In this document: piece by piece, positions 1 to 63,482 of the stretch | Layout: each line of letters opens with the position of its first letter | Numbering within the stretch: the first letter of the stretch is position 1 | From: Nitrospirota bacterium | Lineage (GTDB): Bacteria; Nitrospirota; Nitrospiria; 2-01-FULL-66-17 | DNA length: 63,482 nucleotides | Reading direction: 5' to 3' | Assembly: GCA_040757335.1 (NCBI GenBank) | Contig: JBFLXB010000021.1 | Location: 1 to 63,482 of the forward strand | Made by a program: the position numbers and the translations under genes | Notes under the pieces: generated by a model | The model's database searches: none | Seen by the model: only the letters and a program-made list of their open reading frames with translations | Told to the model about the DNA's origin: nothing

Positions 1-74
1 TGCTCACGCAGCGCCCCTCTCTTTTTTCTCTTCGTCATCCCCACCGCTCGTCGCCGGTTGGTTTCCAGCGGGCC

Positions 75-1292
75 GTGTGTTACGATCCGGCCGTGGATCC
101 CGTTTGGGTGATCGTCGTCCTTCTGGCTGCGTTGGTGGTGATCGGAGGGCTCGCGCTGCTTCGCCGTCGTCCTGACTCGGTCGCCCCCTTGCTCCAACAA
201 CAGATCGACACCGTGAGCCGTCAGCTCAGCGAGTCAGCCGGCGGCAACAAACTCCTGCACGACCGCCTGGGCCAGGTCACCCAGGAGGTCAACGGCCAGT
301 TGGCCAGCATCACCACCCAAGTCAACAGCCAGCTCAGCGTCATCACCGCGCAGGTCAATCAACAGCTCGTCGCCATCGGCAAGCAGGTCCAGGAAGCCAC
401 GGGCCAGATGGGCACGCGGCTGGACAACGCCGCGCGAGTGGTGGGCGAGGTCCGCCAGAATCTCGGAGAATTGACCAAGGCCACGGAGCGGGTCTTTGAC
501 GTGGGAAAGGACATCGCGGGTTTGCAGGAGATCCTGCGCGCGCCCAAGTTACGAGGCGTGTTGGGCGAGCTGTTTCTTGGGGACCTTCTGGCTCAAATCC
601 TGCCGCCCACGCACTACGCGCTGCAACACAAGTTCAAAAGCGGCGAGGCCGTGGATGCGGCCATCAGCCTGGGCCACGGCCTGGTGCCAGTGGACAGCAA
701 GTTCCCGTTGGAGAACTTCCGCCGCGTGATCGCCAGCGAAAGCGAAGAAGACCGCAAAGCCGCCAAGAAAAAGTTCGGCGCAGACGTGAAGAAACACATC
801 GACGCGATCGCAACCAAATACATCCTGCCCGACGAGGGCACGTTCGACTTTGCGCTCATGTACATCCCGGCTGAGAACGTTTATTACGAGGTGATCTTGA
901 AAGACGACGCGTTCGGCGAAGACAAGGGCCTGTGCGCGTATGCGCTCGCGCAACGGGTGATTCCCGTGTCGCCCAACAGCTTCTACGCCTATCTCCAGGC
1001 CATCGTGTTGGGTTTGAAGGGCCTGCGCATCGAAAAGAACGCCCAGGAAATGATCCAGCACCTCAAGCGGTTACAGGGCGACTTCCAGCGCTTCCGGGAG
1101 GACTTCGAGGTGCTCGGCAAACACCTGGGAAACACGCGTGGGAAATACGAGGACGCGGCCAAGCGGCTGGAGCGTTTTGAAGAAAAGCTCGCGAGCGTGG
1201 ACGACTCGACCGCACACGCCCCGATCGAACCCGCGTCGCCCCCGCCATCCATCGAGGTGGACGCCACGTCCGCCCAGCGCACGCTCCTGTAG
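75..1292 (+). CDS. rmuC: RmuC family DNA recombination protein
   Basis: About 405 residues. An N-terminal hydrophobic anchor (about residues 8-28) is followed by a coiled-coil segment rich in repeated Q-V-N-Q-L motifs (about 40-130) and then the conserved RmuC nuclease-like domain (about 140-360) with the family block around GxVDAxISLG and LVPVDSKFP. RmuC limits inversions at short repeats in E. coli and is thought to be a membrane-tethered nuclease; that role is family knowledge. The upstream start is GTG at 75, but GTG at 93, just before the hydrophobic stretch, is an equally good choice. It stands alone, convergent with the PspC gene. Confidence 0.93.
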   Translation: MCYDPAVDPVWVIVVLLAALVVIGGLALLRRRPDSVAPLLQQQIDTVSRQLSESAGGNKLLHDRLGQVTQEVNGQLASITTQVNSQLSVITAQVNQQLVAIGKQVQEATGQMGTRLDNAARVVGEVRQNLGELTKATERVFDVGKDIAGLQEILRAPKLRGVLGELFLGDLLAQILPPTHYALQHKFKSGEAVDAAISLGHGLVPVDSKFPLENFRRVIASESEEDRKAAKKKFGADVKKHIDAIATKYILPDEGTFDFALMYIPAENVYYEVILKDDAFGEDKGLCAYALAQRVIPVSPNSFYAYLQAIVLGLKGLRIEKNAQEMIQHLKRLQGDFQRFREDFEVLGKHLGNTRGKYEDAAKRLERFEEKLASVDDSTAHAPIEPASPPPSIEVDATSAQRTLL

Positions 1293-1314
1293 GAGCGACC
1301 AGTCCCCCCCTTTG

Positions 1315-1614
1315 TCAAAGCGGGGAAGGGGATTGCGGTTCGTCTTCGTTCGGGATGACGAAGATCAAGATGAGATACAGGAGCACGACCACGCCGACCG
1401 AGAAAAACGCCGCCAATACCCACAAGAGCCGCACAATGGTGGGATCGATCCCCATGTACTCGGCCATCCCGCCGCAGATGCCAGCCAGCTTGCGGTCGCG
1501 TCGCGAACGAAAGAGACGTTTGGGCCTGCCGGGCGGGCTCAAAAACGATCCGCAATACCGGCACTTGATCGCGTCGTCCTGAATCTCCTCGGCACAATAT
1601 GGGCAGCGCTTCAT
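1315..1614 (-). CDS. Zinc-ribbon plus PspC domain membrane protein
   Basis: A 99-residue protein with two parts. Residues 1-24 form a zinc ribbon (CPYC...CRYC). Residues about 38-90 form a PspC domain with the typical R[11 protein letters not shown] start and a long hydrophobic segment ([12 protein letters not shown]). PspC domains sit in the inner membrane and take part in phage-shock/envelope-stress sensing; here there is no pspA or pspF nearby, so this is a stand-alone member. ATG start at 1614. A G/C-rich dyad with CCCCCCC and GGGGAAGGGG arms lies across its 3' end and the rmuC stop, which could slow both convergent transcripts, but it has no T tract. Confidence 0.88.
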
Positions 1615-1725
1615 CGAGGTACGGTACCAAAATTATGGTGAGAAGCGCAAAGACAGTGCAGTAGAGTCTCTCCGACCAAGTCATTTCGGTTGACCGCTTT
1701 CCTCGCTCTGCTAGGATTTCAGGGC

Positions 1726-2151
1726 GTGGGCTCCCCGCTGGAGAATCCTTCGTTTGACGAGGAACAGACGCTTCAGTCCGAGGAGGTCCCGGACGAAGTC
1801 AGAAGTCTGCCACAGTGGTTCCCGATTCTGAAGGGGATCAAGGGCATCCTGGAAGGCTGGAAGTGTTCCCTGACTGAAGACCATTACGTCCTCGGGCGGG
1901 GTCGGAACGTCCACATCATGATCTGGGACTCCAACGTGTCGCGTGAACACGCGATCATTTCCCGAACCCTCTCGGGCTACGTGATCCACGACATGGGGAG
2001 CGTAAACGGGATCTTCGTGAACGACGTCAAGGTCCCGCGCGCGCTGCTCGTCCACGGCGACGTCATTAGGCTTGGGGAGACCCTCTTCCAGTTCTTGTGG
2101 GACGGGGAGCTGTCTTTGCCGGACGGACACGCGGCCAAGGTCAGCCCCTGA
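1726..2151 (+). CDS. FHA domain protein
   Basis: About 141 residues. An acidic N-terminal stretch leads into a forkhead-associated domain (about residues 45-130) with the expected landmarks: the strand ending LGRG, SNVSREHAII (Ser and His of the phosphothreonine pocket), and GSVNGIFVND. FHA domains bind phosphothreonine peptides, so a Ser/Thr kinase partner is expected but none is encoded in this window. I prefer GTG at 1726; a TTG at 1690 would add 12 residues. Convergent neighbours give no clear functional link. Confidence 0.85.
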   Translation: MGSPLENPSFDEEQTLQSEEVPDEVRSLPQWFPILKGIKGILEGWKCSLTEDHYVLGRGRNVHIMIWDSNVSREHAIISRTLSGYVIHDMGSVNGIFVNDVKVPRALLVHGDVIRLGETLFQFLWDGELSLPDGHAAKVSP

Positions 2152-2309
2152 CAGTCACGCCCTGCCCGCTTTTCTAGCCGTGTCGACCCGAAGTTCCTCT
2201 CACCAGGTGACGCCTGCTACCGGACCGCCCCGTTCCACCGCACCATCGTCTCTTGCTTGACCCCAGGAACCCGCTCGCCATATCCTGGGTCTCCCGGAGG
2301 CACCTTCTC

Positions 2310-3473
2310 ATGACCGCATCCCATCAGCCCGACCGCCTCGACACGCTTCTAGTTCACGCCGGCGAGCCCAACCCGCGCATCGGCGGGGCCGTGTCCATGC
2401 CGATCTTTCAATCCGCCAATTTCGAATATGGCGGGGAGGCCAGTTACGACGACCTCACCTACATCCGTCTGAACAACACGCCCAACCATCTGGCGCTACA
2501 CGAGAAGCTGGCCGCACTCGAGGGCGGCGAGGCGGCGCTGGTGACGGCGAGCGGGATGGCTGCGATTTCCACCACGTTGCTGACGGTCCTCTCATCGGGC
2601 GATCACCTGCTGGCGCAGGCGTGCTTGTATGGCGGCACACACGATCTGATCACCAAGGATCTGCCTTCATCCGGCATTTCGCATGACTTTATCGACGCCA
2701 ACGACCCGGGATCATGGGCGCGGCTGCTCAAGCCCACCACCAAATCGATCTACGTCGAGACCATGACCAACCCGCTGCTGGAGGTGGCGGACCTGGAGGC
2801 GGTCACGGCGTTCGCCAAACAACACGGACTGGTCTCGTTGATCGACAACACACTCGCGAGCCCAGTCAATTTCCGGCCACTCGGAGTGAGGTTCGACCTC
2901 TCACTGCACAGCGCGACCAAGTATCTCAACGGACATTCGGACATCGTCGCCGGCGCGGTGATCGGGGCGAAGGTCTGGATCACCCGCATCACACACCGGC
3001 TTAACCATTTGGGCGGGTCGCTCGATCCGCACGCCGCGTTTCTTCTGCACCGCGGTATGAAGACGCTCGCGGTGCGCATGCGCCACCACAACGCGAGCGC
3101 GCAGCGCATTGCGGAGTTTCTGGCGCAACACCCCGCGGTCGTCGCCGTCAACTATCCGGGCCTGAAGAGTCATCCGGATCACATGCGCGCGGCTGAGCTT
3201 TTCAGTGGATACGGCGGGGTATTGAGCCTTGAGTTGCGCGACGGCGTAGCTGCAGCCGACCGCCTTCTGGAGCGCGTCAGGCTCCCCATTCGCGCCCCGA
3301 GCCTCGGCGGGGTGGAATCGCTCATCACACGGCCGGCGACCACCTCGCACGCGGGCATGTCAGCCAACGATCGGCGGCGGCTGGGGATCTCGGACGGACT
3401 GGTCCGGCTCTCGATCGGCATCGAAGCCGCCGACGACTTGATCGCTGACCTTGCCCAGGCGCTCGAGGGGTGA
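2310..3473 (+). CDS. Cystathionine gamma-synthase/lyase family PLP enzyme
   Basis: A 387-residue Cys/Met-metabolism PLP-dependent enzyme. The PLP lysine is K204 in SATKYLNGHSD; other family blocks are ALVTASGMAAISTTLL, YVETMTNPLL and SLIDNTLASP, and the C-terminal SLGGVESL with SHAGMS and VRLSIGIE. These fit transsulfuration (cystathionine gamma-synthase, gamma-lyase or O-acetylhomoserine sulfhydrylase type); the sequence alone does not fix the substrate. I chose ATG 2310 because GGAGG at 2296-2300 lies nine bases upstream; the frame is open back to 2253. The 158-bp space before it showed no riboswitch I could recognise. Confidence 0.9.
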   Translation: MTASHQPDRLDTLLVHAGEPNPRIGGAVSMPIFQSANFEYGGEASYDDLTYIRLNNTPNHLALHEKLAALEGGEAALVTASGMAAISTTLLTVLSSGDHLLAQACLYGGTHDLITKDLPSSGISHDFIDANDPGSWARLLKPTTKSIYVETMTNPLLEVADLEAVTAFAKQHGLVSLIDNTLASPVNFRPLGVRFDLSLHSATKYLNGHSDIVAGAVIGAKVWITRITHRLNHLGGSLDPHAAFLLHRGMKTLAVRMRHHNASAQRIAEFLAQHPAVVAVNYPGLKSHPDHMRAAELFSGYGGVLSLELRDGVAAADRLLERVRLPIRAPSLGGVESLITRPATTSHAGMSANDRRRLGISDGLVRLSIGIEAADDLIADLAQALEG

Positions 3474-3943
3474 CTGGGCTCCGCGACGATGACGGCGTGA
3501 GCCCTCCCCCACCGCTGCGCTCCCCCCGCGACACGCTGGGTGGGTACGTGTTTCTTCCGCGACTGATCGACAAGGTTCGCCTTCATGCCCGCGGCGCACT
3601 GCCTCCGGCCTACCTCCCGCAGCTTCTCGGCGAGAGCGGGACGCTCGACGGCAGATTCGTCGTGTTCACAGGCCTGGACCGCGAGGCGCTGCGTGCAGCG
3701 ATTCTGTCGGCCCCCGACGACGCTGCGGTGTTGGCGTGGGTTGAGCAACACGCCGTGCCCCACTCCGAGGACGAGAACCGCGCCTGGATTTCGGCGATCG
3801 ACGCGTATCGCCCTGATCCTGATCGCACACGACGCCGCGCCCAGCTTTATCCCGAGTTGGCTGCGCGCTTTGACGTGGCGACGCTGAGTCTGTTTGACTT
3901 GATCGACCTCGATGAAGGACGAATCGACCGGCCCACGAGCTGA
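3470..3943 (+). CDS. DUF5069 domain protein
   Basis: About 157 residues, matching DUF5069 in its opening (LRSPRDTLGGYVFLPRLIDK), its central FVVFTGLDREAL and its charged C-terminus. No catalytic motif is visible and the function is unknown. It overlaps the stop of the PLP enzyme by 4 bases and its own 3' end overlaps the sigma-factor gene by 32 bases, so the three genes are probably co-transcribed. The first residues are uncertain; a GTG near residue 10 is also possible. Confidence 0.8.
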   Translation: MTGLRDDDGVSPPPPLRSPRDTLGGYVFLPRLIDKVRLHARGALPPAYLPQLLGESGTLDGRFVVFTGLDREALRAAILSAPDDAAVLAWVEQHAVPHSEDENRAWISAIDAYRPDPDRTRRRAQLYPELAARFDVATLSLFDLIDLDEGRIDRPTS

Positions 3944-4511
3944 TGCCTCGTCGATCGACGCGATGTGGGCCGCGTTCGCCGAGCCGCTACGGCGGTTCCT
4001 CGTGCGACGCGTGGGGAACGACGCTGACGCAGACGATCTCCTCCAGATCGTGTTCACCAAAATCCACTCGGGGATCGGCGCACTCGCCGACTCCGAGCGC
4101 CTGCCGGCGTGGATTTTTCAGATCGCGCGCCGCACCCTGATCGATCACTTCCGCAGTCGGGCGTCGGCCCCTGGATTCGTTGATCTCCCCGAAGATCTCG
4201 CCGACGACGCTGAACCGGTCGCCGCGCTCAGCGAACTCGCCGAGTGCGTTCGCCCCATGATCGACCAACTCCCGGAGCCGTATCGCCAAGCCCTGACCTT
4301 CACCGAGCTCCAAGGCCGCACCCAGCGCGAGTTGGCCCGCGCCCTGAAGCTGTCCGTCTCCGGCGCCAAAACGCGCGTGCAGCGTGGGCGCGAGCAGCTC
4401 AAAGCCTTGCTCTTGGCCTGTTGTCACGTCGAGGTGGACCGCCGGGGCGGCGTGGTGGACTATGAACCACGCCAGGGGTGCGCCGGCTGCTCGCGGCCAA
4501 CTCGTTCCTGA
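3912..4511 (+). CDS. SigZ-like ECF RNA polymerase sigma factor
   Basis: About 199 residues. Region 2 (about 18-85) has DADDLLQIVFTKI and ARRTLIDHFRSR; region 4 (about 110-160) has LPEPYRQALTFTELQG and the helix-turn-helix LARALKLSVSGAKTRVQRGR. After region 4 there is a short tail with CCH, an aspartate/glycine-rich segment ending VVDYEP, and a final GCAGC. This Cys-containing tail is what I recall from the SigZ subgroup and could bind metal or respond to redox (inference). No anti-sigma gene is adjacent. The start overlaps the DUF5069 gene. Confidence 0.85.
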   Translation: MKDESTGPRADASSIDAMWAAFAEPLRRFLVRRVGNDADADDLLQIVFTKIHSGIGALADSERLPAWIFQIARRTLIDHFRSRASAPGFVDLPEDLADDAEPVAALSELAECVRPMIDQLPEPYRQALTFTELQGRTQRELARALKLSVSGAKTRVQRGREQLKALLLACCHVEVDRRGGVVDYEPRQGCAGCSRPTRS

Positions 4512-4564
4512 CGCCGTCGCCCTCCTGAGTTCTCCCCTCTTTGCCGCTTCGGACACCCGTCGGC

Positions 4565-4592
4565 TTGCTGGCTGCGAGGTGCGCGCTATACT
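4565..4592 (+). promoter_or_regulatory. Candidate sigma-70 promoter of the GGDEF gene
   Basis: TTGCTG at 4565-4570 and TATACT at 4587-4592 with a 16-base spacer, about 80 bases before the GGDEF gene start. Pattern match only. Confidence 0.4.
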
Positions 4593-4672
4593 GATTTTGC
4601 CTTCGCGAACGACCTCGTGACGGCGGCCGCGGCGGTTGGTTGCTGCTCCGCGCCGCGGCCGACCAGCCCACG

Positions 4673-7288
4673 ATGGTCGTAAAGGCGGCGATGCCTCGAC
4701 CAGTCGACTTCACCAGACAGCAACAGACCTTTCTCTTGGGAGCAGGGGCCTCCTGCGCGATCCTGGGCCTGATCGTGATGGTCGGGTGGCACACCCAGAA
4801 CCTGACATTGATTCAGATCCGTTCCGGCTTTTTCGCCATGCAATACAACACCGCTCTCGCGGTCCTGTCCGGCGGAGTCGGATTGGTCGGGCTGGCCCTC
4901 GATCGTAGACGCGTGGTGGTCGCCAGCGCATCGTGGCCCATCGCAATCGGCGTGCTCACGCTGGCACAGTACGGTTGGGGGATCAACCTCGGCATCGACC
5001 AACTGTTCCACCGCTCGGACATCAACCTGGGCACGTTGTATCCGGGGCGCATGGGGGCCAACGCCGCCTTGTGCGTGTTCTTCCTGGGGTGCGCCTTGGC
5101 CTTGCTCGGACGTCGCGCCCCGTTCCGCGGTCGCCCGATGTTGGTGGGCGCTCTCGGACTGCTGACCTTGGGCATCGCATTGTCGGTGGGTCTGCTGTAC
5201 GCCACGATGATGGCCGTGGGGGTTCGTTGGGGAGCCTCGACCGCCATGGCGCCGCACACCGCGTTGAGCCTCAGCATACTCGGCGCAGCGACCATGGTTG
5301 CGGCGTGGCGCGACCACCTCACCGGCACGCCGGATGGCGCGCGCTCCTTACACGCGGGTCGCATCGCCTGGATCGTTCTGGTGCTGTCGGTCGCCGCCAC
5401 GGGATTGGCGTGGTCCGTCGCCGCCGACGGGGTGACCGACCGGGCCCGCGCTCGGTTCGACGAGACCGTCCATCAAGCGCACGCCGCCATCATCAATCGA
5501 ATGGAGAACTACGAACAGATTCTGATCGGGGGGCGAGGACTGTTCGCCGCGTCGCGCTCCGTTGATCGCGAATCGTGGCGCGCGTATGTCAAGAGTTTGG
5601 ACATCGAGCGACGGCATCCCGGCATTCAAGCCGTGGGCGTTGCGCAGCACGTTCACCGCAAGAATAAATCGTCGTACCTCGCCGGAGTGCGTCGCAACGG
5701 GTTCCCCGCCTATCAGATCACCCCGCCTGGGGAGCGTGAGGAGTACGTGGTGGCCACCTACATCGAACCGTTCGCCGACCGCAACCTGCGCGCGTTCGGC
5801 TACGACGGGTTCTCGGAACCCGTGCGCCGCGAGGCCATCGAGCGGGCGAGAGACACGGGGGAGGCTGCGATGTCCGGACGCGTCAGACTCGTGCAGGAGT
5901 CGGAGGCGGACGCGCAGCCCGGATTCCTCTTGTACGTCCCCATCTACCGCCACGGAATGCCCCACGCCACCTTCGAGGAACGACGCGCCGCGTTGTGGGG
6001 GTTCAGCTACGGCGCGTTTCGGATGAACGACCTGATGAGCGGCGTGCTCGGCAGGACCGCCCGCGACATTCGCGTCGAGGTCTTCGACGGGACCATGGCT
6101 GCACGCGACCGTCTCCTTTACGGGGATGAATTGGACGGCGATCCCTTACCCTATCGCCCGACGTTCCAGCAAACCATCACGTCGGAGATCAGCGGACGGC
6201 CGTGGACCTTCGTCTTCAGTACCTGGCCGAGTTTCGACGACGCCGTATACCACCATGAACCGATGATCGTCCTGATCGGCGGTCTGGTGGTCAGCCTGTT
6301 GCTCTTCGGGATTACGTGGTCCCTAACCACCACACGCGAACGGGCGTTGGCCTTGGCCGAACAGATGACCGACGCGCTTCGCAAGGCCCAAGCGCATTTT
6401 CGGGCCGTCACCGACCACGCCCACGACGCGATCGTCTCGGCCGACGGGCGGGGGAGGATCGTCGTGTGGAACAAATCGGCCGGCAACATCTTCGGCTACT
6501 CCGAGAGCGAGATTTTGGGGCAGCCCTTATCCGTCTTGACGTCGGAGCGCGCGTGGCAGGCTCAGGAAGAGGCCCTGACGCGGGTCGCATCGAGTGGTGG
6601 ATCGGGGCTGACGGGGGAAACGGTGGAGCTGATGGGACGACGGAAAGACGGGGGCGAGTTCCCGCTCGAACTGTCGCTGTCCACCTGGACGCAAGGTGAG
6701 CAGCGATTCTACACCGGGATCATGCGTGACATCACGGAACGCAAGCGGACCGAAGAACGACTGGATTACCTGGCCACTCACGACGCCTTGACCGGCCTCC
6801 CGAATCGGACGTTGTTCGCGGACCGCCTGGAGCAGGCGCTGGCCCGCTCGGCGTGGAACAAACGTCTGGTCGCGGTGATGTTTCTGGACTTGGACCGCTT
6901 TAAGACCATCAACGATACGTTGGGTCACGACGCCGGAGACCGGCTCCTGAAGACCGTGGCGGCCAGATTAGCGACGTCGGTGCGTGACGGTGACACCGTG
7001 GCCCGCCAGGGTGGCGACGAGTTTACGATCATTCTCATCGACATGGCGCAGATCGACGACGTGGCATTGGTCGCGCAAAAGATCTTGAACGCGATGGTGC
7101 AGCCGTTGGACTTGAACGGCCACCAGATGTTGGTCACGTTCAGCATCGGCATCGCCTGTTATCCGGTCGACGGCACCGACGCCCAAACACTCCTGAAACA
7201 CGCGGATAGCGCGCTGTATCAGGCCAAGGCGCGGGGACGCAACAACTACCAACTCTACTCGCCCGACATTCCCGCCAAGGCTTCGTAA
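4673..7288 (+). CDS. CHASE-PAS-GGDEF membrane diguanylate cyclase
   Basis: About 871 residues. The order is: about seven N-terminal membrane segments (residues about 15-225); one more at about 235-255; a periplasmic CHASE domain (about 260-490) with the NYEQILIGGRGLF motif; a membrane helix near 530; a PAS domain (about 565-690); and a GGDEF domain (about 700-865). The GGDEF motif is intact (QGGDEF) and an RxxD inhibitory site (RDGD) lies five residues before it, so it should make cyclic di-GMP with product inhibition. There is no EAL domain. ATG 4673 is chosen; the frame opens at a TTG at 4640. The CHASE ligand is unknown. Confidence 0.93.
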   Translation: MVVKAAMPRPVDFTRQQQTFLLGAGASCAILGLIVMVGWHTQNLTLIQIRSGFFAMQYNTALAVLSGGVGLVGLALDRRRVVVASASWPIAIGVLTLAQYGWGINLGIDQLFHRSDINLGTLYPGRMGANAALCVFFLGCALALLGRRAPFRGRPMLVGALGLLTLGIALSVGLLYATMMAVGVRWGASTAMAPHTALSLSILGAATMVAAWRDHLTGTPDGARSLHAGRIAWIVLVLSVAATGLAWSVAADGVTDRARARFDETVHQAHAAIINRMENYEQILIGGRGLFAASRSVDRESWRAYVKSLDIERRHPGIQAVGVAQHVHRKNKSSYLAGVRRNGFPAYQITPPGEREEYVVATYIEPFADRNLRAFGYDGFSEPVRREAIERARDTGEAAMSGRVRLVQESEADAQPGFLLYVPIYRHGMPHATFEERRAALWGFSYGAFRMNDLMSGVLGRTARDIRVEVFDGTMAARDRLLYGDELDGDPLPYRPTFQQTITSEISGRPWTFVFSTWPSFDDAVYHHEPMIVLIGGLVVSLLLFGITWSLTTTRERALALAEQMTDALRKAQAHFRAVTDHAHDAIVSADGRGRIVVWNKSAGNIFGYSESEILGQPLSVLTSERAWQAQEEALTRVASSGGSGLTGETVELMGRRKDGGEFPLELSLSTWTQGEQRFYTGIMRDITERKRTEERLDYLATHDALTGLPNRTLFADRLEQALARSAWNKRLVAVMFLDLDRFKTINDTLGHDAGDRLLKTVAARLATSVRDGDTVARQGGDEFTIILIDMAQIDDVALVAQKILNAMVQPLDLNGHQMLVTFSIGIACYPVDGTDAQTLLKHADSALYQAKARGRNNYQLYSPDIPAKAS

Positions 7289-7338
7289 CGATCTCAGGCG
7301 CAGGGAAACGTCCACAGCTCGCCAACTCTGACGAGGGG

Positions 7339-7542
7339 CTAGTCGTGCGGGCGGTGCTCCGACTGCGCGTCTTTGACGCGCCGATACAGTGCGAAGCCCG
7401 TGGCGGCGATCCCGGTCACGAGCAGCGCCAGACTGGCGTTGGTGAGAAAGCGGTCGTGTCGGGTAAGACCAAAGATCGCGATGATGAAACCCGTGACGAA
7501 GAAGAGTCGCCCCATGAACCGCGCTACCCCTCCGGCCGTCAT
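7339..7542 (-). CDS. Small two-helix membrane protein
   Basis: A 67-residue protein with two hydrophobic segments (about residues 10-25 and 34-52) separated by TRHDRFLTN, and a charged tail. No family recognised. Its start (ATG, complement of 7540-7542) overlaps the stop of the upstream gene by 4 bases (ATGA), which supports translational coupling and this start rather than a longer frame upstream. Confidence 0.6.
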   Translation of the reverse strand: MTAGGVARFMGRLFFVTGFIIAIFGLTRHDRFLTNASLALLVTGIAATGFALYRRVKDAQSEHRPHD

Positions 7543-7898
7543 GGGGCTCGTTTCTCCCAATCGTTCCGGCGGTGGCCGGTGAGCATCTCGATGGTGATAC
7601 CCACGAATCCGCCCACGGCGCCGCCGGTCCCGGCCATCAGCGGAACCACGGACGGACCGCCGGCCTCCCACCCGACCAATGCGCCGATCACGGTTCCAGC
7701 CGCCACGCTGATGAAAAATCGGTGCGCGCCGAGCTTGCCGAGACCGAGGCCGATCAACGCGCCGAACACCGCCCCGCCCACGGCAGTGGCCCAATGATGA
7801 AGATAGAGGCCCACCAATACGCCCGTGACCGTGAAGATGGCGACCCCGACGGGAACCTGCCATGCCGCTGGGGGATTGATGGCGTCACGGGAGCTCAT
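7539..7898 (-). CDS. Glycine-rich small membrane protein
   Basis: A 119-residue protein with three or four hydrophobic, Gly/Ala-rich segments (about residues 14-33, 37-52, 63-80 and 88-105). The pattern resembles small glycine-zipper membrane proteins; no catalytic motif is seen and I cannot name a family. It forms a two-gene unit with the 67-residue membrane protein through an ATGA overlap. The frame runs open further upstream, but hydrophobicity and codon pattern start at this ATG. Confidence 0.6.
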   Translation of the reverse strand: MSSRDAINPPAAWQVPVGVAIFTVTGVLVGLYLHHWATAVGGAVFGALIGLGLGKLGAHRFFISVAAGTVIGALVGWEAGGPSVVPLMAGTGGAVGGFVGITIEMLTGHRRNDWEKRAP

Positions 7899-7991
7899 GC
7901 CGACCCCTCGGACCAACGCGTGGCCCCAGTGTAACGGAATTGCCAACCCGCCGCCACCGATTTCTCGGGTTCTGGACATCTTTACAATGGC

Positions 7992-9314
7992 GTGGCGCCC
8001 GTGTACCGTGGCGTCGTGCGGTGCACGTCGTTGCACAGGCCGCCCACGTGGATCCTGCTGGTCGCCGGGACCGTTGCCATGACGCTCGCGGCCTGCCAGG
8101 GTTATCGGGTCTTGACCCACGTCCATGGCGACACGCTGGCCGAAGTCACGGCATACCTTGCCGCGAGCGACGCGGACTCCGAGCGGCTCCTGCCCACGGT
8201 GGCCACACACCCCATCGATGAGATCGAAACGGCCTTGCGCGGATTGTTGGCGGCGCGGCCGTCGGGTCAGCCGCCTGTGGGCAAACAACCCGGCCACCGA
8301 ATCCAGGTCGGCAAGCAAACGTTCCATTACGCGCTGTATGTTCCCGAAACGTACGACGGCGGACACGTGTACCCTCTCGTCGTCTGCCTACACGGCGCTG
8401 GTTTCGGAGGCGAGACCTATCTGGACCGCTGGCAGCCGCGCCTCCAGGACGACTTCCTGTTGGCCTGCCCCACGATTAACGACGGCGCGTGGTGGACTAA
8501 AGAAGCCGAGGACTTGGTGATGGCCGTGATCGCGGACGTGTCCCGCACCTACTGGGTCGATCCGGACCGGGTCTTCCTGACCGGCATGTCCAACGGAGGA
8601 ACCGGTACGTTTCTGATCGGTCTCAACCACGCCGACCGGTTCGCCGCGCTGGTGCCGATGGCCTCGGCTCTGCCGCGGGCGCTCTACCCTCTGTTGGAAA
8701 ACGCGCGCGCGACGCGGTTCTACATCATCCACGGCGCGCGCGACGACGTCATGCCGGTTCGGTACAGCCGTGAACTCGTGTCCTACCTTCAGGAGAACGG
8801 ATTTCAAGTCGTCTACCGAGAACACCAGAAAGAACACCCCATGGCCGGGGGCCACTTTTTCCCGCGAGAGGAGCTACCCGATCTGGTCGAGTGGCTCTCG
8901 GTCCGCCATCGCCTGCCCGTACCCCGCGTGCTCACGGTGGTGCGCGACCGCGATCATACCGGAGGGTTATATTGGATCAGGATCGACGAGAGCCGCGGCG
9001 CCGCGTCGTTTTGGGCATCCGAAACCGACAAGGAGGAGAGCGCCCGGCTGCAAGAGGGCGCTTGGGCGCAGGTAGACGCTCGCATCGAGGGCAACACCAT
9101 TGCGGTTCGCACCAACCGCGTCGCGCGTTACACGCTGCTGCTCAACCAAGAGTCGGTGGCCTTGGACCAACCGGTCGTGGTCCTGACCAACGGAACGGTC
9201 AGCTTCGACGGACTCATCAGGCCGGACGCGGGCGTGCTCTTACGAGAAGCTCGTTCGACCCGGGACCCCGAGCGTCTGGTGCTCGCCGAGTTGACCATCA
9301 CCGTGCCCAAGTAA
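7992..9314 (+). CDS. Alpha/beta-hydrolase lipoprotein (esterase/peptidase-like)
   Basis: Up to 440 residues. An N-terminal signal ends in a lipobox (TLAAC, Cys about residue 35), so it should be an envelope lipoprotein. The hydrolase fold shows the oxyanion motif VVCLHGAGFGG, the nucleophile elbow GMSNGGTG, an acid in HGARDDVMP and a histidine in AGGHFF. The layout resembles secreted esterases of the PHB-depolymerase/dienelactone hydrolase type. The last 130 residues form an extra beta-rich domain of unknown role. GTG starts at 7992, 8001 and 8016 are possible; a candidate -10 (TACAAT, 7983-7988) sits immediately upstream, which favours a later start or a very short leader. Confidence 0.82.
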   Translation: MAPVYRGVVRCTSLHRPPTWILLVAGTVAMTLAACQGYRVLTHVHGDTLAEVTAYLAASDADSERLLPTVATHPIDEIETALRGLLAARPSGQPPVGKQPGHRIQVGKQTFHYALYVPETYDGGHVYPLVVCLHGAGFGGETYLDRWQPRLQDDFLLACPTINDGAWWTKEAEDLVMAVIADVSRTYWVDPDRVFLTGMSNGGTGTFLIGLNHADRFAALVPMASALPRALYPLLENARATRFYIIHGARDDVMPVRYSRELVSYLQENGFQVVYREHQKEHPMAGGHFFPREELPDLVEWLSVRHRLPVPRVLTVVRDRDHTGGLYWIRIDESRGAASFWASETDKEESARLQEGAWAQVDARIEGNTIAVRTNRVARYTLLLNQESVALDQPVVVLTNGTVSFDGLIRPDAGVLLREARSTRDPERLVLAELTITVPK

Positions 9315-9339
9315 CGCGCTTGCCTACGCCGCTTCACGA

Positions 9340-9368
9340 TTGACACGGCTCCCGTCAATCCCTAGCAT
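9340..9368 (+). promoter_or_regulatory. Strong promoter giving a near-leaderless mRNA
   Basis: TTGACA at 9340-9345, a 17-base spacer and TAGCAT at 9363-9368. The ATG of the next gene is at 9377, so the expected transcription start lies only 0-3 bases before the start codon. There is no Shine-Dalgarno sequence in that space. Confidence 0.6.
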
Positions 9369-9376
9369 AGCGGGAC

Positions 9377-9913
9377 ATGAAACGCGCCTTCATCGCGGTT
9401 CTGGTTCTGATCTCGTTTCTGGTCGCGGTTCCTCTTGTCGGGCTCATGTTGCCGCGCGGCCACGTGGTGGCGCGGACCGTCACATTGCACCAGCCGCCGG
9501 AGGCGACCTGGCAGGCCATTACGGACTTTGAACACGTCCCCTCCTGGCGCCCCAACGTTGTCCGAGTGGAACAGTTGCCCGCTCAAAACAGCTTCCCTGT
9601 CTGGCGCGAGCATTATCAAGGCGGTGACGCGCTGACCCTCGCCACCGTGGAGTCGGTCGCGCCTTCGTGGTTGGTGCGGGAAATCACGGATCCCGATTTG
9701 CCGTTTGGCGGCCGCTGGGTGTACCAGATCGCGCCCATGGAGCGCGGCAGCCGCGTCACGATCACGGAGCACGGCGACGTGTCGAACCCCGTGTTCCGGG
9801 TCGTGTCGCGATTTTTCATCGACCAAACCGCCACGATCGATGAGTACCTCGTGGATCTTGGCAAGAAATTCGGCGAATCCGTGACGCCGCAACCGGGTCA
9901 GATCGGCTCGTGA
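9377..9913 (+). CDS. SRPBCC-fold membrane-anchored protein
   Basis: 178 residues: an N-terminal hydrophobic helix (about 4-25) and then a START/SRPBCC-like lipid- or ligand-binding fold (about 33-165) with WQAITDFEHVPSWRPNV near its start and GGRWVYQI in the middle. The ligand is unknown. It is the first gene of a five-gene unit; its TGA overlaps the GTG of the next gene (GTGA). Confidence 0.78.
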   Translation: MKRAFIAVLVLISFLVAVPLVGLMLPRGHVVARTVTLHQPPEATWQAITDFEHVPSWRPNVVRVEQLPAQNSFPVWREHYQGGDALTLATVESVAPSWLVREITDPDLPFGGRWVYQIAPMERGSRVTITEHGDVSNPVFRVVSRFFIDQTATIDEYLVDLGKKFGESVTPQPGQIGS

Positions 9914-10455
9914 CGCCTCCGCGCCGAATCATCGCCGTAGGCTCGATCAACCCCGTGAAACTGGACGCGGTACGCGAAGGATTTACCGCGTCGGGACGCT
10001 TCGGGACCATCGAGATCCGCGCTCGCAACGTGACGTCGAGCGTCCGCGAACAACCGCTCTCGCTGGACGAGACGCTGCGCGGCGCGATCGCCCGCGCGCG
10101 ATCCGCGTTTGCGGACTGCGATTTGAGCGTGGGGATCGAAGACGGGCTGTTCGCGGTGCCGTACACCCAGAGCGGGTATATGAACGTCTGCGCGTGTGCG
10201 ATCTTTGATGGGAACCGGGAGCATTTGGGCTTGGCCTCGGCGTTCGAATACCCGGCGGAGGTGACCCGGTTCGTCATCGAAGAAGGCCTGGACATCACCC
10301 AGGCGTTCGTCAAAGCGGGTCTGAGCAATAACTCGCGCCTGGGTGCCGCGGAGGGCGCAATCGGCGTGCTGACGAGAGGCCACCTCACCCGCAGGGCCTA
10401 CGCGAGGCAGGCCGTGGAGATGGCGCTGATTCACCTGCCCCACACCCGACCATGA
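9910..10455 (+). CDS. DUF84 inosine/xanthosine triphosphatase (YjjX-like)
   Basis: 181 residues. The opening VGSINPVKLDAV is the nucleotide-binding motif of this family, followed by the conserved E-x-P-L-S-L-DETLRGAIARA, the acidic GIEDGLF and the late RLGAAEGAIGVLTRG. Members hydrolyse non-canonical nucleotides such as ITP and XTP, cleaning the nucleotide pool (family knowledge). It starts at GTG 9910 inside the previous stop and its own stop overlaps the ATG of the S9 peptidase gene, so translation is probably coupled on both sides. Confidence 0.88.
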   Translation: MTPPRRIIAVGSINPVKLDAVREGFTASGRFGTIEIRARNVTSSVREQPLSLDETLRGAIARARSAFADCDLSVGIEDGLFAVPYTQSGYMNVCACAIFDGNREHLGLASAFEYPAEVTRFVIEEGLDITQAFVKAGLSNNSRLGAAEGAIGVLTRGHLTRRAYARQAVEMALIHLPHTRP

Positions 10456-12308
10456 CCGCGGGCCAACCTCCGCTCATTCCTCGGGAAGTGTTGTTCGGCA
10501 ACCCGGTCAAAACGAGCCCGCAGATCTCCCCCGACGGGACGCGTCTCGCCTACCTCGCGCCGGTGAACAACGTCTTGAACGTGTGGGTAGGCTCGCTCGA
10601 TGGGCACGAGGCCCGCCCGGTCACCGACGACCGCGACCGCGGTATCCGGTTCTATCTGTGGGCCGCAGACGGGCAACACATCCTCTACCTCCAAGACATT
10701 GGAGGGGACGAAAACTGGCGGCTGTACGCCGTGGCGATCGACACCAAGGCGGTGCGCGACCTCACCCCGTTTCCGGAGGTTCAGGTTCAGATCGTAGATC
10801 GCGACAAACGCTTTCCGCACGAACTGCTGATCGGAATGAACAAGGACGACGCCCGATACCACGACGTCTATCATCTCGATCTGCGATCCGGCGAATTGCA
10901 CCTGGTCGCCAAAAATCCGGGCGACGTGGCGTCCTGGGTCACGGACGCGCGCTTTCAGGTGCGCGGCGCGCTCAAAGCCACGCCGGACGGCGGATTCGAG
11001 CTGACGATCCGCAACACCCATGACTCGCCGTGGAAGACGCTGCTGACGTGGAGCGCGGACGACAGCCTGACCAGCCAGCCCGTGGGCTTTTCGAACGACG
11101 GCCAGGCGATTTACCTGGAAGATTCTCGTGACAGCGACACCAATCGTTTGATCGAGCTGCGCTTGGACACGGGCGCGACGCGCCTGATCGCCCATGACCC
11201 GCGTTACGACATCGGCGCCGTGCTCGTGCACCCCGATACCGACGAGATCCAAGCCGTGGCCTTTGACCGTGCGCGAACCGAGTGGACCGTGCTCGACGAC
11301 GCGATCTGCGCGGACTTCGAGGCGATCCGACGCCTCCATCATGGGGATTTCTCTGTGACCGCCCGCGACCACGCCGACCGGCTTTGGATCGTGGCGTTCA
11401 CCGCCGACAACGGACCCGCCGCGTTTTTTGCCTACGACCGGTCCGCGAAACACGGGCGATTTCTGTTCTACAGCAAGCCGGATCTCACGACCTACACGTT
11501 GGCGCCGATGGAGCCCATCCGGCTCATGGCGCGCGACGGACTGACCCTGCAGGGCTACCTCACGTATCCGCCCGGTCTGGAGCGGCGCAGGCTGCCGCTG
11601 GTCGTGAACGTGCACGGCGGGCCGCACGCTCGCGACACCTGGGGCTACGACCCCGAGGCCCAATGGCTCGCCAACCGGGGCTATGCGTGTCTGCAGATCA
11701 ACTTCCGGGGCTCCACGGGATACGGGAAACGATTTCTCAACGCGGGCGACAAGGAGTGGGGCGGCAAGATGCACGATGACGTGGTGGACGCGGTGCGCTG
11801 GGCGATCGCTGCGGGGATCGCCGACCCCACCCGCGTGGCGATCTACGGCGCGTCGTACGGCGGTTATGCCGCGCTGGTGGGGGCCACGTTCACGCCGGAG
11901 CTGTTCTGTTGTGCCGTGGACGTGGTGGGGCCCAGCAACTTGATCACCATGATCGAAACGATCCCGCCGTATTGGGCGACGTTCTTGGCCATCGAACATC
12001 GGCGGGTGGGCAACCCGGAGACCGAGTCGGAATTTCTCAAGAGCCGCTCGCCGCTGTTTTTCGTCGATCGCATCAAAGCGCCGATCCTGATCGCCCACGG
12101 CGCGAACGACCCTCGCGTGAAGCAGTCGGAGTCCGAACAGATCGTCGACGCGATGAAACGCAAGGGCATTCCCTACGAATATCTCCTGTTCCCGGACGAG
12201 GGACACGGCTTCGCCAAACCCGAGAACCGCCTGAAGTTCTACGCCGTCGCCGAGCGGTTCCTTGCCGCGCACATGGGCGGTCGCGTGGAACCCGAGTCCG
12301 CGGCGTGA
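10452..12308 (+). CDS. S9 family prolyl-oligopeptidase-type peptidase
   Basis: 618 residues. The N-terminal two thirds (about 15-350) is a beta-propeller with WD/TolB-like repeats such as SPDGTRLAYL. The C-terminal hydrolase domain (about 360-605) has the oxyanion block NVHGGPHARD, the nucleophile in GASYGGYAAL (about residue 467), the acid in HGANDPRV and the histidine in DEGHGF. This is an acylaminoacyl-peptidase/S9C-like enzyme that trims short or N-acylated peptides. No signal peptide, so cytoplasmic. ATG 10452 overlaps the previous stop. Confidence 0.92.
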   Translation: MTAGQPPLIPREVLFGNPVKTSPQISPDGTRLAYLAPVNNVLNVWVGSLDGHEARPVTDDRDRGIRFYLWAADGQHILYLQDIGGDENWRLYAVAIDTKAVRDLTPFPEVQVQIVDRDKRFPHELLIGMNKDDARYHDVYHLDLRSGELHLVAKNPGDVASWVTDARFQVRGALKATPDGGFELTIRNTHDSPWKTLLTWSADDSLTSQPVGFSNDGQAIYLEDSRDSDTNRLIELRLDTGATRLIAHDPRYDIGAVLVHPDTDEIQAVAFDRARTEWTVLDDAICADFEAIRRLHHGDFSVTARDHADRLWIVAFTADNGPAAFFAYDRSAKHGRFLFYSKPDLTTYTLAPMEPIRLMARDGLTLQGYLTYPPGLERRRLPLVVNVHGGPHARDTWGYDPEAQWLANRGYACLQINFRGSTGYGKRFLNAGDKEWGGKMHDDVVDAVRWAIAAGIADPTRVAIYGASYGGYAALVGATFTPELFCCAVDVVGPSNLITMIETIPPYWATFLAIEHRRVGNPETESEFLKSRSPLFFVDRIKAPILIAHGANDPRVKQSESEQIVDAMKRKGIPYEYLLFPDEGHGFAKPENRLKFYAVAERFLAAHMGGRVEPESAA

Positions 12309-13210
12309 CGGGCGCGGATCGCGGGCTCGTGATCCTGGTTCACGGCGGGTGCGGGCCACGACGGCCATCGTCGCGCGCCGTCGCCGAGATCCGTCGCGCC
12401 CTAGCCGCCGGCTTTGAGATTCTCGCGCGCGACGGCTCGGCCGTGGACGCGGTCGAAGCCGCCGTGGTCGTCCTCGAAGCCAGTGGACGATTCAACGCCG
12501 GGAAGGGTTCCCAACGCCAACTGGACGGCATCGTGCGCATGGACGCCTCGATTATGGACGGACGCACCCTCGCCGCCGGCGCCGTGGCGTCCTTGGAGGG
12601 CGTGCTGAATCCCGTGCGCGTGGCTCGCTGCGTCATGGACGCCACACCCCACGTCTTATTGGCCGGACCCTGGGCCCGACGGTTGGCCCGTCACCACGGG
12701 ATTCCGGCATGGGCGGGGCCCACGCCCCGGCGCCGCCTCTCGTGGAAGGGGCTTTACCAACGGCTCGCTGCGCCGCGTGCCGCCGACACGGGTACGGTGG
12801 GAGCGGTGGCGCGCGACGCAGCGGGTCACGTGGCCGCGGCGACCTCAACGGGCGGAATTCGTCGCATGCTGCCGGGACGCGTGGGCGACAGCCCCCTGAT
12901 CGGAGCGGGAACCTACGCGGACGACGGCGCGGGCGCGGTGTCGATGACCGGAGTCGGCGAAGCGATCATCCGAGGGGCACTCGCCCGCCTCATCGCAAGC
13001 GACCTGGCGCTGGGGCGGACGCCGCGGGCCGCCGGGCAGCGCGCTCTGGCGTGGATGCGCCGTCGGATCGGGGGCGAGGCGGGCGCCATTATCGCGACCG
13101 GCGCCGGTGCGTTTGCGCTTGTACACACGACCCGCTACATGGCGTGCGGGGTCCGGCGCAAGGGATTGGTTCGTGTCGCCGCCAGCGGCACGCGGGTCGG
13201 AGACCGTTGA
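12305..13210 (+). CDS. Ntn-hydrolase asparaginase/isoaspartyl peptidase
   Basis: 301 residues from GTG 12305, which overlaps the S9 peptidase stop (GTGA). Family blocks: LVILVHGGCG at the start, SAVDAVEAAVVVLE, FNAGKGSQ, and the nucleophile threonine in DTGTVGAVARD, which becomes the N-terminus of the beta subunit after autocleavage. The substrate-binding TSTGG and GAGTYADD follow. The enzyme hydrolyses beta-aspartyl peptides and asparagine. With the S9 peptidase upstream it suggests turnover of damaged peptides (inference). The glycine before Thr in the usual HGTVG reads TGTVG here, a mild variant. Confidence 0.9.
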   Translation: MTGADRGLVILVHGGCGPRRPSSRAVAEIRRALAAGFEILARDGSAVDAVEAAVVVLEASGRFNAGKGSQRQLDGIVRMDASIMDGRTLAAGAVASLEGVLNPVRVARCVMDATPHVLLAGPWARRLARHHGIPAWAGPTPRRRLSWKGLYQRLAAPRAADTGTVGAVARDAAGHVAAATSTGGIRRMLPGRVGDSPLIGAGTYADDGAGAVSMTGVGEAIIRGALARLIASDLALGRTPRAAGQRALAWMRRRIGGEAGAIIATGAGAFALVHTTRYMACGVRRKGLVRVAASGTRVGDR

Positions 13211-13602
13211 TGCAGATCAGGGTGTACTACGAAGACACCGACTGCGGCGGCGTGGTGTACTACGCCAATTTCCTGCGGTACTTCGAGCGGGCGCGCACGG
13301 AATTTTTGCGGGAACGCGGCTTCGAGGTTGCGGCCTACGCGGCCGCGGGGTTGCTGTTCGTGGTCTCGCACGCAGAGGTCGCATACCACGCGCCCGCGCG
13401 CTATAACGACCTGCTCGACATCGAGACCGCCGTCGTGGACGCGACGCGCACGAGCCTGACGTTCGGCCACGCCATTCGACGTTCTGGAGATGACCGCGTC
13501 ATCGTCGAAGGCGCCGCTCGCTTGGTCTGCGTCGATGAACGGGGCAGGCCTCGCCGCCTCCCCGAAGACCTGACCCGCTTGCTGACCCGCGAGGCGGGGT
13601 AG
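13210..13602 (+). CDS. ybgC: YbgC-like acyl-CoA thioesterase (hotdog fold)
   Basis: 130 residues from ATG 13210, whose A is the last base of the previous stop codon. The opening VYYEDTDCGGVVYYANFLRYFERAR contains the 4-hydroxybenzoyl-CoA thioesterase active-site pattern (Asp in EDTD, then Y-A-N-F-L-R-Y-F-E-R). It should hydrolyse short- or medium-chain acyl-CoA or acyl-ACP. In many genomes this gene precedes tol-pal; here it closes an operon of peptide and nucleotide housekeeping enzymes and no tol genes follow. Confidence 0.9.
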   Translation: MQIRVYYEDTDCGGVVYYANFLRYFERARTEFLRERGFEVAAYAAAGLLFVVSHAEVAYHAPARYNDLLDIETAVVDATRTSLTFGHAIRRSGDDRVIVEGAARLVCVDERGRPRRLPEDLTRLLTREAG

Positions 13603-13609
13603 CGCCCCC

Positions 13610-14479
13610 TTAAAATTCGAAAACCAGCCCGAAACTGACGTACCGCTCGCGTTCGGACGCCACGATGCGCTGGAGCGAGCGACCGGCGTATCCTGACACG
13701 GCAATGCGGACCGCGCGCGTTCCATCGCCTCGCGCCAAGCGCAGGCCTCCCTCCGCATTGGCATTCACAGCCCAATCCGACTCGGCCCAGGACTGAAGGT
13801 CCGCTGCGAGGTACCACTGTTGCATGATGCTCCCCAGCGGACGAAGCGCCCAACGCCACTCCGCCCCGGTCTGGAGGGTGGTCCGCGGGGCGTTCGGCCT
13901 CACGTGGATGGCGACGCTCCCCCCGCCGTAGAGTCGGAGCGATTCCGTCGCATCCCACGACGCGATCATCCGGACATAGTCCCGTCGGTACAGAAACCGT
14001 TCGTCATAGAACAGCGCGTCTCCGGCCAGAATCTGGCGCTGCACTTCGCTTTCGCCAAAGTGCGAGCTGAGGTGTCCCACTCCGGTCCGCAGCACCCATC
14101 CGTCAAACTTCACGTCCAAGGGCAGGAACAAGGTGTAGTCCGCGGTGTTGATGTCGAGAAATCCGGATGAATCAGGGTCGCGGTTGAAGCGCGTGTACAC
14201 CGAGCCCTGCAGCCCGAACTGCACCGGAAGCGCGCTCCCGACCCGCACCAGGCCGAAGGTATCCCCGAAGGCGGCCTGGCCGCGCGCATTTCCGGAATTC
14301 ACGAGGTAACGAAGACTGCTTTGGGCTTCTCGCGGGTCGGCGAGCAGCGGCCGAAAAAGCGCGGTGTTCGGGAAGATCTCGACGGCGCCCCACGCCGCAT
14401 CCCGGTACCCGCCCGTCGCCACCGCCACGGCCGCCAGGAGCGCCGCTGCGGAAACCGCGCCCCCCCGCATGCGACTCAC
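13610..14479 (-). CDS. DUF1207 family outer-membrane-like protein
   Basis: 289 residues with a signal peptide (about 1-31, ending AWG-A) and a mature part starting with FPNTALFRPLLADPREAQ, the recognised opening of DUF1207 proteins. The body alternates polar and hydrophobic residues as in beta strands and the last residue is Phe (VFEF), typical of outer-membrane barrels. Function unknown. Convergent with the thioesterase operon, with 7 bases between the stops. Confidence 0.85.
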   Translation of the reverse strand: MSRMRGGAVSAAALLAAVAVATGGYRDAAWGAVEIFPNTALFRPLLADPREAQSSLRYLVNSGNARGQAAFGDTFGLVRVGSALPVQFGLQGSVYTRFNRDPDSSGFLDINTADYTLFLPLDVKFDGWVLRTGVGHLSSHFGESEVQRQILAGDALFYDERFLYRRDYVRMIASWDATESLRLYGGGSVAIHVRPNAPRTTLQTGAEWRWALRPLGSIMQQWYLAADLQSWAESDWAVNANAEGGLRLARGDGTRAVRIAVSGYAGRSLQRIVASERERYVSFGLVFEF

Positions 14480-14626
14480 GCGGCAGACCGCGGAAACATC
14501 GTCAACGAGGAAGGACAGACACGGGAAGGCGGTCGCAACCGGGGGCTCAGCAACGGAGGATGAGGGCAGGGTCTGAACACGGCCGGGCGCGAGTCGTGTA
14601 GCACGGTCCCGCGCGGGCTGTCAAGC

Positions 14627-14654
14627 GGCCCTTCCGGCGCGGCCCTTCCGGCGC
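14627..14654. repeat. Perfect tandem duplication of 14 bp
   Basis: GGCCCTTCCGGCGC occurs twice back to back (14627-14640 and 14641-14654), nine bases before the -35 of the MltD gene. Each unit is itself partly palindromic (CCGG core). Confidence 0.9.
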
Positions 14655-14662
14655 GCTCAGTG

Positions 14663-14690
14663 TTGACATCCGCCCTCCGGCCTCTATACT
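14663..14690 (+). promoter_or_regulatory. Sigma-70 promoter of the MltD gene
   Basis: TTGACA at 14663-14668 (perfect) and TATACT at 14685-14690 with a 16-base spacer, 48 bases before the start codon. Confidence 0.6.
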
Positions 14691-14738
14691 TACGGGTACT
14701 CCCGAGGCACGAAAAACACTCCCCTTACACACGCTCCT

Positions 14739-16295
14739 ATGATTGACAGTCGCATGCTGAACTGGGTAGCATCCCGCGATGCGGCGGGCTTTCCGGTGAG
14801 ACCGACCACCGCGCTGGCTGGACTGGTGGTGCTGCTGGGCATGACCGCCTGTGCCTCGCCCACGCCGCCACGCACGGCAACGCTCGCGCGTTCGGCGGCA
14901 GTGGTCGCGCCGCCCGCTGTTTCCAGCCCCAGCGCGGCAACGCAATGGTCCGCGCCCGCTGGTTCCGAGCGAATGCCGGCCGCGGACGACCAGGCCCCTC
15001 TCCCCCCTGTTCCCGCCCCGCTCCCTGAGCCGGAATCGCTGCCCCCTCAAGTGGCGATCATCGACGAGCCGGTGCCGGAAATCGACGAGGAGGAGGACTT
15101 CCCGACCTACGACGTCCCGATCATCCTCAACGCGAGCGTGGAAGCGCATATCGACTATTTCAACACGCGCATCCGAGACAAATTCGAGTTGTGGTTGAGT
15201 CGTTCCGGGCGATACTTGCCGTTGATGCGGGAAATCTTCCGCAGCCACGGCCTTCCCGAAGACCTCGTCTTTGTCGCGCTGATCGAGAGCGGGTTCAACC
15301 CGTACGCTTACTCGCGCGCGCGTGCGGTCGGCCCCTGGCAGTTCATGAAGGGAACCGGACGCAAATACAACCTCCGGATCGACGAATGGATCGACGAACG
15401 ACGCGATCCCGTGAAATCCACGCACGCCGCGGCCGCGTATCTGAAAGACCTGTATGCAATGTTCAATTCCTGGCCGCTCGCGCTGGCCTCGTACAACGCC
15501 GGGGAGGGTCGCGTGGGCCGGGCCATGGCGCGCTCCAAAGCGGACGACTTCTGGGATCTTCGCTCCACCCACTATCTGCGGCCTGAAACCCGCAACTACG
15601 TCCCGAAATTTATGGCGGCCACGATCATCGCCAAAAATCCCGAGAAATACGGATTCACGCTCAACTATCACGAGCCGCTGAGTTTCGATCAGGTGACGAT
15701 CGATCGTCCGACCGACCTGAAATTGATCGCAAAGGCGGCGGGAGTCTCGTACGAGGCGGTCAAAGAACTGAACCCGGAACTCCGACAGAGCGTCACTCCG
15801 ATCAATTACGACAACTACCAGCTGAAACTTCCCTCCGGGACCAAAACGACGTTTGAAGACGCGTTTGCAAAAATCCCCGAATGGGAGAAATCGGTCTGGG
15901 TCAAACACAGGGTCCGGCGCGGGGAGACCCTGGCGTCGGTCGCCAGGAAGTATGGAACCACCGTGGCCACGCTTCGGGACATCAATCACATGAAGGGGTC
16001 CAACATCCGGGTCGGCGCCACTATTTTGGTTCCGACCGGCAACAGCACCGACGTCGCGGAAGCCGACGCCAGCCCCCGCACGTCGATCTCCAGCGCCGCG
16101 CTGGTGCTGGAAGAACCGCTGGCAGCGCCCAAACCGTTTCGTTACCGAGTGAAACGGGGCGACTCGTTGTGGAGCATCGCGAAGCGGTTCAACACCTCGG
16201 TGGCGGACATTCGAAAGTGGAACGGCCTGGGTTCGAAGAGCACGATCCGGGTAGGTCAACGACTCAGGCTCTACGTGAACGCGGAACAATCGTAA
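14739..16295 (+). CDS. mltD: Membrane-bound lytic murein transglycosylase D
   Basis: 518 residues. A signal peptide ends in a lipoprotein cysteine at about residue 38 (GMTAC), followed by a Pro/Ala-rich linker. The SLT transglycosylase domain (about 145-300) carries the catalytic Glu in ALIESGFNP, then AVGPWQFMKGTGRKY and ASYNAGEGRVGRA. Two clear LysM domains follow (RVRRGETLASVARKYGTT, about residues 388-433, and RVKRGDSLWSIAKRFNTS, about 470-515), with a weaker LysM-like segment between. MltD cleaves glycan strands with 1,6-anhydro ends at the outer membrane. Perfect -35 and good -10 lie upstream. Confidence 0.95.
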   Translation: MIDSRMLNWVASRDAAGFPVRPTTALAGLVVLLGMTACASPTPPRTATLARSAAVVAPPAVSSPSAATQWSAPAGSERMPAADDQAPLPPVPAPLPEPESLPPQVAIIDEPVPEIDEEEDFPTYDVPIILNASVEAHIDYFNTRIRDKFELWLSRSGRYLPLMREIFRSHGLPEDLVFVALIESGFNPYAYSRARAVGPWQFMKGTGRKYNLRIDEWIDERRDPVKSTHAAAAYLKDLYAMFNSWPLALASYNAGEGRVGRAMARSKADDFWDLRSTHYLRPETRNYVPKFMAATIIAKNPEKYGFTLNYHEPLSFDQVTIDRPTDLKLIAKAAGVSYEAVKELNPELRQSVTPINYDNYQLKLPSGTKTTFEDAFAKIPEWEKSVWVKHRVRRGETLASVARKYGTTVATLRDINHMKGSNIRVGATILVPTGNSTDVAEADASPRTSISSAALVLEEPLAAPKPFRYRVKRGDSLWSIAKRFNTSVADIRKWNGLGSKSTIRVGQRLRLYVNAEQS

Positions 16296-16397
16296 GTTTC
16301 TACCGACTTCCCCCGTTAGGCCGCGCGGGCTCCAGCGAGCCGACCGAGATCCGCGAAAGACCCGCACGCTTCCGACACATCCCGGCGAGACGAGCGA

Positions 16398-17228
16398 CTA
16401 TTGCGGCGGTTGAGCTGATGATGGGGGAGGCGTGGCCTCAGCCGGTGGACCAGGGGGTTGCGGTTCAGCGTTCGCACCGGCTGCTTGTTCCTCGGGCTCA
16501 CGACCGGGAGGAGTTCCTCCGAGGGCCACGATTCTGGCGTTTCCTTCGCTGGTCCAAGGCGAGGCGTTAAATTCCTTTGCCAGCGCGGTGTAGGCCTCGA
16601 TCGCCTGATCCTTCTTCCCGAGCTGTTCGAGCACGCGCCCTTTTTCAAAGTAGGCGAGGTCGCGGTTCAGAGCGTCTGGGGTCTTGGCGACTTCGTCGAA
16701 TCGAGCGAGCGCTTCCTCGGGCTTGCCATTGGCCCAGAGCGCATAAGCGAGTCGTTGGATCACGAGCGGAGCCAACTCGTGTCCTTTATAGGTGGCGAGC
16801 CACTGTTCGTAGCTGGCGATCGCGTCGTCAACGCGTTCGAGCGACGCGTACGCGTTGGCTTGGTGGAACAGGGCCAGCGCCGCGTGTCGGGTTCGAGGAT
16901 GTTTGTCGCGAACTGTCTGAAACGCGGCGGCCGCCCGCTCCAGGGCTTCTTTCGTCTCCGGCGAGAGTTCCCGCAGTTGACGTTCGGGGGCCAGCGCCGT
17001 CTGGTACGCGCTCATCGCCTCGGCATACAACCCCGCGGCCTGTTCTTCCGCGCGGTGCTGCACAAATTCGACGATGCCCCAGGCAGCGCCAGCGAGCACC
17101 AGCACGCCCGCGGTCGCCATGATGGTCTTGAGGTTCTCGATCAGCCAATGCTGGAGTCCTTCGGGCCGGAGGAAATCTTCCGGCGCCAACATTGGGCGTT
17201 TGGCGGGCGTTTTGATCGGTTGCGGCAC
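16398..17228 (-). CDS. TPR membrane protein (YfgM/TPR_21-like)
   Basis: 276 residues. One transmembrane helix (about residues 33-55) anchors a periplasmic TPR region (about 60-240) with units such as ALFHQANAYASLERVDDAIASYEQWL and YFEKGRVLEQLGKKDQAIEAY, then a Pro/Ala-rich tail. The layout matches YfgM/PF09976 proteins that help envelope protein folding near SecYEG. I chose GTG 17228 because AAGGAA lies just upstream on the minus strand; ATG 17192 has no ribosome site. Convergent with mltD, with about 100 bp between the stops containing only a small GGCTC/GAGCC hairpin. Confidence 0.8.
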   Translation of the reverse strand: MPQPIKTPAKRPMLAPEDFLRPEGLQHWLIENLKTIMATAGVLVLAGAAWGIVEFVQHRAEEQAAGLYAEAMSAYQTALAPERQLRELSPETKEALERAAAAFQTVRDKHPRTRHAALALFHQANAYASLERVDDAIASYEQWLATYKGHELAPLVIQRLAYALWANGKPEEALARFDEVAKTPDALNRDLAYFEKGRVLEQLGKKDQAIEAYTALAKEFNASPWTSEGNARIVALGGTPPGREPEEQAAGANAEPQPPGPPAEATPPPSSAQPPQ

Positions 17229-17325
17229 GCGTGGATTCCTTCGTGTGTGTCGGCCGGCACGCTGACCGTGCGGACGAGTTGGCGGATTATGCCACAGCCG
17301 GACAGGCGACTCAAGCCGTTTCGCG

Positions 17326-18285
17326 CTATCCCGCCAGGTTGCGCTCGGCCCAGTCCACGACCAACCCTTCGCGAAGACCGTATTCGCTGACCCGCACCTC
17401 GTGAGCCTCGAACAGGTCCAGAACCCCGGCCAGAACGGCCAAGCCGGCGAGAATGACGTCCTCCCGTCCCCGCTCCAATGAGGGGAGTTGGCGCCGTTCT
17501 TCACCCGTCATTCGCGCCAGCCGGGAGGTGATGCCGGTAAGCGCAGCCCTGGGGACGAAGCGATCGTGAACGAGCGCCGGCTCGTATCGGGTCAACCCGA
17601 GGTGCAGCACGGCCGCGGCGGTTACCGTCCCAGCCGTGCCCACGACCTGACGTGGCCCATTCTTGGATCGCAGCCTCGCCGCTTCACGTAACGCGTTCCG
17701 AGCGGCCGAGTCCAGCGCGCGCACCTCGTCGTCGAGCGGCGGATCATGATGCACCCACCGTTCGCTGAGCTTGACCACCCCAAGGTCGAGGCTGAGCGCG
17801 CAGTCAATGCGCCCGTCGCACACGCGGATCAGCTCGGTACTTCCGCCGCCGATATCCACGATGATCGCGTCCGTGACCGGCCGGTCGGCGGTCGCCAATC
17901 CTGTTCGCACGCCCAGCCAAGTACGACGGGCCTCCTCCTCTCCGGAGATCACCTCCACGTCGAGCCCCACCTCTCGCTTCACGCGAGCGAGAAAGTCCTC
18001 GGCGTTGACGGCCTCGCGAACCGCGCTGGTGGCGACGGCGACCACGGCATCCACGGAATGGCGATCGACGATGGCGCGGATCTCCCGCAGCGCCTCGACC
18101 GCACGCGTCATGGCTTCGGGGGTGAGTCTCCCGGTCTGCCCCACCCCCTCCCCCAAGCGCGGAATCACCCGATACACGTGGCGCGTGCTCACCCGGCCAT
18201 CGGCCGTCACCGCGCCGATCAGCAACCGAAAGGCGTTGGTCCCGAGGTCGATGGCCCCGACCACCGCGTCGTCGCGTCTCCCCAC
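17326..18285 (-). CDS. Ppx/GppA phosphatase family protein
   Basis: 319 residues. The actin-like ATPase fold shows AIDLGTNAFRLLIG (phosphate 1), a central IVDIGGGSTELI (phosphate 2) and TAGTVTA, with the terminal SEYGLREGLV. Ppx and GppA hydrolyse polyphosphate and/or pppGpp; this short form without the C-terminal HD domain resembles bacterial short Ppx/GppA exopolyphosphatases. It lies 98 bases upstream of the TPR gene on the same strand. Confidence 0.92.
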   Translation of the reverse strand: MGRRDDAVVGAIDLGTNAFRLLIGAVTADGRVSTRHVYRVIPRLGEGVGQTGRLTPEAMTRAVEALREIRAIVDRHSVDAVVAVATSAVREAVNAEDFLARVKREVGLDVEVISGEEEARRTWLGVRTGLATADRPVTDAIIVDIGGGSTELIRVCDGRIDCALSLDLGVVKLSERWVHHDPPLDDEVRALDSAARNALREAARLRSKNGPRQVVGTAGTVTAAAVLHLGLTRYEPALVHDRFVPRAALTGITSRLARMTGEERRQLPSLERGREDVILAGLAVLAGVLDLFEAHEVRVSEYGLREGLVVDWAERNLAG

Positions 18286-18300
18286 CTCCCGTCTCCGTCC

Positions 18301-18630
18301 CTACGGCTCCGCAACCCCCGCCAGATCGTCCATCAATCTGCGCTCCTCGGCAAGCAGCGCGTCGATCCCTCGGCATCGACGGACCACCTGTTCATCTGTT
18401 GGTTCCACCGCCCCTCCCGCGCTCAAACACGACGCGAGGTAGATCCCCAGATCAGCGTGGGCCGCCGCCAGCTCCGCGCGTGTGTTGCGGAGGCGCCACC
18501 GGAGGCGGACGATCTCCGGAACGGAGCGGCCGCCGCGAACCGCTCCCGCCACTGCGGCGAAGACCGCCAGAAGGCCGGTGGTTCCGTCCTCTCGAATCTT
18601 TCGCCACACGTCCAGTCGAGACACGTGCAC
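18301..18630 (-). CDS. Hypothetical protein between recG and ppx
   Basis: 109 residues, no family recognised. An Ala/Gly-rich weakly hydrophobic stretch (LLAVFAAVAGAV, about 20-31) is followed by an Arg-rich helix (RLRWRLRNTRAELAAAHADL) and a charged C-terminal helix. It lies 12 bases downstream of recG and 15 bases upstream of the Ppx/GppA gene on the same strand, so the gene is supported mainly by this operon spacing. Overlapping frames are possible but have less regular codon use. Confidence 0.5.
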   Translation of the reverse strand: MHVSRLDVWRKIREDGTTGLLAVFAAVAGAVRGGRSVPEIVRLRWRLRNTRAELAAAHADLGIYLASCLSAGGAVEPTDEQVVRRCRGIDALLAEERRLMDDLAGVAEP

Positions 18631-18642
18631 CTGATCGCCTCC

Positions 18643-21144
18643 CTATCCAACGGTCGCGAGCGCGAAGCGGGTTCCCCAAGCTCGCTTGAGCGCCGTCCGC
18701 AACAGCGCGTGTTCGGGAAGGGAAAGCGTCGGGTCCGTGTCCAGCACGGCAAACGCCTCCCGCCGGGCGAGATCAACCAGGCGGGCGTCGCGAGTCAGCT
18801 TCGCCACCTTCAAATCGGGCACGCCCGACTGACGGGTGCCGAGGAACTCCCCCGGGCCGCGCATTTCGAGGTCGCGTTCGGCAATCAGGAATCCGTCTCG
18901 GACCTCCTGCATTGTTTCCAGGCGCTGCCTCGCTTCCTCCGAGACGCGATCCGGAGACAACAAGAGACAGAGCGAGGCATGAGCCCCCCGGCCGACGCGG
19001 CCGCGAAGTTGGTGAAGCTGGGCCAGACCGAAGCGGTCGGCATGCTCGATCACCATCACCGTCGCATTCGGCACGTCGATGCCCACTTCAACCACCGTGG
19101 TGGCCACCAACACCTCAAGCCGGCGGGAGAGGAACGCCTGCATCGCGGCGTCTTTGTCGCTTCGGTTCAGGCGACCGTGCAGCAGGCCGACGCGGGCGCC
19201 GGGACACTCCCTGCCGAGCCGCTCGGCGAGCGCGGCAACCGAGCGGATTTCTCCGTCGTCCGACTCGTCGATTCGCGGGGCCACCACGTAGACTTGCCGT
19301 CCCCTCGCCAGCGCCTGCCGAACCGCCTCGTTCGCCGCCGGGCGCTGGGCCTCACGGTACCATCGCGTCTCGACGGGTATTCGACCGACCGGCATCTCGT
19401 CGATCACCGAGACGTCCAGATCGCCATACACGGTGATCGCCAGCGTGCGCGGGATCGGGGTCGCAGTCATGATGAGCACATCGGGATGGTACCCCTTCCT
19501 GACCAGATGCGATCGCTGCAACACGCCAAATTTGTGTTGTTCATCGACCACGGCCAAACCGAACCGTGCAAAGCGAACTCCAGGCTGCAGGAGAGCGTGC
19601 GTGCCGACCACACAATCGATATCGCCGCTCGCCAGGCGATCGAGGACCAGCCGCCGGTCTCGGCGAGGGGACTCACTCGTGAGGAGGGCCACCCGGACCC
19701 CCAGCCCACCGAGCACGTTCGACAACTGACGGAAATGCTGCTCGGCGAGCAGCTCGGTCGGAGCCATCACCGCAGCTTGATAGCCGTCGCCGACCGCCAT
19801 CCAGATCGCCGCCGCCGCCACCACGGTCTTGCCGCATCCCACGTCGCCGTGGATCAACCGGTTCATGGGGCGGGACGAGGTCATATCGCGACGCACCTCG
19901 TCGACCACCCGCCGCTGGGCAGCGGTGGGCTCAAACGGCAGCGAGGTCCAGAACCGCGCGAGGCGACCCGGCGAACACTCGAACGTGATACCCAAGGAAT
20001 CGCGTTCGGTCTGGCGGCGCCGAGCGACCAGCCCCAGTTGCAACAGCAGCAGCTCTTCGAACGCCAGGCGTCTGTGGGCGGGACCGATGCCGGCGGTGTA
20101 TTGTGCAAGATCAGCGTCCGGCGGCGGGAAATGAACGGTGCGGAGCGCCTGCTGTTTCGGAATCAAGCCGTGTCGATCGCGGATCGAGGCTGGCAGGCAG
20201 TCTTCGTTCAGGCCACGGGCCGTGGTCAACACCCGATCGACCAGGACCCGAAGGACCCGGGACGTGAGGCCTCGAGTCTCGTGGTAGACAGGAACGACGC
20301 GTCCGGTATGCAGCGAGGAACTATCGCCGACGCCCATGACCTCAAACTGCGGGTTGTCTATTTCGGGAAACAGAAGACCACCCGTTCCTTTGACTCGGCC
20401 GCTGCACATAAGCTGCTGACCTGGGGCCAAGCGACGTCGAAGGTACGGTTGATTGAACCATTTGAGCGTCACGGTCCCACTCCCGTCGCTCAAAATCGCC
20501 CGAAGGATACGCAGCCGACGACGCGCAGTCACCATCTCGTCGACCGCGTTTACCTCCCCGCAGACCGTGACGTCCTGCCCGACGCGAAGAGCGGCCAGCG
20601 GCGTGGTGGCCGCGCGGTCTTCGTACCGCCACGGGAGCTGCCACAGCAGGTCCTCCACCCGCTCGATCCCGAGCGTCCGGAGTAACGCAGCGCGACGAAC
20701 ACCGATCCCGGGCAACGCCTCGATCGCGTCCGACAGGGCAAGCCCGCGATCCCCAGGATTCGACTCCGGGACACTCGCCGTCCGCCCCCCGAGCGAACGC
20801 CGGCTCATACGGCTCAGAACCTCGCGCACGGCCTCCAGTCGCTCTCTGCGTTTCGGAGGCGATAACCCGTCATAGGTGGAGGCAAGTGCGCTCAGTCGCT
20901 CGAGATCGGCGTGAATCGAGCGAAGGCGCGGAATCGCCAGCCCCTCCGCCGCACAATGGACGAGAAAGGCCCCCAGGTTGCGAACCACCGCCAGCCCCCT
21001 GCCGCCATCTCGAATCGCAAAGTCGACCGGGCGCGCCAAGCGGAGAAGATACGCCTCAACCGACGGACTGGAGCGAAGCGACGCGTGAGACGCCGATGAG
21101 GGTTGGGTCGCTTGCACTTTTTTGGGGTCCGTGTTATCGTTCAC
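18643..21144 (-). CDS. recG: ATP-dependent DNA helicase RecG
   Basis: 833 residues, longer than the usual 690-700 because of an N-terminal extension of about 120 residues. The wedge/OB domain (about 150-270) includes LPWRYEDR. Helicase motifs: GDVGCGKTVVA (Walker A), DEQHKFGV (motif II), MTATPIPRTLA (motif III) and LHQLRGRVGRG (motif VI). RecG remodels stalled forks and Holliday junctions. The furthest start, GTG 21144, lies 32 bases from rpmB on the opposite strand and overlaps the rpmB promoter, so the true start may be internal. Confidence 0.95.
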   Translation of the reverse strand: MNDNTDPKKVQATQPSSASHASLRSSPSVEAYLLRLARPVDFAIRDGGRGLAVVRNLGAFLVHCAAEGLAIPRLRSIHADLERLSALASTYDGLSPPKRRERLEAVREVLSRMSRRSLGGRTASVPESNPGDRGLALSDAIEALPGIGVRRAALLRTLGIERVEDLLWQLPWRYEDRAATTPLAALRVGQDVTVCGEVNAVDEMVTARRRLRILRAILSDGSGTVTLKWFNQPYLRRRLAPGQQLMCSGRVKGTGGLLFPEIDNPQFEVMGVGDSSSLHTGRVVPVYHETRGLTSRVLRVLVDRVLTTARGLNEDCLPASIRDRHGLIPKQQALRTVHFPPPDADLAQYTAGIGPAHRRLAFEELLLLQLGLVARRRQTERDSLGITFECSPGRLARFWTSLPFEPTAAQRRVVDEVRRDMTSSRPMNRLIHGDVGCGKTVVAAAAIWMAVGDGYQAAVMAPTELLAEQHFRQLSNVLGGLGVRVALLTSESPRRDRRLVLDRLASGDIDCVVGTHALLQPGVRFARFGLAVVDEQHKFGVLQRSHLVRKGYHPDVLIMTATPIPRTLAITVYGDLDVSVIDEMPVGRIPVETRWYREAQRPAANEAVRQALARGRQVYVVAPRIDESDDGEIRSVAALAERLGRECPGARVGLLHGRLNRSDKDAAMQAFLSRRLEVLVATTVVEVGIDVPNATVMVIEHADRFGLAQLHQLRGRVGRGAHASLCLLLSPDRVSEEARQRLETMQEVRDGFLIAERDLEMRGPGEFLGTRQSGVPDLKVAKLTRDARLVDLARREAFAVLDTDPTLSLPEHALLRTALKRAWGTRFALATVG
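21112..21140 (+). promoter_or_regulatory. Candidate rpmB promoter inside the recG 5' end
   Basis: TTGCAC at 21112-21117, 17-base spacer, TATCGT at 21135-21140, then AGGAG before the rpmB ATG. It overlaps the annotated first codons of recG on the other strand. Confidence 0.5.
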
Positions 21145-21176
21145 GACCTTTGATGACCAGAAGATAGGAGCGTTTC

Positions 21177-21368
21177 ATGGGCCGGACATGTGCGATTTGC
21201 GGTAAAGGACGACAGGTGGGATTTAACGTGAGTCACGCCCACAACAAGACCAAAAAGGTTTGGGAGCCCAATCTCCACTCGGTTCACGCGATCGTCGGCG
21301 CGGCGGTCAAGCGCCTCAAGGTCTGCACCGGTTGTCTGAAATCCCAAAGGGTCCGGAAAGCCGTCTGA
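21177..21368 (+). CDS. rpmB: 50S ribosomal protein L28
   Basis: 63 residues, the usual L28 length, with [20 protein letters not shown] and the C-terminal [11 protein letters not shown]. Two CxxC pairs are kept, so this is the zinc-binding form of L28. AGGAG lies seven bases before the ATG. It is a single gene divergent from recG. Confidence 0.97.
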
Positions 21369-21405
21369 AGGCGTTGCGTCCCCACCCAGAGGGCAGGCGG
21401 ATGCC

Positions 21406-22188
21406 TCAAAACGTGTAGGACACGCCGAGTGCGGCCGCGTAGTCCGGACTCGCGGACGACAGCCCGACCGCAAGCGAGGTGTCCAAGACCACCCGTCGAT
21501 TCACCTCGTAGGTCACCCCGATCATGACATCGAGCAGGTCATCGGAGACGCTCGATTCCCGACTGGTCACCCCTGCAAGCTCCGTGACAACTGTGATCGC
21601 GGGCAGGACGGTGTCGTATTCAAACGCCAAGGAATAGTTGACGACGTCATCGAGTGTGCGGCCGGGCGGGCTGCCGACAAAGGTGTATCCCAGATTGAGA
21701 TGGACGGTCACCGGCCGAAACTCCTTGGAGGCGATTGCGAGCACACCCAGATCCGCCTCTCCAGTGCACGAGGGAGTCACCGACGCGGCGGTCGAGCCCT
21801 CGTCGCAGCTCGGGAACTTCAGGACCAGCTCAGCGGCGATGAAGAGCGGGTTGGCCTCACGCCCTTCCAATAGAAGCAGCTTGGGACGGAGCAGGACGTC
21901 CCCCACCTCTCCCTGCGTACCACCAGGTCCCGTGGTGAACAAGTAGGGAGCTTCGACCTTAAAGTCGAGTTTGGTCAACAGGCCGGAGGTCAGCTCGGTT
22001 TTCAGCGTATACCGGGTGGTCTGGGACGAAAAGCGCGCCGCGTCGAGCCCAACCTCCACTCGAGACGTCCCGTGATCGAGCGTGGGACCTCGTTCGGTCG
22101 AAAGAAACGGACGGGCCGCCCACGCGGGACCGCCGGCCAGGGTCCCTACCAACACGACCGAGACCGCCGCCAGCGTCCACGCTCTCAT
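21406..22188 (-). CDS. Outer-membrane beta-barrel protein (transporter-like)
   Basis: 260 residues with a signal peptide (about 1-24, cleaved after AWA-A). The mature part alternates as beta strands and ends in VSYTF, a standard barrel C-terminus. Blocks such as LTTKLDFKVEAPYLF-like and NLGYTFVGS resemble the phenol/MetA-pathway outer-membrane family (PF13557), which is usually annotated as transporter without a known substrate. Two Cys (CDEG...SCTG) may form a disulfide in an external loop. Convergent with rpmB. Confidence 0.75.
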   Translation of the reverse strand: MRAWTLAAVSVVLVGTLAGGPAWAARPFLSTERGPTLDHGTSRVEVGLDAARFSSQTTRYTLKTELTSGLLTKLDFKVEAPYLFTTGPGGTQGEVGDVLLRPKLLLLEGREANPLFIAAELVLKFPSCDEGSTAASVTPSCTGEADLGVLAIASKEFRPVTVHLNLGYTFVGSPPGRTLDDVVNYSLAFEYDTVLPAITVVTELAGVTSRESSVSDDLLDVMIGVTYEVNRRVVLDTSLAVGLSSASPDYAAALGVSYTF

Positions 22189-22319
22189 GGCGGCGCATTG
22201 TACGGATTTTGCCGGAAACGGTCAAGGAACCGACTCGACGTACGCCGTTGTTTTGCTATGCTTACCGACTGTTCCGCCGCCCACGAGGCGGTGACCCATT
22301 GTCTGACAACGGAGGCGTC

Positions 22320-22730
22320 ATGGAAAAAGCCGTTCGAGAAAACGTCAATGTGCTGGTCGTGGACGACGAGGTTGGCCCTCGCGAGTCGCTCAAGATGATT
22401 CTGAAACCCTTTTATCACGTCTACACAGCCGAAAACGGCAGCGATGCCCTTGCGCTGATGAAAATCCACAAGATCGATCTGGTCACGCTCGACCTCAAGA
22501 TGCCAGGGTTGCATGGAACGGAGGTTCTCCAAGCCATCAAACGTGATCATCAGGACACCGAGGTGGTCATCGTGACGGGATTCGGCGGGCTCAAGACCGC
22601 GGTCGACGGCATCCGGTTCGGCGCGTCCGACTACCTGCTGAAGCCCTTCAATATCACCGAGATGCTCACCACCATCAGGCGCGTGCTCGATCGGCGGCAG
22701 TCCACGCAGACCCCGGTGGGGAACGCGTAG
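22320..22730 (+). CDS. Single-domain response regulator
   Basis: 136 residues made up of a receiver domain: acidic pocket VVDDE, phospho-acceptor Asp in VTLDLKMPG, Thr in IVTGFGG and Lys in LLKPFN. There is no output domain, so it acts like CheY or Spo0F in a phosphorelay. No histidine kinase is next to it. ATG 22320 is chosen for the GGAGG at 22311-22315; an extended -10 (TGCTATGCT, 22254-22262) lies upstream. Convergent with recN, two bases apart. Confidence 0.88.
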   Translation: MEKAVRENVNVLVVDDEVGPRESLKMILKPFYHVYTAENGSDALALMKIHKIDLVTLDLKMPGLHGTEVLQAIKRDHQDTEVVIVTGFGGLKTAVDGIRFGASDYLLKPFNITEMLTTIRRVLDRRQSTQTPVGNA

Positions 22731-22732
22731 GA

Positions 22733-24472
22733 TCAGGCATTGAAGTCCCGTGCCGCGGAATCGACGGCGCGGGATTGGTGGCCGGGCACGCCGCGTTGAT
22801 CCGGCGGGGCGGATATCAATCGGATCATTTCTTCCGCGTGCCGGAGAGCGGTGGTGGTGATTCGTTGACCGGCCAGCATGCGCGCGACCTCGCGGACCCG
22901 CCCGCGGTCTCGGAGCTGACGAATCGTGGTGCTGGTCCGGCCGCGTTGGATCGACTTCTCCACCAGAAAGTGGGTTTCGGCTCCGCTCGCTACCTGAGGG
23001 AGATGAGTGACGCAGAGTACCTGTCGGAAATCCGCGATCGCTCGGAGACGGCGCCCAACCACCTCCGCTGCCGCACCACCCACCCCCGCATCCGCTTCGT
23101 CGAAGATCAATGTCGGGACCGAATCCACGCTCGCGAGAACCGACTTGAGCGCCAGCATCACCCGAGAGAGTTCTCCACCCGATGCGATTTTTCGAAGAGG
23201 CTTCGCCGGTTCACCGGGATTGGTCTTGATGAGAAAATCGACGCGATCTCGTCCGCCGGGTCCGATCTCGGCTTCGCCCAGCGGGGCCACCTCGACGTGA
23301 AATCGTGCCGACATACCCAGGCGCGCGAGTTCCTCATCCACCAGTGACTCGATCTTCGCCGCTGCGTCCGTGCGTCGAAGATGCCACTCATCAGCCAACG
23401 CCTCTAAGCGACGTCGCGCCGCTTGGGATCGAGGAATCAGACTGTGATCCGACTCTTCTTCTCGCTCAAGCGCCAAGAGTTCCGTACGCTTACCCTCCAA
23501 GAGAACGGGCAGCTCATCCACCGGAACACCGTACTTTCTCCGAAGCCGCTGCAACTCGGCCAACCGTGATTCGATCGTATCCAACCGCCCCTCGTCCTGA
23601 TCGAAACCGTCCACATACGCCCTGAGAACGGCAGCGACCTCCTGAAGCTGCACGTGGGCGGAGCCTGCGAGATCCGCAGCGTCGGCCAACTTGGGATCAA
23701 GGGTGCCCACCCCACCCAGTTCGGCGGCGATTGCGGCCACGCCCTCCAATATTCCCCCGTCCGGTTCCTGCAGGCGGCTGAACGCGTCGTGCGAGACGTT
23801 TTTCAAGCGCTCGGCGTGCCTGAGGACCATCCGTTCGCGCTCCAAATCATCCCATTCGTGGGGCTGAACGCGGGCACGGCTCAGCTCATCGACCTCGTGG
23901 GCGAGCAACGCCGTCTCTCGAGCTCTCGTCGTTTCACGCGTGGCGCGTGACGCGAGGGCCTGGTCAAGGGTCGACCACTCCGCCCAGGTATCCTGATACG
24001 TCCGCCGAAGTTCCTCCACCCTGGCGTAGGCGTCCAGCACGGCGAGAGGGGTGTCCGACCGGGCGAGCGAGTGGTGCTCGTGCTGACTGTGGAGGTCGAT
24101 CAGCGAACTCGTGACCTGCGCCAGTACCGAGGCCGACACGGGGCGGCCGTTGATGTAGACGCGCCCTTTTCCGGAGGTTGACAACACACGCTGGACCACC
24201 AGATCGTCGTCGGCAGGATAACCCATCGTTGCGAGTTGCGCGGCGGCGTCTGATCCGTGGACAACGGTGAACGAGGCCTCCACAATGGCTTCGTCGCACC
24301 CAGCGCGAATCAAGTCTGGCGACGCGCGACCGCCCCGTACCATGGTGACGGCGTCGATGACGAGCGACTTGCCCGCCCCGGTCTCACCGGTCAAGACGTT
24401 CAGTCGTGGGCCGAACGTGATGTGAAGGTCGTCGAAGAGGGCGAAGTGTTGGACTCGAAGATCGCGGAGCAT
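22733..24472 (-). CDS. recN: DNA repair protein RecN
   Basis: 579 residues. SMC-like layout: N-terminal Walker A TGETGAGKSLVIDAV, a long coiled-coil centre with several Arg/Glu-rich helices, and the C-terminal signature KIASGGELSRVMLALK followed by Walker B LIFDEADAGVGG. RecN gathers double-strand break ends during recombination. It follows the thioredoxin gene by 36 bases on the same strand. No LexA-type operator was recognised upstream. Confidence 0.96.
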   Translation of the reverse strand: MLRDLRVQHFALFDDLHITFGPRLNVLTGETGAGKSLVIDAVTMVRGGRASPDLIRAGCDEAIVEASFTVVHGSDAAAQLATMGYPADDDLVVQRVLSTSGKGRVYINGRPVSASVLAQVTSSLIDLHSQHEHHSLARSDTPLAVLDAYARVEELRRTYQDTWAEWSTLDQALASRATRETTRARETALLAHEVDELSRARVQPHEWDDLERERMVLRHAERLKNVSHDAFSRLQEPDGGILEGVAAIAAELGGVGTLDPKLADAADLAGSAHVQLQEVAAVLRAYVDGFDQDEGRLDTIESRLAELQRLRRKYGVPVDELPVLLEGKRTELLALEREEESDHSLIPRSQAARRRLEALADEWHLRRTDAAAKIESLVDEELARLGMSARFHVEVAPLGEAEIGPGGRDRVDFLIKTNPGEPAKPLRKIASGGELSRVMLALKSVLASVDSVPTLIFDEADAGVGGAAAEVVGRRLRAIADFRQVLCVTHLPQVASGAETHFLVEKSIQRGRTSTTIRQLRDRGRVREVARMLAGQRITTTALRHAEEMIRLISAPPDQRGVPGHQSRAVDSAARDFNA

Positions 24473-24508
24473 CCGCTCGCCCTCTGTCGGAAGAGGAACG
24501 CGGCGAAA

Positions 24509-24838
24509 CTAGGCCGCCAGTAACGACTCGATTTTGTCCTTAAACTGTTGCTTGGAAGCCGCCCCCACAATCTTTTCGACGGGCTTGCCGTCTCGAAAAA
24601 ACATCAGCGTCGGAATCCCCATGATCTGATACCGGCTGGCAAGATCGGGGTTTTCGTCGGTGTTGAGTTTTCCGACGGTCAAACGTCCTTCGTACTCCTT
24701 CGCCAGCTCCTCAATCGTCGGCGCGATCAATTGGCAAGGTCGGCACCAAGCTGCCCAGAAGTCAACCATGACCAGTCCCGCAGCCTTCAACACCACCGTA
24801 TCCCATGTGGACGTATCGACTTTCACTGCTTGGCTCAT
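24509..24838 (-). CDS. trxA: Thioredoxin
   Basis: 109 residues, standard thioredoxin length. Active site is WCRPC rather than the usual WCGPC; the cis-proline block IMGIPTLMFFRDG is intact. Start at ATG 24838 is supported by GGAGGG directly upstream on the minus strand. The Arg in the active-site pair probably shifts redox potential (inference). Its promoter overlaps the second groEL terminator. Confidence 0.94.
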   Translation of the reverse strand: MSQAVKVDTSTWDTVVLKAAGLVMVDFWAAWCRPCQLIAPTIEELAKEYEGRLTVGKLNTDENPDLASRYQIMGIPTLMFFRDGKPVEKIVGAASKQQFKDKIESLLAA

Positions 24839-24861
24839 GAAGCCCTCCGTTCGTGGGTATG

Positions 24862-24891
24862 ATCCTAGCCTAAGAAAAACGAGCCTGTCAA
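24862..24891 (-). promoter_or_regulatory. trxA promoter nested in a terminator hairpin
   Basis: On the minus strand TTGACA (24886-24891), an 18-base spacer and TAGGAT (24862-24867). The -35 lies in the loop of the hairpin AGCCTG-N6-CAGGCT. Confidence 0.5.
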
Positions 24892-24899
24892 CGCAGGCT
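24874..24899 (-). terminator. Second intrinsic terminator after groEL
   Basis: On the minus strand AGCCTG (loop CGTTGA) CAGGCT followed by CG and TTTTTCTT. It lies downstream of the stronger terminator at 24902-24939. Confidence 0.55.
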
Positions 24900-24901
24900 A
24901 G

Positions 24902-24939
24902 AAAAAAAGCGTGGCCCCCTGCGGAACAGGGAGCCACGC
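24902..24939 (-). terminator. groESL intrinsic terminator
   Basis: On the minus strand a 13-bp stem (GCGTGGCTCCCTG and CAGGGGGCCACGC, one mismatch) with a 5-base loop is followed by seven T, about 34 bases after the groEL stop. Confidence 0.85.
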
Positions 24940-24972
24940 CGATTTCCTCGATCCGATCGCGCGGAGTCGAGT

Positions 24973-26649
<1,677 letters not shown>

Positions 26650-26671
26650 TCAATCGCCGGTCGGCTCTTCG

Positions 26672-26965
26672 TCACTTTTCGAGGATCCCCAGGATGTCGT
26701 CTTCCTTGAGGATCAGGTAGTCGGTCCCCTCGAACGAGATCTTGCTCCCCGAGTATTTATCGAACAGGACCTCGTCGCCCACCTTCACGGACTTCACCTC
26801 GCCGCCAACGGCCTCGACTTTTCCCCGCTGGGGTTTCTCTTTCGCAGCGTCCGGGATGTACAGTCCGCCGCTCGTTCGCTCCTGTTCCTCCGAATAGCTG
26901 ACAAACACCCGTTCCTTGAGCGGTTTAAACGCAACTTTCTTCCGCACTGCCGTCTCTGCGCCCAT
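26672..26965 (-). CDS. groS: 10 kDa co-chaperonin GroES
   Basis: 97 residues from ATG 26965, which follows AAGGAGGAG on the minus strand. Family blocks: [10 protein letters not shown], the mobile loop [19 protein letters not shown]-like segment, and [10 protein letters not shown] with the terminal [10 protein letters not shown]. It caps GroEL. Expressed from a promoter with an HrcA operator about 40-90 bases upstream. Confidence 0.98.
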
Positions 26966-27003
26966 CGACTCTCCTCCTTGTGACTTGGTGACTTGATCTT
27001 TTA

Positions 27004-27030
27004 GTAGCACTCATCGGCGATGAGTGCTAG
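27004..27030. promoter_or_regulatory. CIRCE operator of groESL
   Basis: GTAGCACTC-N9-GAGTGCTAG, one mismatch per 9-bp arm relative to the TTAGCACTC-N9-GAGTGCTAA consensus. It overlaps or follows the transcription start of groES. The repressor HrcA is encoded at 56155-57201. Confidence 0.92.
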
Positions 27031-27032
27031 CG

Positions 27033-27061
27033 ATAGTACAGAGGGGGAGAAAAAAAATCAA
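27033..27061 (-). promoter_or_regulatory. groESL sigma-70 promoter
   Basis: Minus strand: TTGATT (27056-27061), 17-base spacer, TACTAT (27033-27038), directly followed by the CIRCE, so HrcA binding would block initiation. Confidence 0.75.
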
Positions 27062-27090
27062 GCAATTTTTTTGTTAACTATTTCAGTATG

Positions 27091-28455
27091 TTATGTATCT
27101 TTTCCTTGCGAGGCTTCTGTTGGTGGGGTCGCCGGTGTCAGGTAATCCTTGAAGATCGCCCAGCTCTTTAGCAATTCAATGGCCTTTTGAAGCTGGAGAT
27201 CGTCATCAGGGTCCGCACCTTCTCGCGGCAGATCGGGAATCGGCGCGATCTCTGCTGGTTCACTCGACTCGTCAGGAGCCTGCGGCACGGACTCGTTCTC
27301 GAGATGGCGCTCCAAGTCTCGTTCGCGGATTACCTGGCGCTTCACGTCGCCCTTTACCACGTTCCGGACCACGATGGTGGGATCAATTCCCGTGTTCTGG
27401 ATGGACCGGCCCTTCGGCGTGAAGTATTTCGCCGTGGTTAACCGAAGCGCCGATCCATCGCTCAAAGGAATGATGGTCTGGACCGACCCCTTCCCGAAGG
27501 TCGTAGTGCCCACGACCACGGCTCGCCCCCAGTCCTGCATCGCACCCGCTACGATCTCCGACGCGCTGGCGCTGCCTTCATTGACCAGGACGATCATCGG
27601 GAGGTCGAGGATGGGGTGGGCGCCGTCTGCGGTGTACTCTTCGGCTTTACCCTGGCGGCCCCTGATCGAAACGACCACCTTGCCCTTCGGTAAAAATTGC
27701 TCGGAGACCTCGACCGCGGCGGTCAAGAGCCCTCCCGGGTTGTTCCGAAGGTCCAAGATCAGCGACTGCATCCGCTGTTGCCGCAGGCTGTCGAGCGCTC
27801 GGTCCAGGTCCTCTCCCGTCTGTTCTTGGAACTGCGTCAGACGCACGTATCCGATGCCGTTCTCCAACACTTTGTGCTTGGTGCTCTGGATCTTGATGAT
27901 CTCGCGGACCAGCGTGACATCGAGCGGGGACTCAGCCCCTTCGCGCTCGATCGTCAACGTGACCTTGGTGCCCTTGGCCCCTCGCATCTTGTTGACGGCA
28001 TCCATCAGGGTCATGTCTTTGGTGGTCGTCCCGTCGATCTTCACGATTCTGTCGCCCGCAAGGACTCCAGCCCGGTCTGCCGGCGTCCCCTCGATCGGAG
28101 CGATCACGGTGAGTCGCTCGTCTTTCAGGCCGATCTGGATGCCCAGCCCGCCAAATTCTCCCCTCGTGTCCACCTGCATTTCCTTGTACACGTCCGGGGG
28201 CATGAACGCCGAGTGGGGGTCGAGTGTATTGAGCATTCCCCGGATCGCGCCATACACGATGTCTCGGGTCGCGGTCTCTTCCACGTAATCACGCTGAACC
28301 TTGTTCAGCACCTCGGTAAACGGCCGCAGCTCTTCGTAGGTCTCGACCTGTTGGGCAATCCCCTTCCCCTCCAACACTCGCCCGGATAGGAGCCCGGCGA
28401 CGAACACCACGAAAACGCCGAGCGGCACCCAGCCGGCGCGTCGATAATCGGTCAT
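27091..28455 (-). CDS. ctpA: Carboxyl-terminal processing protease (S41, CtpA-like)
   Basis: 454 residues. N-terminal membrane anchor (about 8-25), a PDZ domain (about 90-170; GGLGIQIG and GDRIVKIDG) and the S41 catalytic domain with Ser in EGSASASEIVAGA and Lys in TTFGKGSVQT, a Ser-Lys dyad. It trims periplasmic proteins including peptidoglycan hydrolases and their activators. ATG 28455 overlaps the envC stop (ATGA) and has AGGAGGA upstream. Its last residues are Glu/Pro-rich. The operon order FtsE-FtsX-EnvC-CtpA puts it in the septum-splitting pathway. Confidence 0.95.
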   Translation of the reverse strand: MTDYRRAGWVPLGVFVVFVAGLLSGRVLEGKGIAQQVETYEELRPFTEVLNKVQRDYVEETATRDIVYGAIRGMLNTLDPHSAFMPPDVYKEMQVDTRGEFGGLGIQIGLKDERLTVIAPIEGTPADRAGVLAGDRIVKIDGTTTKDMTLMDAVNKMRGAKGTKVTLTIEREGAESPLDVTLVREIIKIQSTKHKVLENGIGYVRLTQFQEQTGEDLDRALDSLRQQRMQSLILDLRNNPGGLLTAAVEVSEQFLPKGKVVVSIRGRQGKAEEYTADGAHPILDLPMIVLVNEGSASASEIVAGAMQDWGRAVVVGTTTFGKGSVQTIIPLSDGSALRLTTAKYFTPKGRSIQNTGIDPTIVVRNVVKGDVKRQVIRERDLERHLENESVPQAPDESSEPAEIAPIPDLPREGADPDDDLQLQKAIELLKSWAIFKDYLTPATPPTEASQGKDT

Positions 28456-29678
28456 TCTGTTCCTCCTCGTTTCACCAACCACCCCAACGGATTGAGAGGA
28501 CTCTCTCCGTGCCTCAATTCGAAGTATACCCGGCCATCGCTCTCCGCCGCAGACGCTTCACCAAGTCGATCGCCAGGCCCAACCGCGTAACCAGGCTGGA
28601 CCTGGACGGATGTGGCGTTGGCGTACAGAGAGAGGTATTGATCGCCGTGATCGACAATCACGACCATGCCATACCCTTTGACCCGATCCGCGTAGGCGAC
28701 GGTCCCCTCCGCGACGGCGCGGATGGCTTCCCGTTTGGCCACTTTGATTTCAATCCCTTTGCGATCTACATAGGTCCCGAAACGCGGATGCTTCTGGCGG
28801 CCGAACAGGCTGACCACCTCGCCTTGGACCGGCCAGACGAGCCGTCCCTTCAACGCGGCCAGTCCCACCCCTTCTCGGGGCGCTTTGGACGTGAGAACCA
28901 GATCACTGATGAGCGCCTCGAGCCGCCGCGATGCCTCTTCGAGATCGCGGATCGATTTGCTGTACGCCACTCGCTCCGTCCGAAGCTCACTCAGCAAACG
29001 ACGCCGGGCTGCCCGCTCGGCCAGCACCGCCTTCAGCGCGGCCCGCTCCTCGCGTCGAACGTCTTCGAGGTCTTGTCGCAATTGTTCCAACGTCTGAACC
29101 TGCTCGGACAGCGAAACCGCCGTCGCCTGCGCCTCGATCACCGCACGACGGTCTCGTTCGACCACCCGTCGAACCGTATCATAACGAACCGTCATTTCCG
29201 CCGGCGCGGCCGCAACAACGAACGTTCCATCATACACCCCTTTCCACTTAGCCAGTTCGCGAACTCGCGTCCTGGCCACCCGACGGGTTTCATCGGCTCG
29301 GTCCTGCAGGTCGACCAACGTGCGCACCGCCTCGGCGATTTCTTGATCTTTGTGGTCCACGCTCAACTCCGCAAGGCGGAGGGCACGGCGTTGAATGGTC
29401 AGCACCCGCTCCGACTCGCGCAGGCGCTCTGCCACGGTCCGTTCCTTCGAATGAACCCGATCACGCTCTTTTTTGATCCGATCCAGCTCTTGCTGAAGTT
29501 CGGCGAGTTCTTGGCGCTCCTTCGCGATCCGCTGCGCCAGCGAGTCTTTCGCCCATCCGTGGCCCGCGGGTGCCCCAAGCAGAACGAGTACCGCGAACGC
29601 GACAACCCGACCCCGACCCGCGAGGCCGCATTTACGGGGCTGCGTGTCGTACCCGGCGAACCGCCACAAGACTTCCAA
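28452..29678 (-). CDS. envC: EnvC-like murein hydrolase activator
   Basis: About 408 residues with a signal peptide (hydrophobic core VVAFAVLVLLGAPAG), two long coiled coils (about 45-140 and 165-275) and a C-terminal LytM/M23 domain (about 290-405). The metal-binding residues are lost: DRKGIEI replaces the HxGxDI motif and the late H-x-H is not kept, as in EnvC, which activates amidases rather than cutting peptidoglycan. It starts at TTG 29678, overlapping the ftsX end by 47 bases; a later start would truncate the signal sequence. FtsEX upstream is the expected regulator. Confidence 0.92.
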   Translation of the reverse strand: MEVLWRFAGYDTQPRKCGLAGRGRVVAFAVLVLLGAPAGHGWAKDSLAQRIAKERQELAELQQELDRIKKERDRVHSKERTVAERLRESERVLTIQRRALRLAELSVDHKDQEIAEAVRTLVDLQDRADETRRVARTRVRELAKWKGVYDGTFVVAAAPAEMTVRYDTVRRVVERDRRAVIEAQATAVSLSEQVQTLEQLRQDLEDVRREERAALKAVLAERAARRRLLSELRTERVAYSKSIRDLEEASRRLEALISDLVLTSKAPREGVGLAALKGRLVWPVQGEVVSLFGRQKHPRFGTYVDRKGIEIKVAKREAIRAVAEGTVAYADRVKGYGMVVIVDHGDQYLSLYANATSVQVQPGYAVGPGDRLGEASAAESDGRVYFELRHGESPLNPLGWLVKRGGTE

Positions 29679-30501
29679 TCCCTCCTACCAAGATGCCCAG
29701 ACCGATCAAGCCCGGAAGGAGTCCGGCTGGGAAGTCCAGCCGACCGACCCATCCCGCCAACAAGCCTTCGAACGCGGCCCCCCATCGGTATCGAATGGCC
29801 AGCCACACCCCGCTCAACAAGGCAGACGCGATCAGGCCGCCCAAGAGCCCGATGGTGACCCCCTCCAAGAAAAAGGGTTTGACGATCACGCCTTCGGAAG
29901 CGCCAAAAAGGCGCAGGAGCGACACCTCGGCCGCTCGATATCGAAAGGAGATATGGACCATCACGCCGATCACCACGGCCACCCCGCAGGCCAGTGCCAC
30001 TCCGACCGCCGTGCCCAGGATCGACACGGCGCGGGCCGCGACGCTGAGATCCCGAATCAGGCTTTCCCCGTACCGGACCTCCTCAACCCCTGGGAACTCG
30101 GACCAGCGTGAGGCGAGGCGTCCCATGGCCTCGGGACGCTGGGCATTCTCTCTCATGGACACTTCGATCGAAGCCGGAAACGGGTTCTCTCCAAGCCCTT
30201 CCAGAGAAGAACGGTCGAGCTGCATGAACCGGAGAAATTCCTCCTGGGCTTGGGCCTTGGAGATCATGCGTTGGGTGCCCACCGCAGGCTCCGAAGCGAT
30301 CGCGGCGCGAACGGCGTTGACCTCGTCCGAAGACGCCGCGTCGGTGAGATACACCACAACCTTCACGTCAGCGCGCCACCCCCGCATGAGCACCCACGCA
30401 TTCCACGCGACGAGCCAGCACCCCCCGGTGAGGGTCAGGACCACCGCGGTGGTGATCGTCACCCAGATCGTGGGACCGCGGTAACCCGCTTTCACGCGCA
30501 C
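29632..30501 (-). CDS. ftsX: Cell division protein FtsX
   Basis: About 289 residues with four transmembrane helices: one at about 12-34, then three between about 165 and 285. A large extracytoplasmic loop (about 45-160) sits between the first and second helices and should contact EnvC. The C-terminal block RAAEVSLLRLFGASEGVI is the family coupling region. GTG 30501 or GTG 30495 can be the start; the latter overlaps the ftsE stop. Confidence 0.94.
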   Translation of the reverse strand: MRVKAGYRGPTIWVTITTAVVLTLTGGCWLVAWNAWVLMRGWRADVKVVVYLTDAASSDEVNAVRAAIASEPAVGTQRMISKAQAQEEFLRFMQLDRSSLEGLGENPFPASIEVSMRENAQRPEAMGRLASRWSEFPGVEEVRYGESLIRDLSVAARAVSILGTAVGVALACGVAVVIGVMVHISFRYRAAEVSLLRLFGASEGVIVKPFFLEGVTIGLLGGLIASALLSGVWLAIRYRWGAAFEGLLAGWVGRLDFPAGLLPGLIGLGILVGGIGSLVAVRRVRHAAP

Positions 30502-31244
30502 CCCCTTTTCGCGGGCCCTTCCTCAATGCGCCCCTCGCGCAGGAACAGGCGACGGGCTCCCAACACCTTGGCCACTTCTGGATCATGCGACGCCACGAGC
30601 ATCGTCACGCCCCGGGCGTGCACGTCCCGCAGCACCGCCAGCACCGAGGCGGCGGTCGCCCGATCGAGCAGGGCGGTGGGTTCGTCGGCGAGGACCACCG
30701 CGGGGCGCGGTGCCAAGGCTCTGGCGAGAAGAACGCGTTGCGCTTCACCCGCCGACAGTTGGTCCGGGTAGTCGTCGCGACGCCCTTCAAGCCCGAACGT
30801 TTTCAATAACTCGTACACGCGTACCCGCCGTTCGCGTAACGGGGTTCTCACCGCCCGCAGAGCCAGAGCCACGTTCTCTCCCACCGTCAGGTGCACGAGA
30901 AGGGGCATCCCGGTCACGAGCAAGCCCATCGTGCGCCGGACCTGCGCCAGAGCGGCTGGTCCGTTCGCGCTGACCTCAACCCCGCCCACCGCAATTTCCC
31001 CGGCGCTGGGACGCTCGATTCCGGCCACCAACCGGAGCAGGGTACTTTTGCCGGCCCCGGTCGGTCCCTCGACCACCACGAGATCGCCCCGTATCATCCG
31101 GAGCGACACCCCACGCAACACGTCGATACCGGAGAAAAACGACTTCCAGACGTCGACGACCTGGACCCCCAACGGAGACGGTGCCGCCGTGCGTTCGGAC
31201 GCCGTGTCCAGTCGACGGCCGAATACGGTCGGCGTGGGCATCAC
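30492..31244 (-). CDS. ftsE: Cell division ATP-binding protein FtsE, Q-loop variant
   Basis: About 250 residues with an N-terminal extension of about 25 residues. Walker A is GPTGAGKST (60-68), Walker B ends ADEPTALLD and the switch histidine is in ASHDPE. Two changes stand out: the Q-loop Gln, expected in VFQ, is Thr111 (LLVTGM), and the signature reads LSAGEAQR instead of LSGGEQQR. Synteny and the LLVHLTVGENVALAL block still identify FtsE. It should drive FtsX-dependent activation of EnvC. The start is GTG 31244 or the adjacent ATG; both overlap or touch the upstream stop. Confidence 0.92.
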   Translation of the reverse strand: MMPTPTVFGRRLDTASERTAAPSPLGVQVVDVWKSFFSGIDVLRGVSLRMIRGDLVVVEGPTGAGKSTLLRLVAGIERPSAGEIAVGGVEVSANGPAALAQVRRTMGLLVTGMPLLVHLTVGENVALALRAVRTPLRERRVRVYELLKTFGLEGRRDDYPDQLSAGEAQRVLLARALAPRPAVVLADEPTALLDRATAASVLAVLRDVHARGVTMLVASHDPEVAKVLGARRLFLREGRIEEGPAKRGCA

Positions 31245-31624
31245 GCGCTCCGGCTCCGCTTTGACTGCAGGTATTCGTCGATCACTTCATCGAGCGTCCG
31301 ACGGCCGCGCGGAATCGACGGCGGGGGCGTTGGCGGGGACGATGCCGTTTGCTGAGCGGCCGTGGTTCGGCCGACGCCGGAACGTTGTTCCGACGCCAGA
31401 CTCTTGATCATCGCTTGGTGTTGCTCCTTCATCATTTCCCGGATCACGTCGGGGTTGGGCCCGGATTGGAGCACATCGGCGTATGACACTTTGCGCGACG
31501 AGAGGATAGCGCCCCCCGCGAACAGGTGGGTCACGATAACCGGATTCTGCTGGCCCCCGTCCTCGGTCTGGACGTGATAAATTTTCCCGTCGTGTTCAAT
31601 ATCCGTATTGATTCCGCTCAGCAT
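31241..31624 (-). CDS. Conserved unknown protein upstream of ftsE
   Basis: 127 residues. An N-terminal domain of about 70 residues opens with GINTDIEHDGKIYHVQTED and continues with ILSSRKVSYADVL and an EMMKEQHQAMIKSL helix; a Pro/Ser/Thr linker (about 88-103) leads to a C-terminal helix TLDEVIDEYLQSKR. There is no signal peptide or membrane helix, so it is cytoplasmic. I recall the same small domain in other diderm genomes as an uncharacterised protein. It overlaps ftsE by 4 bases, so it is probably made with FtsEX. Confidence 0.82.
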   Translation of the reverse strand: MLSGINTDIEHDGKIYHVQTEDGGQQNPVIVTHLFAGGAILSSRKVSYADVLQSGPNPDVIREMMKEQHQAMIKSLASEQRSGVGRTTAAQQTASSPPTPPPSIPRGRRTLDEVIDEYLQSKRSRSA

Positions 31625-31665
31625 AGGCTTTCGCTCACCTCGTCACGGCCACGGCGCTCCGCACG

Positions 31666-32043
31666 CTACAGTAATCCCGACGCGTCAAAGGCGTTGGTGA
31701 TGACCTCGACACGCGGCGTCCATGTCGCTCGTTCATCAATTACCACGATGTCAAACCGGCACGGCGGTTCTCCCAGTCGTCGCCGGGACAAATAGCGTTG
31801 CGCCAGCCGAACGATTCGTCGTTGTTTTCGTCCATCGACCGCGTACGCCGGGTCGCCAAACTGCACCGCGCGACGCGCCTTGACCTCGACAAATACCAGC
31901 GTATCGCCGTCGTACGCCACGACATCCAATTCGCCCCAACGCGACCGGCAGTTGCGTTCGATGATTCGATACCCGAGGCGAACCAACGCGTCGGACGCGA
32001 CCGCCTCGCCACGCCGCGCAAATGCACCCGTCTCACTACGCAT
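31666..32043 (-). CDS. yraN: UPF0102/YraN family nuclease-like protein
   Basis: 125 residues from ATG 32043. The family core is RRGEAVASDALVRLGYRIIERNCR followed by GELDVVAYDGDTLVFVEVKARR, which carries the D...E-x-K residues of a restriction-endonuclease-like fold. Substrate unknown. It overlaps the 3' end of rnhB by 8 bases, the usual rnhB-yraN pairing. Confidence 0.92.
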   Translation of the reverse strand: MRSETGAFARRGEAVASDALVRLGYRIIERNCRSRWGELDVVAYDGDTLVFVEVKARRAVQFGDPAYAVDGRKQRRIVRLAQRYLSRRRLGEPPCRFDIVVIDERATWTPRVEVITNAFDASGLL

Positions 32044-32644
32044 CACCCACCGCCTGGTGCAGCACCGGACGAAAGGTTCGACGATGAATGCGACAAGGTC
32101 CCAGGTGTGCGAGCCGCTCAAGGTGACGCGGGGTCCCGTAGCCCTTGTGGACGGCGAACTCGTACTGGGGATAGCGGGCGTCGTAATCGATCATGAACCG
32201 ATCCCGAGCGACTTTGGCCACGATTGACGCCGCTGCAATCAGGTAGCTGGTGGCGTCGCCGTGGACGATCGCGCGCTGCGGAAACGGAACACCCGGGAGG
32301 GCCACCGCATCAACCAGTACGGCGTCGGGTTGGGCATTCAGACGGTTGACGGCCTGTTCCATGGCCTTCACGGTCGCGCGGAAGATATTGATCCGGTCGA
32401 TGTCCCCGACATCCACCACGCCCAGGCCGATGGCCGAGGCGCGTCCGACGATCTCGTAATACAGGCGCTCCCGCTCACGCGGCGTGACTGTTTTCGAGTC
32501 ACGCACGCCGGGTATCGGTTGGCTCCAGGGCAGGATCACGGCTGCCGCCACGACCGGCCCGGCCAGGGGACCCCGTCCCGCCTCATCGATCCCGGCGATG
32601 GTGACGTAACCCGAGGCGACTAGCTCCTGCTCATACCTGAGCAC
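32036..32644 (-). CDS. rnhB: Ribonuclease HII
   Basis: 202 residues. Catalytic motif AGIDEAGRGPLAGPVVAAAV, then SKTVTPRERERL, VLVDA and the C-terminal KGYGTPRHLERLAHLGPCRIHRRTF. It removes ribonucleotides from DNA and primer RNA. It is last but one in the ffh/rpsP block and is separated from rplS by a 147-bp inverted-repeat element. Confidence 0.97.
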   Translation of the reverse strand: MLRYEQELVASGYVTIAGIDEAGRGPLAGPVVAAAVILPWSQPIPGVRDSKTVTPRERERLYYEIVGRASAIGLGVVDVGDIDRINIFRATVKAMEQAVNRLNAQPDAVLVDAVALPGVPFPQRAIVHGDATSYLIAAASIVAKVARDRFMIDYDARYPQYEFAVHKGYGTPRHLERLAHLGPCRIHRRTFRPVLHQAVGDA

Positions 32645-32676
32645 CCGAGAACCGCCTCCAGCGGACGGTCGCTGCG

Positions 32677-32823
32677 CTAGCAGGGTGCTGAAAAACTCCG
32701 CACCCTGCTTTCCCAGGGGCTCGCGCCCCTAGGACGGCCCCGAAGAGCGGGGCCTGTGACCCCTCGAAGGGAGCCCACCCCCTTCGAGCAACCCCCTCGC
32801 AGGCTTTTTCGGCAGCCTGCTAG
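32677..32823. repeat. 147-bp cruciform element with 19-bp terminal inverted repeats
   Basis: The ends are CTAGCAGGGTGCTGAAAAA (32677-32695) and, inverted, 32805-32823; 17 of 19 positions pair. Inside are four hairpins: AGCAGGGTG/CACCCTGCT (32679-32709), AGGGGC/GCCCCT (32715-32730), GGCCCC/GGGGCC (32736-32754) and CTCGAAGGG/CCCTTCGAG (32763-32788). There is no reading frame. The right-hand CTAG contains the stop codon of rplS (complement of 32820-32822). It resembles REPIN/MITE-type elements; I recall similar ends from Nitrospira genomes, not checked. Confidence 0.85.
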
Positions 32824-33239
32824 GAAACGGGAAGCGTCTCGGCGGCGACCGTCTCGGTCTCTTCCGCGCCGACCACGGCCTTTGACGCGGTCGCCTCCAT
32901 ACCCCGTTCGGCGATCCGTGCCGCCCGTCCCTGTTTGGACCGCAGATAATACAGCTTGGCGCGGCGCACCCGGCCCGATCGGACCACCTCCACCTTCTCA
33001 ACGAACGGAGAGTGTACCGGAAAGATCCGCTCCACGCCAACGCCGTATGACACCTTCCGGACGGAGAACGTTTCCCGATTGCTGGTGCCCTTCCTCGCGA
33101 TCACCACGCCCTCGAATACCTGGATCCGTTCCTTCTCGCCTTCGATCACCTTGACGTGGACGCGGACCGTGTCGCCCACCTCAAACTCCGGAGCCCCGGT
33201 TTTGAGCCATCGTTTTTCGATCCGCTGCATCTGGTTCAT
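32820..33239 (-). CDS. rplS: 50S ribosomal protein L19
   Basis: 139 residues. The L19 core (about 1-115) has [32 protein letters not shown] and the [19 protein letters not shown] end. About 24 extra C-terminal residues (Ala/Glu/Thr-rich) extend past the normal end. The stop codon lies within the terminal repeat of the element at 32677-32823, so the tail may have been altered when that element arrived (inference). ATG 33239 has GGAGG upstream. Confidence 0.97.
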
Positions 33240-33297
33240 GGATCCTCCTTGCCCGGAGAACATCGGGAGCCACTGCTCCGGTTCCCGTTCGCATCGA

Positions 33298-34077
33298 TCA
33301 AGTCAATTCGCTCGGTTCACCCATCGAACCGGTCGCCACGGACGCGGCATCGTCTCGGATAATCCGCGCCCGTTCTTCGTCGCTGAGGTGCGCGCGGACC
33401 CAGAGGTCAGGCCGCCGACGGGAGGTTTCCCGCAACGACTGTTCCCGCCGCCATCGACGAATCTCCTCATGATGACCGGACAGCAACACCTCGGGCACCC
33501 GCATGCCGCGGAACTCCGCGGGGCGGGTGTACTGGGGGTATTCGAGCAGCCGTTCCACGAACGACTCTTCACGGGTCGACTGGGGGTCGCCGAGCACACC
33601 GGGAACCAGCCGCGTGGTGGCGTCCAGCATCGCCAGCGCCGCCAACTCTCCGCCTGTCAACACATAATCGCCGATCGAGACCTCTTCCCACGGCGCCGTG
33701 CCGTGGATGCGCTCGTCCACCCCTTCGTAGTGACCGCACAAGAAGGTGAGCCGCCGGGTTTCACGGCTCCACGCTTCAGCGACATCGTGGGTAAAGAGCC
33801 GCCCGCGCGGCGACGTCAACACCCAGTGCCTGGGCTGCGCATCGACTCGAAGGGCGTCCACGGCGCGGGCAACCGGTTCGACTTTCAAGACCATGCCGGC
33901 GCCGCCCCCATAAGGAACGTCGTCCACCGTGCGGTGACGATCTTCGGTGAAGTCCCGCAAGTCGATCACGCGCACCGCCAACCGCCCGAGCTCGCACGCG
34001 CGCCGCAAGATGCTCGTCCCCAATACGGCCCGCAGCATGTCGGGGAACAACGTGATGATGTCACACTGCAGCGTCAT
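33298..34077 (-). CDS. trmD: tRNA (guanine-N1)-methyltransferase TrmD
   Basis: About 259 residues from ATG 34077 (an ATG at 34089 would add four residues). SPOUT knot: [19 protein letters not shown] at the start, [26 protein letters not shown], and [15 protein letters not shown] with [15 protein letters not shown]-like end ([11 protein letters not shown]). It makes m1G37 in tRNA. Overlaps the rimM 3' end. Confidence 0.97.
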
Positions 34078-34630
34078 CCAACCATCCATTCGGCGGCCGA
34101 ACCGTCACCCGACGCGTCTCACGATCGACACGGATCACGAGCTCTCGCACCAGGGGAAACAAGCGTTCGGTCCCGCCGTCGTCGAGCACCAACAGGTCGT
34201 ACGGTCCAGTGGACCACACGTCCCGCACGGTCCCAACGGATACGCCAGACTCCGTCGCCACCGCCATGCCCTTCAGTTCGTCGTAATAGAAGCGATCATT
34301 CTCCAATGGCGCGCGCTCGGACTCCTCAATCGCTAAAGCGCATCCCCGCCAACCGTCGACCGCGTCGATCGACGTACACCCCTGGAACCGGAGGGTAAGG
34401 GTCCCCCCCGACGCACCTTCGGCCCCGGCCAAGGTCACACGCACCGGCGGCTGGGCCATCACCCAGAAACCGGCTCCGACCTGAAACCGGCCCGGAACGT
34501 CGGACCACGATTCGGCTTTGACCGCGCCGCGAAGGCCAACAGGCCTCAACAGGCGAGCCACCATCACCGGTTCGCGAGGCCCAGATCGGGGTTCTTTCAC
34601 CCCTGCACTCGTCGGCGCCGCGTCGGTCAC
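34061..34630 (-). CDS. rimM: Ribosome maturation factor RimM
   Basis: 189 residues from GTG 34630, which overlaps the rpsP stop as GTGA. RimM N-terminal domain with VARLLRPVGLRGAVKAESWSD, then the PRC-barrel part with FYYDELKGMAV, VGTVRDVWSTGPYDLLVL and PLVRELVIRVD. It helps assemble the 30S head with S19. The first 20 residues before VMVARLL are not typical. Confidence 0.93.
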   Translation of the reverse strand: MTDAAPTSAGVKEPRSGPREPVMVARLLRPVGLRGAVKAESWSDVPGRFQVGAGFWVMAQPPVRVTLAGAEGASGGTLTLRFQGCTSIDAVDGWRGCALAIEESERAPLENDRFYYDELKGMAVATESGVSVGTVRDVWSTGPYDLLVLDDGGTERLFPLVRELVIRVDRETRRVTVRPPNGWLDDAAV

Positions 34631-34887
34631 ACCGCGCGCACGGATGGGGCTCCGACTCCGGCGCGCTTTAACAGCTGGCGAACCGTGGTCGTCATCTGTG
34701 CTCCCCGCTCCAACCAAGCCTTCGCCTTCGCCGCATCCACGCGGACCGCGGGAGGCTCGGGCAACGGATCATAGGTGCCCAACACTTCAATAAACCGTCC
34801 GTCTCGTGGCGACTGCGAGTCCGCCACCACGATGCGGTACAACGGTCGCTTGTGTCGACCGTGTCGTGCCAACCGAATCTTGACCAT
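34627..34887 (-). CDS. rpsP: 30S ribosomal protein S16
   Basis: 86 residues: MVKIRLARHGRHKRPLYRIVVADSQSPRDGRFIEVLGTYDP-type start and a short C-terminal tail. Standard S16. No KH-domain gene (khpA) follows it, although one often sits between rpsP and rimM. A pseudo-GGDEF gene lies 61 bases upstream. Confidence 0.98.
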   Translation of the reverse strand: MVKIRLARHGRHKRPLYRIVVADSQSPRDGRFIEVLGTYDPLPEPPAVRVDAAKAKAWLERGAQMTTTVRQLLKRAGVGAPSVRAV

Positions 34888-34948
34888 ATTCGTCCTTTCT
34901 CCTTCTGCCTGCTTCCTTCGTTTCAGGAAATTCCCGCCGAAACAGCGG

Positions 34949-35791
34949 TTACTCCACTCGCTTGACCGCGTGTTTGGCCGCCTTGATCAAGCCCGCGTAG
35001 CCGTCGTTTGACACGGTGCCCACGCCGTACGAAACCGACAAATCGCCGCGCAACCGACCTTCGGCCTTCTGAGCCTTGAGTCTCGCCTCGATCCGAGACA
35101 CCAAACTCGCCGCACCGTCCGAATCCGTGTCGAGCAATACCATCGCGAACGCCGCGTGATCATACCGTCCCGCGATGTCAACCTTCCGAAGCGACGCACG
35201 GACCGCCTCACCGACCGCCCGGATGGCCTGATCGGCGTCCGGCCCGTCCAAGACCTCCCCGGACATGGAGACGACGACGGCCGCCAGCTTCCGTCGCTGG
35301 CGCTCGGCCAACTTGACCTCACGCCGATAGAGGTCGTCGAAGTAGGTTCGGGCGTAGAACCCCGACACCCGATCCACCCGATCGACCGACAGAATCTCCT
35401 CTTCGAGCGCAGCGCGATCTGTCACGTCTCGGATCAGGATCATGGCCAACGCTGACCCGTCTACCGCCTTCAACGGTACACACGCCGCCGGCGCGGTCTG
35501 TCCGCCGCGACCGGGCAAATTCACTTCGAGGACCGGACTCGTCTCCTGGCGCTCCAGCGCCGCCAGACCGGGGCAGGCCGTCTCGCACAGTTCGAACCCC
35601 TCGGCGTTCTGACACACCGCAACCTCGTTGCACACTCGCTGCCCCAACGCAGTGTCAGCCGAGCACGCGGTGAGCCGCTCAGCCGACGGGTTGAGGGCCA
35701 CGATGCGCAAGGCCCGGTCGATGACCATCACCCCGTCCGAGGTGTGTTGAAACAACTCTTTCACCCGTTCCCGCTCGATCTCGAACCCCAC
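34949..35791 (-). CDS. PAS plus degenerate GGDEF protein in the ffh-rpsP operon
   Basis: 280 residues from GTG 35791, which has AGGAGGG upstream on the minus strand. A PAS domain (about 10-120) contains four cysteines spaced C-x5-C-x8-C-x3-C (C54, C60, C69, C73). The C-terminal half (about 130-275) follows a GGDEF fold (SGFYARTYFDDLYRREVKLAERQ; DIAGRYDHAAFAMVL; SYGVGTV) but the GGDEF signature is replaced by RYDHAAF, so it should not make cyclic di-GMP. It could be a sensor or a nucleotide-binding regulator (inference). It lies 38 bases after ffh and 61 before rpsP on the same strand. Confidence 0.8.
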   Translation of the reverse strand: MGFEIERERVKELFQHTSDGVMVIDRALRIVALNPSAERLTACSADTALGQRVCNEVAVCQNAEGFELCETACPGLAALERQETSPVLEVNLPGRGGQTAPAACVPLKAVDGSALAMILIRDVTDRAALEEEILSVDRVDRVSGFYARTYFDDLYRREVKLAERQRRKLAAVVVSMSGEVLDGPDADQAIRAVGEAVRASLRKVDIAGRYDHAAFAMVLLDTDSDGAASLVSRIEARLKAQKAEGRLRGDLSVSYGVGTVSNDGYAGLIKAAKHAVKRVE

Positions 35792-35829
35792 GGGTCCCTC
35801 CTGAGTCGGCGGTGATGCGGCCTGGGGCG

Positions 35830-37167
35830 TCAGGCGGAAAACAGTCTTGCCGCCAGGTGTCGGCCGCGTCCGGTCTTCAGCGTCTTCATCATCCGTTTGG
35901 CTTGGATAAACTGCCGAAGGAGCTGATTGACATCCTGAACCGTGGTCCCGCTTCCCCGGGCGATGCGTTTTCGGCAACTTCCGTTGATCACCTCGGGATG
36001 GCGCCGCTCGCGTGGCGTCATCGAGTTCACAATCGCTTCAACGCGCGCCAGATCTCGCTCCGGCGCGCTGCCCTCCAGGCGGCCGGTAAGTCTATCCCCT
36101 CCGGGAATCATCGCCAGCACGTCCGCGAGCGGCCCCAGCTTCTTGACCTGTTGGACTTGCGCCCTAAAGTCTTCCAGCGTGAACGAGTCGGCGTTGACCG
36201 AGTCGGCGATCCGCTGCGTGTCGGTTGCCGAAAATGCTTCGCGCGCTCGCTCGACCAATCCCTCTACATCACCCATCCCCAAGATCCGAGAGGCGACGCG
36301 ATCCGGGTGAAACGGCTCCAACGCCGTCAACGACTCCCCGGTCCCCAAATATTTGACGGGCTTTCCGGTGACCGCCAGCATCGACAACACCGCCCCGGCT
36401 CGAGCATCACCCTCTGTTTTCGTCAGCACAATTCCCGTCAATCCGATGCGTTGTTCGAACTGCTCAGCGATGGACAGGGCCGACTGACCGGTCATCGCAT
36501 CAGCCACCAACAAGACCTCGTGAGGAGCCACCACCTCGCGAATTGCCGACAACTCGGCCATGAGAGCGTCGTCAATCTCGAGACGACCCGCGGTGTCGAG
36601 GATCACGATATCCATGGCGAGCGCGTCAGCCTTGGCCACCGCGGCCCGACAAACAGCCTCTGGCGTCGTTTCCTCGCCAGCCACGTAAACCGGCACCGAG
36701 ATTTGCTGACCTATTACCTCGAGTTGCCTGACCGCCGCCGGCCGCTTGAGGTCCGCGGCGCCCAGCAGGACGCGTCGGCCGTTTGACGAGAAAACCCTGG
36801 CGATCTTTCCAGCCGTCGTGGTCTTGCCCGCGCCTTGGAGTCCCACCAGCATGATCACGGTTGGCGGGTTAGCCGCCAACTGGATGGCTCGATGCGAGTG
36901 CCCCATCAACGCCCCCAGCTCTTCCCAGACGATGGTCAAGACCTGTTGGCCGGGCGACAGACTTTGCAGAACGTTCTGCGCAAGCGCGCGCGGCTTCACA
37001 CGATCGATCAAACTTTTGACAACCTTATAGTGGACGTCGGCCTCAAGCAATGCCAGTCGGATGTCGCGAAGGGCTTCTGTTACCGCGGCTTCGTCCAACA
37101 AACCGCGGCGACGCAAGCGCTTGAACACGTTTTCAAACTTTTCCCTGACCCCGGTCCACACCGTCAA
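35830..37167 (-). CDS. ffh: Signal recognition particle protein Ffh
   Basis: 445 residues. N domain (about 1-90), G domain with GLQGAGKTTTAGKIA (P-loop), ADLKRPAAVRQLE and ILDTAGRLEID, and a Met-containing M domain with NGSCRKRIARGSGTTVQDVNQLL. It binds signal peptides with SRP RNA. The G4 region, normally TKLDGDARGGA, reads TKTEGDARAGA here; the nucleotide sequence confirms this. A TTGACT-N17-TAGACT promoter lies 120-150 bases upstream. Confidence 0.97.
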   Translation of the reverse strand: MTVWTGVREKFENVFKRLRRRGLLDEAAVTEALRDIRLALLEADVHYKVVKSLIDRVKPRALAQNVLQSLSPGQQVLTIVWEELGALMGHSHRAIQLAANPPTVIMLVGLQGAGKTTTAGKIARVFSSNGRRVLLGAADLKRPAAVRQLEVIGQQISVPVYVAGEETTPEAVCRAAVAKADALAMDIVILDTAGRLEIDDALMAELSAIREVVAPHEVLLVADAMTGQSALSIAEQFEQRIGLTGIVLTKTEGDARAGAVLSMLAVTGKPVKYLGTGESLTALEPFHPDRVASRILGMGDVEGLVERAREAFSATDTQRIADSVNADSFTLEDFRAQVQQVKKLGPLADVLAMIPGGDRLTGRLEGSAPERDLARVEAIVNSMTPRERRHPEVINGSCRKRIARGSGTTVQDVNQLLRQFIQAKRMMKTLKTGRGRHLAARLFSA

Positions 37168-37286
37168 ATGACTCCCGTTGCTACGAGTCGCATCGAGCGC
37201 ACCGCCACCTAAACCGCGTGCCCCAGCGTGCTCGGAGCCGTTGACGCCTCTTTCATCGAGGGCGTCGTCGTTACCGCAACCGAAAC

Positions 37287-37315
37287 AGTCTAGAGAAGCG
37301 ACCGCCGAAAGTCAA
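37287..37315 (-). promoter_or_regulatory. Candidate promoter of the ffh-rpsP operon
   Basis: Minus strand: TTGACT (37310-37315), 17-base spacer, TAGACT (37287-37292), giving a leader of about 110 bases before ffh. Confidence 0.5.
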
Positions 37316-37760
37316 GGATATTTCCTTTGTCTTTTCAATTGCTCCAGCTCATTCGGCCTCCGCAGACTTGGCCCATCACCGATATCCCGACCAAGAATGG
37401 AACGGCCCAAAAGGTCAGCTCGAACCACTGTCGCAGGGGAACCACCGCCAGCACCGGAAGGTGGACGTGGAACCATCGGAGCGAGAATTTCGGCGACGCG
37501 GCACGAAGACGTCAGGCCCCAAGGTAGAGCACGAACACGGCACTCCCCACGCGGCAAGAAGCGTGATGCGGCTCACCCGCTTTGCCCCCAGATATCCACA
37601 AATTACCGGGGACCCGACGATCTGACCCTCTGCGCAGTTCCACGGGGGCACGGTGCGACGCTATCAAGCCGCCGTAGAAATCTCAAATCCCGACTGTTCG
37701 GAGTGTCGGGATCCGCCGGGCCGCATCGAAGCGACCCGACCTCCAGGCAGCGGGAGGGGT
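37316..37760. other. Gene-poor interval with a possible membrane-protein remnant
   Basis: 445 bases without a supported gene between the anti-sigma gene and the ffh promoter. On the minus strand a frame ending at a TGA at 37335-37337 encodes a hydrophobic stretch (FELTFWAVPFLVGISVMG) with G/C-rich third positions back to about 37510, where another TGA interrupts it. It has no good start codon. It may be the decayed tail of a third gene of the sigma/anti-sigma unit. No tRNA or SRP RNA core was found. Confidence 0.3.
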
Positions 37761-38039
37761 CTACTGCTGGGGGTCGGAGGAAGAGCGCTTGTGAACGAAC
37801 TCTGCGACTTGGCGAGGCGTCATGGGCGCCGGAGAACTCGTTGTGTTGGTCCTCAGAAGGTGAAGAAAGGACCGTTCCACGTTAAAGGTGTTCTGGCAGG
37901 TCAAGCAACCCAGCAGGTGGGTGTAGACTCGAGTGCGGTCACGCTCGTCGAGCTCTCCGTCCAGATACGGATACAAGAACTTCATGATGCCGTCGCAGTC
38001 GCTCATTACGCTGCAAGTGTCCTGGCGACAGGACACCAC
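37761..38039 (-). CDS. Putative zinc-finger anti-sigma factor (zf-HC2)
   Basis: 92 residues or fewer (a start at the internal ATG about 12 codons in, MSDCDGIM, is likely). The anti-sigma zinc-binding pattern is VYTHLLGCLTCQNTF (H-x3-C-x2-C) preceded by LYPYLDGELDERDRTRV, the classic ASD helix. There is no transmembrane helix, so it is a soluble anti-sigma. It follows the ECF sigma gene by 57 bases, its presumed partner. H-x3-C-x2-C anti-sigmas are often redox-responsive (family knowledge). Confidence 0.85.
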   Translation of the reverse strand: MVSCRQDTCSVMSDCDGIMKFLYPYLDGELDERDRTRVYTHLLGCLTCQNTFNVERSFLHLLRTNTTSSPAPMTPRQVAEFVHKRSSSDPQQ

Positions 38040-38096
38040 GAGAACGTGTGGTGGGCGGGAGTGGGCGCGTCTGGGATTCGGAACGCGGAGTATTGG

Positions 38097-38705
38097 CTAG
38101 GCCACCGCGTGTTGGTGGCTCGCTGACACCGCGCGGGGTTGGCGATGGGCCCAATAATCCTTGAGGGATTTTTTCAGCAGGTTCCTCCCGCGGGACAAGC
38201 GCGACATCACGGTGCCGAGCGGACAACTCATGATTTCAGCGATCTCTTTATAGTCAAACCCCTCGACATCTTTGAGGAGAACGGCCAAACGAAGTTTGTG
38301 CGGCAAAGAATCCATGGCCCGCTGGAAGTCCTGTCGGAAGAGCCCGCGTTGATGGCGGTCGCTCGCGGCGACCAAAATTTCTTTCGGAGACTCGTAGGGG
38401 TCGTCCTCCACAATCTCAAGCTCTGTCAGCGAGACCTCACGGGCACGCTGGTGGTAGCGGTTGATGAAGAGATTCTTGGTGATCGTAAACAACCACGCCT
38501 TATAATTCGCGATGTGTTCATACCGGTGGTAGAAACGGAAAGCCCGAAGATACGCATCCTGAACCAAATCGTGTGCGTCATCGCTGTTGCCGGTTAAAAC
38601 CAGCGCAAAACCATACAGTGAGTCCAGATACTTGAGCGTCAGATCCTCAAACTCGGCTTTTTTTGCTGCTCCGGGTCCTTCCAGCGTCATCACTGCGTTT
38701 TCCAT
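38097..38705 (-). CDS. ECF RNA polymerase sigma factor
   Basis: 202 residues from ATG 38705. Region 2 has DDAHDLVQDAYLRAFRFYHRYEHIANYKAWLF-type sequence and TKNLFINRYHQR; region 4 has LPHKLRLAVLLKDVEGFDYKEIAEI and GTVMSRLSRGRNLL. It is SigE/RpoE-like (ECF02-type layout by memory). Paired with the zf-HC2 anti-sigma downstream. A GGGAACC motif at about 38842-38848 on the minus strand could be an ECF -35 for self-control, but no matching -10 was convincing. Confidence 0.92.
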   Translation of the reverse strand: MENAVMTLEGPGAAKKAEFEDLTLKYLDSLYGFALVLTGNSDDAHDLVQDAYLRAFRFYHRYEHIANYKAWLFTITKNLFINRYHQRAREVSLTELEIVEDDPYESPKEILVAASDRHQRGLFRQDFQRAMDSLPHKLRLAVLLKDVEGFDYKEIAEIMSCPLGTVMSRLSRGRNLLKKSLKDYWAHRQPRAVSASHQHAVA

Positions 38706-38922
38706 CGTCTCTACCCCGCCCCCCAGAAAGGTGATTCGATCTTGCCCACGGACAGGGTGGAGACGCTGCAAGCCTGACGCCAGAACTCTCAGGGCAGTTT
38801 TTGGGGGTCTATTGGAGCTTGGGAGTGCGTCTAATGGGAAAAGGTTCCCAAACTTTTCCACTATTAGGCCTGACGCGGACCAGTTTTCAACAGCTAATCC
38901 ACCGTCAATGCATAGGGAGGGA

Positions 38923-38966
38923 AGGTGAGAGGATGGGAAGGGAAATCCCCTACCATGCTCTCACCT
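38923..38966. repeat. Inverted repeat downstream of nrdJ
   Basis: AGGTGAGAG (38923-38931) and CTCTCACCT (38958-38966) with a 26-base insert that itself contains GGGAA/TTCCC-type pairing. It lies 22 bases after the nrdJ stop. No T tract follows, so it is not a standard terminator; it could protect the 3' end or act before the sigma gene. Confidence 0.55.
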
Positions 38967-38987
38967 GTGTAAGTCAGTACATAGTCC

Positions 38988-41381
38988 TCAGCTACAACGC
39001 GAATACCCACATATCCCACATTTCTCACATCCTTCCTCAAACTTGAGTTCGCAGCCGCAATCGGGACACGGAAACGCGACTTTTCCCGTCCGCTTGTACA
39101 CGGCAAGCGGCTCTATCTCGGCGTCCAGCGTGGTTGGAGCCTTCGCCGCCAGATACTCCGCGACGCTTTTCGCGATGGCGTCTGAGCAGGACAACACCCG
39201 GTCGGGACCAACGCCATACGGTTTGTCGCAGCGGATGCCGACCAGCTGTTTGACGATCGCACGAGGGTCAGCGCCGGCTCGCAACGCCAGGGAAATCAGG
39301 CGACCGATGGCTTCGTTAAACGAGGCCTCGCAACCACCGGATTTTCCCATCATGTTGAATACCTCAAACGCGCGACCGGTTTCGTCTTGATTGACGGTCA
39401 CGTACAGATCCCCGCATGATGTCTTCGTGCGGCTGGTGCTGCCGGTCGTCGTACGAGGGCGCGGCTTGGGCATGATCAGCGACGGCGTTCCTCCCGCGGG
39501 AGGTGGCAGGACCGGCGGCACAACCGGGAGCGCCACCTGGTCGACCACCGATGTGGCGGCCGGTGCCCCGAGGGCTGCCTCTGATCCGACGGAGACGGAT
39601 GTCTTCGCTGATTGCCCGATATTGAGTACCTGCTCGTCACGGCTGCCGTCTCGGTAGACGGTAATTCCTTTGCAACCGAGCGTATACGCAAGTTGGTAGG
39701 CCTTTTTGACGTCCTCCACCGTGGCGCTGGCCGGCAAGTTGATGGTTTTGGACACGGCACTGTCGGTGTGCGCCTGAAACGCCGCCTGCATCCGAACGTG
39801 CCATTCCGGCGCGACGTCGTGAGAGGTCGCGAACACCCGCTGCCAATGCTCGGGGACGTCGCTCAAACCGCGAGCCGAGCCGTGGTTGTCGAGGATGCGC
39901 TGGATGAGGTCATCGCGCCAGAATCCCTCCCGCTTAGCCACCTCGATGAAGTCCTCCAGCACATACGGGAGGTGCTCCCCATCCATCACGTTCTTGTACC
40001 AGATCAAGGAAAATTCAGGCTCACACCCGCCCGACGTATCCGCAATCATGGAAATGGTCCCGGTCGGCGCTACGGTGGTCACGTACGAGTTGCGCAGTCG
40101 GTGGCCCTGTTTCTGGTGCAGCGATCCCTCCCAATAGGCGTACGGCCCGCGCTCGTCCGCCAACCGCCGTGATTCGTCGTAGCCGATATCGCGGAAGAAC
40201 TTCATGATCTGCCGCCCCATCGCAACGCCGTCATTGGAATCGTAAGCGATGCCGAGCTTAAACAACAGCCGGGCGAACCCCATAATCCCCAAGCCGATCT
40301 TCCGATTCGCCTTGGTGATGGCTTCGATCTGCGGAATCGGGTAAGCGTTCATGTCGATCACGTTGTCCAGAAATCGAACGCTGGTTCGAATCGTCTGTTC
40401 CAATCGCGACCAATCGATCTCGTAGCAGCCGTTCTGCCGGATCACGTGGCGTTCGACGTTGATGCTCCCCAGGTTGCACGATTCATATGGGAGCAGGGGT
40501 TGCTCCCCGCAAGGATTGGTCGCTTCCATGGCCGCGACGTGCGGCGTCGGGTTGGTGCGGTTGGTGACATCGATGAAAAACAATCCGGGTTCGCCGTTGC
40601 GCCAAGCCGAAGACGCGATGCGGTCGAAGACCTCACGCGCGGGCAGTCGTCGCACGGTTTGACCGTTGCGGGGGCTCACGAGGTCGTACTCTTCCCCCCG
40701 CTCAACCGCCGCCATGAATCGATCGGTAATCGCTACACTGATATTGAAGTTGGTAATCTCCTTGGTATCCGTCTTACAGGTGATGAACTCGAGCACGTCG
40801 GGATGGTCCACGCGCAGGATGCCCATGTTCGCCCCGCGGCGTGTCCCCCCTTGTTTGACGGCTTCGGTCGCGTGGTTGAACACTTTCATAAATGAGACCG
40901 GCCCCGAAGCCACGCCCCCCGTTGTGCGCACCACATCATCCTTGGGCCGCAACCGTGAAAAGGCGAATCCCGTTCCTCCGCCGGTCTTGTGAATGATCGC
41001 CGCCTGCTTGACCGTTTCAAAAATGTCCTCCATCGAGTCGCCGACCGGCAGGACGAAGCAGGCGGACAATTGTTGCAACTCCCGGCCTGCATTCATCAGG
41101 GTCGGGGAGTTGGGCAGGAAGTCCAACTCCGCCATGATCGTATAAAACCGTTCGTACGCGCGATCCACTTCGGCGTCGGTCCCGTACAACCGCTCGGCCT
41201 GCGCGATGTTCCGCGCCACGCGCTCGAACAGTTCCTGCGGGGACTCGACGACGCGGCCCTGCTCATCCTTCGCCAAGTACCGCTTCTGAAGGACCTTCAG
41301 CGCATTCGGCGAGATGCGTGGAGCGGGAGATTTCGAGACGGTCGGGGCCGAATCGCCGGTCATCTGGGCGCGTTCACTCAT
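38988..41381 (-). CDS. nrdJ: B12-dependent ribonucleotide reductase (class II)
   Basis: 797 residues. Class II alpha subunit: SPTLMNAGRELQQLSACFVLPVGDSMEDIF, the active-site region NPCGEQPLLPYESCNLGSIN with catalytic cysteines and Glu, GTGFAFSRLRP, PTGTISMIADTSGGCEPEFSL, and a C-terminal TSCGD/ zinc-type tail ending CPDCGC...CEKCGICGYSRCS. It reduces ribonucleotides with adenosylcobalamin. GGAGGG precedes the ATG. No cobalamin riboswitch was recognised; instead two NrdR boxes and a DnaA box lie upstream. No nrdR gene is in the window. Confidence 0.97.
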   Translation of the reverse strand: MSERAQMTGDSAPTVSKSPAPRISPNALKVLQKRYLAKDEQGRVVESPQELFERVARNIAQAERLYGTDAEVDRAYERFYTIMAELDFLPNSPTLMNAGRELQQLSACFVLPVGDSMEDIFETVKQAAIIHKTGGGTGFAFSRLRPKDDVVRTTGGVASGPVSFMKVFNHATEAVKQGGTRRGANMGILRVDHPDVLEFITCKTDTKEITNFNISVAITDRFMAAVERGEEYDLVSPRNGQTVRRLPAREVFDRIASSAWRNGEPGLFFIDVTNRTNPTPHVAAMEATNPCGEQPLLPYESCNLGSINVERHVIRQNGCYEIDWSRLEQTIRTSVRFLDNVIDMNAYPIPQIEAITKANRKIGLGIMGFARLLFKLGIAYDSNDGVAMGRQIMKFFRDIGYDESRRLADERGPYAYWEGSLHQKQGHRLRNSYVTTVAPTGTISMIADTSGGCEPEFSLIWYKNVMDGEHLPYVLEDFIEVAKREGFWRDDLIQRILDNHGSARGLSDVPEHWQRVFATSHDVAPEWHVRMQAAFQAHTDSAVSKTINLPASATVEDVKKAYQLAYTLGCKGITVYRDGSRDEQVLNIGQSAKTSVSVGSEAALGAPAATSVVDQVALPVVPPVLPPPAGGTPSLIMPKPRPRTTTGSTSRTKTSCGDLYVTVNQDETGRAFEVFNMMGKSGGCEASFNEAIGRLISLALRAGADPRAIVKQLVGIRCDKPYGVGPDRVLSCSDAIAKSVAEYLAAKAPTTLDAEIEPLAVYKRTGKVAFPCPDCGCELKFEEGCEKCGICGYSRCS

Positions 41382-41479
41382 ACAGTACCCTCCTTGGTTT
41401 CAGGTACGACGTCGGGGGAATTAATTTAGGATGTCGGATCGTGGCAGATCGGATCGCGCTCCGCCAAACGCGAGGCGTG

Positions 41480-41509
41480 ATCGTACTCCCTTCGCATTCC
41501 GGGTGTCAA
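41480..41509 (-). promoter_or_regulatory. Candidate nrdJ promoter
   Basis: Minus strand: TTGACA (41504-41509), 18-base spacer, TACGAT (41480-41485). A second possible -10, TATAAT (41566-41571), lies upstream of the NrdR boxes but has a poor -35. Confidence 0.45.
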
Positions 41510-41517
41510 GGGGAAAA

Positions 41518-41533
41518 ACACAATATCGTGGGT
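41518..41533. promoter_or_regulatory. NrdR box 1
   Basis: ACACAATATCGTGGGT matches 14 of 16 positions of ACACWATATMTWGTGT. Confidence 0.75.
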
Positions 41534-41549
41534 TAGTGGCGACACATGG

Positions 41550-41565
41550 CACCAAGATATTGTGG
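41550..41565. promoter_or_regulatory. NrdR box 2
   Basis: On the minus strand CCACAATATCTTGGTG, 12 of 16 consensus positions. It starts 16 bases after box 1, the standard gap that places both boxes on one helix face. Confidence 0.7.
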
Positions 41566-41604
41566 ATTATACTGTGTCTTGGCTGAGAATTCCTGTTTAC
41601 AGCT

Positions 41605-41613
41605 TGTGGATAA
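41605..41613 (-). promoter_or_regulatory. DnaA box upstream of nrdJ
   Basis: Minus strand TTATCCACA, a perfect DnaA box. A near match (TAATCCACA, 41561-41569) overlaps NrdR box 2. Confidence 0.55.
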
Positions 41614-41632
41614 TTAGCGGTCTACCGCTAAT
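41613..41632. repeat. Perfect 9-bp inverted repeat at a 3' end
   Basis: ATTAGCGGT-CT-ACCGCTAAT spans the stop codon of the metalloprotease gene (complement of 41628-41630) and touches the DnaA box. No T tract follows. Confidence 0.7.
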
Positions 41633-43490
41633 CAAGGGTCACGATCAAGTCATACGACCCGAGGGTACCAGCCGCTGGATTGCGCCCGATGCCGGCGGTG
41701 GCCCGAGAAATGACTTTTCCGTAGTAGGTTCCCGCAGGAAGGACGACCTGGCCCGTCGATACCGTCGAGGCCAACCGAGCCCCATTATTGATTCCAGCAT
41801 CGAAATAGGCTTGAGGGATCTGCGCGACGCGATTTCCACAGATCGTCGGGGTGAACAGCCTGGGGGCGGGCGCATTGTCACTGTCAAGTCGCTCAAGTGT
41901 GCCGTCACCATTCACGTCGATCTGCACCACATTGCCGTTGGCATCCAGAAGTTGCACGACGGTGTCAGCACCGTTTGAGAGATTAAACGTCTCAATCGTT
42001 ACCGAACGCGGCGTCGTAAGCTGGATTCGGACGAAATCAACGTCCCCGGCAGGATAGAGCGTGTGACACGTGGTGAATTCATTGACCACCCCCGGAACAC
42101 CCGGACCAACTGTCGGCGCATCGGCCATCTGGTTGTCGTCGTAATCGCCATACCCAGTCTCATATTCGTCGGGGAAGAACTGCACCCGCCGGAGCTTGGC
42201 GGTTGCGGCCAGATTCGTGATCCCGGACGGGCCAACCTGGTTTTCAAACAACGTGGCCAACGTTTCCAGCGACACGTTCGACGGAGCGGTCACCAGGCGC
42301 GTAAACAGGTCCCACACGCCCTGTAGACCCATGGCGTAGCGATCCCCGGATTCGTTCCGCGAGTCGTAGAGATCCCAAAGCACAGACGAGACCGAGACTT
42401 CGCTGGTCGTATAGATGCCGTGGTCCTCAAGCGGCGTCCCGATCTGCGGCGCGGACAGGATGTCCGAGTGCGGCGTCTCGATTTCAAAGGAATAACTAAA
42501 GTCGTGCTCGGGATGGCCGGGGTCACCTCCCCGCGTGTTGACCATCACGCTCCGATTCCTCACCGCCGCAGAAAAGAAGGTGGCCCAGCCCTCAGACCAC
42601 GCCAGGCGGATGTCCTGGGTATTGTCGTTGAGGTAGTGGGTCCCGCCGGCTTCCGCCGGCTTGGAAAAGCTGTACGCCATAAAGTGTCCGAACTCGTGAA
42701 GGATCACGTCGTCGTCGAATTCGTCGTGATCACCGGAATCCGGGTCCGCGCCTCCCGCTCCGCCAGAAAGCTCGATCCCGGCCAGGCGCTGGGTCGGATC
42801 ATCCCCCACGAAGTACGTCCCGATCGTGCCGGACCCGAACACCGTGCCCGGGGTCCAGCCTACCAGCAGTTCGGCGCTTGGTGGGCGGCCGGCCAGAGCG
42901 ATCGCCGCCTCGGCTCCCTCGGTGGCGACGTCCAAAATATTAAACGCTCCCGAAAGCGGGAACACCAGACCCGATCCCAGATCCGCCAGTACCGGGACAG
43001 CGATGTCCCGATTATACGTTCCCGGTCTTGTTCCGTCGAGCGACGCGCCGGGGCGGCTGTACAGACTCGCTTGGGGGTTATTGATACTGTCGACGACCGC
43101 GATTTTGAAGCGGGACGGGTTCGTCCTGGTGGCTACGCGAGGGTACACGGCGGGAAACTCGATGGGCACACCCCTCGCCTGAACGCAGTAGTTCCCGTTT
43201 TCATCGGTATAGCTCGTTCCCACCACCCGCCCGTCGACTTCGAGCACCATTTCGACGAGCGCGTGGCGGACCGGCTTGACGTCGCGCCCTCCGGTGAGAC
43301 CCCGCTCGTTGTAGAGGCGCTTGATGAACGTGACCTTCCCGCCGACGATGACCCCGCTGCCGCGGCAGATCAGATCATCGGTCGGCGTGCCGCCTCCGAC
43401 GCCGCAGCCCACGAGCAGGATGGCGCCCAATGTCGCGCTCCATCGCCGTGGTCGATTACGGCGCGTCGCGAAATTCGATAACGGATTCAC
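41628..43490 (-). CDS. Zinc metalloprotease-like lipoprotein with HEFGH motif
   Basis: 620 residues. Lipobox LVGC with Cys29; a carboxypeptidase-regulatory-like beta domain (about 70-110, with GTSYTDENGNYCV); a metalloprotease core with HEFGH (265-269) and a downstream Glu in SEGWATF (E300), the gluzincin arrangement; and a C-terminal PPC-type beta domain (about 475-615, PAGDVDFVRIQLTTP). It should be a surface or periplasmic protease, or a non-peptidase relative. Substrate unknown. It overlaps the upstream secreted protein gene by 35 bases. Confidence 0.78.
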   Translation of the reverse strand: MNPLSNFATRRNRPRRWSATLGAILLVGCGVGGGTPTDDLICRGSGVIVGGKVTFIKRLYNERGLTGGRDVKPVRHALVEMVLEVDGRVVGTSYTDENGNYCVQARGVPIEFPAVYPRVATRTNPSRFKIAVVDSINNPQASLYSRPGASLDGTRPGTYNRDIAVPVLADLGSGLVFPLSGAFNILDVATEGAEAAIALAGRPPSAELLVGWTPGTVFGSGTIGTYFVGDDPTQRLAGIELSGGAGGADPDSGDHDEFDDDVILHEFGHFMAYSFSKPAEAGGTHYLNDNTQDIRLAWSEGWATFFSAAVRNRSVMVNTRGGDPGHPEHDFSYSFEIETPHSDILSAPQIGTPLEDHGIYTTSEVSVSSVLWDLYDSRNESGDRYAMGLQGVWDLFTRLVTAPSNVSLETLATLFENQVGPSGITNLAATAKLRRVQFFPDEYETGYGDYDDNQMADAPTVGPGVPGVVNEFTTCHTLYPAGDVDFVRIQLTTPRSVTIETFNLSNGADTVVQLLDANGNVVQIDVNGDGTLERLDSDNAPAPRLFTPTICGNRVAQIPQAYFDAGINNGARLASTVSTGQVVLPAGTYYGKVISRATAGIGRNPAAGTLGSYDLIVTLD

Positions 43491-43989
43491 CCGTGGTCGT
43501 TTTTTTAGGAGGGGAAAGGCCGAGAGTTTGTTTGGAGCGCTCGCCCAACGACAGGCTCAATGAGCGCACGTCGCCGAGTACCGTTCCATCGGGAAACTCG
43601 ATCCGCGCGGCGCCTTGGATCACGGAGAACTCGGCCCGGCGAGGACGAACCGTCACGCTAAGGACTCGATTCTCCTGGGCGCGAACGGGTCCGACCCACG
43701 CCGTCTCACCGGCCACCAGATCCACCCCCTCCGGCAGGGTAATCGCGAGCGCCACCCGCTCGGCATCAACCAGGGGACGAACCGTGAGCGTGACGGTCAA
43801 ATCAGCATCAACCGCAACCACTCCGGTGGACTCCAGGACCATCTCAAGCGGGGCAGACGGCATGGTGGCGTGCACACCGCGCGCGCCGACCACCGTGAAA
43901 ACCAACAGCAAGCCCGCGCCGAGCCCTAGCACCGCACGGCGTGGACTCGGGACGCACCTTCGGATGACCGTGGTCTGGTCCACATGCAC
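43456..43989 (-). CDS. Secreted beta-rich protein of unknown function
   Basis: 177 residues from GTG 43989, seven bases after AAGGAGG on the minus strand. N-terminal signal/anchor (about 15-38, LGLGAGLLLVFTVVGARGVHA). The mature part is a run of beta strands of the Ig-like kind (LTVTLTVRPLVDAERVALAITLP; NRVLSVTVRP). No family recognised. Its end overlaps the metalloprotease lipoprotein gene, so the two may act together (inference). Confidence 0.65.
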   Translation of the reverse strand: MHVDQTTVIRRCVPSPRRAVLGLGAGLLLVFTVVGARGVHATMPSAPLEMVLESTGVVAVDADLTVTLTVRPLVDAERVALAITLPEGVDLVAGETAWVGPVRAQENRVLSVTVRPRRAEFSVIQGAARIEFPDGTVLGDVRSLSLSLGERSKQTLGLSPPKKTTTGESVIEFRDAP

Positions 43990-44086
43990 TAAGACACCTC
44001 CTTTCTGAGGTTTATTCGAGCCGATTTCCCCCAAAATCCTTGGGGTTCGCACGCGCCCGCTGATCCTCGACGTCGCTCCGGGTCGA

Positions 44087-44914
44087 TCAGCGCCAACCGG
44101 TCGCTGCGCCCGTCGTCAACCTGCCCTTCGCGAGGACGGCGGCTGCAGCGTCGCGGCCGCGGCCGATCATCAGCGAGCTCTTGGCCAGGTCGTAGAGGGA
44201 GACGTCCGACGCATCGACATCGATCATCACGTCTGCCTCCTGGCGTTCCCGGGCCGCGTTCTGTCGGGCAAACAACGAGACGACCTGCACGCCGAGCGAC
44301 ACCAGGTTACCCAGTCGCGCGGTCTCCGCCGCCCGGTAATTGACGTCCACGCCCACCACGCGCGCGGCGGGGAATCGTTCGCGTGCCGCCAAAACCGGGA
44401 GCTGGCTCACGGCGCCACCGTCCACCAGAAGACGCCCACCCACGAGCGTCGGGGTGAAAAACACGGGCAGACTGCAGCTGGCCTGGACAGCCAAGGCCAC
44501 TTCACCGTGGCCGAGCACCACCTTTTCGCCTGTGCGGATGTCGCAGGCCACCGCGGCAAACGGGTATCGCAGATCGTCAAATCCGATCCGGCCGATCAAG
44601 CGACGGAGCACCGCTCCCACCCGCTCGCTGGCAAAGAACCCCCGAGGGGACAGCGCAGGAGCCACCACGTCGCGCCACTTCAGCCCGCGCCCGATGCGAT
44701 CCAGTTCCTGCGTCGAGTAGCGCCCGGACGCAAACAGCGCCCCCACGAACGCTCCCCCACTGGTGCCCACCAGCCCCGCAATCGGGACCTTTGCCTCGGC
44801 CAACGCGCAGAGCACGCCGACGTGTCCCGCGGAGCGCGCGGCGCCGCCACTCAACGCAAGCGCCACGCCTGCGGGCTGACGCGGGCTGTCGCCCTGAACC
44901 CTGCTCTCTACCAT
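44087..44914 (-). CDS. Patatin-like phospholipase
   Basis: 275 residues from ATG 44914. Patatin motifs: oxyanion LSGGAARSAGHVGVL, nucleophile GTSGGAFVG and the catalytic Asp in VDGGAVSQLPV. It resembles the RssA/YchK group of bacterial patatin-like proteins, expected to hydrolyse lipid acyl esters. No signal peptide. Divergent from the histidine kinase, with 71 bases between the starts. Confidence 0.9.
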   Translation of the reverse strand: MVESRVQGDSPRQPAGVALALSGGAARSAGHVGVLCALAEAKVPIAGLVGTSGGAFVGALFASGRYSTQELDRIGRGLKWRDVVAPALSPRGFFASERVGAVLRRLIGRIGFDDLRYPFAAVACDIRTGEKVVLGHGEVALAVQASCSLPVFFTPTLVGGRLLVDGGAVSQLPVLAARERFPAARVVGVDVNYRAAETARLGNLVSLGVQVVSLFARQNAARERQEADVMIDVDASDVSLYDLAKSSLMIGRGRDAAAAVLAKGRLTTGAATGWR

Positions 44915-44944
44915 AGCGACCGCCAGTATATCCCACCTGCGCCG

Positions 44945-44974
44945 TTGACTTCCCGCCGAGACTTCCCCTAAGCT
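44945..44974 (+). promoter_or_regulatory. Candidate promoter of the kinase gene
   Basis: TTGACT (44945-44950), 18-base spacer, TAAGCT (44969-44974); only 11 bases separate it from the ATG at 44986, so the leader is very short. Confidence 0.35.
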
Positions 44975-44985
44975 CATGGGCGTCC

Positions 44986-46875
44986 ATGGACGTCCATCCT
45001 CCACTCGGACGTCACCGCCTGGTTCGGCGTTTCGTGCTCCCGTACGCGTTGCTGATCATCGGCACGCTCGCGGTGAGCGGCTGGTTCTTTTACGACGCGG
45101 CGCAGGATGCGCTGGATCAGGAGCTGACCAAGCGCCTGATTACGGTCGCACAAACGGTGCGCTCCGCCATCAATCCCCGTTATCTCATGCAGATGCGGCC
45201 CGGCAGCGAGGGCACCACGCTCTACGCCCTGTTGCTCGGCGATCTCAAACGCGTCCAGCAAGCGTCCAATGCCAGCCACATTTACGTGCTGGACCGCCAG
45301 CATCGGATGTTGCTGGACTCCAACGAGCACACTCCGGTCGGCCGCGAATACCTGTTCGTCAAACTCGATTTGGCCGAGTTGGACGAGGTGTGGCAGGGAC
45401 GGTCGGCCGCCTCGGTGCTGTATCGCGGCCAAGACGGCCGGTATTACAAATCCGGGTATGCGCCGTTGCGCGACCAAGACGGGGGCATCGCGGCGGTGGT
45501 CGCCGTGGAAGCCGGTGCCGATTTCTTCGACGCCCTCACCGCCACCAAACGGCACGTGGCGGGAACCGTCGCGATCAGCCTGCTCATTCTCCTTCCCATC
45601 GGATGGTGGCTTTCGCGTTCGATCCTCAAACCGCTCTCGGCCCTGGTGTCCGCGATGGACCGAGTGGGCAAGGGACAGCCCCCCGCTAAAGTGGAGATTC
45701 TGACCCAGGATGAAATCGGGTATCTCGGTCGACGGTTCAACGAGATGGTGGATGCGCTGGCGGAGAAGGACCGCCTCCTGACCCAACTGTACCAACAGGA
45801 ACGCCAACGCGCCGACCGTCACCGCGGATACAGCGATTTCCTCTTGCGAAGCATGACGACCGGCGTTATCGGGGTGGATTTCGCCGGACGTCTGACCCGC
45901 GTGAATCCGGCTGCGCTCGACATTCTGGACCTTCCCGCCGACGCCGCCGTCGAGGGATCCGGGACGGTCCTGGAACGCGATCATCCGATCATGGTCTTAC
46001 TGGACGACACGCTCGCCGGCCGCAGCAGCCAGCCGCTCCGAGAGATCCGCTTGCAGACCGGCGCTGGCCGTCAGAAGTGGGTGGGGGTCCACACGGCTCC
46101 ATTACACGATCTTGACGGCGTGCTGATCGGCGCCTCCGCGCTGCTCACCGACCTGACCGCGGTCAGAAAGCTGCAGGAAGAGGTGCGGCGCAAGGACCGG
46201 CTCGCCGCGATTGGTCAGCTCACGGCGGGGATCGCGCACGAAATTCGAAATCCCCTCGCCGCGATCGAGGGGTTCTCCGAGCTCCTGGTCCGACGAATCC
46301 AGGACGACAGCGCGCGCATTTTGCTCGATGAGATCGTGCAGGAGGTCAGACACCTCAACCGGATCGTGGGCGATTTCCTCACGTTCGCCCGAGAGCCGCA
46401 GCTCCACTTCGAGCCCACCGACGTCGGAGCCTTGATCGAGGGCACGCTGACCCTCCTGCTTTCCACCCACCCGCAACCGGTCACGCTCAAGACGACGCTG
46501 CCGCCGCAGCTGTCACCGGTGGTGCTCGATCCGAACGAATTTCGTCGGGCCATCGTCAACATCGTCCGCAACGCACTGGAGGCCATGCCCTCAGGGGGTA
46601 CGCTCGATGTCGCGGCCGACCTTTCCGACGACCACCTGACCGTCACCATTCGGGACAGCGGTCCCGGCATTCCCGAACACGTCAAGGAACAGATCTTCAC
46701 CCCATTCTTCACCACCAAGGACCAGGGCACGGGGTTGGGCCTGGCCATCGCGCACAAGATCGTCGAGGGTCACCACGGCGTCATCGAGGTGGACACCGCC
46801 CCCGGCGCAGGATCGGCATTTACCATTCGCATTCCGTTGGAAAGGGTTGCTCATGAAGCGTATCCTCATCGTTGA
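44986..46875 (+). CDS. Membrane sensor histidine kinase (NtrB/ZraS-like)
   Basis: 629 residues. Two transmembrane helices (about 15-37 and 193-215) flank a periplasmic sensor domain; then HAMP (about 217-268), PAS (about 285-395), HisKA with the phospho-acceptor His in GIAHEIRNPLAAIEGF, and an ATPase domain with NIVRNALEAMPSGG (N box), RDSGPGIPEH (G1) and DQGTGLGLAI (G2). It should pass phosphate to the sigma-54 regulator downstream, whose gene overlaps its 3' end. Confidence 0.95.
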   Translation: MDVHPPLGRHRLVRRFVLPYALLIIGTLAVSGWFFYDAAQDALDQELTKRLITVAQTVRSAINPRYLMQMRPGSEGTTLYALLLGDLKRVQQASNASHIYVLDRQHRMLLDSNEHTPVGREYLFVKLDLAELDEVWQGRSAASVLYRGQDGRYYKSGYAPLRDQDGGIAAVVAVEAGADFFDALTATKRHVAGTVAISLLILLPIGWWLSRSILKPLSALVSAMDRVGKGQPPAKVEILTQDEIGYLGRRFNEMVDALAEKDRLLTQLYQQERQRADRHRGYSDFLLRSMTTGVIGVDFAGRLTRVNPAALDILDLPADAAVEGSGTVLERDHPIMVLLDDTLAGRSSQPLREIRLQTGAGRQKWVGVHTAPLHDLDGVLIGASALLTDLTAVRKLQEEVRRKDRLAAIGQLTAGIAHEIRNPLAAIEGFSELLVRRIQDDSARILLDEIVQEVRHLNRIVGDFLTFAREPQLHFEPTDVGALIEGTLTLLLSTHPQPVTLKTTLPPQLSPVVLDPNEFRRAIVNIVRNALEAMPSGGTLDVAADLSDDHLTVTIRDSGPGIPEHVKEQIFTPFFTTKDQGTGLGLAIAHKIVEGHHGVIEVDTAPGAGSAFTIRIPLERVAHEAYPHR

Positions 46876-48199
46876 CGACAAGGCCTCCATGCGGCACATG
46901 CTGCGCCAGGTCTTCCACGAAACAGGGTTCGAGGTGGTGGAGGCGGCTGACGGCGACGAAGCGGTCGCCCGCCTCCGCGAAGGCTCCCTCGACTTGGTCA
47001 TCACCGACGTCAAGATGCCCAAGGCCGACGGCCTGACCGTGCTGAAGGAGTGCCGGGCGGTCCTGCCTCGAACGCCCGTCATCGTGATGACGGCGTACGG
47101 CACGATCGAACAGGCGGTCGAGACGATCCGCCAAGGCGCGTTCGACTACATCGTCAAACCGTTTTCCATCAGCGAAATCGAGATCAAAGCGCAGCGTGCG
47201 TTCGACCAAAGCCGCCTCTTGTCGGAGAACGACTACCTCAGAGAAACGCTCTCGCATCAGGTCGGACGCATGATCGGGCGCAGCGAAAAGATGCAGCAGG
47301 TTCATCGGCTGATCCGCAAGGTCGCCGCCAGCTCCCCGTCCGTGCTGATTCTGGGTGAGAGCGGGACCGGGAAGGAAATGGTGGCGCGGGACATTCATCA
47401 ACAGAGCGCGCGCGCCAGTCAGCCGTTTATCGCGGTGAACTGCGCGGCACTGTCCGAAGGGTTGCTCGAAAGCGAGCTGTTCGGCCACGAGCGCGGCGCC
47501 TTTACCGGAGCCCTCTTCCAGAAACGGGGGCGCTTCGAGCTCGCGGACAAGGGCACGCTGTTCTTGGACGAGATCGCCGAGTTGTCCCCCGCGCTACAGG
47601 TCAAGCTGCTCCGGGTGCTGCAGGACAAGACCTTCGAACGGGTCGGCGGAACGAAACCGCTCACCGTCGACGTACGGATTCTCGCAGCCACCAATCGCGA
47701 CATTCGCAACGAGATTGCCGAGCGTCGGTTTCGGGAGGACTTGTTTTTCCGCCTCAATGTAGTTACTATATCGCTCCCCCCTCTTCGCGAGCGGCTCGAA
47801 GACATCCCCGAGCTGGTCGAATACTTCGTGGCGCGGTACTCGGCTGCTCTGCACAAGCCGGTCACACTGGCTCCGGAGGTCTTGACCTGTCTCATGTCGT
47901 ACGCGTGGCCGGGCAACGTTCGCGAGCTCGAGAACCTCATCGAACGACTGATCGTGTTGGCGGAAGGCGACCGCATCGAGTATACGGACCTTCCTCAGGA
48001 ACTGTTCGGTTCCACGCCGCAGCCCGCGTCGGTCGACGGGCTCGCTGATCGGATCGGCCAACTCGAACGTGAGATGATTCGTCGCACGATCGAAGACTGC
48101 GGGCACAACCAGACCCGCGCCGCCAAACTCCTCGGTCTCAAACGAAGCTCGCTCCAATACAAACTGAAAAAATATGGGCTCTATTTTCCTTCGTCGTAG
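46853..48199 (+). CDS. Sigma-54-dependent NtrC-family response regulator
   Basis: 448 residues from ATG 46853. Receiver domain with VDDKAS (one acidic pocket residue is Lys) and Asp in ITDVKMPKADG; AAA+ domain with GESGTGKEMVA, the sigma-54 contact GAFTGA and LFLDEIAELSPALQVKLLRVLQ; Fis-type helix-turn-helix RAAKLLGLKRSSLQYKLKKYG. Target promoters are unknown. It overlaps the kinase gene by 23 bases, a cognate pair. Confidence 0.96.
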   Translation: MKRILIVDDKASMRHMLRQVFHETGFEVVEAADGDEAVARLREGSLDLVITDVKMPKADGLTVLKECRAVLPRTPVIVMTAYGTIEQAVETIRQGAFDYIVKPFSISEIEIKAQRAFDQSRLLSENDYLRETLSHQVGRMIGRSEKMQQVHRLIRKVAASSPSVLILGESGTGKEMVARDIHQQSARASQPFIAVNCAALSEGLLESELFGHERGAFTGALFQKRGRFELADKGTLFLDEIAELSPALQVKLLRVLQDKTFERVGGTKPLTVDVRILAATNRDIRNEIAERRFREDLFFRLNVVTISLPPLRERLEDIPELVEYFVARYSAALHKPVTLAPEVLTCLMSYAWPGNVRELENLIERLIVLAEGDRIEYTDLPQELFGSTPQPASVDGLADRIGQLEREMIRRTIEDCGHNQTRAAKLLGLKRSSLQYKLKKYGLYFPSS

Positions 48200-48271
48200 T
48201 ACGCCGGCCACAGATCGGCGCCAGCCGGTCGATTCCACCCCGCCCTGCGCCGATCTCCCGCCCGAACGACG

Positions 48272-49069
48272 ATGAGGCGCCTTCGGGGGATCGCGGTAGT
48301 CAGCGTCGTGTGGTTCTGCACGAGCGGGTTTTCCGCGCCGATCGAAGACCTCCGTCAAGAACTCCGAACGCTGAAAACGGCGCAGGCCACCCTTGACCAC
48401 CGCGAGCAGAGCCTCCTGGACAAACAGGAGGAACTCAGTCGCGCCATCAAACAGCTCAAGTCAACCTCGCGCGGACAGTCCGGGCCGTTCGGACCGCGAA
48501 GACTGGAGACCGCCCTCCAGCAACTGCGCGCGGTCCTGGACGAGCGCGAATCGCTCCAACGGCAACGCACCGAGTTGGGCGTTCGCATCGACGAGGCGCT
48601 CACGCGGCTCCGGACAGGGGTCCGTGACGAGATTCTACAGATCGTGTCCGAGACCTCGGGTGCAACCGATGCGGACGATCGAGCGGAAATCCGCGCTCTT
48701 CTCACCCTCTACCCACCTTCCCCCACGCTTCCCTCGATGCCTCCGGGCGACGAATCGACGGCGTTCCTCCTTCCGCCGGACCCCGCGACGCTCACCGAGC
48801 AGACCCTGTTGCTCCGCGACCAGCGAGAACGCCACGATGTCCTTCGGCGACGGGCGGAAGCCGTCCACTATTTATTGACGGAGGAACTGGCGCTCTATCG
48901 CACGCTGGCGGAACGCGAGGCCGGGTTCGAAACGCACTGGCAGACGTTGGATCGGCAAGTCGGTGACGCACGTGCTCTGATCGAGGCACTCGATGAGCGC
49001 ATGTACCGCATGGACGAGGCCCTGCGTCAACTCGACGTCCTGATGTCCCAACCCGTGACCCCTCCCTGA
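48272..49069 (+). CDS. Secreted coiled-coil protein, unknown
   Basis: 265 residues: signal peptide (about 1-22, FCTSGFSA-P), coiled coil (about 25-65), a second helical region (about 78-130), a Pro-rich linker (LYPPSPTLPSMPPGD) and two more helices. No family recognised. It follows the sigma-54 regulator by 72 bases on the same strand, but a link is only positional. Confidence 0.7.
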   Translation: MRRLRGIAVVSVVWFCTSGFSAPIEDLRQELRTLKTAQATLDHREQSLLDKQEELSRAIKQLKSTSRGQSGPFGPRRLETALQQLRAVLDERESLQRQRTELGVRIDEALTRLRTGVRDEILQIVSETSGATDADDRAEIRALLTLYPPSPTLPSMPPGDESTAFLLPPDPATLTEQTLLLRDQRERHDVLRRRAEAVHYLLTEELALYRTLAEREAGFETHWQTLDRQVGDARALIEALDERMYRMDEALRQLDVLMSQPVTPP

Positions 49070-49090
49070 CGGTCCGTTGAACCAAGCCTC

Positions 49091-49474
49091 TTGACAGCGA
49101 GAGATTGTCGGACCACAATCGGCGGCGTGCGCGAGCTAACTTACGGGTGGACGATGGTTGCAGCCGCTGTACTCGGAACCGCGACCACGGTCGCGGGCGG
49201 GCGGGTCGCGCTGGCTGAGGGAGACGTTCTGCGCGGCAAAATGATTTACGAAAAAAACTGCCAAGGCTGCCACGGCAAGACCGGGGCCGGCCTGGGTGGA
49301 GCAACGCCGAACTTAACCGATTCCAAGCGGATGGCCGAGTTGAGCGATCAGCATCTCTTCGACGTGGTGACTGCCGGGCGTCCCGGAACCGGGATGCCCG
49401 CCTGGGGCTCGACTCTGACAGAATCAGACCGCTGGAACGTCGTGAGTTACCTGCGCACCCTCGCGCAAAAGTGA
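49091..49474 (+). CDS. Class I cytochrome c, secreted
   Basis: About 127 residues. Signal peptide (hydrophobic core about 20-38, cleaved after ALA-E), one heme-binding CQGCH, and the distal methionine in GTGMPAWG. A single-heme periplasmic or membrane-attached electron carrier. The start is uncertain: TTG 49091 or a GTG 12 codons later. Confidence 0.9.
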   Translation: MTARDCRTTIGGVRELTYGWTMVAAAVLGTATTVAGGRVALAEGDVLRGKMIYEKNCQGCHGKTGAGLGGATPNLTDSKRMAELSDQHLFDVVTAGRPGTGMPAWGSTLTESDRWNVVSYLRTLAQK

Positions 49475-49546
49475 CCGACTCGCGGCTCCTGAGGCGTCCG
49501 CCGAGCGGTTTGCGAGGCGCCCCAGCGCAAGCAGTCCTCTGATTGT

Positions 49547-49575
49547 TTGACAACCCCTGCGGCGAATGCTAGCTT
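49547..49575 (+). promoter_or_regulatory. Candidate promoter of the response regulator gene
   Basis: TTGACA (49547-49552), 17-base spacer, TAGCTT (49570-49575), 41 bases before ATG 49616. Confidence 0.45.
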
Positions 49576-49615
49576 AGCGTCCGGACACCTCGGACTCAAA
49601 CAACCTTTTCACGCG

Positions 49616-50611
49616 ATGAGCGCACCCCGACTCCTTGTAATTGACCACGACCCGTCGGTCCAACGTGCCGTCGAAGCGACGTTGGGCGCCGAAGGCTGTG
49701 AAGTCACCGCCGTGGGCGATGGCCTCACGGCACTCGACGTGGCGCTCGCCACCACTCCGGATCTGATCTTGGCCGACTATCGGATGGAAGGCACCAACAT
49801 CTTCCGATTCCTCGAAAAGCTGAAGCAAAAAAATGTGCTGAAAAACGTCGCGCTCCTCCTGCTCGTCAGTCCCGGGGACGTGTACGACGAGCTGACCCTT
49901 CGTCTCGTCGGGGTCACTGATTTCCTTCGCAAACCGCTCAACCCCAAAGAGATGATCGACCGCGTGAAACGGTACAATCCGGTGCCTACACCGGTCTCGG
50001 CGGCGCCCACGGCGGCGGCCGCGGCCCCGGCTGAACCAGCTCCAGGGAAGATCGAGGATTTGCTGGGATGGTCTCAGGACGCGCCGTCGCCTTTCTCAGA
50101 GCTCTCCCAGGATCGGTCCGCAGGGTTCGATTTCAGTCTACCCTCCGCGGATACTTCCTCGGGCGCGCTGGACACGACTCAATTCCTCGACCGAAACGAG
50201 CTCACGCCGACTGATCACCCCACCAGCGTCAACGACGCCGACGAGGCGTTTGCCGGACTCCCCGACCTCCCGTTGACACCGGAGACGGACGCGGCAGACT
50301 CCCCGCCAGCCCCGGCTCCCGTCGCGCGCTCGAACGAGCCCGAGATATCGGCCCCCCTGACACCGTCCAAACGACTCTCCGGTACAGAGCGCGGCGTGCC
50401 TCCTCAACGGGCCGTCGAGGACACGGCGAAAGCGATCGCGCGGAACGTGGTGGAAAAAGTGGCCTGGGACGTGCTCCCCGGCCTGGCAAAACAGTCGTTG
50501 GAGCGAGTGGTCAACGAGGTCGTCGAACGCATCGTTTGGGACGTGGTCCCATCGATCGCGGAAGCGGCAATCAAAAAAGAGATCGAGCGACTCACCCGCG
50601 ACAACGGGTAA
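49616..50611 (+). CDS. Response regulator with C-terminal amphipathic repeats
   Basis: 331 residues. Receiver domain (about 1-120; VIDHDPS, Asp in LILADYRMEG, Lys in LRKPLNP), a long Pro/Ala/Ser-rich linker (about 125-265), and a C-terminal region with two copies of an amphipathic unit (VVEKVAWDVLPGLAKQSLERV and VVERIVWDVVPSIAEAAIKKE), which I recall from some gliding and Nitrospira-type regulators. The unit may mediate dimer formation or partner binding (inference). No kinase adjacent. Start ATG 49616; TTG 49547 is within the promoter. Confidence 0.85.
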   Translation: MSAPRLLVIDHDPSVQRAVEATLGAEGCEVTAVGDGLTALDVALATTPDLILADYRMEGTNIFRFLEKLKQKNVLKNVALLLLVSPGDVYDELTLRLVGVTDFLRKPLNPKEMIDRVKRYNPVPTPVSAAPTAAAAAPAEPAPGKIEDLLGWSQDAPSPFSELSQDRSAGFDFSLPSADTSSGALDTTQFLDRNELTPTDHPTSVNDADEAFAGLPDLPLTPETDAADSPPAPAPVARSNEPEISAPLTPSKRLSGTERGVPPQRAVEDTAKAIARNVVEKVAWDVLPGLAKQSLERVVNEVVERIVWDVVPSIAEAAIKKEIERLTRDNG

Positions 50612-50675
50612 CTCGTTCGCGCCGCCACCACGCTCGCCATACAGTCCTTCCCGGTATCTTCAGCCAGACGTTTTC

Positions 50676-50705
50676 TTTACAAGCTTTCGGCCCGGATGAT
50701 ATGAT
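50676..50705 (+). promoter_or_regulatory. valS operon promoter
   Basis: TTTACA (50676-50681), 18-base spacer, TATGAT (50700-50705), 33 bases before the valS ATG. Confidence 0.6.
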
Positions 50706-50737
50706 GGCCTCACTTTTCGCGCGCCCAGCGCGCCTAA

Positions 50738-53518
50738 ATGCGTATGGCCGACCTCGAGACCGTTTATCGCCCGCAGGACGTCGAAGCTCGCTGGTCCCGC
50801 TTCTGGCTTGAGCGTGATCTGTTCCGGGCCGACGCCTCGACCCCAGGGACCCCGTACTGTATCGTCATCCCGCCGCCCAACGTCACCGGTTCGCTGCATG
50901 TCGGTCACGCCCTCAACAACACGCTGCAAGACATCCTGATCCGTTGGCATCGTATGCGCGGCGACGCTACGTTGTGGCAGCCCGGCACCGATCACGCGGG
51001 AATCGCGACCCAGAATGTCGTCGAACGTCAACTCAAGGCCGAAGGCACGTCGCGCGAACAATTGGGGCGCGAGCGATTCATCGAGCGCGTCTGGGCGTGG
51101 CGCAAAGAGTCCGGCGGTCGAATCGTCGAACAGCTCAAGCGGCTTGGGGCGTCATGTGATTGGAGCCGGGAGCGGTTCACGCTGGACGAGGGGCTCTCTG
51201 CGGCCGTACGCGAAGTGTTCGTACGCCTCCACCACGAGGGGTTGATCTACCGCGCCGAACGATTGATCAATTGGTGCTGGCGGTGCGGCACGGCCCTGTC
51301 GGACATCGAGGTCGAACACGAAGACGCTGCCGGGACCATGTACTACATCCGGTATCCCCTTGCCGAGGATCCGTCCCAGTCCCTGACCGTCGCCACGACC
51401 CGCCCCGAGACCATGCTCGGTGATACCGCGGTCGCGGTCCATCCTGACGATCCGCGGTTCAATCGGTTGATCGGGAAACACCTCTCGCTCCCCCTCACGA
51501 AGAGGACGATCCCGATCGTCGGTGACGCGATCCTGGTTGATCGCGAATTCGGGACCGGTGCCGTCAAGATCACTCCCGGCCACGACTTCAACGACGAAAA
51601 AGCAGGACAACGTCACCGCTTGCCGACCATCTCCCTCTTCGACACGCACGGACGAGTCGACGGGGATACCCTGCGCCAGAGTGCCAACGTGATCGAAGAG
51701 CTACGCTCGCTGACCGGCGTGGCGATCAAAGACGCCCGCACCAAGGTCGTTCAGCGACTCGAACAGGACAACTTCTTGATCAAAACCGAGACACACCGTC
51801 ACGCAATCGGCAAGTGCTACCGGTGCAAGGCGATCGTGGAGCCCCTCTCTTCGCCACAGTGGTTCGTCGCCATGAATAACCCGGCGAACTCTCTTGCCGC
51901 CCCCGCGATCGAAGCCGTCCAGAATGAACGAGTCCGACTGATCCCTCCAGGTTGGGTCAACAACTACTTGGGTTGGATGACCAACATCCAGGATTGGTGC
52001 GTCTCACGGCAAATTTGGTGGGGGCATCGCATCCCGGTGTGGTACTGCACGACGTGTGACCCGGCCATCACGCCGGTCGGACAGAAGAATGACACTGCCT
52101 TCCACATCGGGAAAGATGCCGTGGCGATCAAACCGGCTGGCGACCGCCCGCAGGAAGACCCTCGCACCTGCCCCCGGTGTGGGTCACAGACGTTGATTCA
52201 AGATCCCGATGTACTGGACACGTGGTTTTCCTCGGCGCTGTGGCCGTTCTCGACGCTGGGCTGGCCGAAGCAGACGCCGGAACTCTCACGGTTCTACCCC
52301 ACGTCGACGCTGGTGACGAGCTTTGACATCCTCTTTTTCTGGGTCGCACGGATGATCATGATGGGACTCAAGTTCATGGGCGACGTGCCGTTCCGAGACG
52401 TCTACATCCATGCCCTGGTTCGCGACGCTGAAGGGCAGAAGATGAGCAAGTCCAAGGGTAACGTCATCGACCCCTTGAGCATCATGGATCAGTATGGGAC
52501 CGACGCGCTGCGTTTCACGCTCGCGGCGATGGCCTCGCCGGGACGTGACGTGAAACTGTCGGAACAGCGGATCGAAGGCTATCGCAACTTCGCGAACAAA
52601 CTCTGGAATGCCTCGCGGTTCGTCTTGATCAATCTAGGCCAGCGTCCGACCGAGGTGGGAACGGAACACCGCTCGTTTGCCGACCGGTGGATTACCGTTC
52701 GTCTCAATCACGCGATCGACACAGTGACGGAGGATCTGAAGACCTACAGATTCGACGAAGCGGCGAACCACCTATACCAATTCGTGTGGCACGAGTTCTG
52801 CGACTGGTACATCGAACTCGCCAAGTCGCGGCTATCACCTGAAACGCCCCCGCATCAGGCGACCGCTACCCGGGAGACCATGGTCTCCACGCTGGAGACG
52901 ATTCTGCGGTTGCTCCACCCTTTCATGCCGTTCATTACGGAAGAAATCTGGCAGAAAGTGCCCCACGCGGGAGAAACGATCGTCCTGGCGCCATATCCCC
53001 GCCCCGCCCCCGTTTCCATCGAGGACCAATCCCTCGAAGGCGTCATGGGCGAGATCATCACCGTCATCACAGCCATTCGGACGATGCGAAGCGAGCTCAA
53101 TATTTCTCCTTCCCAGAAGCTCCGAGCTGGGCTAAGAACCACGGAGCGTATGGCGCAGCTGGTTCTGCACCACGGCGAGGGCGACATCATGCGCCTTGCC
53201 CGCTTGTCGGCATTCCAGGCGGCACCGGACATCGAAAAACCCGAAGACGCGGTCTCCTACGCGATACCGATCGGCGAAGTGTTTCTCGTACTGGCGGGGA
53301 TCGATCTGGAGAAGGAGCGTTCCAGACTCCAGAAGAACCTTCTGGAGGTACAGAGCGAACTGTCACGGATCGCTGCCAAACTGAACAACCCGCAGTTTGC
53401 CGCCAAAGCACCGGTGGATGTGGTGGCTGATCACGAGCGTCGCCGTGCCGACCTCTCCGAGCAGAATCGAATACTGTCTGAACAACTCTCCAAACTCGGC
53501 GGGAGCGCGGCGCGTTGA
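50738..53518 (+). CDS. valS: Valyl-tRNA synthetase
   Basis: 926 residues. PPPNVTGSLHVGHALN (HIGH motif), the editing domain, GQKMSKSKGNVIDP (KMSKS) and the C-terminal coiled coil LEKERSRLQKNLLEVQSELSRI. It charges tRNA-Val. It starts an operon with nadC, birA and coaX; the nadC start overlaps its stop. Confidence 0.98.
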   Translation: MRMADLETVYRPQDVEARWSRFWLERDLFRADASTPGTPYCIVIPPPNVTGSLHVGHALNNTLQDILIRWHRMRGDATLWQPGTDHAGIATQNVVERQLKAEGTSREQLGRERFIERVWAWRKESGGRIVEQLKRLGASCDWSRERFTLDEGLSAAVREVFVRLHHEGLIYRAERLINWCWRCGTALSDIEVEHEDAAGTMYYIRYPLAEDPSQSLTVATTRPETMLGDTAVAVHPDDPRFNRLIGKHLSLPLTKRTIPIVGDAILVDREFGTGAVKITPGHDFNDEKAGQRHRLPTISLFDTHGRVDGDTLRQSANVIEELRSLTGVAIKDARTKVVQRLEQDNFLIKTETHRHAIGKCYRCKAIVEPLSSPQWFVAMNNPANSLAAPAIEAVQNERVRLIPPGWVNNYLGWMTNIQDWCVSRQIWWGHRIPVWYCTTCDPAITPVGQKNDTAFHIGKDAVAIKPAGDRPQEDPRTCPRCGSQTLIQDPDVLDTWFSSALWPFSTLGWPKQTPELSRFYPTSTLVTSFDILFFWVARMIMMGLKFMGDVPFRDVYIHALVRDAEGQKMSKSKGNVIDPLSIMDQYGTDALRFTLAAMASPGRDVKLSEQRIEGYRNFANKLWNASRFVLINLGQRPTEVGTEHRSFADRWITVRLNHAIDTVTEDLKTYRFDEAANHLYQFVWHEFCDWYIELAKSRLSPETPPHQATATRETMVSTLETILRLLHPFMPFITEEIWQKVPHAGETIVLAPYPRPAPVSIEDQSLEGVMGEIITVITAIRTMRSELNISPSQKLRAGLRTTERMAQLVLHHGEGDIMRLARLSAFQAAPDIEKPEDAVSYAIPIGEVFLVLAGIDLEKERSRLQKNLLEVQSELSRIAAKLNNPQFAAKAPVDVVADHERRRADLSEQNRILSEQLSKLGGSAAR

Positions 53519-54357
53519 TCGCCCCACTGTCAGCACTCCGAGAATTCGTCGAGCGCGCCCTTGCCGAGGACATCGGTCGCGGCGATGCCACGACCGATGC
53601 GCTCTTCGCCAAAGCGGTGCTGGCCGAAGGCCGAATCGCCGCGAAGGCATCGACGGTCATGGCTGGCGGCCCGGTCGCCGCGCTGGTATTTCAGACCCTG
53701 GATCCGACGATCTGGACAACGGTGGACACAGAAGACGGCCAGTCCGTTGAGGCCGGGACGACACTGCTCACGGTCCGCGGCGACGGCCGTTCGATTCTGA
53801 CCGGCGAACGCGTCGCGTTGAATATTCTCCAACGTCTCTGCGGGATCGCCGCCTTGACCCGCCAATTTGTCGACGCCGTGCGCGGCTACGCCTGCCGAAT
53901 CACCGATACGCGGAAGACGCCGGCGGGATGGCGGATGCTCGACAAGTACGCCGTTCGCTGCGGGGGCGGCTCGAATCACCGCTTCGGGCTCGACGACGGC
54001 ATCTTGATCAAAGACACCCACCTCGCGCTGTCGGGCGGCATTGCAGAGTCGGTTCGACAGGCCAGAGCCCATGCGGGACACCTCGTCAAAGTCGAAATCG
54101 AAGTCTCAACCGTTTCGGGGGCTCGAGAAGCCCTGGAAGCCGGTGCGGACGCGATCTTGCTCGACAACATGTCGCTGGACGACATCCGTGCCGCGGTCGC
54201 TTCGGTCAAAAGCCGCGCTGTGATCGAGGTATCCGGGGGTGTCACGTTGGCCACGGTTCGAGACATCGCGGCCCTGGGCGTTGACTGTATCTCAGTCGGC
54301 GCGTTGACCCACTCGGCGCCCGCAGCGGATCTGCACCTCGAACTATGGCGGACCTGA
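53515..54357 (+). CDS. nadC: Nicotinate-nucleotide pyrophosphorylase
   Basis: 280 residues from TTG 53515, overlapping the valS stop. Motifs: LAEDIGRGDATTDAL, RITDTRKTPAGWRMLDKYAVRCGGG, ILIKDTHLAL, LLDNMSLDDI and SVGALTHSAPAADLHLEL. It makes nicotinate mononucleotide from quinolinate in NAD synthesis. Overlaps birA by 13 bases. Confidence 0.97.
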   Translation: MIAPLSALREFVERALAEDIGRGDATTDALFAKAVLAEGRIAAKASTVMAGGPVAALVFQTLDPTIWTTVDTEDGQSVEAGTTLLTVRGDGRSILTGERVALNILQRLCGIAALTRQFVDAVRGYACRITDTRKTPAGWRMLDKYAVRCGGGSNHRFGLDDGILIKDTHLALSGGIAESVRQARAHAGHLVKVEIEVSTVSGAREALEAGADAILLDNMSLDDIRAAVASVKSRAVIEVSGGVTLATVRDIAALGVDCISVGALTHSAPAADLHLELWRT

Positions 54358-55157
54358 CGCCGGCCGCGGTGCAGCGGCACCTGGACAGCTCTGTTGTCTG
54401 GCGCCTTCACTTTTTCGACGAAGTCACGTCCACCAACACAGTGGCCTTGGACCTGGCGGAGGCCGGAGCACCGGACCGTACCGCGGTACTGGCCGACTCC
54501 CAAATCGCGGGGCGCGGCCGAGAAGGCCGCGAGTGGCGAACGCATCGAGGCAGCGCGATCGCGCTCTCGGCGATCATTCGACCCTCTTCAGGTCCCGAGT
54601 GGTGGCCGTGGATCGGTCTGGTTGCAGCGGTCGCAACCCGGGACGCGGTTGAACGCGTCTCCGGAGCGGTGGGGCGCCTCAAGTGGCCGAACGATATCTT
54701 GCTCAACGGACGAAAAGTGGCCGGCGTGCTGACTGAAACACGATGGCACCCTCTCCAGACGGAGCGTCGCGCCGTAGTGGTGGGCATCGGCGTCAACGTC
54801 AACAATCGCGCGGCGACCCTTCCCGAATCGTTCGCCGCTTCCGCCACATCGATTTTGGATGCCACCGGGACGATCATCGATCGCAGCGTCTTGGTTGCCG
54901 AGATGCTCAACGGTTTGGCGACCGAACTCGACGGACTGCCGCACAGCGCAGATGCCCTGCGGTCTCGATGGACGGCCGCCAGTGCGACGGCGGGCAGCCG
55001 GGTGGCGGTGTCCACCCCAACCGGCCTGATCGAGGGCGTGGACGATGGGCTGGATTCGCTGGGCCGGTTGATCATTCGGACACGCGATGGCCGCACCCAT
55101 GCCGTGCATACCGGAGAAGTGTTGTTGCTTCGCACCATGTCACCCCCCGTGGCGTAA
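54345..55157 (+). CDS. birA: Biotin-[acetyl-CoA carboxylase] ligase
   Basis: 270 residues. GRGREGREWRTHRGSA (biotin/ATP site) and LKWPNDILLNGRKVAGVLTE are intact; the C-terminal SH3-like domain includes GLIEGVDDGLDSLGRL. There is no N-terminal helix-turn-helix, so it is a group I ligase that does not repress biotin genes. Confidence 0.95.
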   Translation: MADLTPAAVQRHLDSSVVWRLHFFDEVTSTNTVALDLAEAGAPDRTAVLADSQIAGRGREGREWRTHRGSAIALSAIIRPSSGPEWWPWIGLVAAVATRDAVERVSGAVGRLKWPNDILLNGRKVAGVLTETRWHPLQTERRAVVVGIGVNVNNRAATLPESFAASATSILDATGTIIDRSVLVAEMLNGLATELDGLPHSADALRSRWTAASATAGSRVAVSTPTGLIEGVDDGLDSLGRLIIRTRDGRTHAVHTGEVLLLRTMSPPVA

Positions 55158-55163
55158 CCTCCC

Positions 55164-56060
55164 ATGCCACACGCTCAACAGACACCCCGCACCGGCCCGA
55201 CCCTGATCGCCATCGACATCGGCAACACCAATATCGTGATCGGCATCTTCCGCGGTCGTACCCTGCTGAGCCAGTGGCGCCTGGCGACCCAAGCCGGTCG
55301 GACCGCCGACGAATACGGGCTCACGGTGCGCGAGTTGGTCCGCGACCTCAAACCATCCACACCATCGGAGGGAATTCTCTCCAGTGTCGTCCCGAACCTC
55401 ACTCCGGTGTTCCAGGACGTGCTCAATCGATATTTTCGGATCACGCCTCACGTGGTGACCCACGAATCACCGTTCGGCCTGACAATCGCGTATCCGAACC
55501 CGGAGGAAATCGGAGCCGACCGGCTGGTCAATGCCGCTGCGGGTTATGCGGCGTATGGAGGTCCGCTTATCATTGTGGATTTCGGCACCGCGACCACGTT
55601 TTGCGTCGTGACGGCGGACGGCGCGTATCGCGGCGGCGTGATCGCACCGGGAGTCGGAATTTCCGCCGATGCCCTCACCAGTCGGGCGGCCAAGTTGTCG
55701 AAGGTCGAGTGGGTCCGTCCCTCCACCACCATCGGACGGGACACAGCCAGCAGCATGCAAACGGGCGTCATCCAGGGCCATGCGTGCCTGGTGGACGGTA
55801 TCGTGCGCTTGATTCAAAAAGAACTCGGGACGCGCTGTCGGGTGGTGGCAACCGGTGGCCTGACGTCCCTGATCGAACCCGCATCCGAGTGCATCGACAC
55901 CGTCAGACCCCATCTGACGCTTGAGGGACTCGTCCTCATCGCCGAACGCCTTCGACATTCGGGTGACCTCCTTGCTCGGTCGACCGGACGCATACTTCCG
56001 CGGCCGCGCATGTCGACCGGCAGACCCCGTCGCTCCAAACATCCCCGCGCGAAACCTTGA
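55164..56060 (+). CDS. coaX: Type III pantothenate kinase
   Basis: 298 residues. Actin-like fold with LIAIDIGNTNIVIGIF, GADRLVNAAAGYAAYGGPLIIVDFGTATTF and RGGVIAPGVGISADAL. First step of CoA synthesis. The C-terminus has a basic tail rich in Arg, Lys and Pro (about 40 residues). It is next to birA as in many genomes. Confidence 0.96.
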   Translation: MPHAQQTPRTGPTLIAIDIGNTNIVIGIFRGRTLLSQWRLATQAGRTADEYGLTVRELVRDLKPSTPSEGILSSVVPNLTPVFQDVLNRYFRITPHVVTHESPFGLTIAYPNPEEIGADRLVNAAAGYAAYGGPLIIVDFGTATTFCVVTADGAYRGGVIAPGVGISADALTSRAAKLSKVEWVRPSTTIGRDTASSMQTGVIQGHACLVDGIVRLIQKELGTRCRVVATGGLTSLIEPASECIDTVRPHLTLEGLVLIAERLRHSGDLLARSTGRILPRPRMSTGRPRRSKHPRAKP

Positions 56061-56086
56061 CAACTGGGCCCTTTGGTTGCTACATT
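56057..56086 (+). promoter_or_regulatory. hrcA-dnaK operon promoter
   Basis: TTGACA (56057-56062, perfect), 18-base spacer, TACATT (56081-56086), followed four bases later by a CIRCE. Confidence 0.8.
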
Positions 56087-56090
56087 GCTG

Positions 56091-56117
56091 TTAGCACTCG
56101 TTAGCGATGAGTGCTAA
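56091..56117. promoter_or_regulatory. Perfect CIRCE operator
   Basis: TTAGCACTC (56091-56099), 9-base spacer, GAGTGCTAA (56109-56117): full consensus. It covers the expected transcription start. Confidence 0.97.
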
Positions 56118-56154
56118 CACGTTGTGTTTCTAGAGGAATCTGGCTAGGAGATTC

Positions 56155-57201
56155 ATGGACCTCGCATCCCGGGATCAGGAGATTTTACGCGCCACGATCC
56201 TGTGTTACATCAAAACAGCGATTCCGGTGGGGTCCAGGACCCTCACCAAAACCTCGGATTTGGGCCTCAGTTCGGCCACCATTCGGAATGTGATGGCTGA
56301 CCTTGAGGAGTTGGGGTATTTGGCGCAACCCCACACGTCAGCAGGCCGTGTTCCCACGGAGAAGGCCTACCGCTTCTACGTGGACGACCTGTTGAGCACC
56401 GGACAGAATGAACTGGGCGACGATGCCGCGGCATTAACCGTCCGCCTCGCGCCCGCCGAGGATCTCAGAGATACGCTGCAGGAGGCTTCCAAGTTGTTGT
56501 CGCTCCTGTCGCATTACACCGGCGTGGTGGTGACCCCCAAACCGGTCACCCTGCGATTGAGGCAGGTGGAGTTCTTCCGTTTGGGCGGCGGCCAGGTGCT
56601 CGCCGTGTTTTTGACGGCCGACGGCCTGGTGCAGCACAAGCGGATCGAGATGGATTCCGATCCGTCGCCCCAGCAACTCCGCCGTATCGCCCACGAGCTC
56701 AACACCCGGTTCTCCGGCCACGAGATGGCTGCGGTCCGCGCGACGCTGCTGGAGGAGATGCGCGAGCACAAACGCGATTACGACCGTCTCATGGAACGGG
56801 TTCTGGCCGCGGCTCAGGGGGCCATGGCGCAGCATAACGGTGAAGTGTACGTCGAGGGCACGGGGAATATTCTGGGACTCCCGGAGTTTTCGGACGTCGA
56901 GCGCATGAAGGCTCTGTTCAAGACCTTTGAAGAAAAATACATGATGACCACGCTCATCGAGAAAAGTCTCGCTGCCGACGGCGTGGCCGTGTCCATCGGG
57001 TCGGAGAACGCCTCGCTGGGCGTCAATGATCTCAGTCTGGTGGTCGCGAACTATCGCTGCGGAGAGCAAACGTACGGCACGCTGGGCGTCCTCGGCCCCA
57101 TGCGAATGGAATACGAGCGAGTTATCCCCCTGGTCAGTCGGGTCGCCGCCCTGCTCGGCGAGTGCCTGGCTGGCCCGCGCGTAGCCGGTCCCCACGACTG
57201 A
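56155..57201 (+). CDS. hrcA: Heat-inducible transcription repressor HrcA
   Basis: 348 residues. N-terminal winged helix (SRDQEILRATILCYIKTAIPVGS; SSATIRNVMADLEELGYLAQPHTSAGRVPT), a central GAF-like dimer domain, and GNILGLPEFSDVERMKALF plus a C-terminal block ending LGVLGPMRMEYERVIPLV. It binds the CIRCE just upstream (autoregulation) and the one before groES, with GroEL modulating its activity. AGGAG lies before the ATG. Confidence 0.97.
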   Translation: MDLASRDQEILRATILCYIKTAIPVGSRTLTKTSDLGLSSATIRNVMADLEELGYLAQPHTSAGRVPTEKAYRFYVDDLLSTGQNELGDDAAALTVRLAPAEDLRDTLQEASKLLSLLSHYTGVVVTPKPVTLRLRQVEFFRLGGGQVLAVFLTADGLVQHKRIEMDSDPSPQQLRRIAHELNTRFSGHEMAAVRATLLEEMREHKRDYDRLMERVLAAAQGAMAQHNGEVYVEGTGNILGLPEFSDVERMKALFKTFEEKYMMTTLIEKSLAADGVAVSIGSENASLGVNDLSLVVANYRCGEQTYGTLGVLGPMRMEYERVIPLVSRVAALLGECLAGPRVAGPHD

Positions 57202-57250
57202 CGTACCTGCGGCCGGGTTTGGCGCGACACGTATCAGCCCAGGAGAACGG

Positions 57251-57823
57251 ATGGAGCAACCACGCGAAGACGTCAGGTCTGGTGCGGAAACCGGTTCGGA
57301 GGCGGTTGGGCACTCCGAGTCCGCCGAAGCGCCTACTGAGGATGCGGCGGCCAAGCTGGAAGAGAAGGAACGGGAATTCGCCGAGGCGAAGGAGCGCTAT
57401 CTGCGCCTGTACGCGGAATTCGAGAACTATAAAAAGCGCGCCCAGCGGGACCAACTGGATTACACCAAGTTCGCCGCGGAGAAAGTGATCAAAGAACTGC
57501 TGCCGGTCGTGGACAATCTGGAGCGGGCGGTCGCACACGCACGCGGCGCCAAAGCGGACGCCTCGATTGTGGACGGGCTGAATCTGACCGTGCGTCAGTT
57601 CGTGGATGCCCTGGGAAAGTCCGGGTGTGAGCCGATCGAGGCGGTCGGGAAGCGGTTCGACCCTGCGTTTCATCAGGCGCTCGCGCAGGTCGAGTCGGCC
57701 GAGCACGAGCCGGACACCGTGGTGGAGGAGGCTCAACGCGGCTACCTGTTGCACGGGAGGATCCTACGCCCGTCGCTGGTGACTGTCAGCAAGAAGCCCG
57801 CGCGGGCATCCGACGACGCGTGA
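57251..57823 (+). CDS. grpE: GrpE nucleotide exchange factor
   Basis: 190 residues. Acidic disordered start, long coiled coil (about 35-95; RYLRLYAEFENYKKRAQRDQ), and the beta domain with GCEPIEAVGKRFDPAFHQAL, VVEEAQRGYLLHGRILRPSLVTVSK. It removes ADP from DnaK. AGGAG precedes the ATG. Confidence 0.96.
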   Translation: MEQPREDVRSGAETGSEAVGHSESAEAPTEDAAAKLEEKEREFAEAKERYLRLYAEFENYKKRAQRDQLDYTKFAAEKVIKELLPVVDNLERAVAHARGAKADASIVDGLNLTVRQFVDALGKSGCEPIEAVGKRFDPAFHQALAQVESAEHEPDTVVEEAQRGYLLHGRILRPSLVTVSKKPARASDDA

Positions 57824-57954
57824 TTTGGCGCGACTTGCGGGAATCGCGGGCAACGTGATAGAACCACGCGGTTTGGAGATGCGGATACGAGGCGGACCCT
57901 CGGCAGCCCGCGGCTCAGACCGCATCGACAGCATGAAGTGTGAAAGGAGACCTC

Positions 57955-59865
<1,911 letters not shown>

Positions 59866-59884
59866 CGACACGGAGCAACGCACG

Positions 59885-59915
59885 GACAGGGGCGTTCGAA
59901 CCGAACGCCCTTGTC
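59885..59915 (+). terminator. 14-bp hairpin between dnaK and dnaJ
   Basis: A 14-bp stem (GACAGGGGCGTTCG and CGAACGCCCTTGTC, one G-T pair) with an AAC loop. No T tract, so attenuation or RNA protection is more likely than termination. It ends 13 bases before the dnaJ start. Confidence 0.55.
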
Positions 59916-59928
59916 GTATAGGAACACG

Positions 59929-61050
59929 GTGGCGACGACCCGCGATTACTACGAGCTGCTCGGCGTGCCTCGCACGGCCAGCGACGACGACCTCAAGAAG
60001 GCCTACCGCAAGCTCGCGATGAAATATCACCCGGACCGGAATCCGGGCGACAAGGCCGCCGAAGCCCACTTCAAAGAAATCAACGAGGCTTACGGCGTCT
60101 TGAGCGACGCCGAGAAACGGCGGACCTACGACCGTTACGGACCCGAGGCGTTCGCGGGTGCCGGGAGCGGAGCGGGGTTTGGAGGGTTCGACGCCAACGT
60201 CGGCGACATCTTCAACGACATCTTCGAAGATTTCTTCGGCGCATCCACCGGACGCTCGCGCCGTCGCCGCGGCACCCCGGGGTCCGACCTGAAATACACG
60301 CTCGAGATTTCCCTCGAGGAGGTGCTGACCGGGAAGGACGCGAAGATCAAGGTGCCCCATTGGGAGGACTGTTCGGCGTGCCGGGGGACCGGCGCCAAGG
60401 GCGCCACCGCCATCGCCACATGCCCGGGCTGCAAAGGCGCGGGCCAGATCCGATTCCAACAGGGGTTTTTCGCGGTCAGCCGCACGTGTTCGCAGTGCCG
60501 GGGGCAAGGCAAGATCATCACCGAACCCTGCCCTACGTGCCGCGGTGAGCGACGAACCCAGCATGATCGCACCCTGTCGGTATGGATTCCCGCCGGCGTC
60601 GAAGATGGGACCAACCTTCGCCTGACCGGAAAAGGCGAACCAGGCGAAGGTGGCGCACCCCCCGGCGACCTCTACGTCGTCATCGCGATCAAATCGCACC
60701 CCATCTTCACCCGGGACGGACCGAACTTGATCTGCGACGCGCCCGTCACCTTCGCGAAAGCCGCCCTGGGCGGCAAACTCGAGGCGACCACGTTGGAGGG
60801 TAAACCCGTTACCCTGAAGATCCCAGCCGGCACACCTCCCGGCAAGGTGTTCAAGTTCCGCGGCCACGGGCTTCCCGACATGCACGGAGGCGGCCGCGGG
60901 GATCTCCTGGTCCGCATCCGGCTCGTGGTACCGACCAAACTGAGCGGCCGCCAGCGTGAACTGCTGGAGGAACTCGCCAAGCTGGAGGGCGAAGACGTCA
61001 ACGGCGAGCCGGTCGGTATCTTCGAGAAGGTCAAGAACCTGTTCGACTAG
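59929..61050 (+). CDS. dnaJ: Chaperone DnaJ
   Basis: 373 residues from GTG 59929 (AGGA upstream). J domain with [12 protein letters not shown] and the HPD in KYHPDRNPG, a short G/F linker, the four zinc repeats [24 protein letters not shown] and CPTCRGER, then substrate-binding domains. The last repeat lacks the final Gly. It stimulates DnaK. A palindrome-rich 390-bp region follows. Confidence 0.98.
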
Positions 61051-61441
61051 GAGTGTGTCCGGCTCACCGCGAAAGCGGAGCCCGTTCAGGAGCGCGCCAG
61101 ATGCCCCCTTCGGGGACTTCCGGCGTCTGGATGATGGAAGGTGGGTCGCAAGGCGGAGCGAGAACCCGCACCGCGCCACCGGCGCGGAATTATGATCTTG
61201 CATTCCGCTCGGGTGGCGTAGCAACCGGAGCGCAGCGTACTGAATCCGTACGTGAGGCGAGTGGCGCCACGAAGAAGTGGCGCCAAGCCACGAGCGCCGC
61301 CGAGACGGTGAGGCGGCTGTGGCACTTTCAAGAGCGCGACAACGCCGCAGATGGCCGCTGCTTCGCCACCTGGGAGGTCCCTTCGGGACGATTAACATTC
61401 GCGCCCTTGGCGCGCCCAGGTTCATGGAGAGGCTTATAGCT
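61051..61441. repeat. Palindrome-rich intergenic region after dnaJ
   Basis: About 390 bases without a supported gene but with many hairpins: GGCT-CCGC/GCGG-AGCC (61062-61083), CCAGATG/CGTCTGG with a CCCC-TTCG-GGGG core (61097-61130), CCGCGCC-ACC-GGCGCGG, CGTAC-N7-GTACG (61236-61252), a double copy of the palindrome TGGCGCCA around 61262-61285, GCCGCC/GGCGGC, GTCCC-TTC-GGGAC, and an outer ACCTGGG/CCCAGGT pair. Frames through it have the look of hairpin-driven open frames. It may be a repeat-derived or RNA-structured spacer. Confidence 0.6.
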
Positions 61442-62221
61442 GTGCCGCACTTCTTCCTCGCCCCGGGCGCGATCCAGGGCGATGCGGTGACCATCACGGG
61501 CTCGCTGGCCAGCCACGTGGCGGGCGCCCTGCGTCACCGCACCGGCGACCGCCTCACGGTCGTCGGCGAAGGCGGGCGGAGGTACCGGATCGTCTTGACC
61601 GAGGCGGGCCCCCGTCGTGTCCGCGGAGTCATCGTTGAGCAACTCTCCAGCGATCACCCGCCGCGTCTCCGCGTGACGCTCGCCCAGGCCGTCCTCAAAG
61701 GGTCCCACATGGATGGGGTCCTCCAAAAAGCCACCGAGTTGGGGGTTCATCACATCGTACCGCTGGTCACCCGCCGGACCGTTGTCCGCCCGCGGGACCA
61801 CCGCAGTTCGCGGCAAGTGGCACGTTGGCGCGCCATCGTCCTGGAAGCCGCCCAGCAGTCGGAGCGGGTCAGCATCCCCGATGTGGATGACCCGCGTCCT
61901 TTCGACGCATGGGTTCGTTCCAACCCGTCCGACGATGCCGCGCGTCTCCTGTTGTGGGAACGCGAGGCCTCCCGCTCCCTGAGAGATCACCTCGGGCCCG
62001 GTCCCCCGGGGGATCGGGCCGCGCTCCTGGTCGGCCCGGAGGGCGGGTTCGACCCGGACGAAGTCGATCTCGCCCGCGCCGCCGGATTCGTCCCGGTCTC
62101 ACTCGGGCGCGCGATCCTTCGCGCAGAGACCGCCGGATTGACCGCGTTGACCATTCTCCAATTCGCGTGGGCGGACCTGGGAGGTCCCCGCACGGCATCG
62201 GACAACGCACCGCATGACTGA
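61442..62221 (+). CDS. rsmE: 16S rRNA m3U1498 methyltransferase RsmE
   Basis: 259 residues from GTG 61442, with GGAGAGG about nine bases upstream; an in-frame ATG at 61424 has no clear site. N-terminal PUA-like domain (VPHFFLAP, SHVAGALRHRTGD), then the SPOUT knot with HMDGVLQKATELGVHHIVPLVT, LVGPEGGFDPDEV and SLGRAILRAETAGLTAL. Its 3' end overlaps the next gene by 8 bases. Confidence 0.95.
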   Translation: MPHFFLAPGAIQGDAVTITGSLASHVAGALRHRTGDRLTVVGEGGRRYRIVLTEAGPRRVRGVIVEQLSSDHPPRLRVTLAQAVLKGSHMDGVLQKATELGVHHIVPLVTRRTVVRPRDHRSSRQVARWRAIVLEAAQQSERVSIPDVDDPRPFDAWVRSNPSDDAARLLLWEREASRSLRDHLGPGPPGDRAALLVGPEGGFDPDEVDLARAAGFVPVSLGRAILRAETAGLTALTILQFAWADLGGPRTASDNAPHD

Positions 62222-63359
62222 CGACTGGAACACGAGCCCTAATGTCCCGTCGTTCGCCGATCAGGCCGCGTGGACGCCCACCCCGCAGGCCGCAGGGTTT
62301 TTTCGCCGCGTGTTCGCCACGGTGGCGGATATCTGCATGGTGTCGCTGCTCTACCTCGGCTTCCTGGCCCTTGGAATCCTTGGCGCGTCGCTGGGCGCGC
62401 AGGCATCCGGCGCGCGGTACCTGTCCCACGATCTCGCGACCGCGCTCGCCGCGCCGTTTCTGGCTCTCTGGTTAGGGGTGTCGTGGGTGTATATCGGGTT
62501 GTTCACCCGTCACGGGGGCCAGACCCCGGGCAAGATGCTCCTCCGTATCCGCGTGGTCAGCCTCGACGGCGGCAACCCGTCGTGGGGGCAGGCGTTGTTG
62601 CGGCCCATCGGCTATCTGATCTCGTGGCTCCCGTTGGGTCTGGGCTTTCTTTTGGCGGCCGTGCCTCCCGCCAAGAGGGCCCTCCACGACCGACTCACGG
62701 GAACGCGCGTGATCACCGTCTCGCGCCGCGCGGCACGTGCCGCGGCAATGGTTGCCCTGGTTGTCGCGGTGTCGGGAAGTGCGCTGGCCGTGTCGGGCCA
62801 TTTCACCTCGGCGTCGGCCGTTGTGGTCGACCAAATCGTCGCGACGGCCAACAATCGTCTGATCACCCTGAGCGATCTGGCGGCGTACCAAACCGTGACC
62901 GGGCCATTGGACGTGACCCGCGAGGACGCGGTGCAGGCCCTGATCGACCGGCAGTTGCTCCTCGAAGAGGCGGATCGGTTCGCGGTCTCCGGTCCTCCGG
63001 CGCCCGACGTCGCCTCGCGAATCGACGCGATCACCACCCGCGTGGGCGGCCGCGAGGAATTGACGAGCCGGCTGACTCGCTTGGGATGGGAGATGGAGGA
63101 TTTACAGGCCTGGATGGCCGATGATCTGCGCGTGGCCGAATTTCTGGACCAGCGAATCTACTTTTTCGTGCTGGTCCCGGCCCAGGATGTTGATGCGTAC
63201 TACGAGAGTCACCTCGACGAGTTTGCGGGGTTCTCGCTGGAGGAAGCCCGCGCCGCGATCAGCAAACGGTTGACCCAAGAACGGGGCGATGAGAAACGCG
63301 ATCAGTTCCTCTCCAAACTTCGCGAGAAAACCACGATCAGGATCAACCCGCTGGACTGA
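62214..63359 (+). CDS. RDD membrane domain fused to a SurA-like domain
   Basis: 381 residues in one unbroken frame. Residues about 25-165 form an RDD domain (FFRRVFATVADICMVSLL; GQTPGKMLLRIRVV; KRALHDRLTGTRVI) with three membrane helices. A further hydrophobic segment (about 180-200, MVALVVAVSGSALAV) leads into a SurA N-terminal-type domain (about 203-310; VVDQIVATANNRLITLSDLAAYQ, AVQALIDRQLLLEEADRF) and a C-terminal helix region. No PPIase domain. The SurA part is probably periplasmic and tethered by the RDD. Partner unknown. Confidence 0.85.
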   Translation: MTDDWNTSPNVPSFADQAAWTPTPQAAGFFRRVFATVADICMVSLLYLGFLALGILGASLGAQASGARYLSHDLATALAAPFLALWLGVSWVYIGLFTRHGGQTPGKMLLRIRVVSLDGGNPSWGQALLRPIGYLISWLPLGLGFLLAAVPPAKRALHDRLTGTRVITVSRRAARAAAMVALVVAVSGSALAVSGHFTSASAVVVDQIVATANNRLITLSDLAAYQTVTGPLDVTREDAVQALIDRQLLLEEADRFAVSGPPAPDVASRIDAITTRVGGREELTSRLTRLGWEMEDLQAWMADDLRVAEFLDQRIYFFVLVPAQDVDAYYESHLDEFAGFSLEEARAAISKRLTQERGDEKRDQFLSKLREKTTIRINPLD

Positions 63360-63433
63360 GCCCGGATTCCGCAGTAGGCCCGCGATGAGGTAAGATGGCG
63401 CGGCTGATTCCCACGCATAATCCGGAGGATCGC

Positions 63434-63482
63434 ATGCGCCACGCTCGCCCGGAGGCCTCACCGCTCTATCCGAAGGTGCGCT
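63434..63482 (+). CDS. Start of a CDS cut by the window end
   Basis: ATG 63434 follows GGAGG (63424-63428) and opens a frame MRHARPEASPLYPKVR that runs off the window. Too short to assign. Confidence 0.45.
   Translation, partial: MRHARPEASPLYPKVR

Follow-up and report, generated by a model that had tools for sequence, protein, structure and literature searches.

The ffh–rpsP interval of a Nitrospirota bacterium, read here on a contig of 63,482 nucleotides (the window), encodes a protein in which a PAS domain with four clustered cysteines is joined to a degenerate GGDEF domain, and 14 genomes, from three families in two classes, have an ortholog of this protein directly after ffh. The protein is tentatively regarded as a former diguanylate cyclase turned putative c-di-GMP-binding, cysteine-cluster sensor that is made together with Ffh and S16, a reading given somewhat less than an even chance. 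The most likely mechanism for it is that of a putative I-site c-di-GMP receptor with cysteine-cluster PAS input. A first-pass annotation had described a PAS/pseudo-GGDEF protein with RYDHAAF and a C-x5-C-x8-C-x3-C motif between ffh and rpsP, and this description is confirmed by profiles, positions and neighbours (Table 1).

Table 1. Coordinates of the PAS–pseudo-GGDEF gene, its parts and its neighbours on contig JBFLXB010000021.1
Feature	Coordinates	Strand	Remarks
PAS–pseudo-GGDEF gene	34949..35791	(-)	280 aa, GTG start, stop included, open frame
PAS domain and linker, residues 1-130	35402..35791	(-)	Pfam profile, AF2 model, PAS fold
Four-cysteine motif C54-x5-C60-x8-C69-x3-C73	35573..35632	(-)	DNA of residues 54-73
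Degenerate GGDEF domain, about residues 140-280	34952..35374	(-)	Profile and fold match
RYDHAAF replacing R-x-GG(D/E)EF, residues 209-215	35147..35167	(-)	
RxxD at I-site position, R202-K-V-D205	35177..35188	(-)	
R233, 31 residues past R202	35093..35095	(-)	Arg in 14/14 orthologs
ffh, upstream neighbour	35830..37167	(-)	TIGR00959 at 6e-161
rpsP, downstream neighbour	34627..34887	(-)	TIGR00002
rimM	34061..34717	(-)	Frame as listed overlaps rpsP; true start probably further in
trmD	33298..34089	(-)	

An aggagg sequence lies shortly upstream of the GTG start, and both domains of the protein exceed their Pfam cut-offs, GGDEF (PF00990) at 3.1e-12 with 46-47 bits against a curated cut-off of 23.8 and PAS_4 at 4.2e-8 with 33.8 bits against 23.1. 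By score, the gene ranks last among the 32 GGDEF matches of its genome. The gene order is ffh, PAS–GGDEF, rpsP, rimM and trmD, all on one strand; 38 bases separate the gene from ffh on its upstream side, and 61 bases separate it from rpsP on its downstream side. No terminator-like site was found on the minus strand from ffh to rpsP, in a scan that gave seven sites in all versus 6.8 in shuffled sequences. A promoter-like site before ffh (37315-37287), one of three found versus 1.1 expected, is not relied on.

Three families carry the gene: the window's own (f1), a second family of the window's class (f5), which is taken to be Nitrospiria within the phylum Nitrospirota, and a family of another class (f23). 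Their orthologs, numbering three, three and eight, respectively, are all on the ffh strand, and rpsP comes next in 13 of the 14; after the ortholog of one f5 genome (G015) no rpsP match was found, the contig ending 326 bases past the gene. At the border with ffh, the f1 orthologs leave gaps of 38, 54 and 70 bases, the f5 orthologs overlap by 31 bases in all three cases, and the f23 orthologs overlap by four bases in three of eight cases, the others standing 0, 28, 45, 146 and 345 bases away. By match positions, rimM directly follows rpsP in f1, and several other families have room for an extra small gene between the two. Additionally, one ffh match (G297:C67:14708-16009) contains an in-frame TAA, which may reflect an assembly error or a broken copy.

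The extent of this arrangement was gauged at several levels. Among 58 relatives searched at 1e-20, eight gave matches, namely the three f1 and three f5 genes beside ffh and two genes, in G031 and G042, that sit away from ffh. Within the class, ffh was found in 190 of 196 genomes, and 60 loci at the ffh 3' end were chosen to cover the families; five of these, from f1 and f5, have the gene (six counting the window) and 55 lack it, with rpsP lying 40-219 bases past the end of the ffh match in 54 of the 55. At one locus (L081, G023:C64), ffh is followed by coaE-like and TauE/SafE-like membrane protein frames, both named by eye, and rpsP is not nearby. A search of 395 genomes of the phylum with six orthologs as queries gave some match at 1e-20 in 177, with a step in score from 7e-58 to 5e-36; above the step were four genomes already known and eight of f23, and below it matches were inspected individually for loci L121-L138. 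All eight f23 orthologs lie between ffh and rpsP. The class of f23 comprises ten genomes in the collection, and the gene is in all eight that bear ffh, the other two being 77 and 78% complete and having no ffh match at 1e-60. From the phylum search, 25 genomes of other families were picked, and 24 of them have ffh; the gene is absent from all 24 loci, and rpsP adjoins ffh in 19. Five loci of other families (L207, L210, L215, L216 and L218) have no rpsP match within about 2 kb after ffh. Other phyla were covered by a one-genome-per-species scan reaching only close relatives, which returned two f1 orthologs and one ordinary-looking GGDEF protein (L011). The ffh-PAS-rpsP synteny that the first-pass annotation proposed to look for is found in three families of two classes, and the gene is absent at all 79 further phylum ffh loci examined (55 in the class and 24 elsewhere in the phylum).

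The protein occurs in three states: f23 largely keeps the cyclase site and has the four cysteines, f1 has lost the site and kept the cysteines, and f5 has mostly lost the site and lost the cysteines; the I-site positions are unchanged across all three. Within f1, dN/dS is 0.14-0.17, a rough value since dS is 0.96-1.76; taken separately, the PAS half gives 0.10-0.17 and the GGDEF half 0.14-0.24. The f5 proteins gave no value, its synonymous sites being saturated. An Ffh tree was built from 51 rows, f23 being represented by seven of its eight genomes; on its weak backbone, the gene-bearing families need three changes. A single origin by clade was set aside, as the three families do not form one clade in this weakly resolved tree, and with that topology both an ancient presence followed by many losses and a transfer of the block would fit.

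For the GGDEF half, the control set was drawn from the same genome: 30 of its 32 matching loci were fetched, and the 21 GGDEF domains in which a motif could be recognised were kept. The other nine were dropped for want of a new motif in the central part, so conservation of the motif columns is partly a matter of choice. The signature position of the window protein reads R209-Y-D-H-A-A-F215, and S175, S177, D211, H212, A213 and A214 stand where the controls have D, D, G, G, D and E, positions that presumably serve catalysis and metal binding; Asp is present in 20/21 and 17/21 controls at the positions of S175 and S177. The window protein thus has neither the GG(D/E)EF motif nor the metal-binding Asp of an active diguanylate cyclase. 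Of 35 columns conserved in the controls, five are kept in all six f1 and f5 orthologs (D140, R202, D205, R209 and L219), and the chance of R202 and D205 both being among the five is 0.017 by a post hoc test. The f23 proteins keep 19 of the 35 columns in 7/7 cases; their motif reads GDDEF, GEDEF, GDDEY or GNDEY, Asp, Glu or Asn standing in for the second Gly, and they retain the first metal Asp, the Asn, the first Gly, the D-E pair and the C-terminal Lys. The motif Glu is kept in all three f5 proteins, so the f5 site is not wholly erased.

A study of PelD (PMC2170427) places the I-site at an RxxD nine and six residues ahead of the GGDEF motif. The same arrangement relative to the GGDEF position is present in 13/13 aligned orthologs, and the fourteenth (L119) also has its R and D together with the third Arg. 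The equivalent of R233, which we take to hold the place of PleD R390, is Arg in 13/13 aligned orthologs versus 11/21 controls. RxxD by itself was rejected as proof of c-di-GMP binding, since 18/21 controls have it, the R202 and D205 positions each being conserved in 19/21; being so common in the genome, it may have been retained for structural reasons. The argument for the I-site lies in retention where most other columns went, not in presence, and the kept positions support predicted c-di-GMP binding without demonstrating it. The 'nucleotide' mentioned by the first-pass annotation as a possible ligand can be sharpened to c-di-GMP, bound at the putative I-site of a protein whose cyclase site is gone.

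The AF2 model of the full-length protein (13 sequences) reached a pLDDT of 75 and a pTM of 0.50 and was weak over the cysteine loop, with block means of 65, 56 and 51 for residues 51-80; the PAS domain alone reached 82.7 and 0.78. Neither model contains a cofactor. The PAS model aligned with 5xgb at Z 13.0 (rmsd 3.3, 116 aligned), the top Z among the matches listed. Residues 137-280 aligned with 5euh, a c-di-GMP-bound GGDEF domain, at Z 17.3 (rmsd 2.3, 143 aligned), and the GGDEF half with 2wb4 at Z 15.5 (rmsd 2.4, 138 aligned).

Cysteines occur in the window protein at residues 43, 54, 60, 69, 73 and 104, and those of the motif (54, 60, 69 and 73) are followed directly by Pro. In the 3.56 Mb genome, the exact DNA pattern of this spacing with the Pro has a single match, at the window gene, and the reversed-pattern control has none; over 13 genomes, the Cys-spacing pattern gave nine matches, three of them the window gene and its two f1 orthologs, versus five for the control. 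Eleven PAS domains were aligned: three from f1, seven from f23 and one (L015) picked for having the motif, the cysteine-free proteins of f5 (three) being excluded. The four cysteines are four of the ten invariant columns, and identity to the query outside f1 is 27-32%. All four are present in 3/3 f1 and 7/7 fully read f23 proteins, and in the eighth f23 protein (L119) masked bases hide one of them. All four are lost in 3/3 f5 orthologs, and cysteine input is therefore not essential to the gene. The interpretation first offered, of a sensor tied to translation or protein targeting and possibly binding metal, Fe-S or a nucleotide, is in part supported: instead of being absent from all relatives with unconserved cysteines, the gene is in 14 genomes and its cysteines are in 11, and the synteny and the cysteines of two families speak for it, while the cysteine loss in f5 and the absence of the gene at 79 loci speak against it.

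Outside the ffh interval, the sole motif carriers among the loci fetched in the phylum check were L015 (met again as L121) and L017. The former (L015:1474-2430, in G031) is a PAS–GGDEF protein with the same cysteine spacing and RYGGEEF, an intact-looking cyclase, beside a clpX-like frame; the latter (G042:C1, about 937643-938359, minus) has the same spacing and RYGSEAF, with CBS-domain-like and universal-stress-like neighbours, the neighbours in both cases being named by eye. The idea that the motif is general in PAS–GGDEF proteins was rejected, as it is absent from the four that were opened (H1, H3, H5 and H6) among the 15 plasmid-borne matches listed for the L015 PAS domain.

The closest PDB sequence to the PAS part is 9wex, a 'Sensor histidine kinase' (2e-4), which has C-x2-C-x11-C in the corresponding stretch, a spacing that we take to be NreB-like, and two of whose cysteines align with C60 and C73. 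Its absence from the best 50 Foldseek and best 50 VIA matches of the PAS model is no evidence against the likeness. The window spacing does not fit C-x2-C-x11-C-x2-C, presumably that of NreB-type Fe-S PAS domains. The PAS domain of NreB holds a [4Fe-4S] cluster (PMC4601167), and a PAS survey reports an Fe-S cysteine motif in nine domains of one cluster, in passages that give no spacing (PMC10468136). Metal or Fe-S binding by the four cysteines is a plausible prediction, at most a fair guess. Two other candidates were discarded: the HydS-type PAS-linked Fe-S cluster, which precedes the PAS domain (PMC13104023), and the sulfide sensor NreB of B. licheniformis, for which heme use is proposed (PMC9918477) and which is of no help here.

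In PelD, R367, D370 and R402 are needed for c-di-GMP binding, and the paper sets the PelD motif apart from the cyclase I-site (PMC2170427). The window protein is like PelD in combining a GGDEF-like fold without the catalytic motif with an RxxD pair and a third Arg; however, the third Arg is at +35 there and +31 here, the I-site spacing is exact here, the four-Cys PAS domain and the gene neighbours differ, and c-di-GMP binding is here only predicted. SgmT is reportedly another GGDEF-derived c-di-GMP receptor (PMC3509222). PleD-type diguanylate cyclases with an I-site are alike in fold (2wb4) and RxxD spacing, whereas the active site is lost here. NreB likewise has a PAS domain with four cysteines, and 9wex is NreB-like in spacing; the differences are C-x5-C-x8-C-x3-C here versus C-x2-C-x11-C and a GGDEF output versus a histidine kinase. 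RimK and RlmI are reported to be c-di-GMP-linked ribosome modifiers (PMC4741518, PMC11894153). The common element with these is a connection of c-di-GMP with the ribosome, although they are enzymes whose substrates are a ribosomal protein or rRNA and are likened by description, not sequence. The titles and abstract openings listed in searches of open-licence papers contained no account of the ffh–PAS-GGDEF–rpsP arrangement.

Several other readings bear on the location and the GGDEF half. The gene may be an ordinary PAS–GGDEF regulator riding on a housekeeping promoter, with the usual c-di-GMP output and no tie to Ffh or the ribosome; its absence from 55/55 other-family class loci and from 24/24 other phylum loci examined is in keeping with this, as are the comparable four-Cys PAS–GGDEF proteins that G031 and G042 encode at other sites, but the location is constant in three families of two classes and extends to the 31-base overlap in f5, and this reading, too, is given somewhat less than an even chance. 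That the pseudo-GGDEF domain is purely a protein-interaction scaffold, its RxxD being structural and no nucleotide bound, is judged rather unlikely: the conservation of R202 and D205 in other GGDEF domains would suit it, as would the retention of D140, R209 and L219, which are not I-site residues, yet R202 and D205 were kept while 30 of the 35 control-conserved columns were not kept in all six f1 and f5 orthologs, and the Arg at R233 rises from about half of the controls to every aligned ortholog. It is more doubtful still that the f23 form makes c-di-GMP and that the copies in the window's class are its remnants. The f23 proteins do hold the catalytic-site residues named above among their 19 kept columns; in the window protein, however, the two metal-site Asp, the two Gly and the two acidic residues have all been lost, and the low dN/dS of f1 speaks against decay. 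Odd motifs can be active, as reported for the AGDEF of VCA0965 (PMC3974145).

On the PAS side, the four cysteines may form a thiol switch or a structural zinc site instead of a sensory Fe-S cluster, a reading that is distinctly possible, if still the less probable outcome. Short-looped as they are, they could hold Zn, the ligand is not settled by sequence, and zinc is reportedly bound by the WalK PAS domain (PMC6624279); against this stands 9wex, the best PDB sequence neighbour, with its NreB-like cysteine set in the matching stretch.

Under the preferred reading, that of a retired cyclase serving as a c-di-GMP receptor, the ancestor would have been a diguanylate cyclase under PAS control whose gene settled between ffh and rpsP. 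The window protein, judged by its active-site residues, would be unable to make c-di-GMP, and its GGDEF fold would still bind the nucleotide via the old inhibitory I-site. The four cysteines of the PAS domain may hold a metal ion or Fe-S cluster that serves as a redox- or oxygen-type input, and the two signals would be combined and passed on by protein contact. Co-production with Ffh and S16 is suggested by the shared direction and the short or overlapping borders, while one transcript and the target are presumed; the tie to Ffh, translation or targeting is positional only.

Since so many other ffh loci lack the gene, its persistence in three separate families calls for an explanation. One far-reaching possibility, to which little probability is assigned, is an integrator that would read redox via a PAS Fe-S cluster and c-di-GMP via the retired cyclase and would act on targeting, or on ribosome maturation linked to S16 and tRNA modification, by direct contact with the products of its own operon; if true, this would be a new route from c-di-GMP to the SRP and ribosome machinery. 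With three family states side by side and the I-site constant, these genes are well suited to testing how cyclases turn into receptors. Should the protein act on the partners encoded in its operon, c-di-GMP and redox sensing would be tied to protein synthesis.
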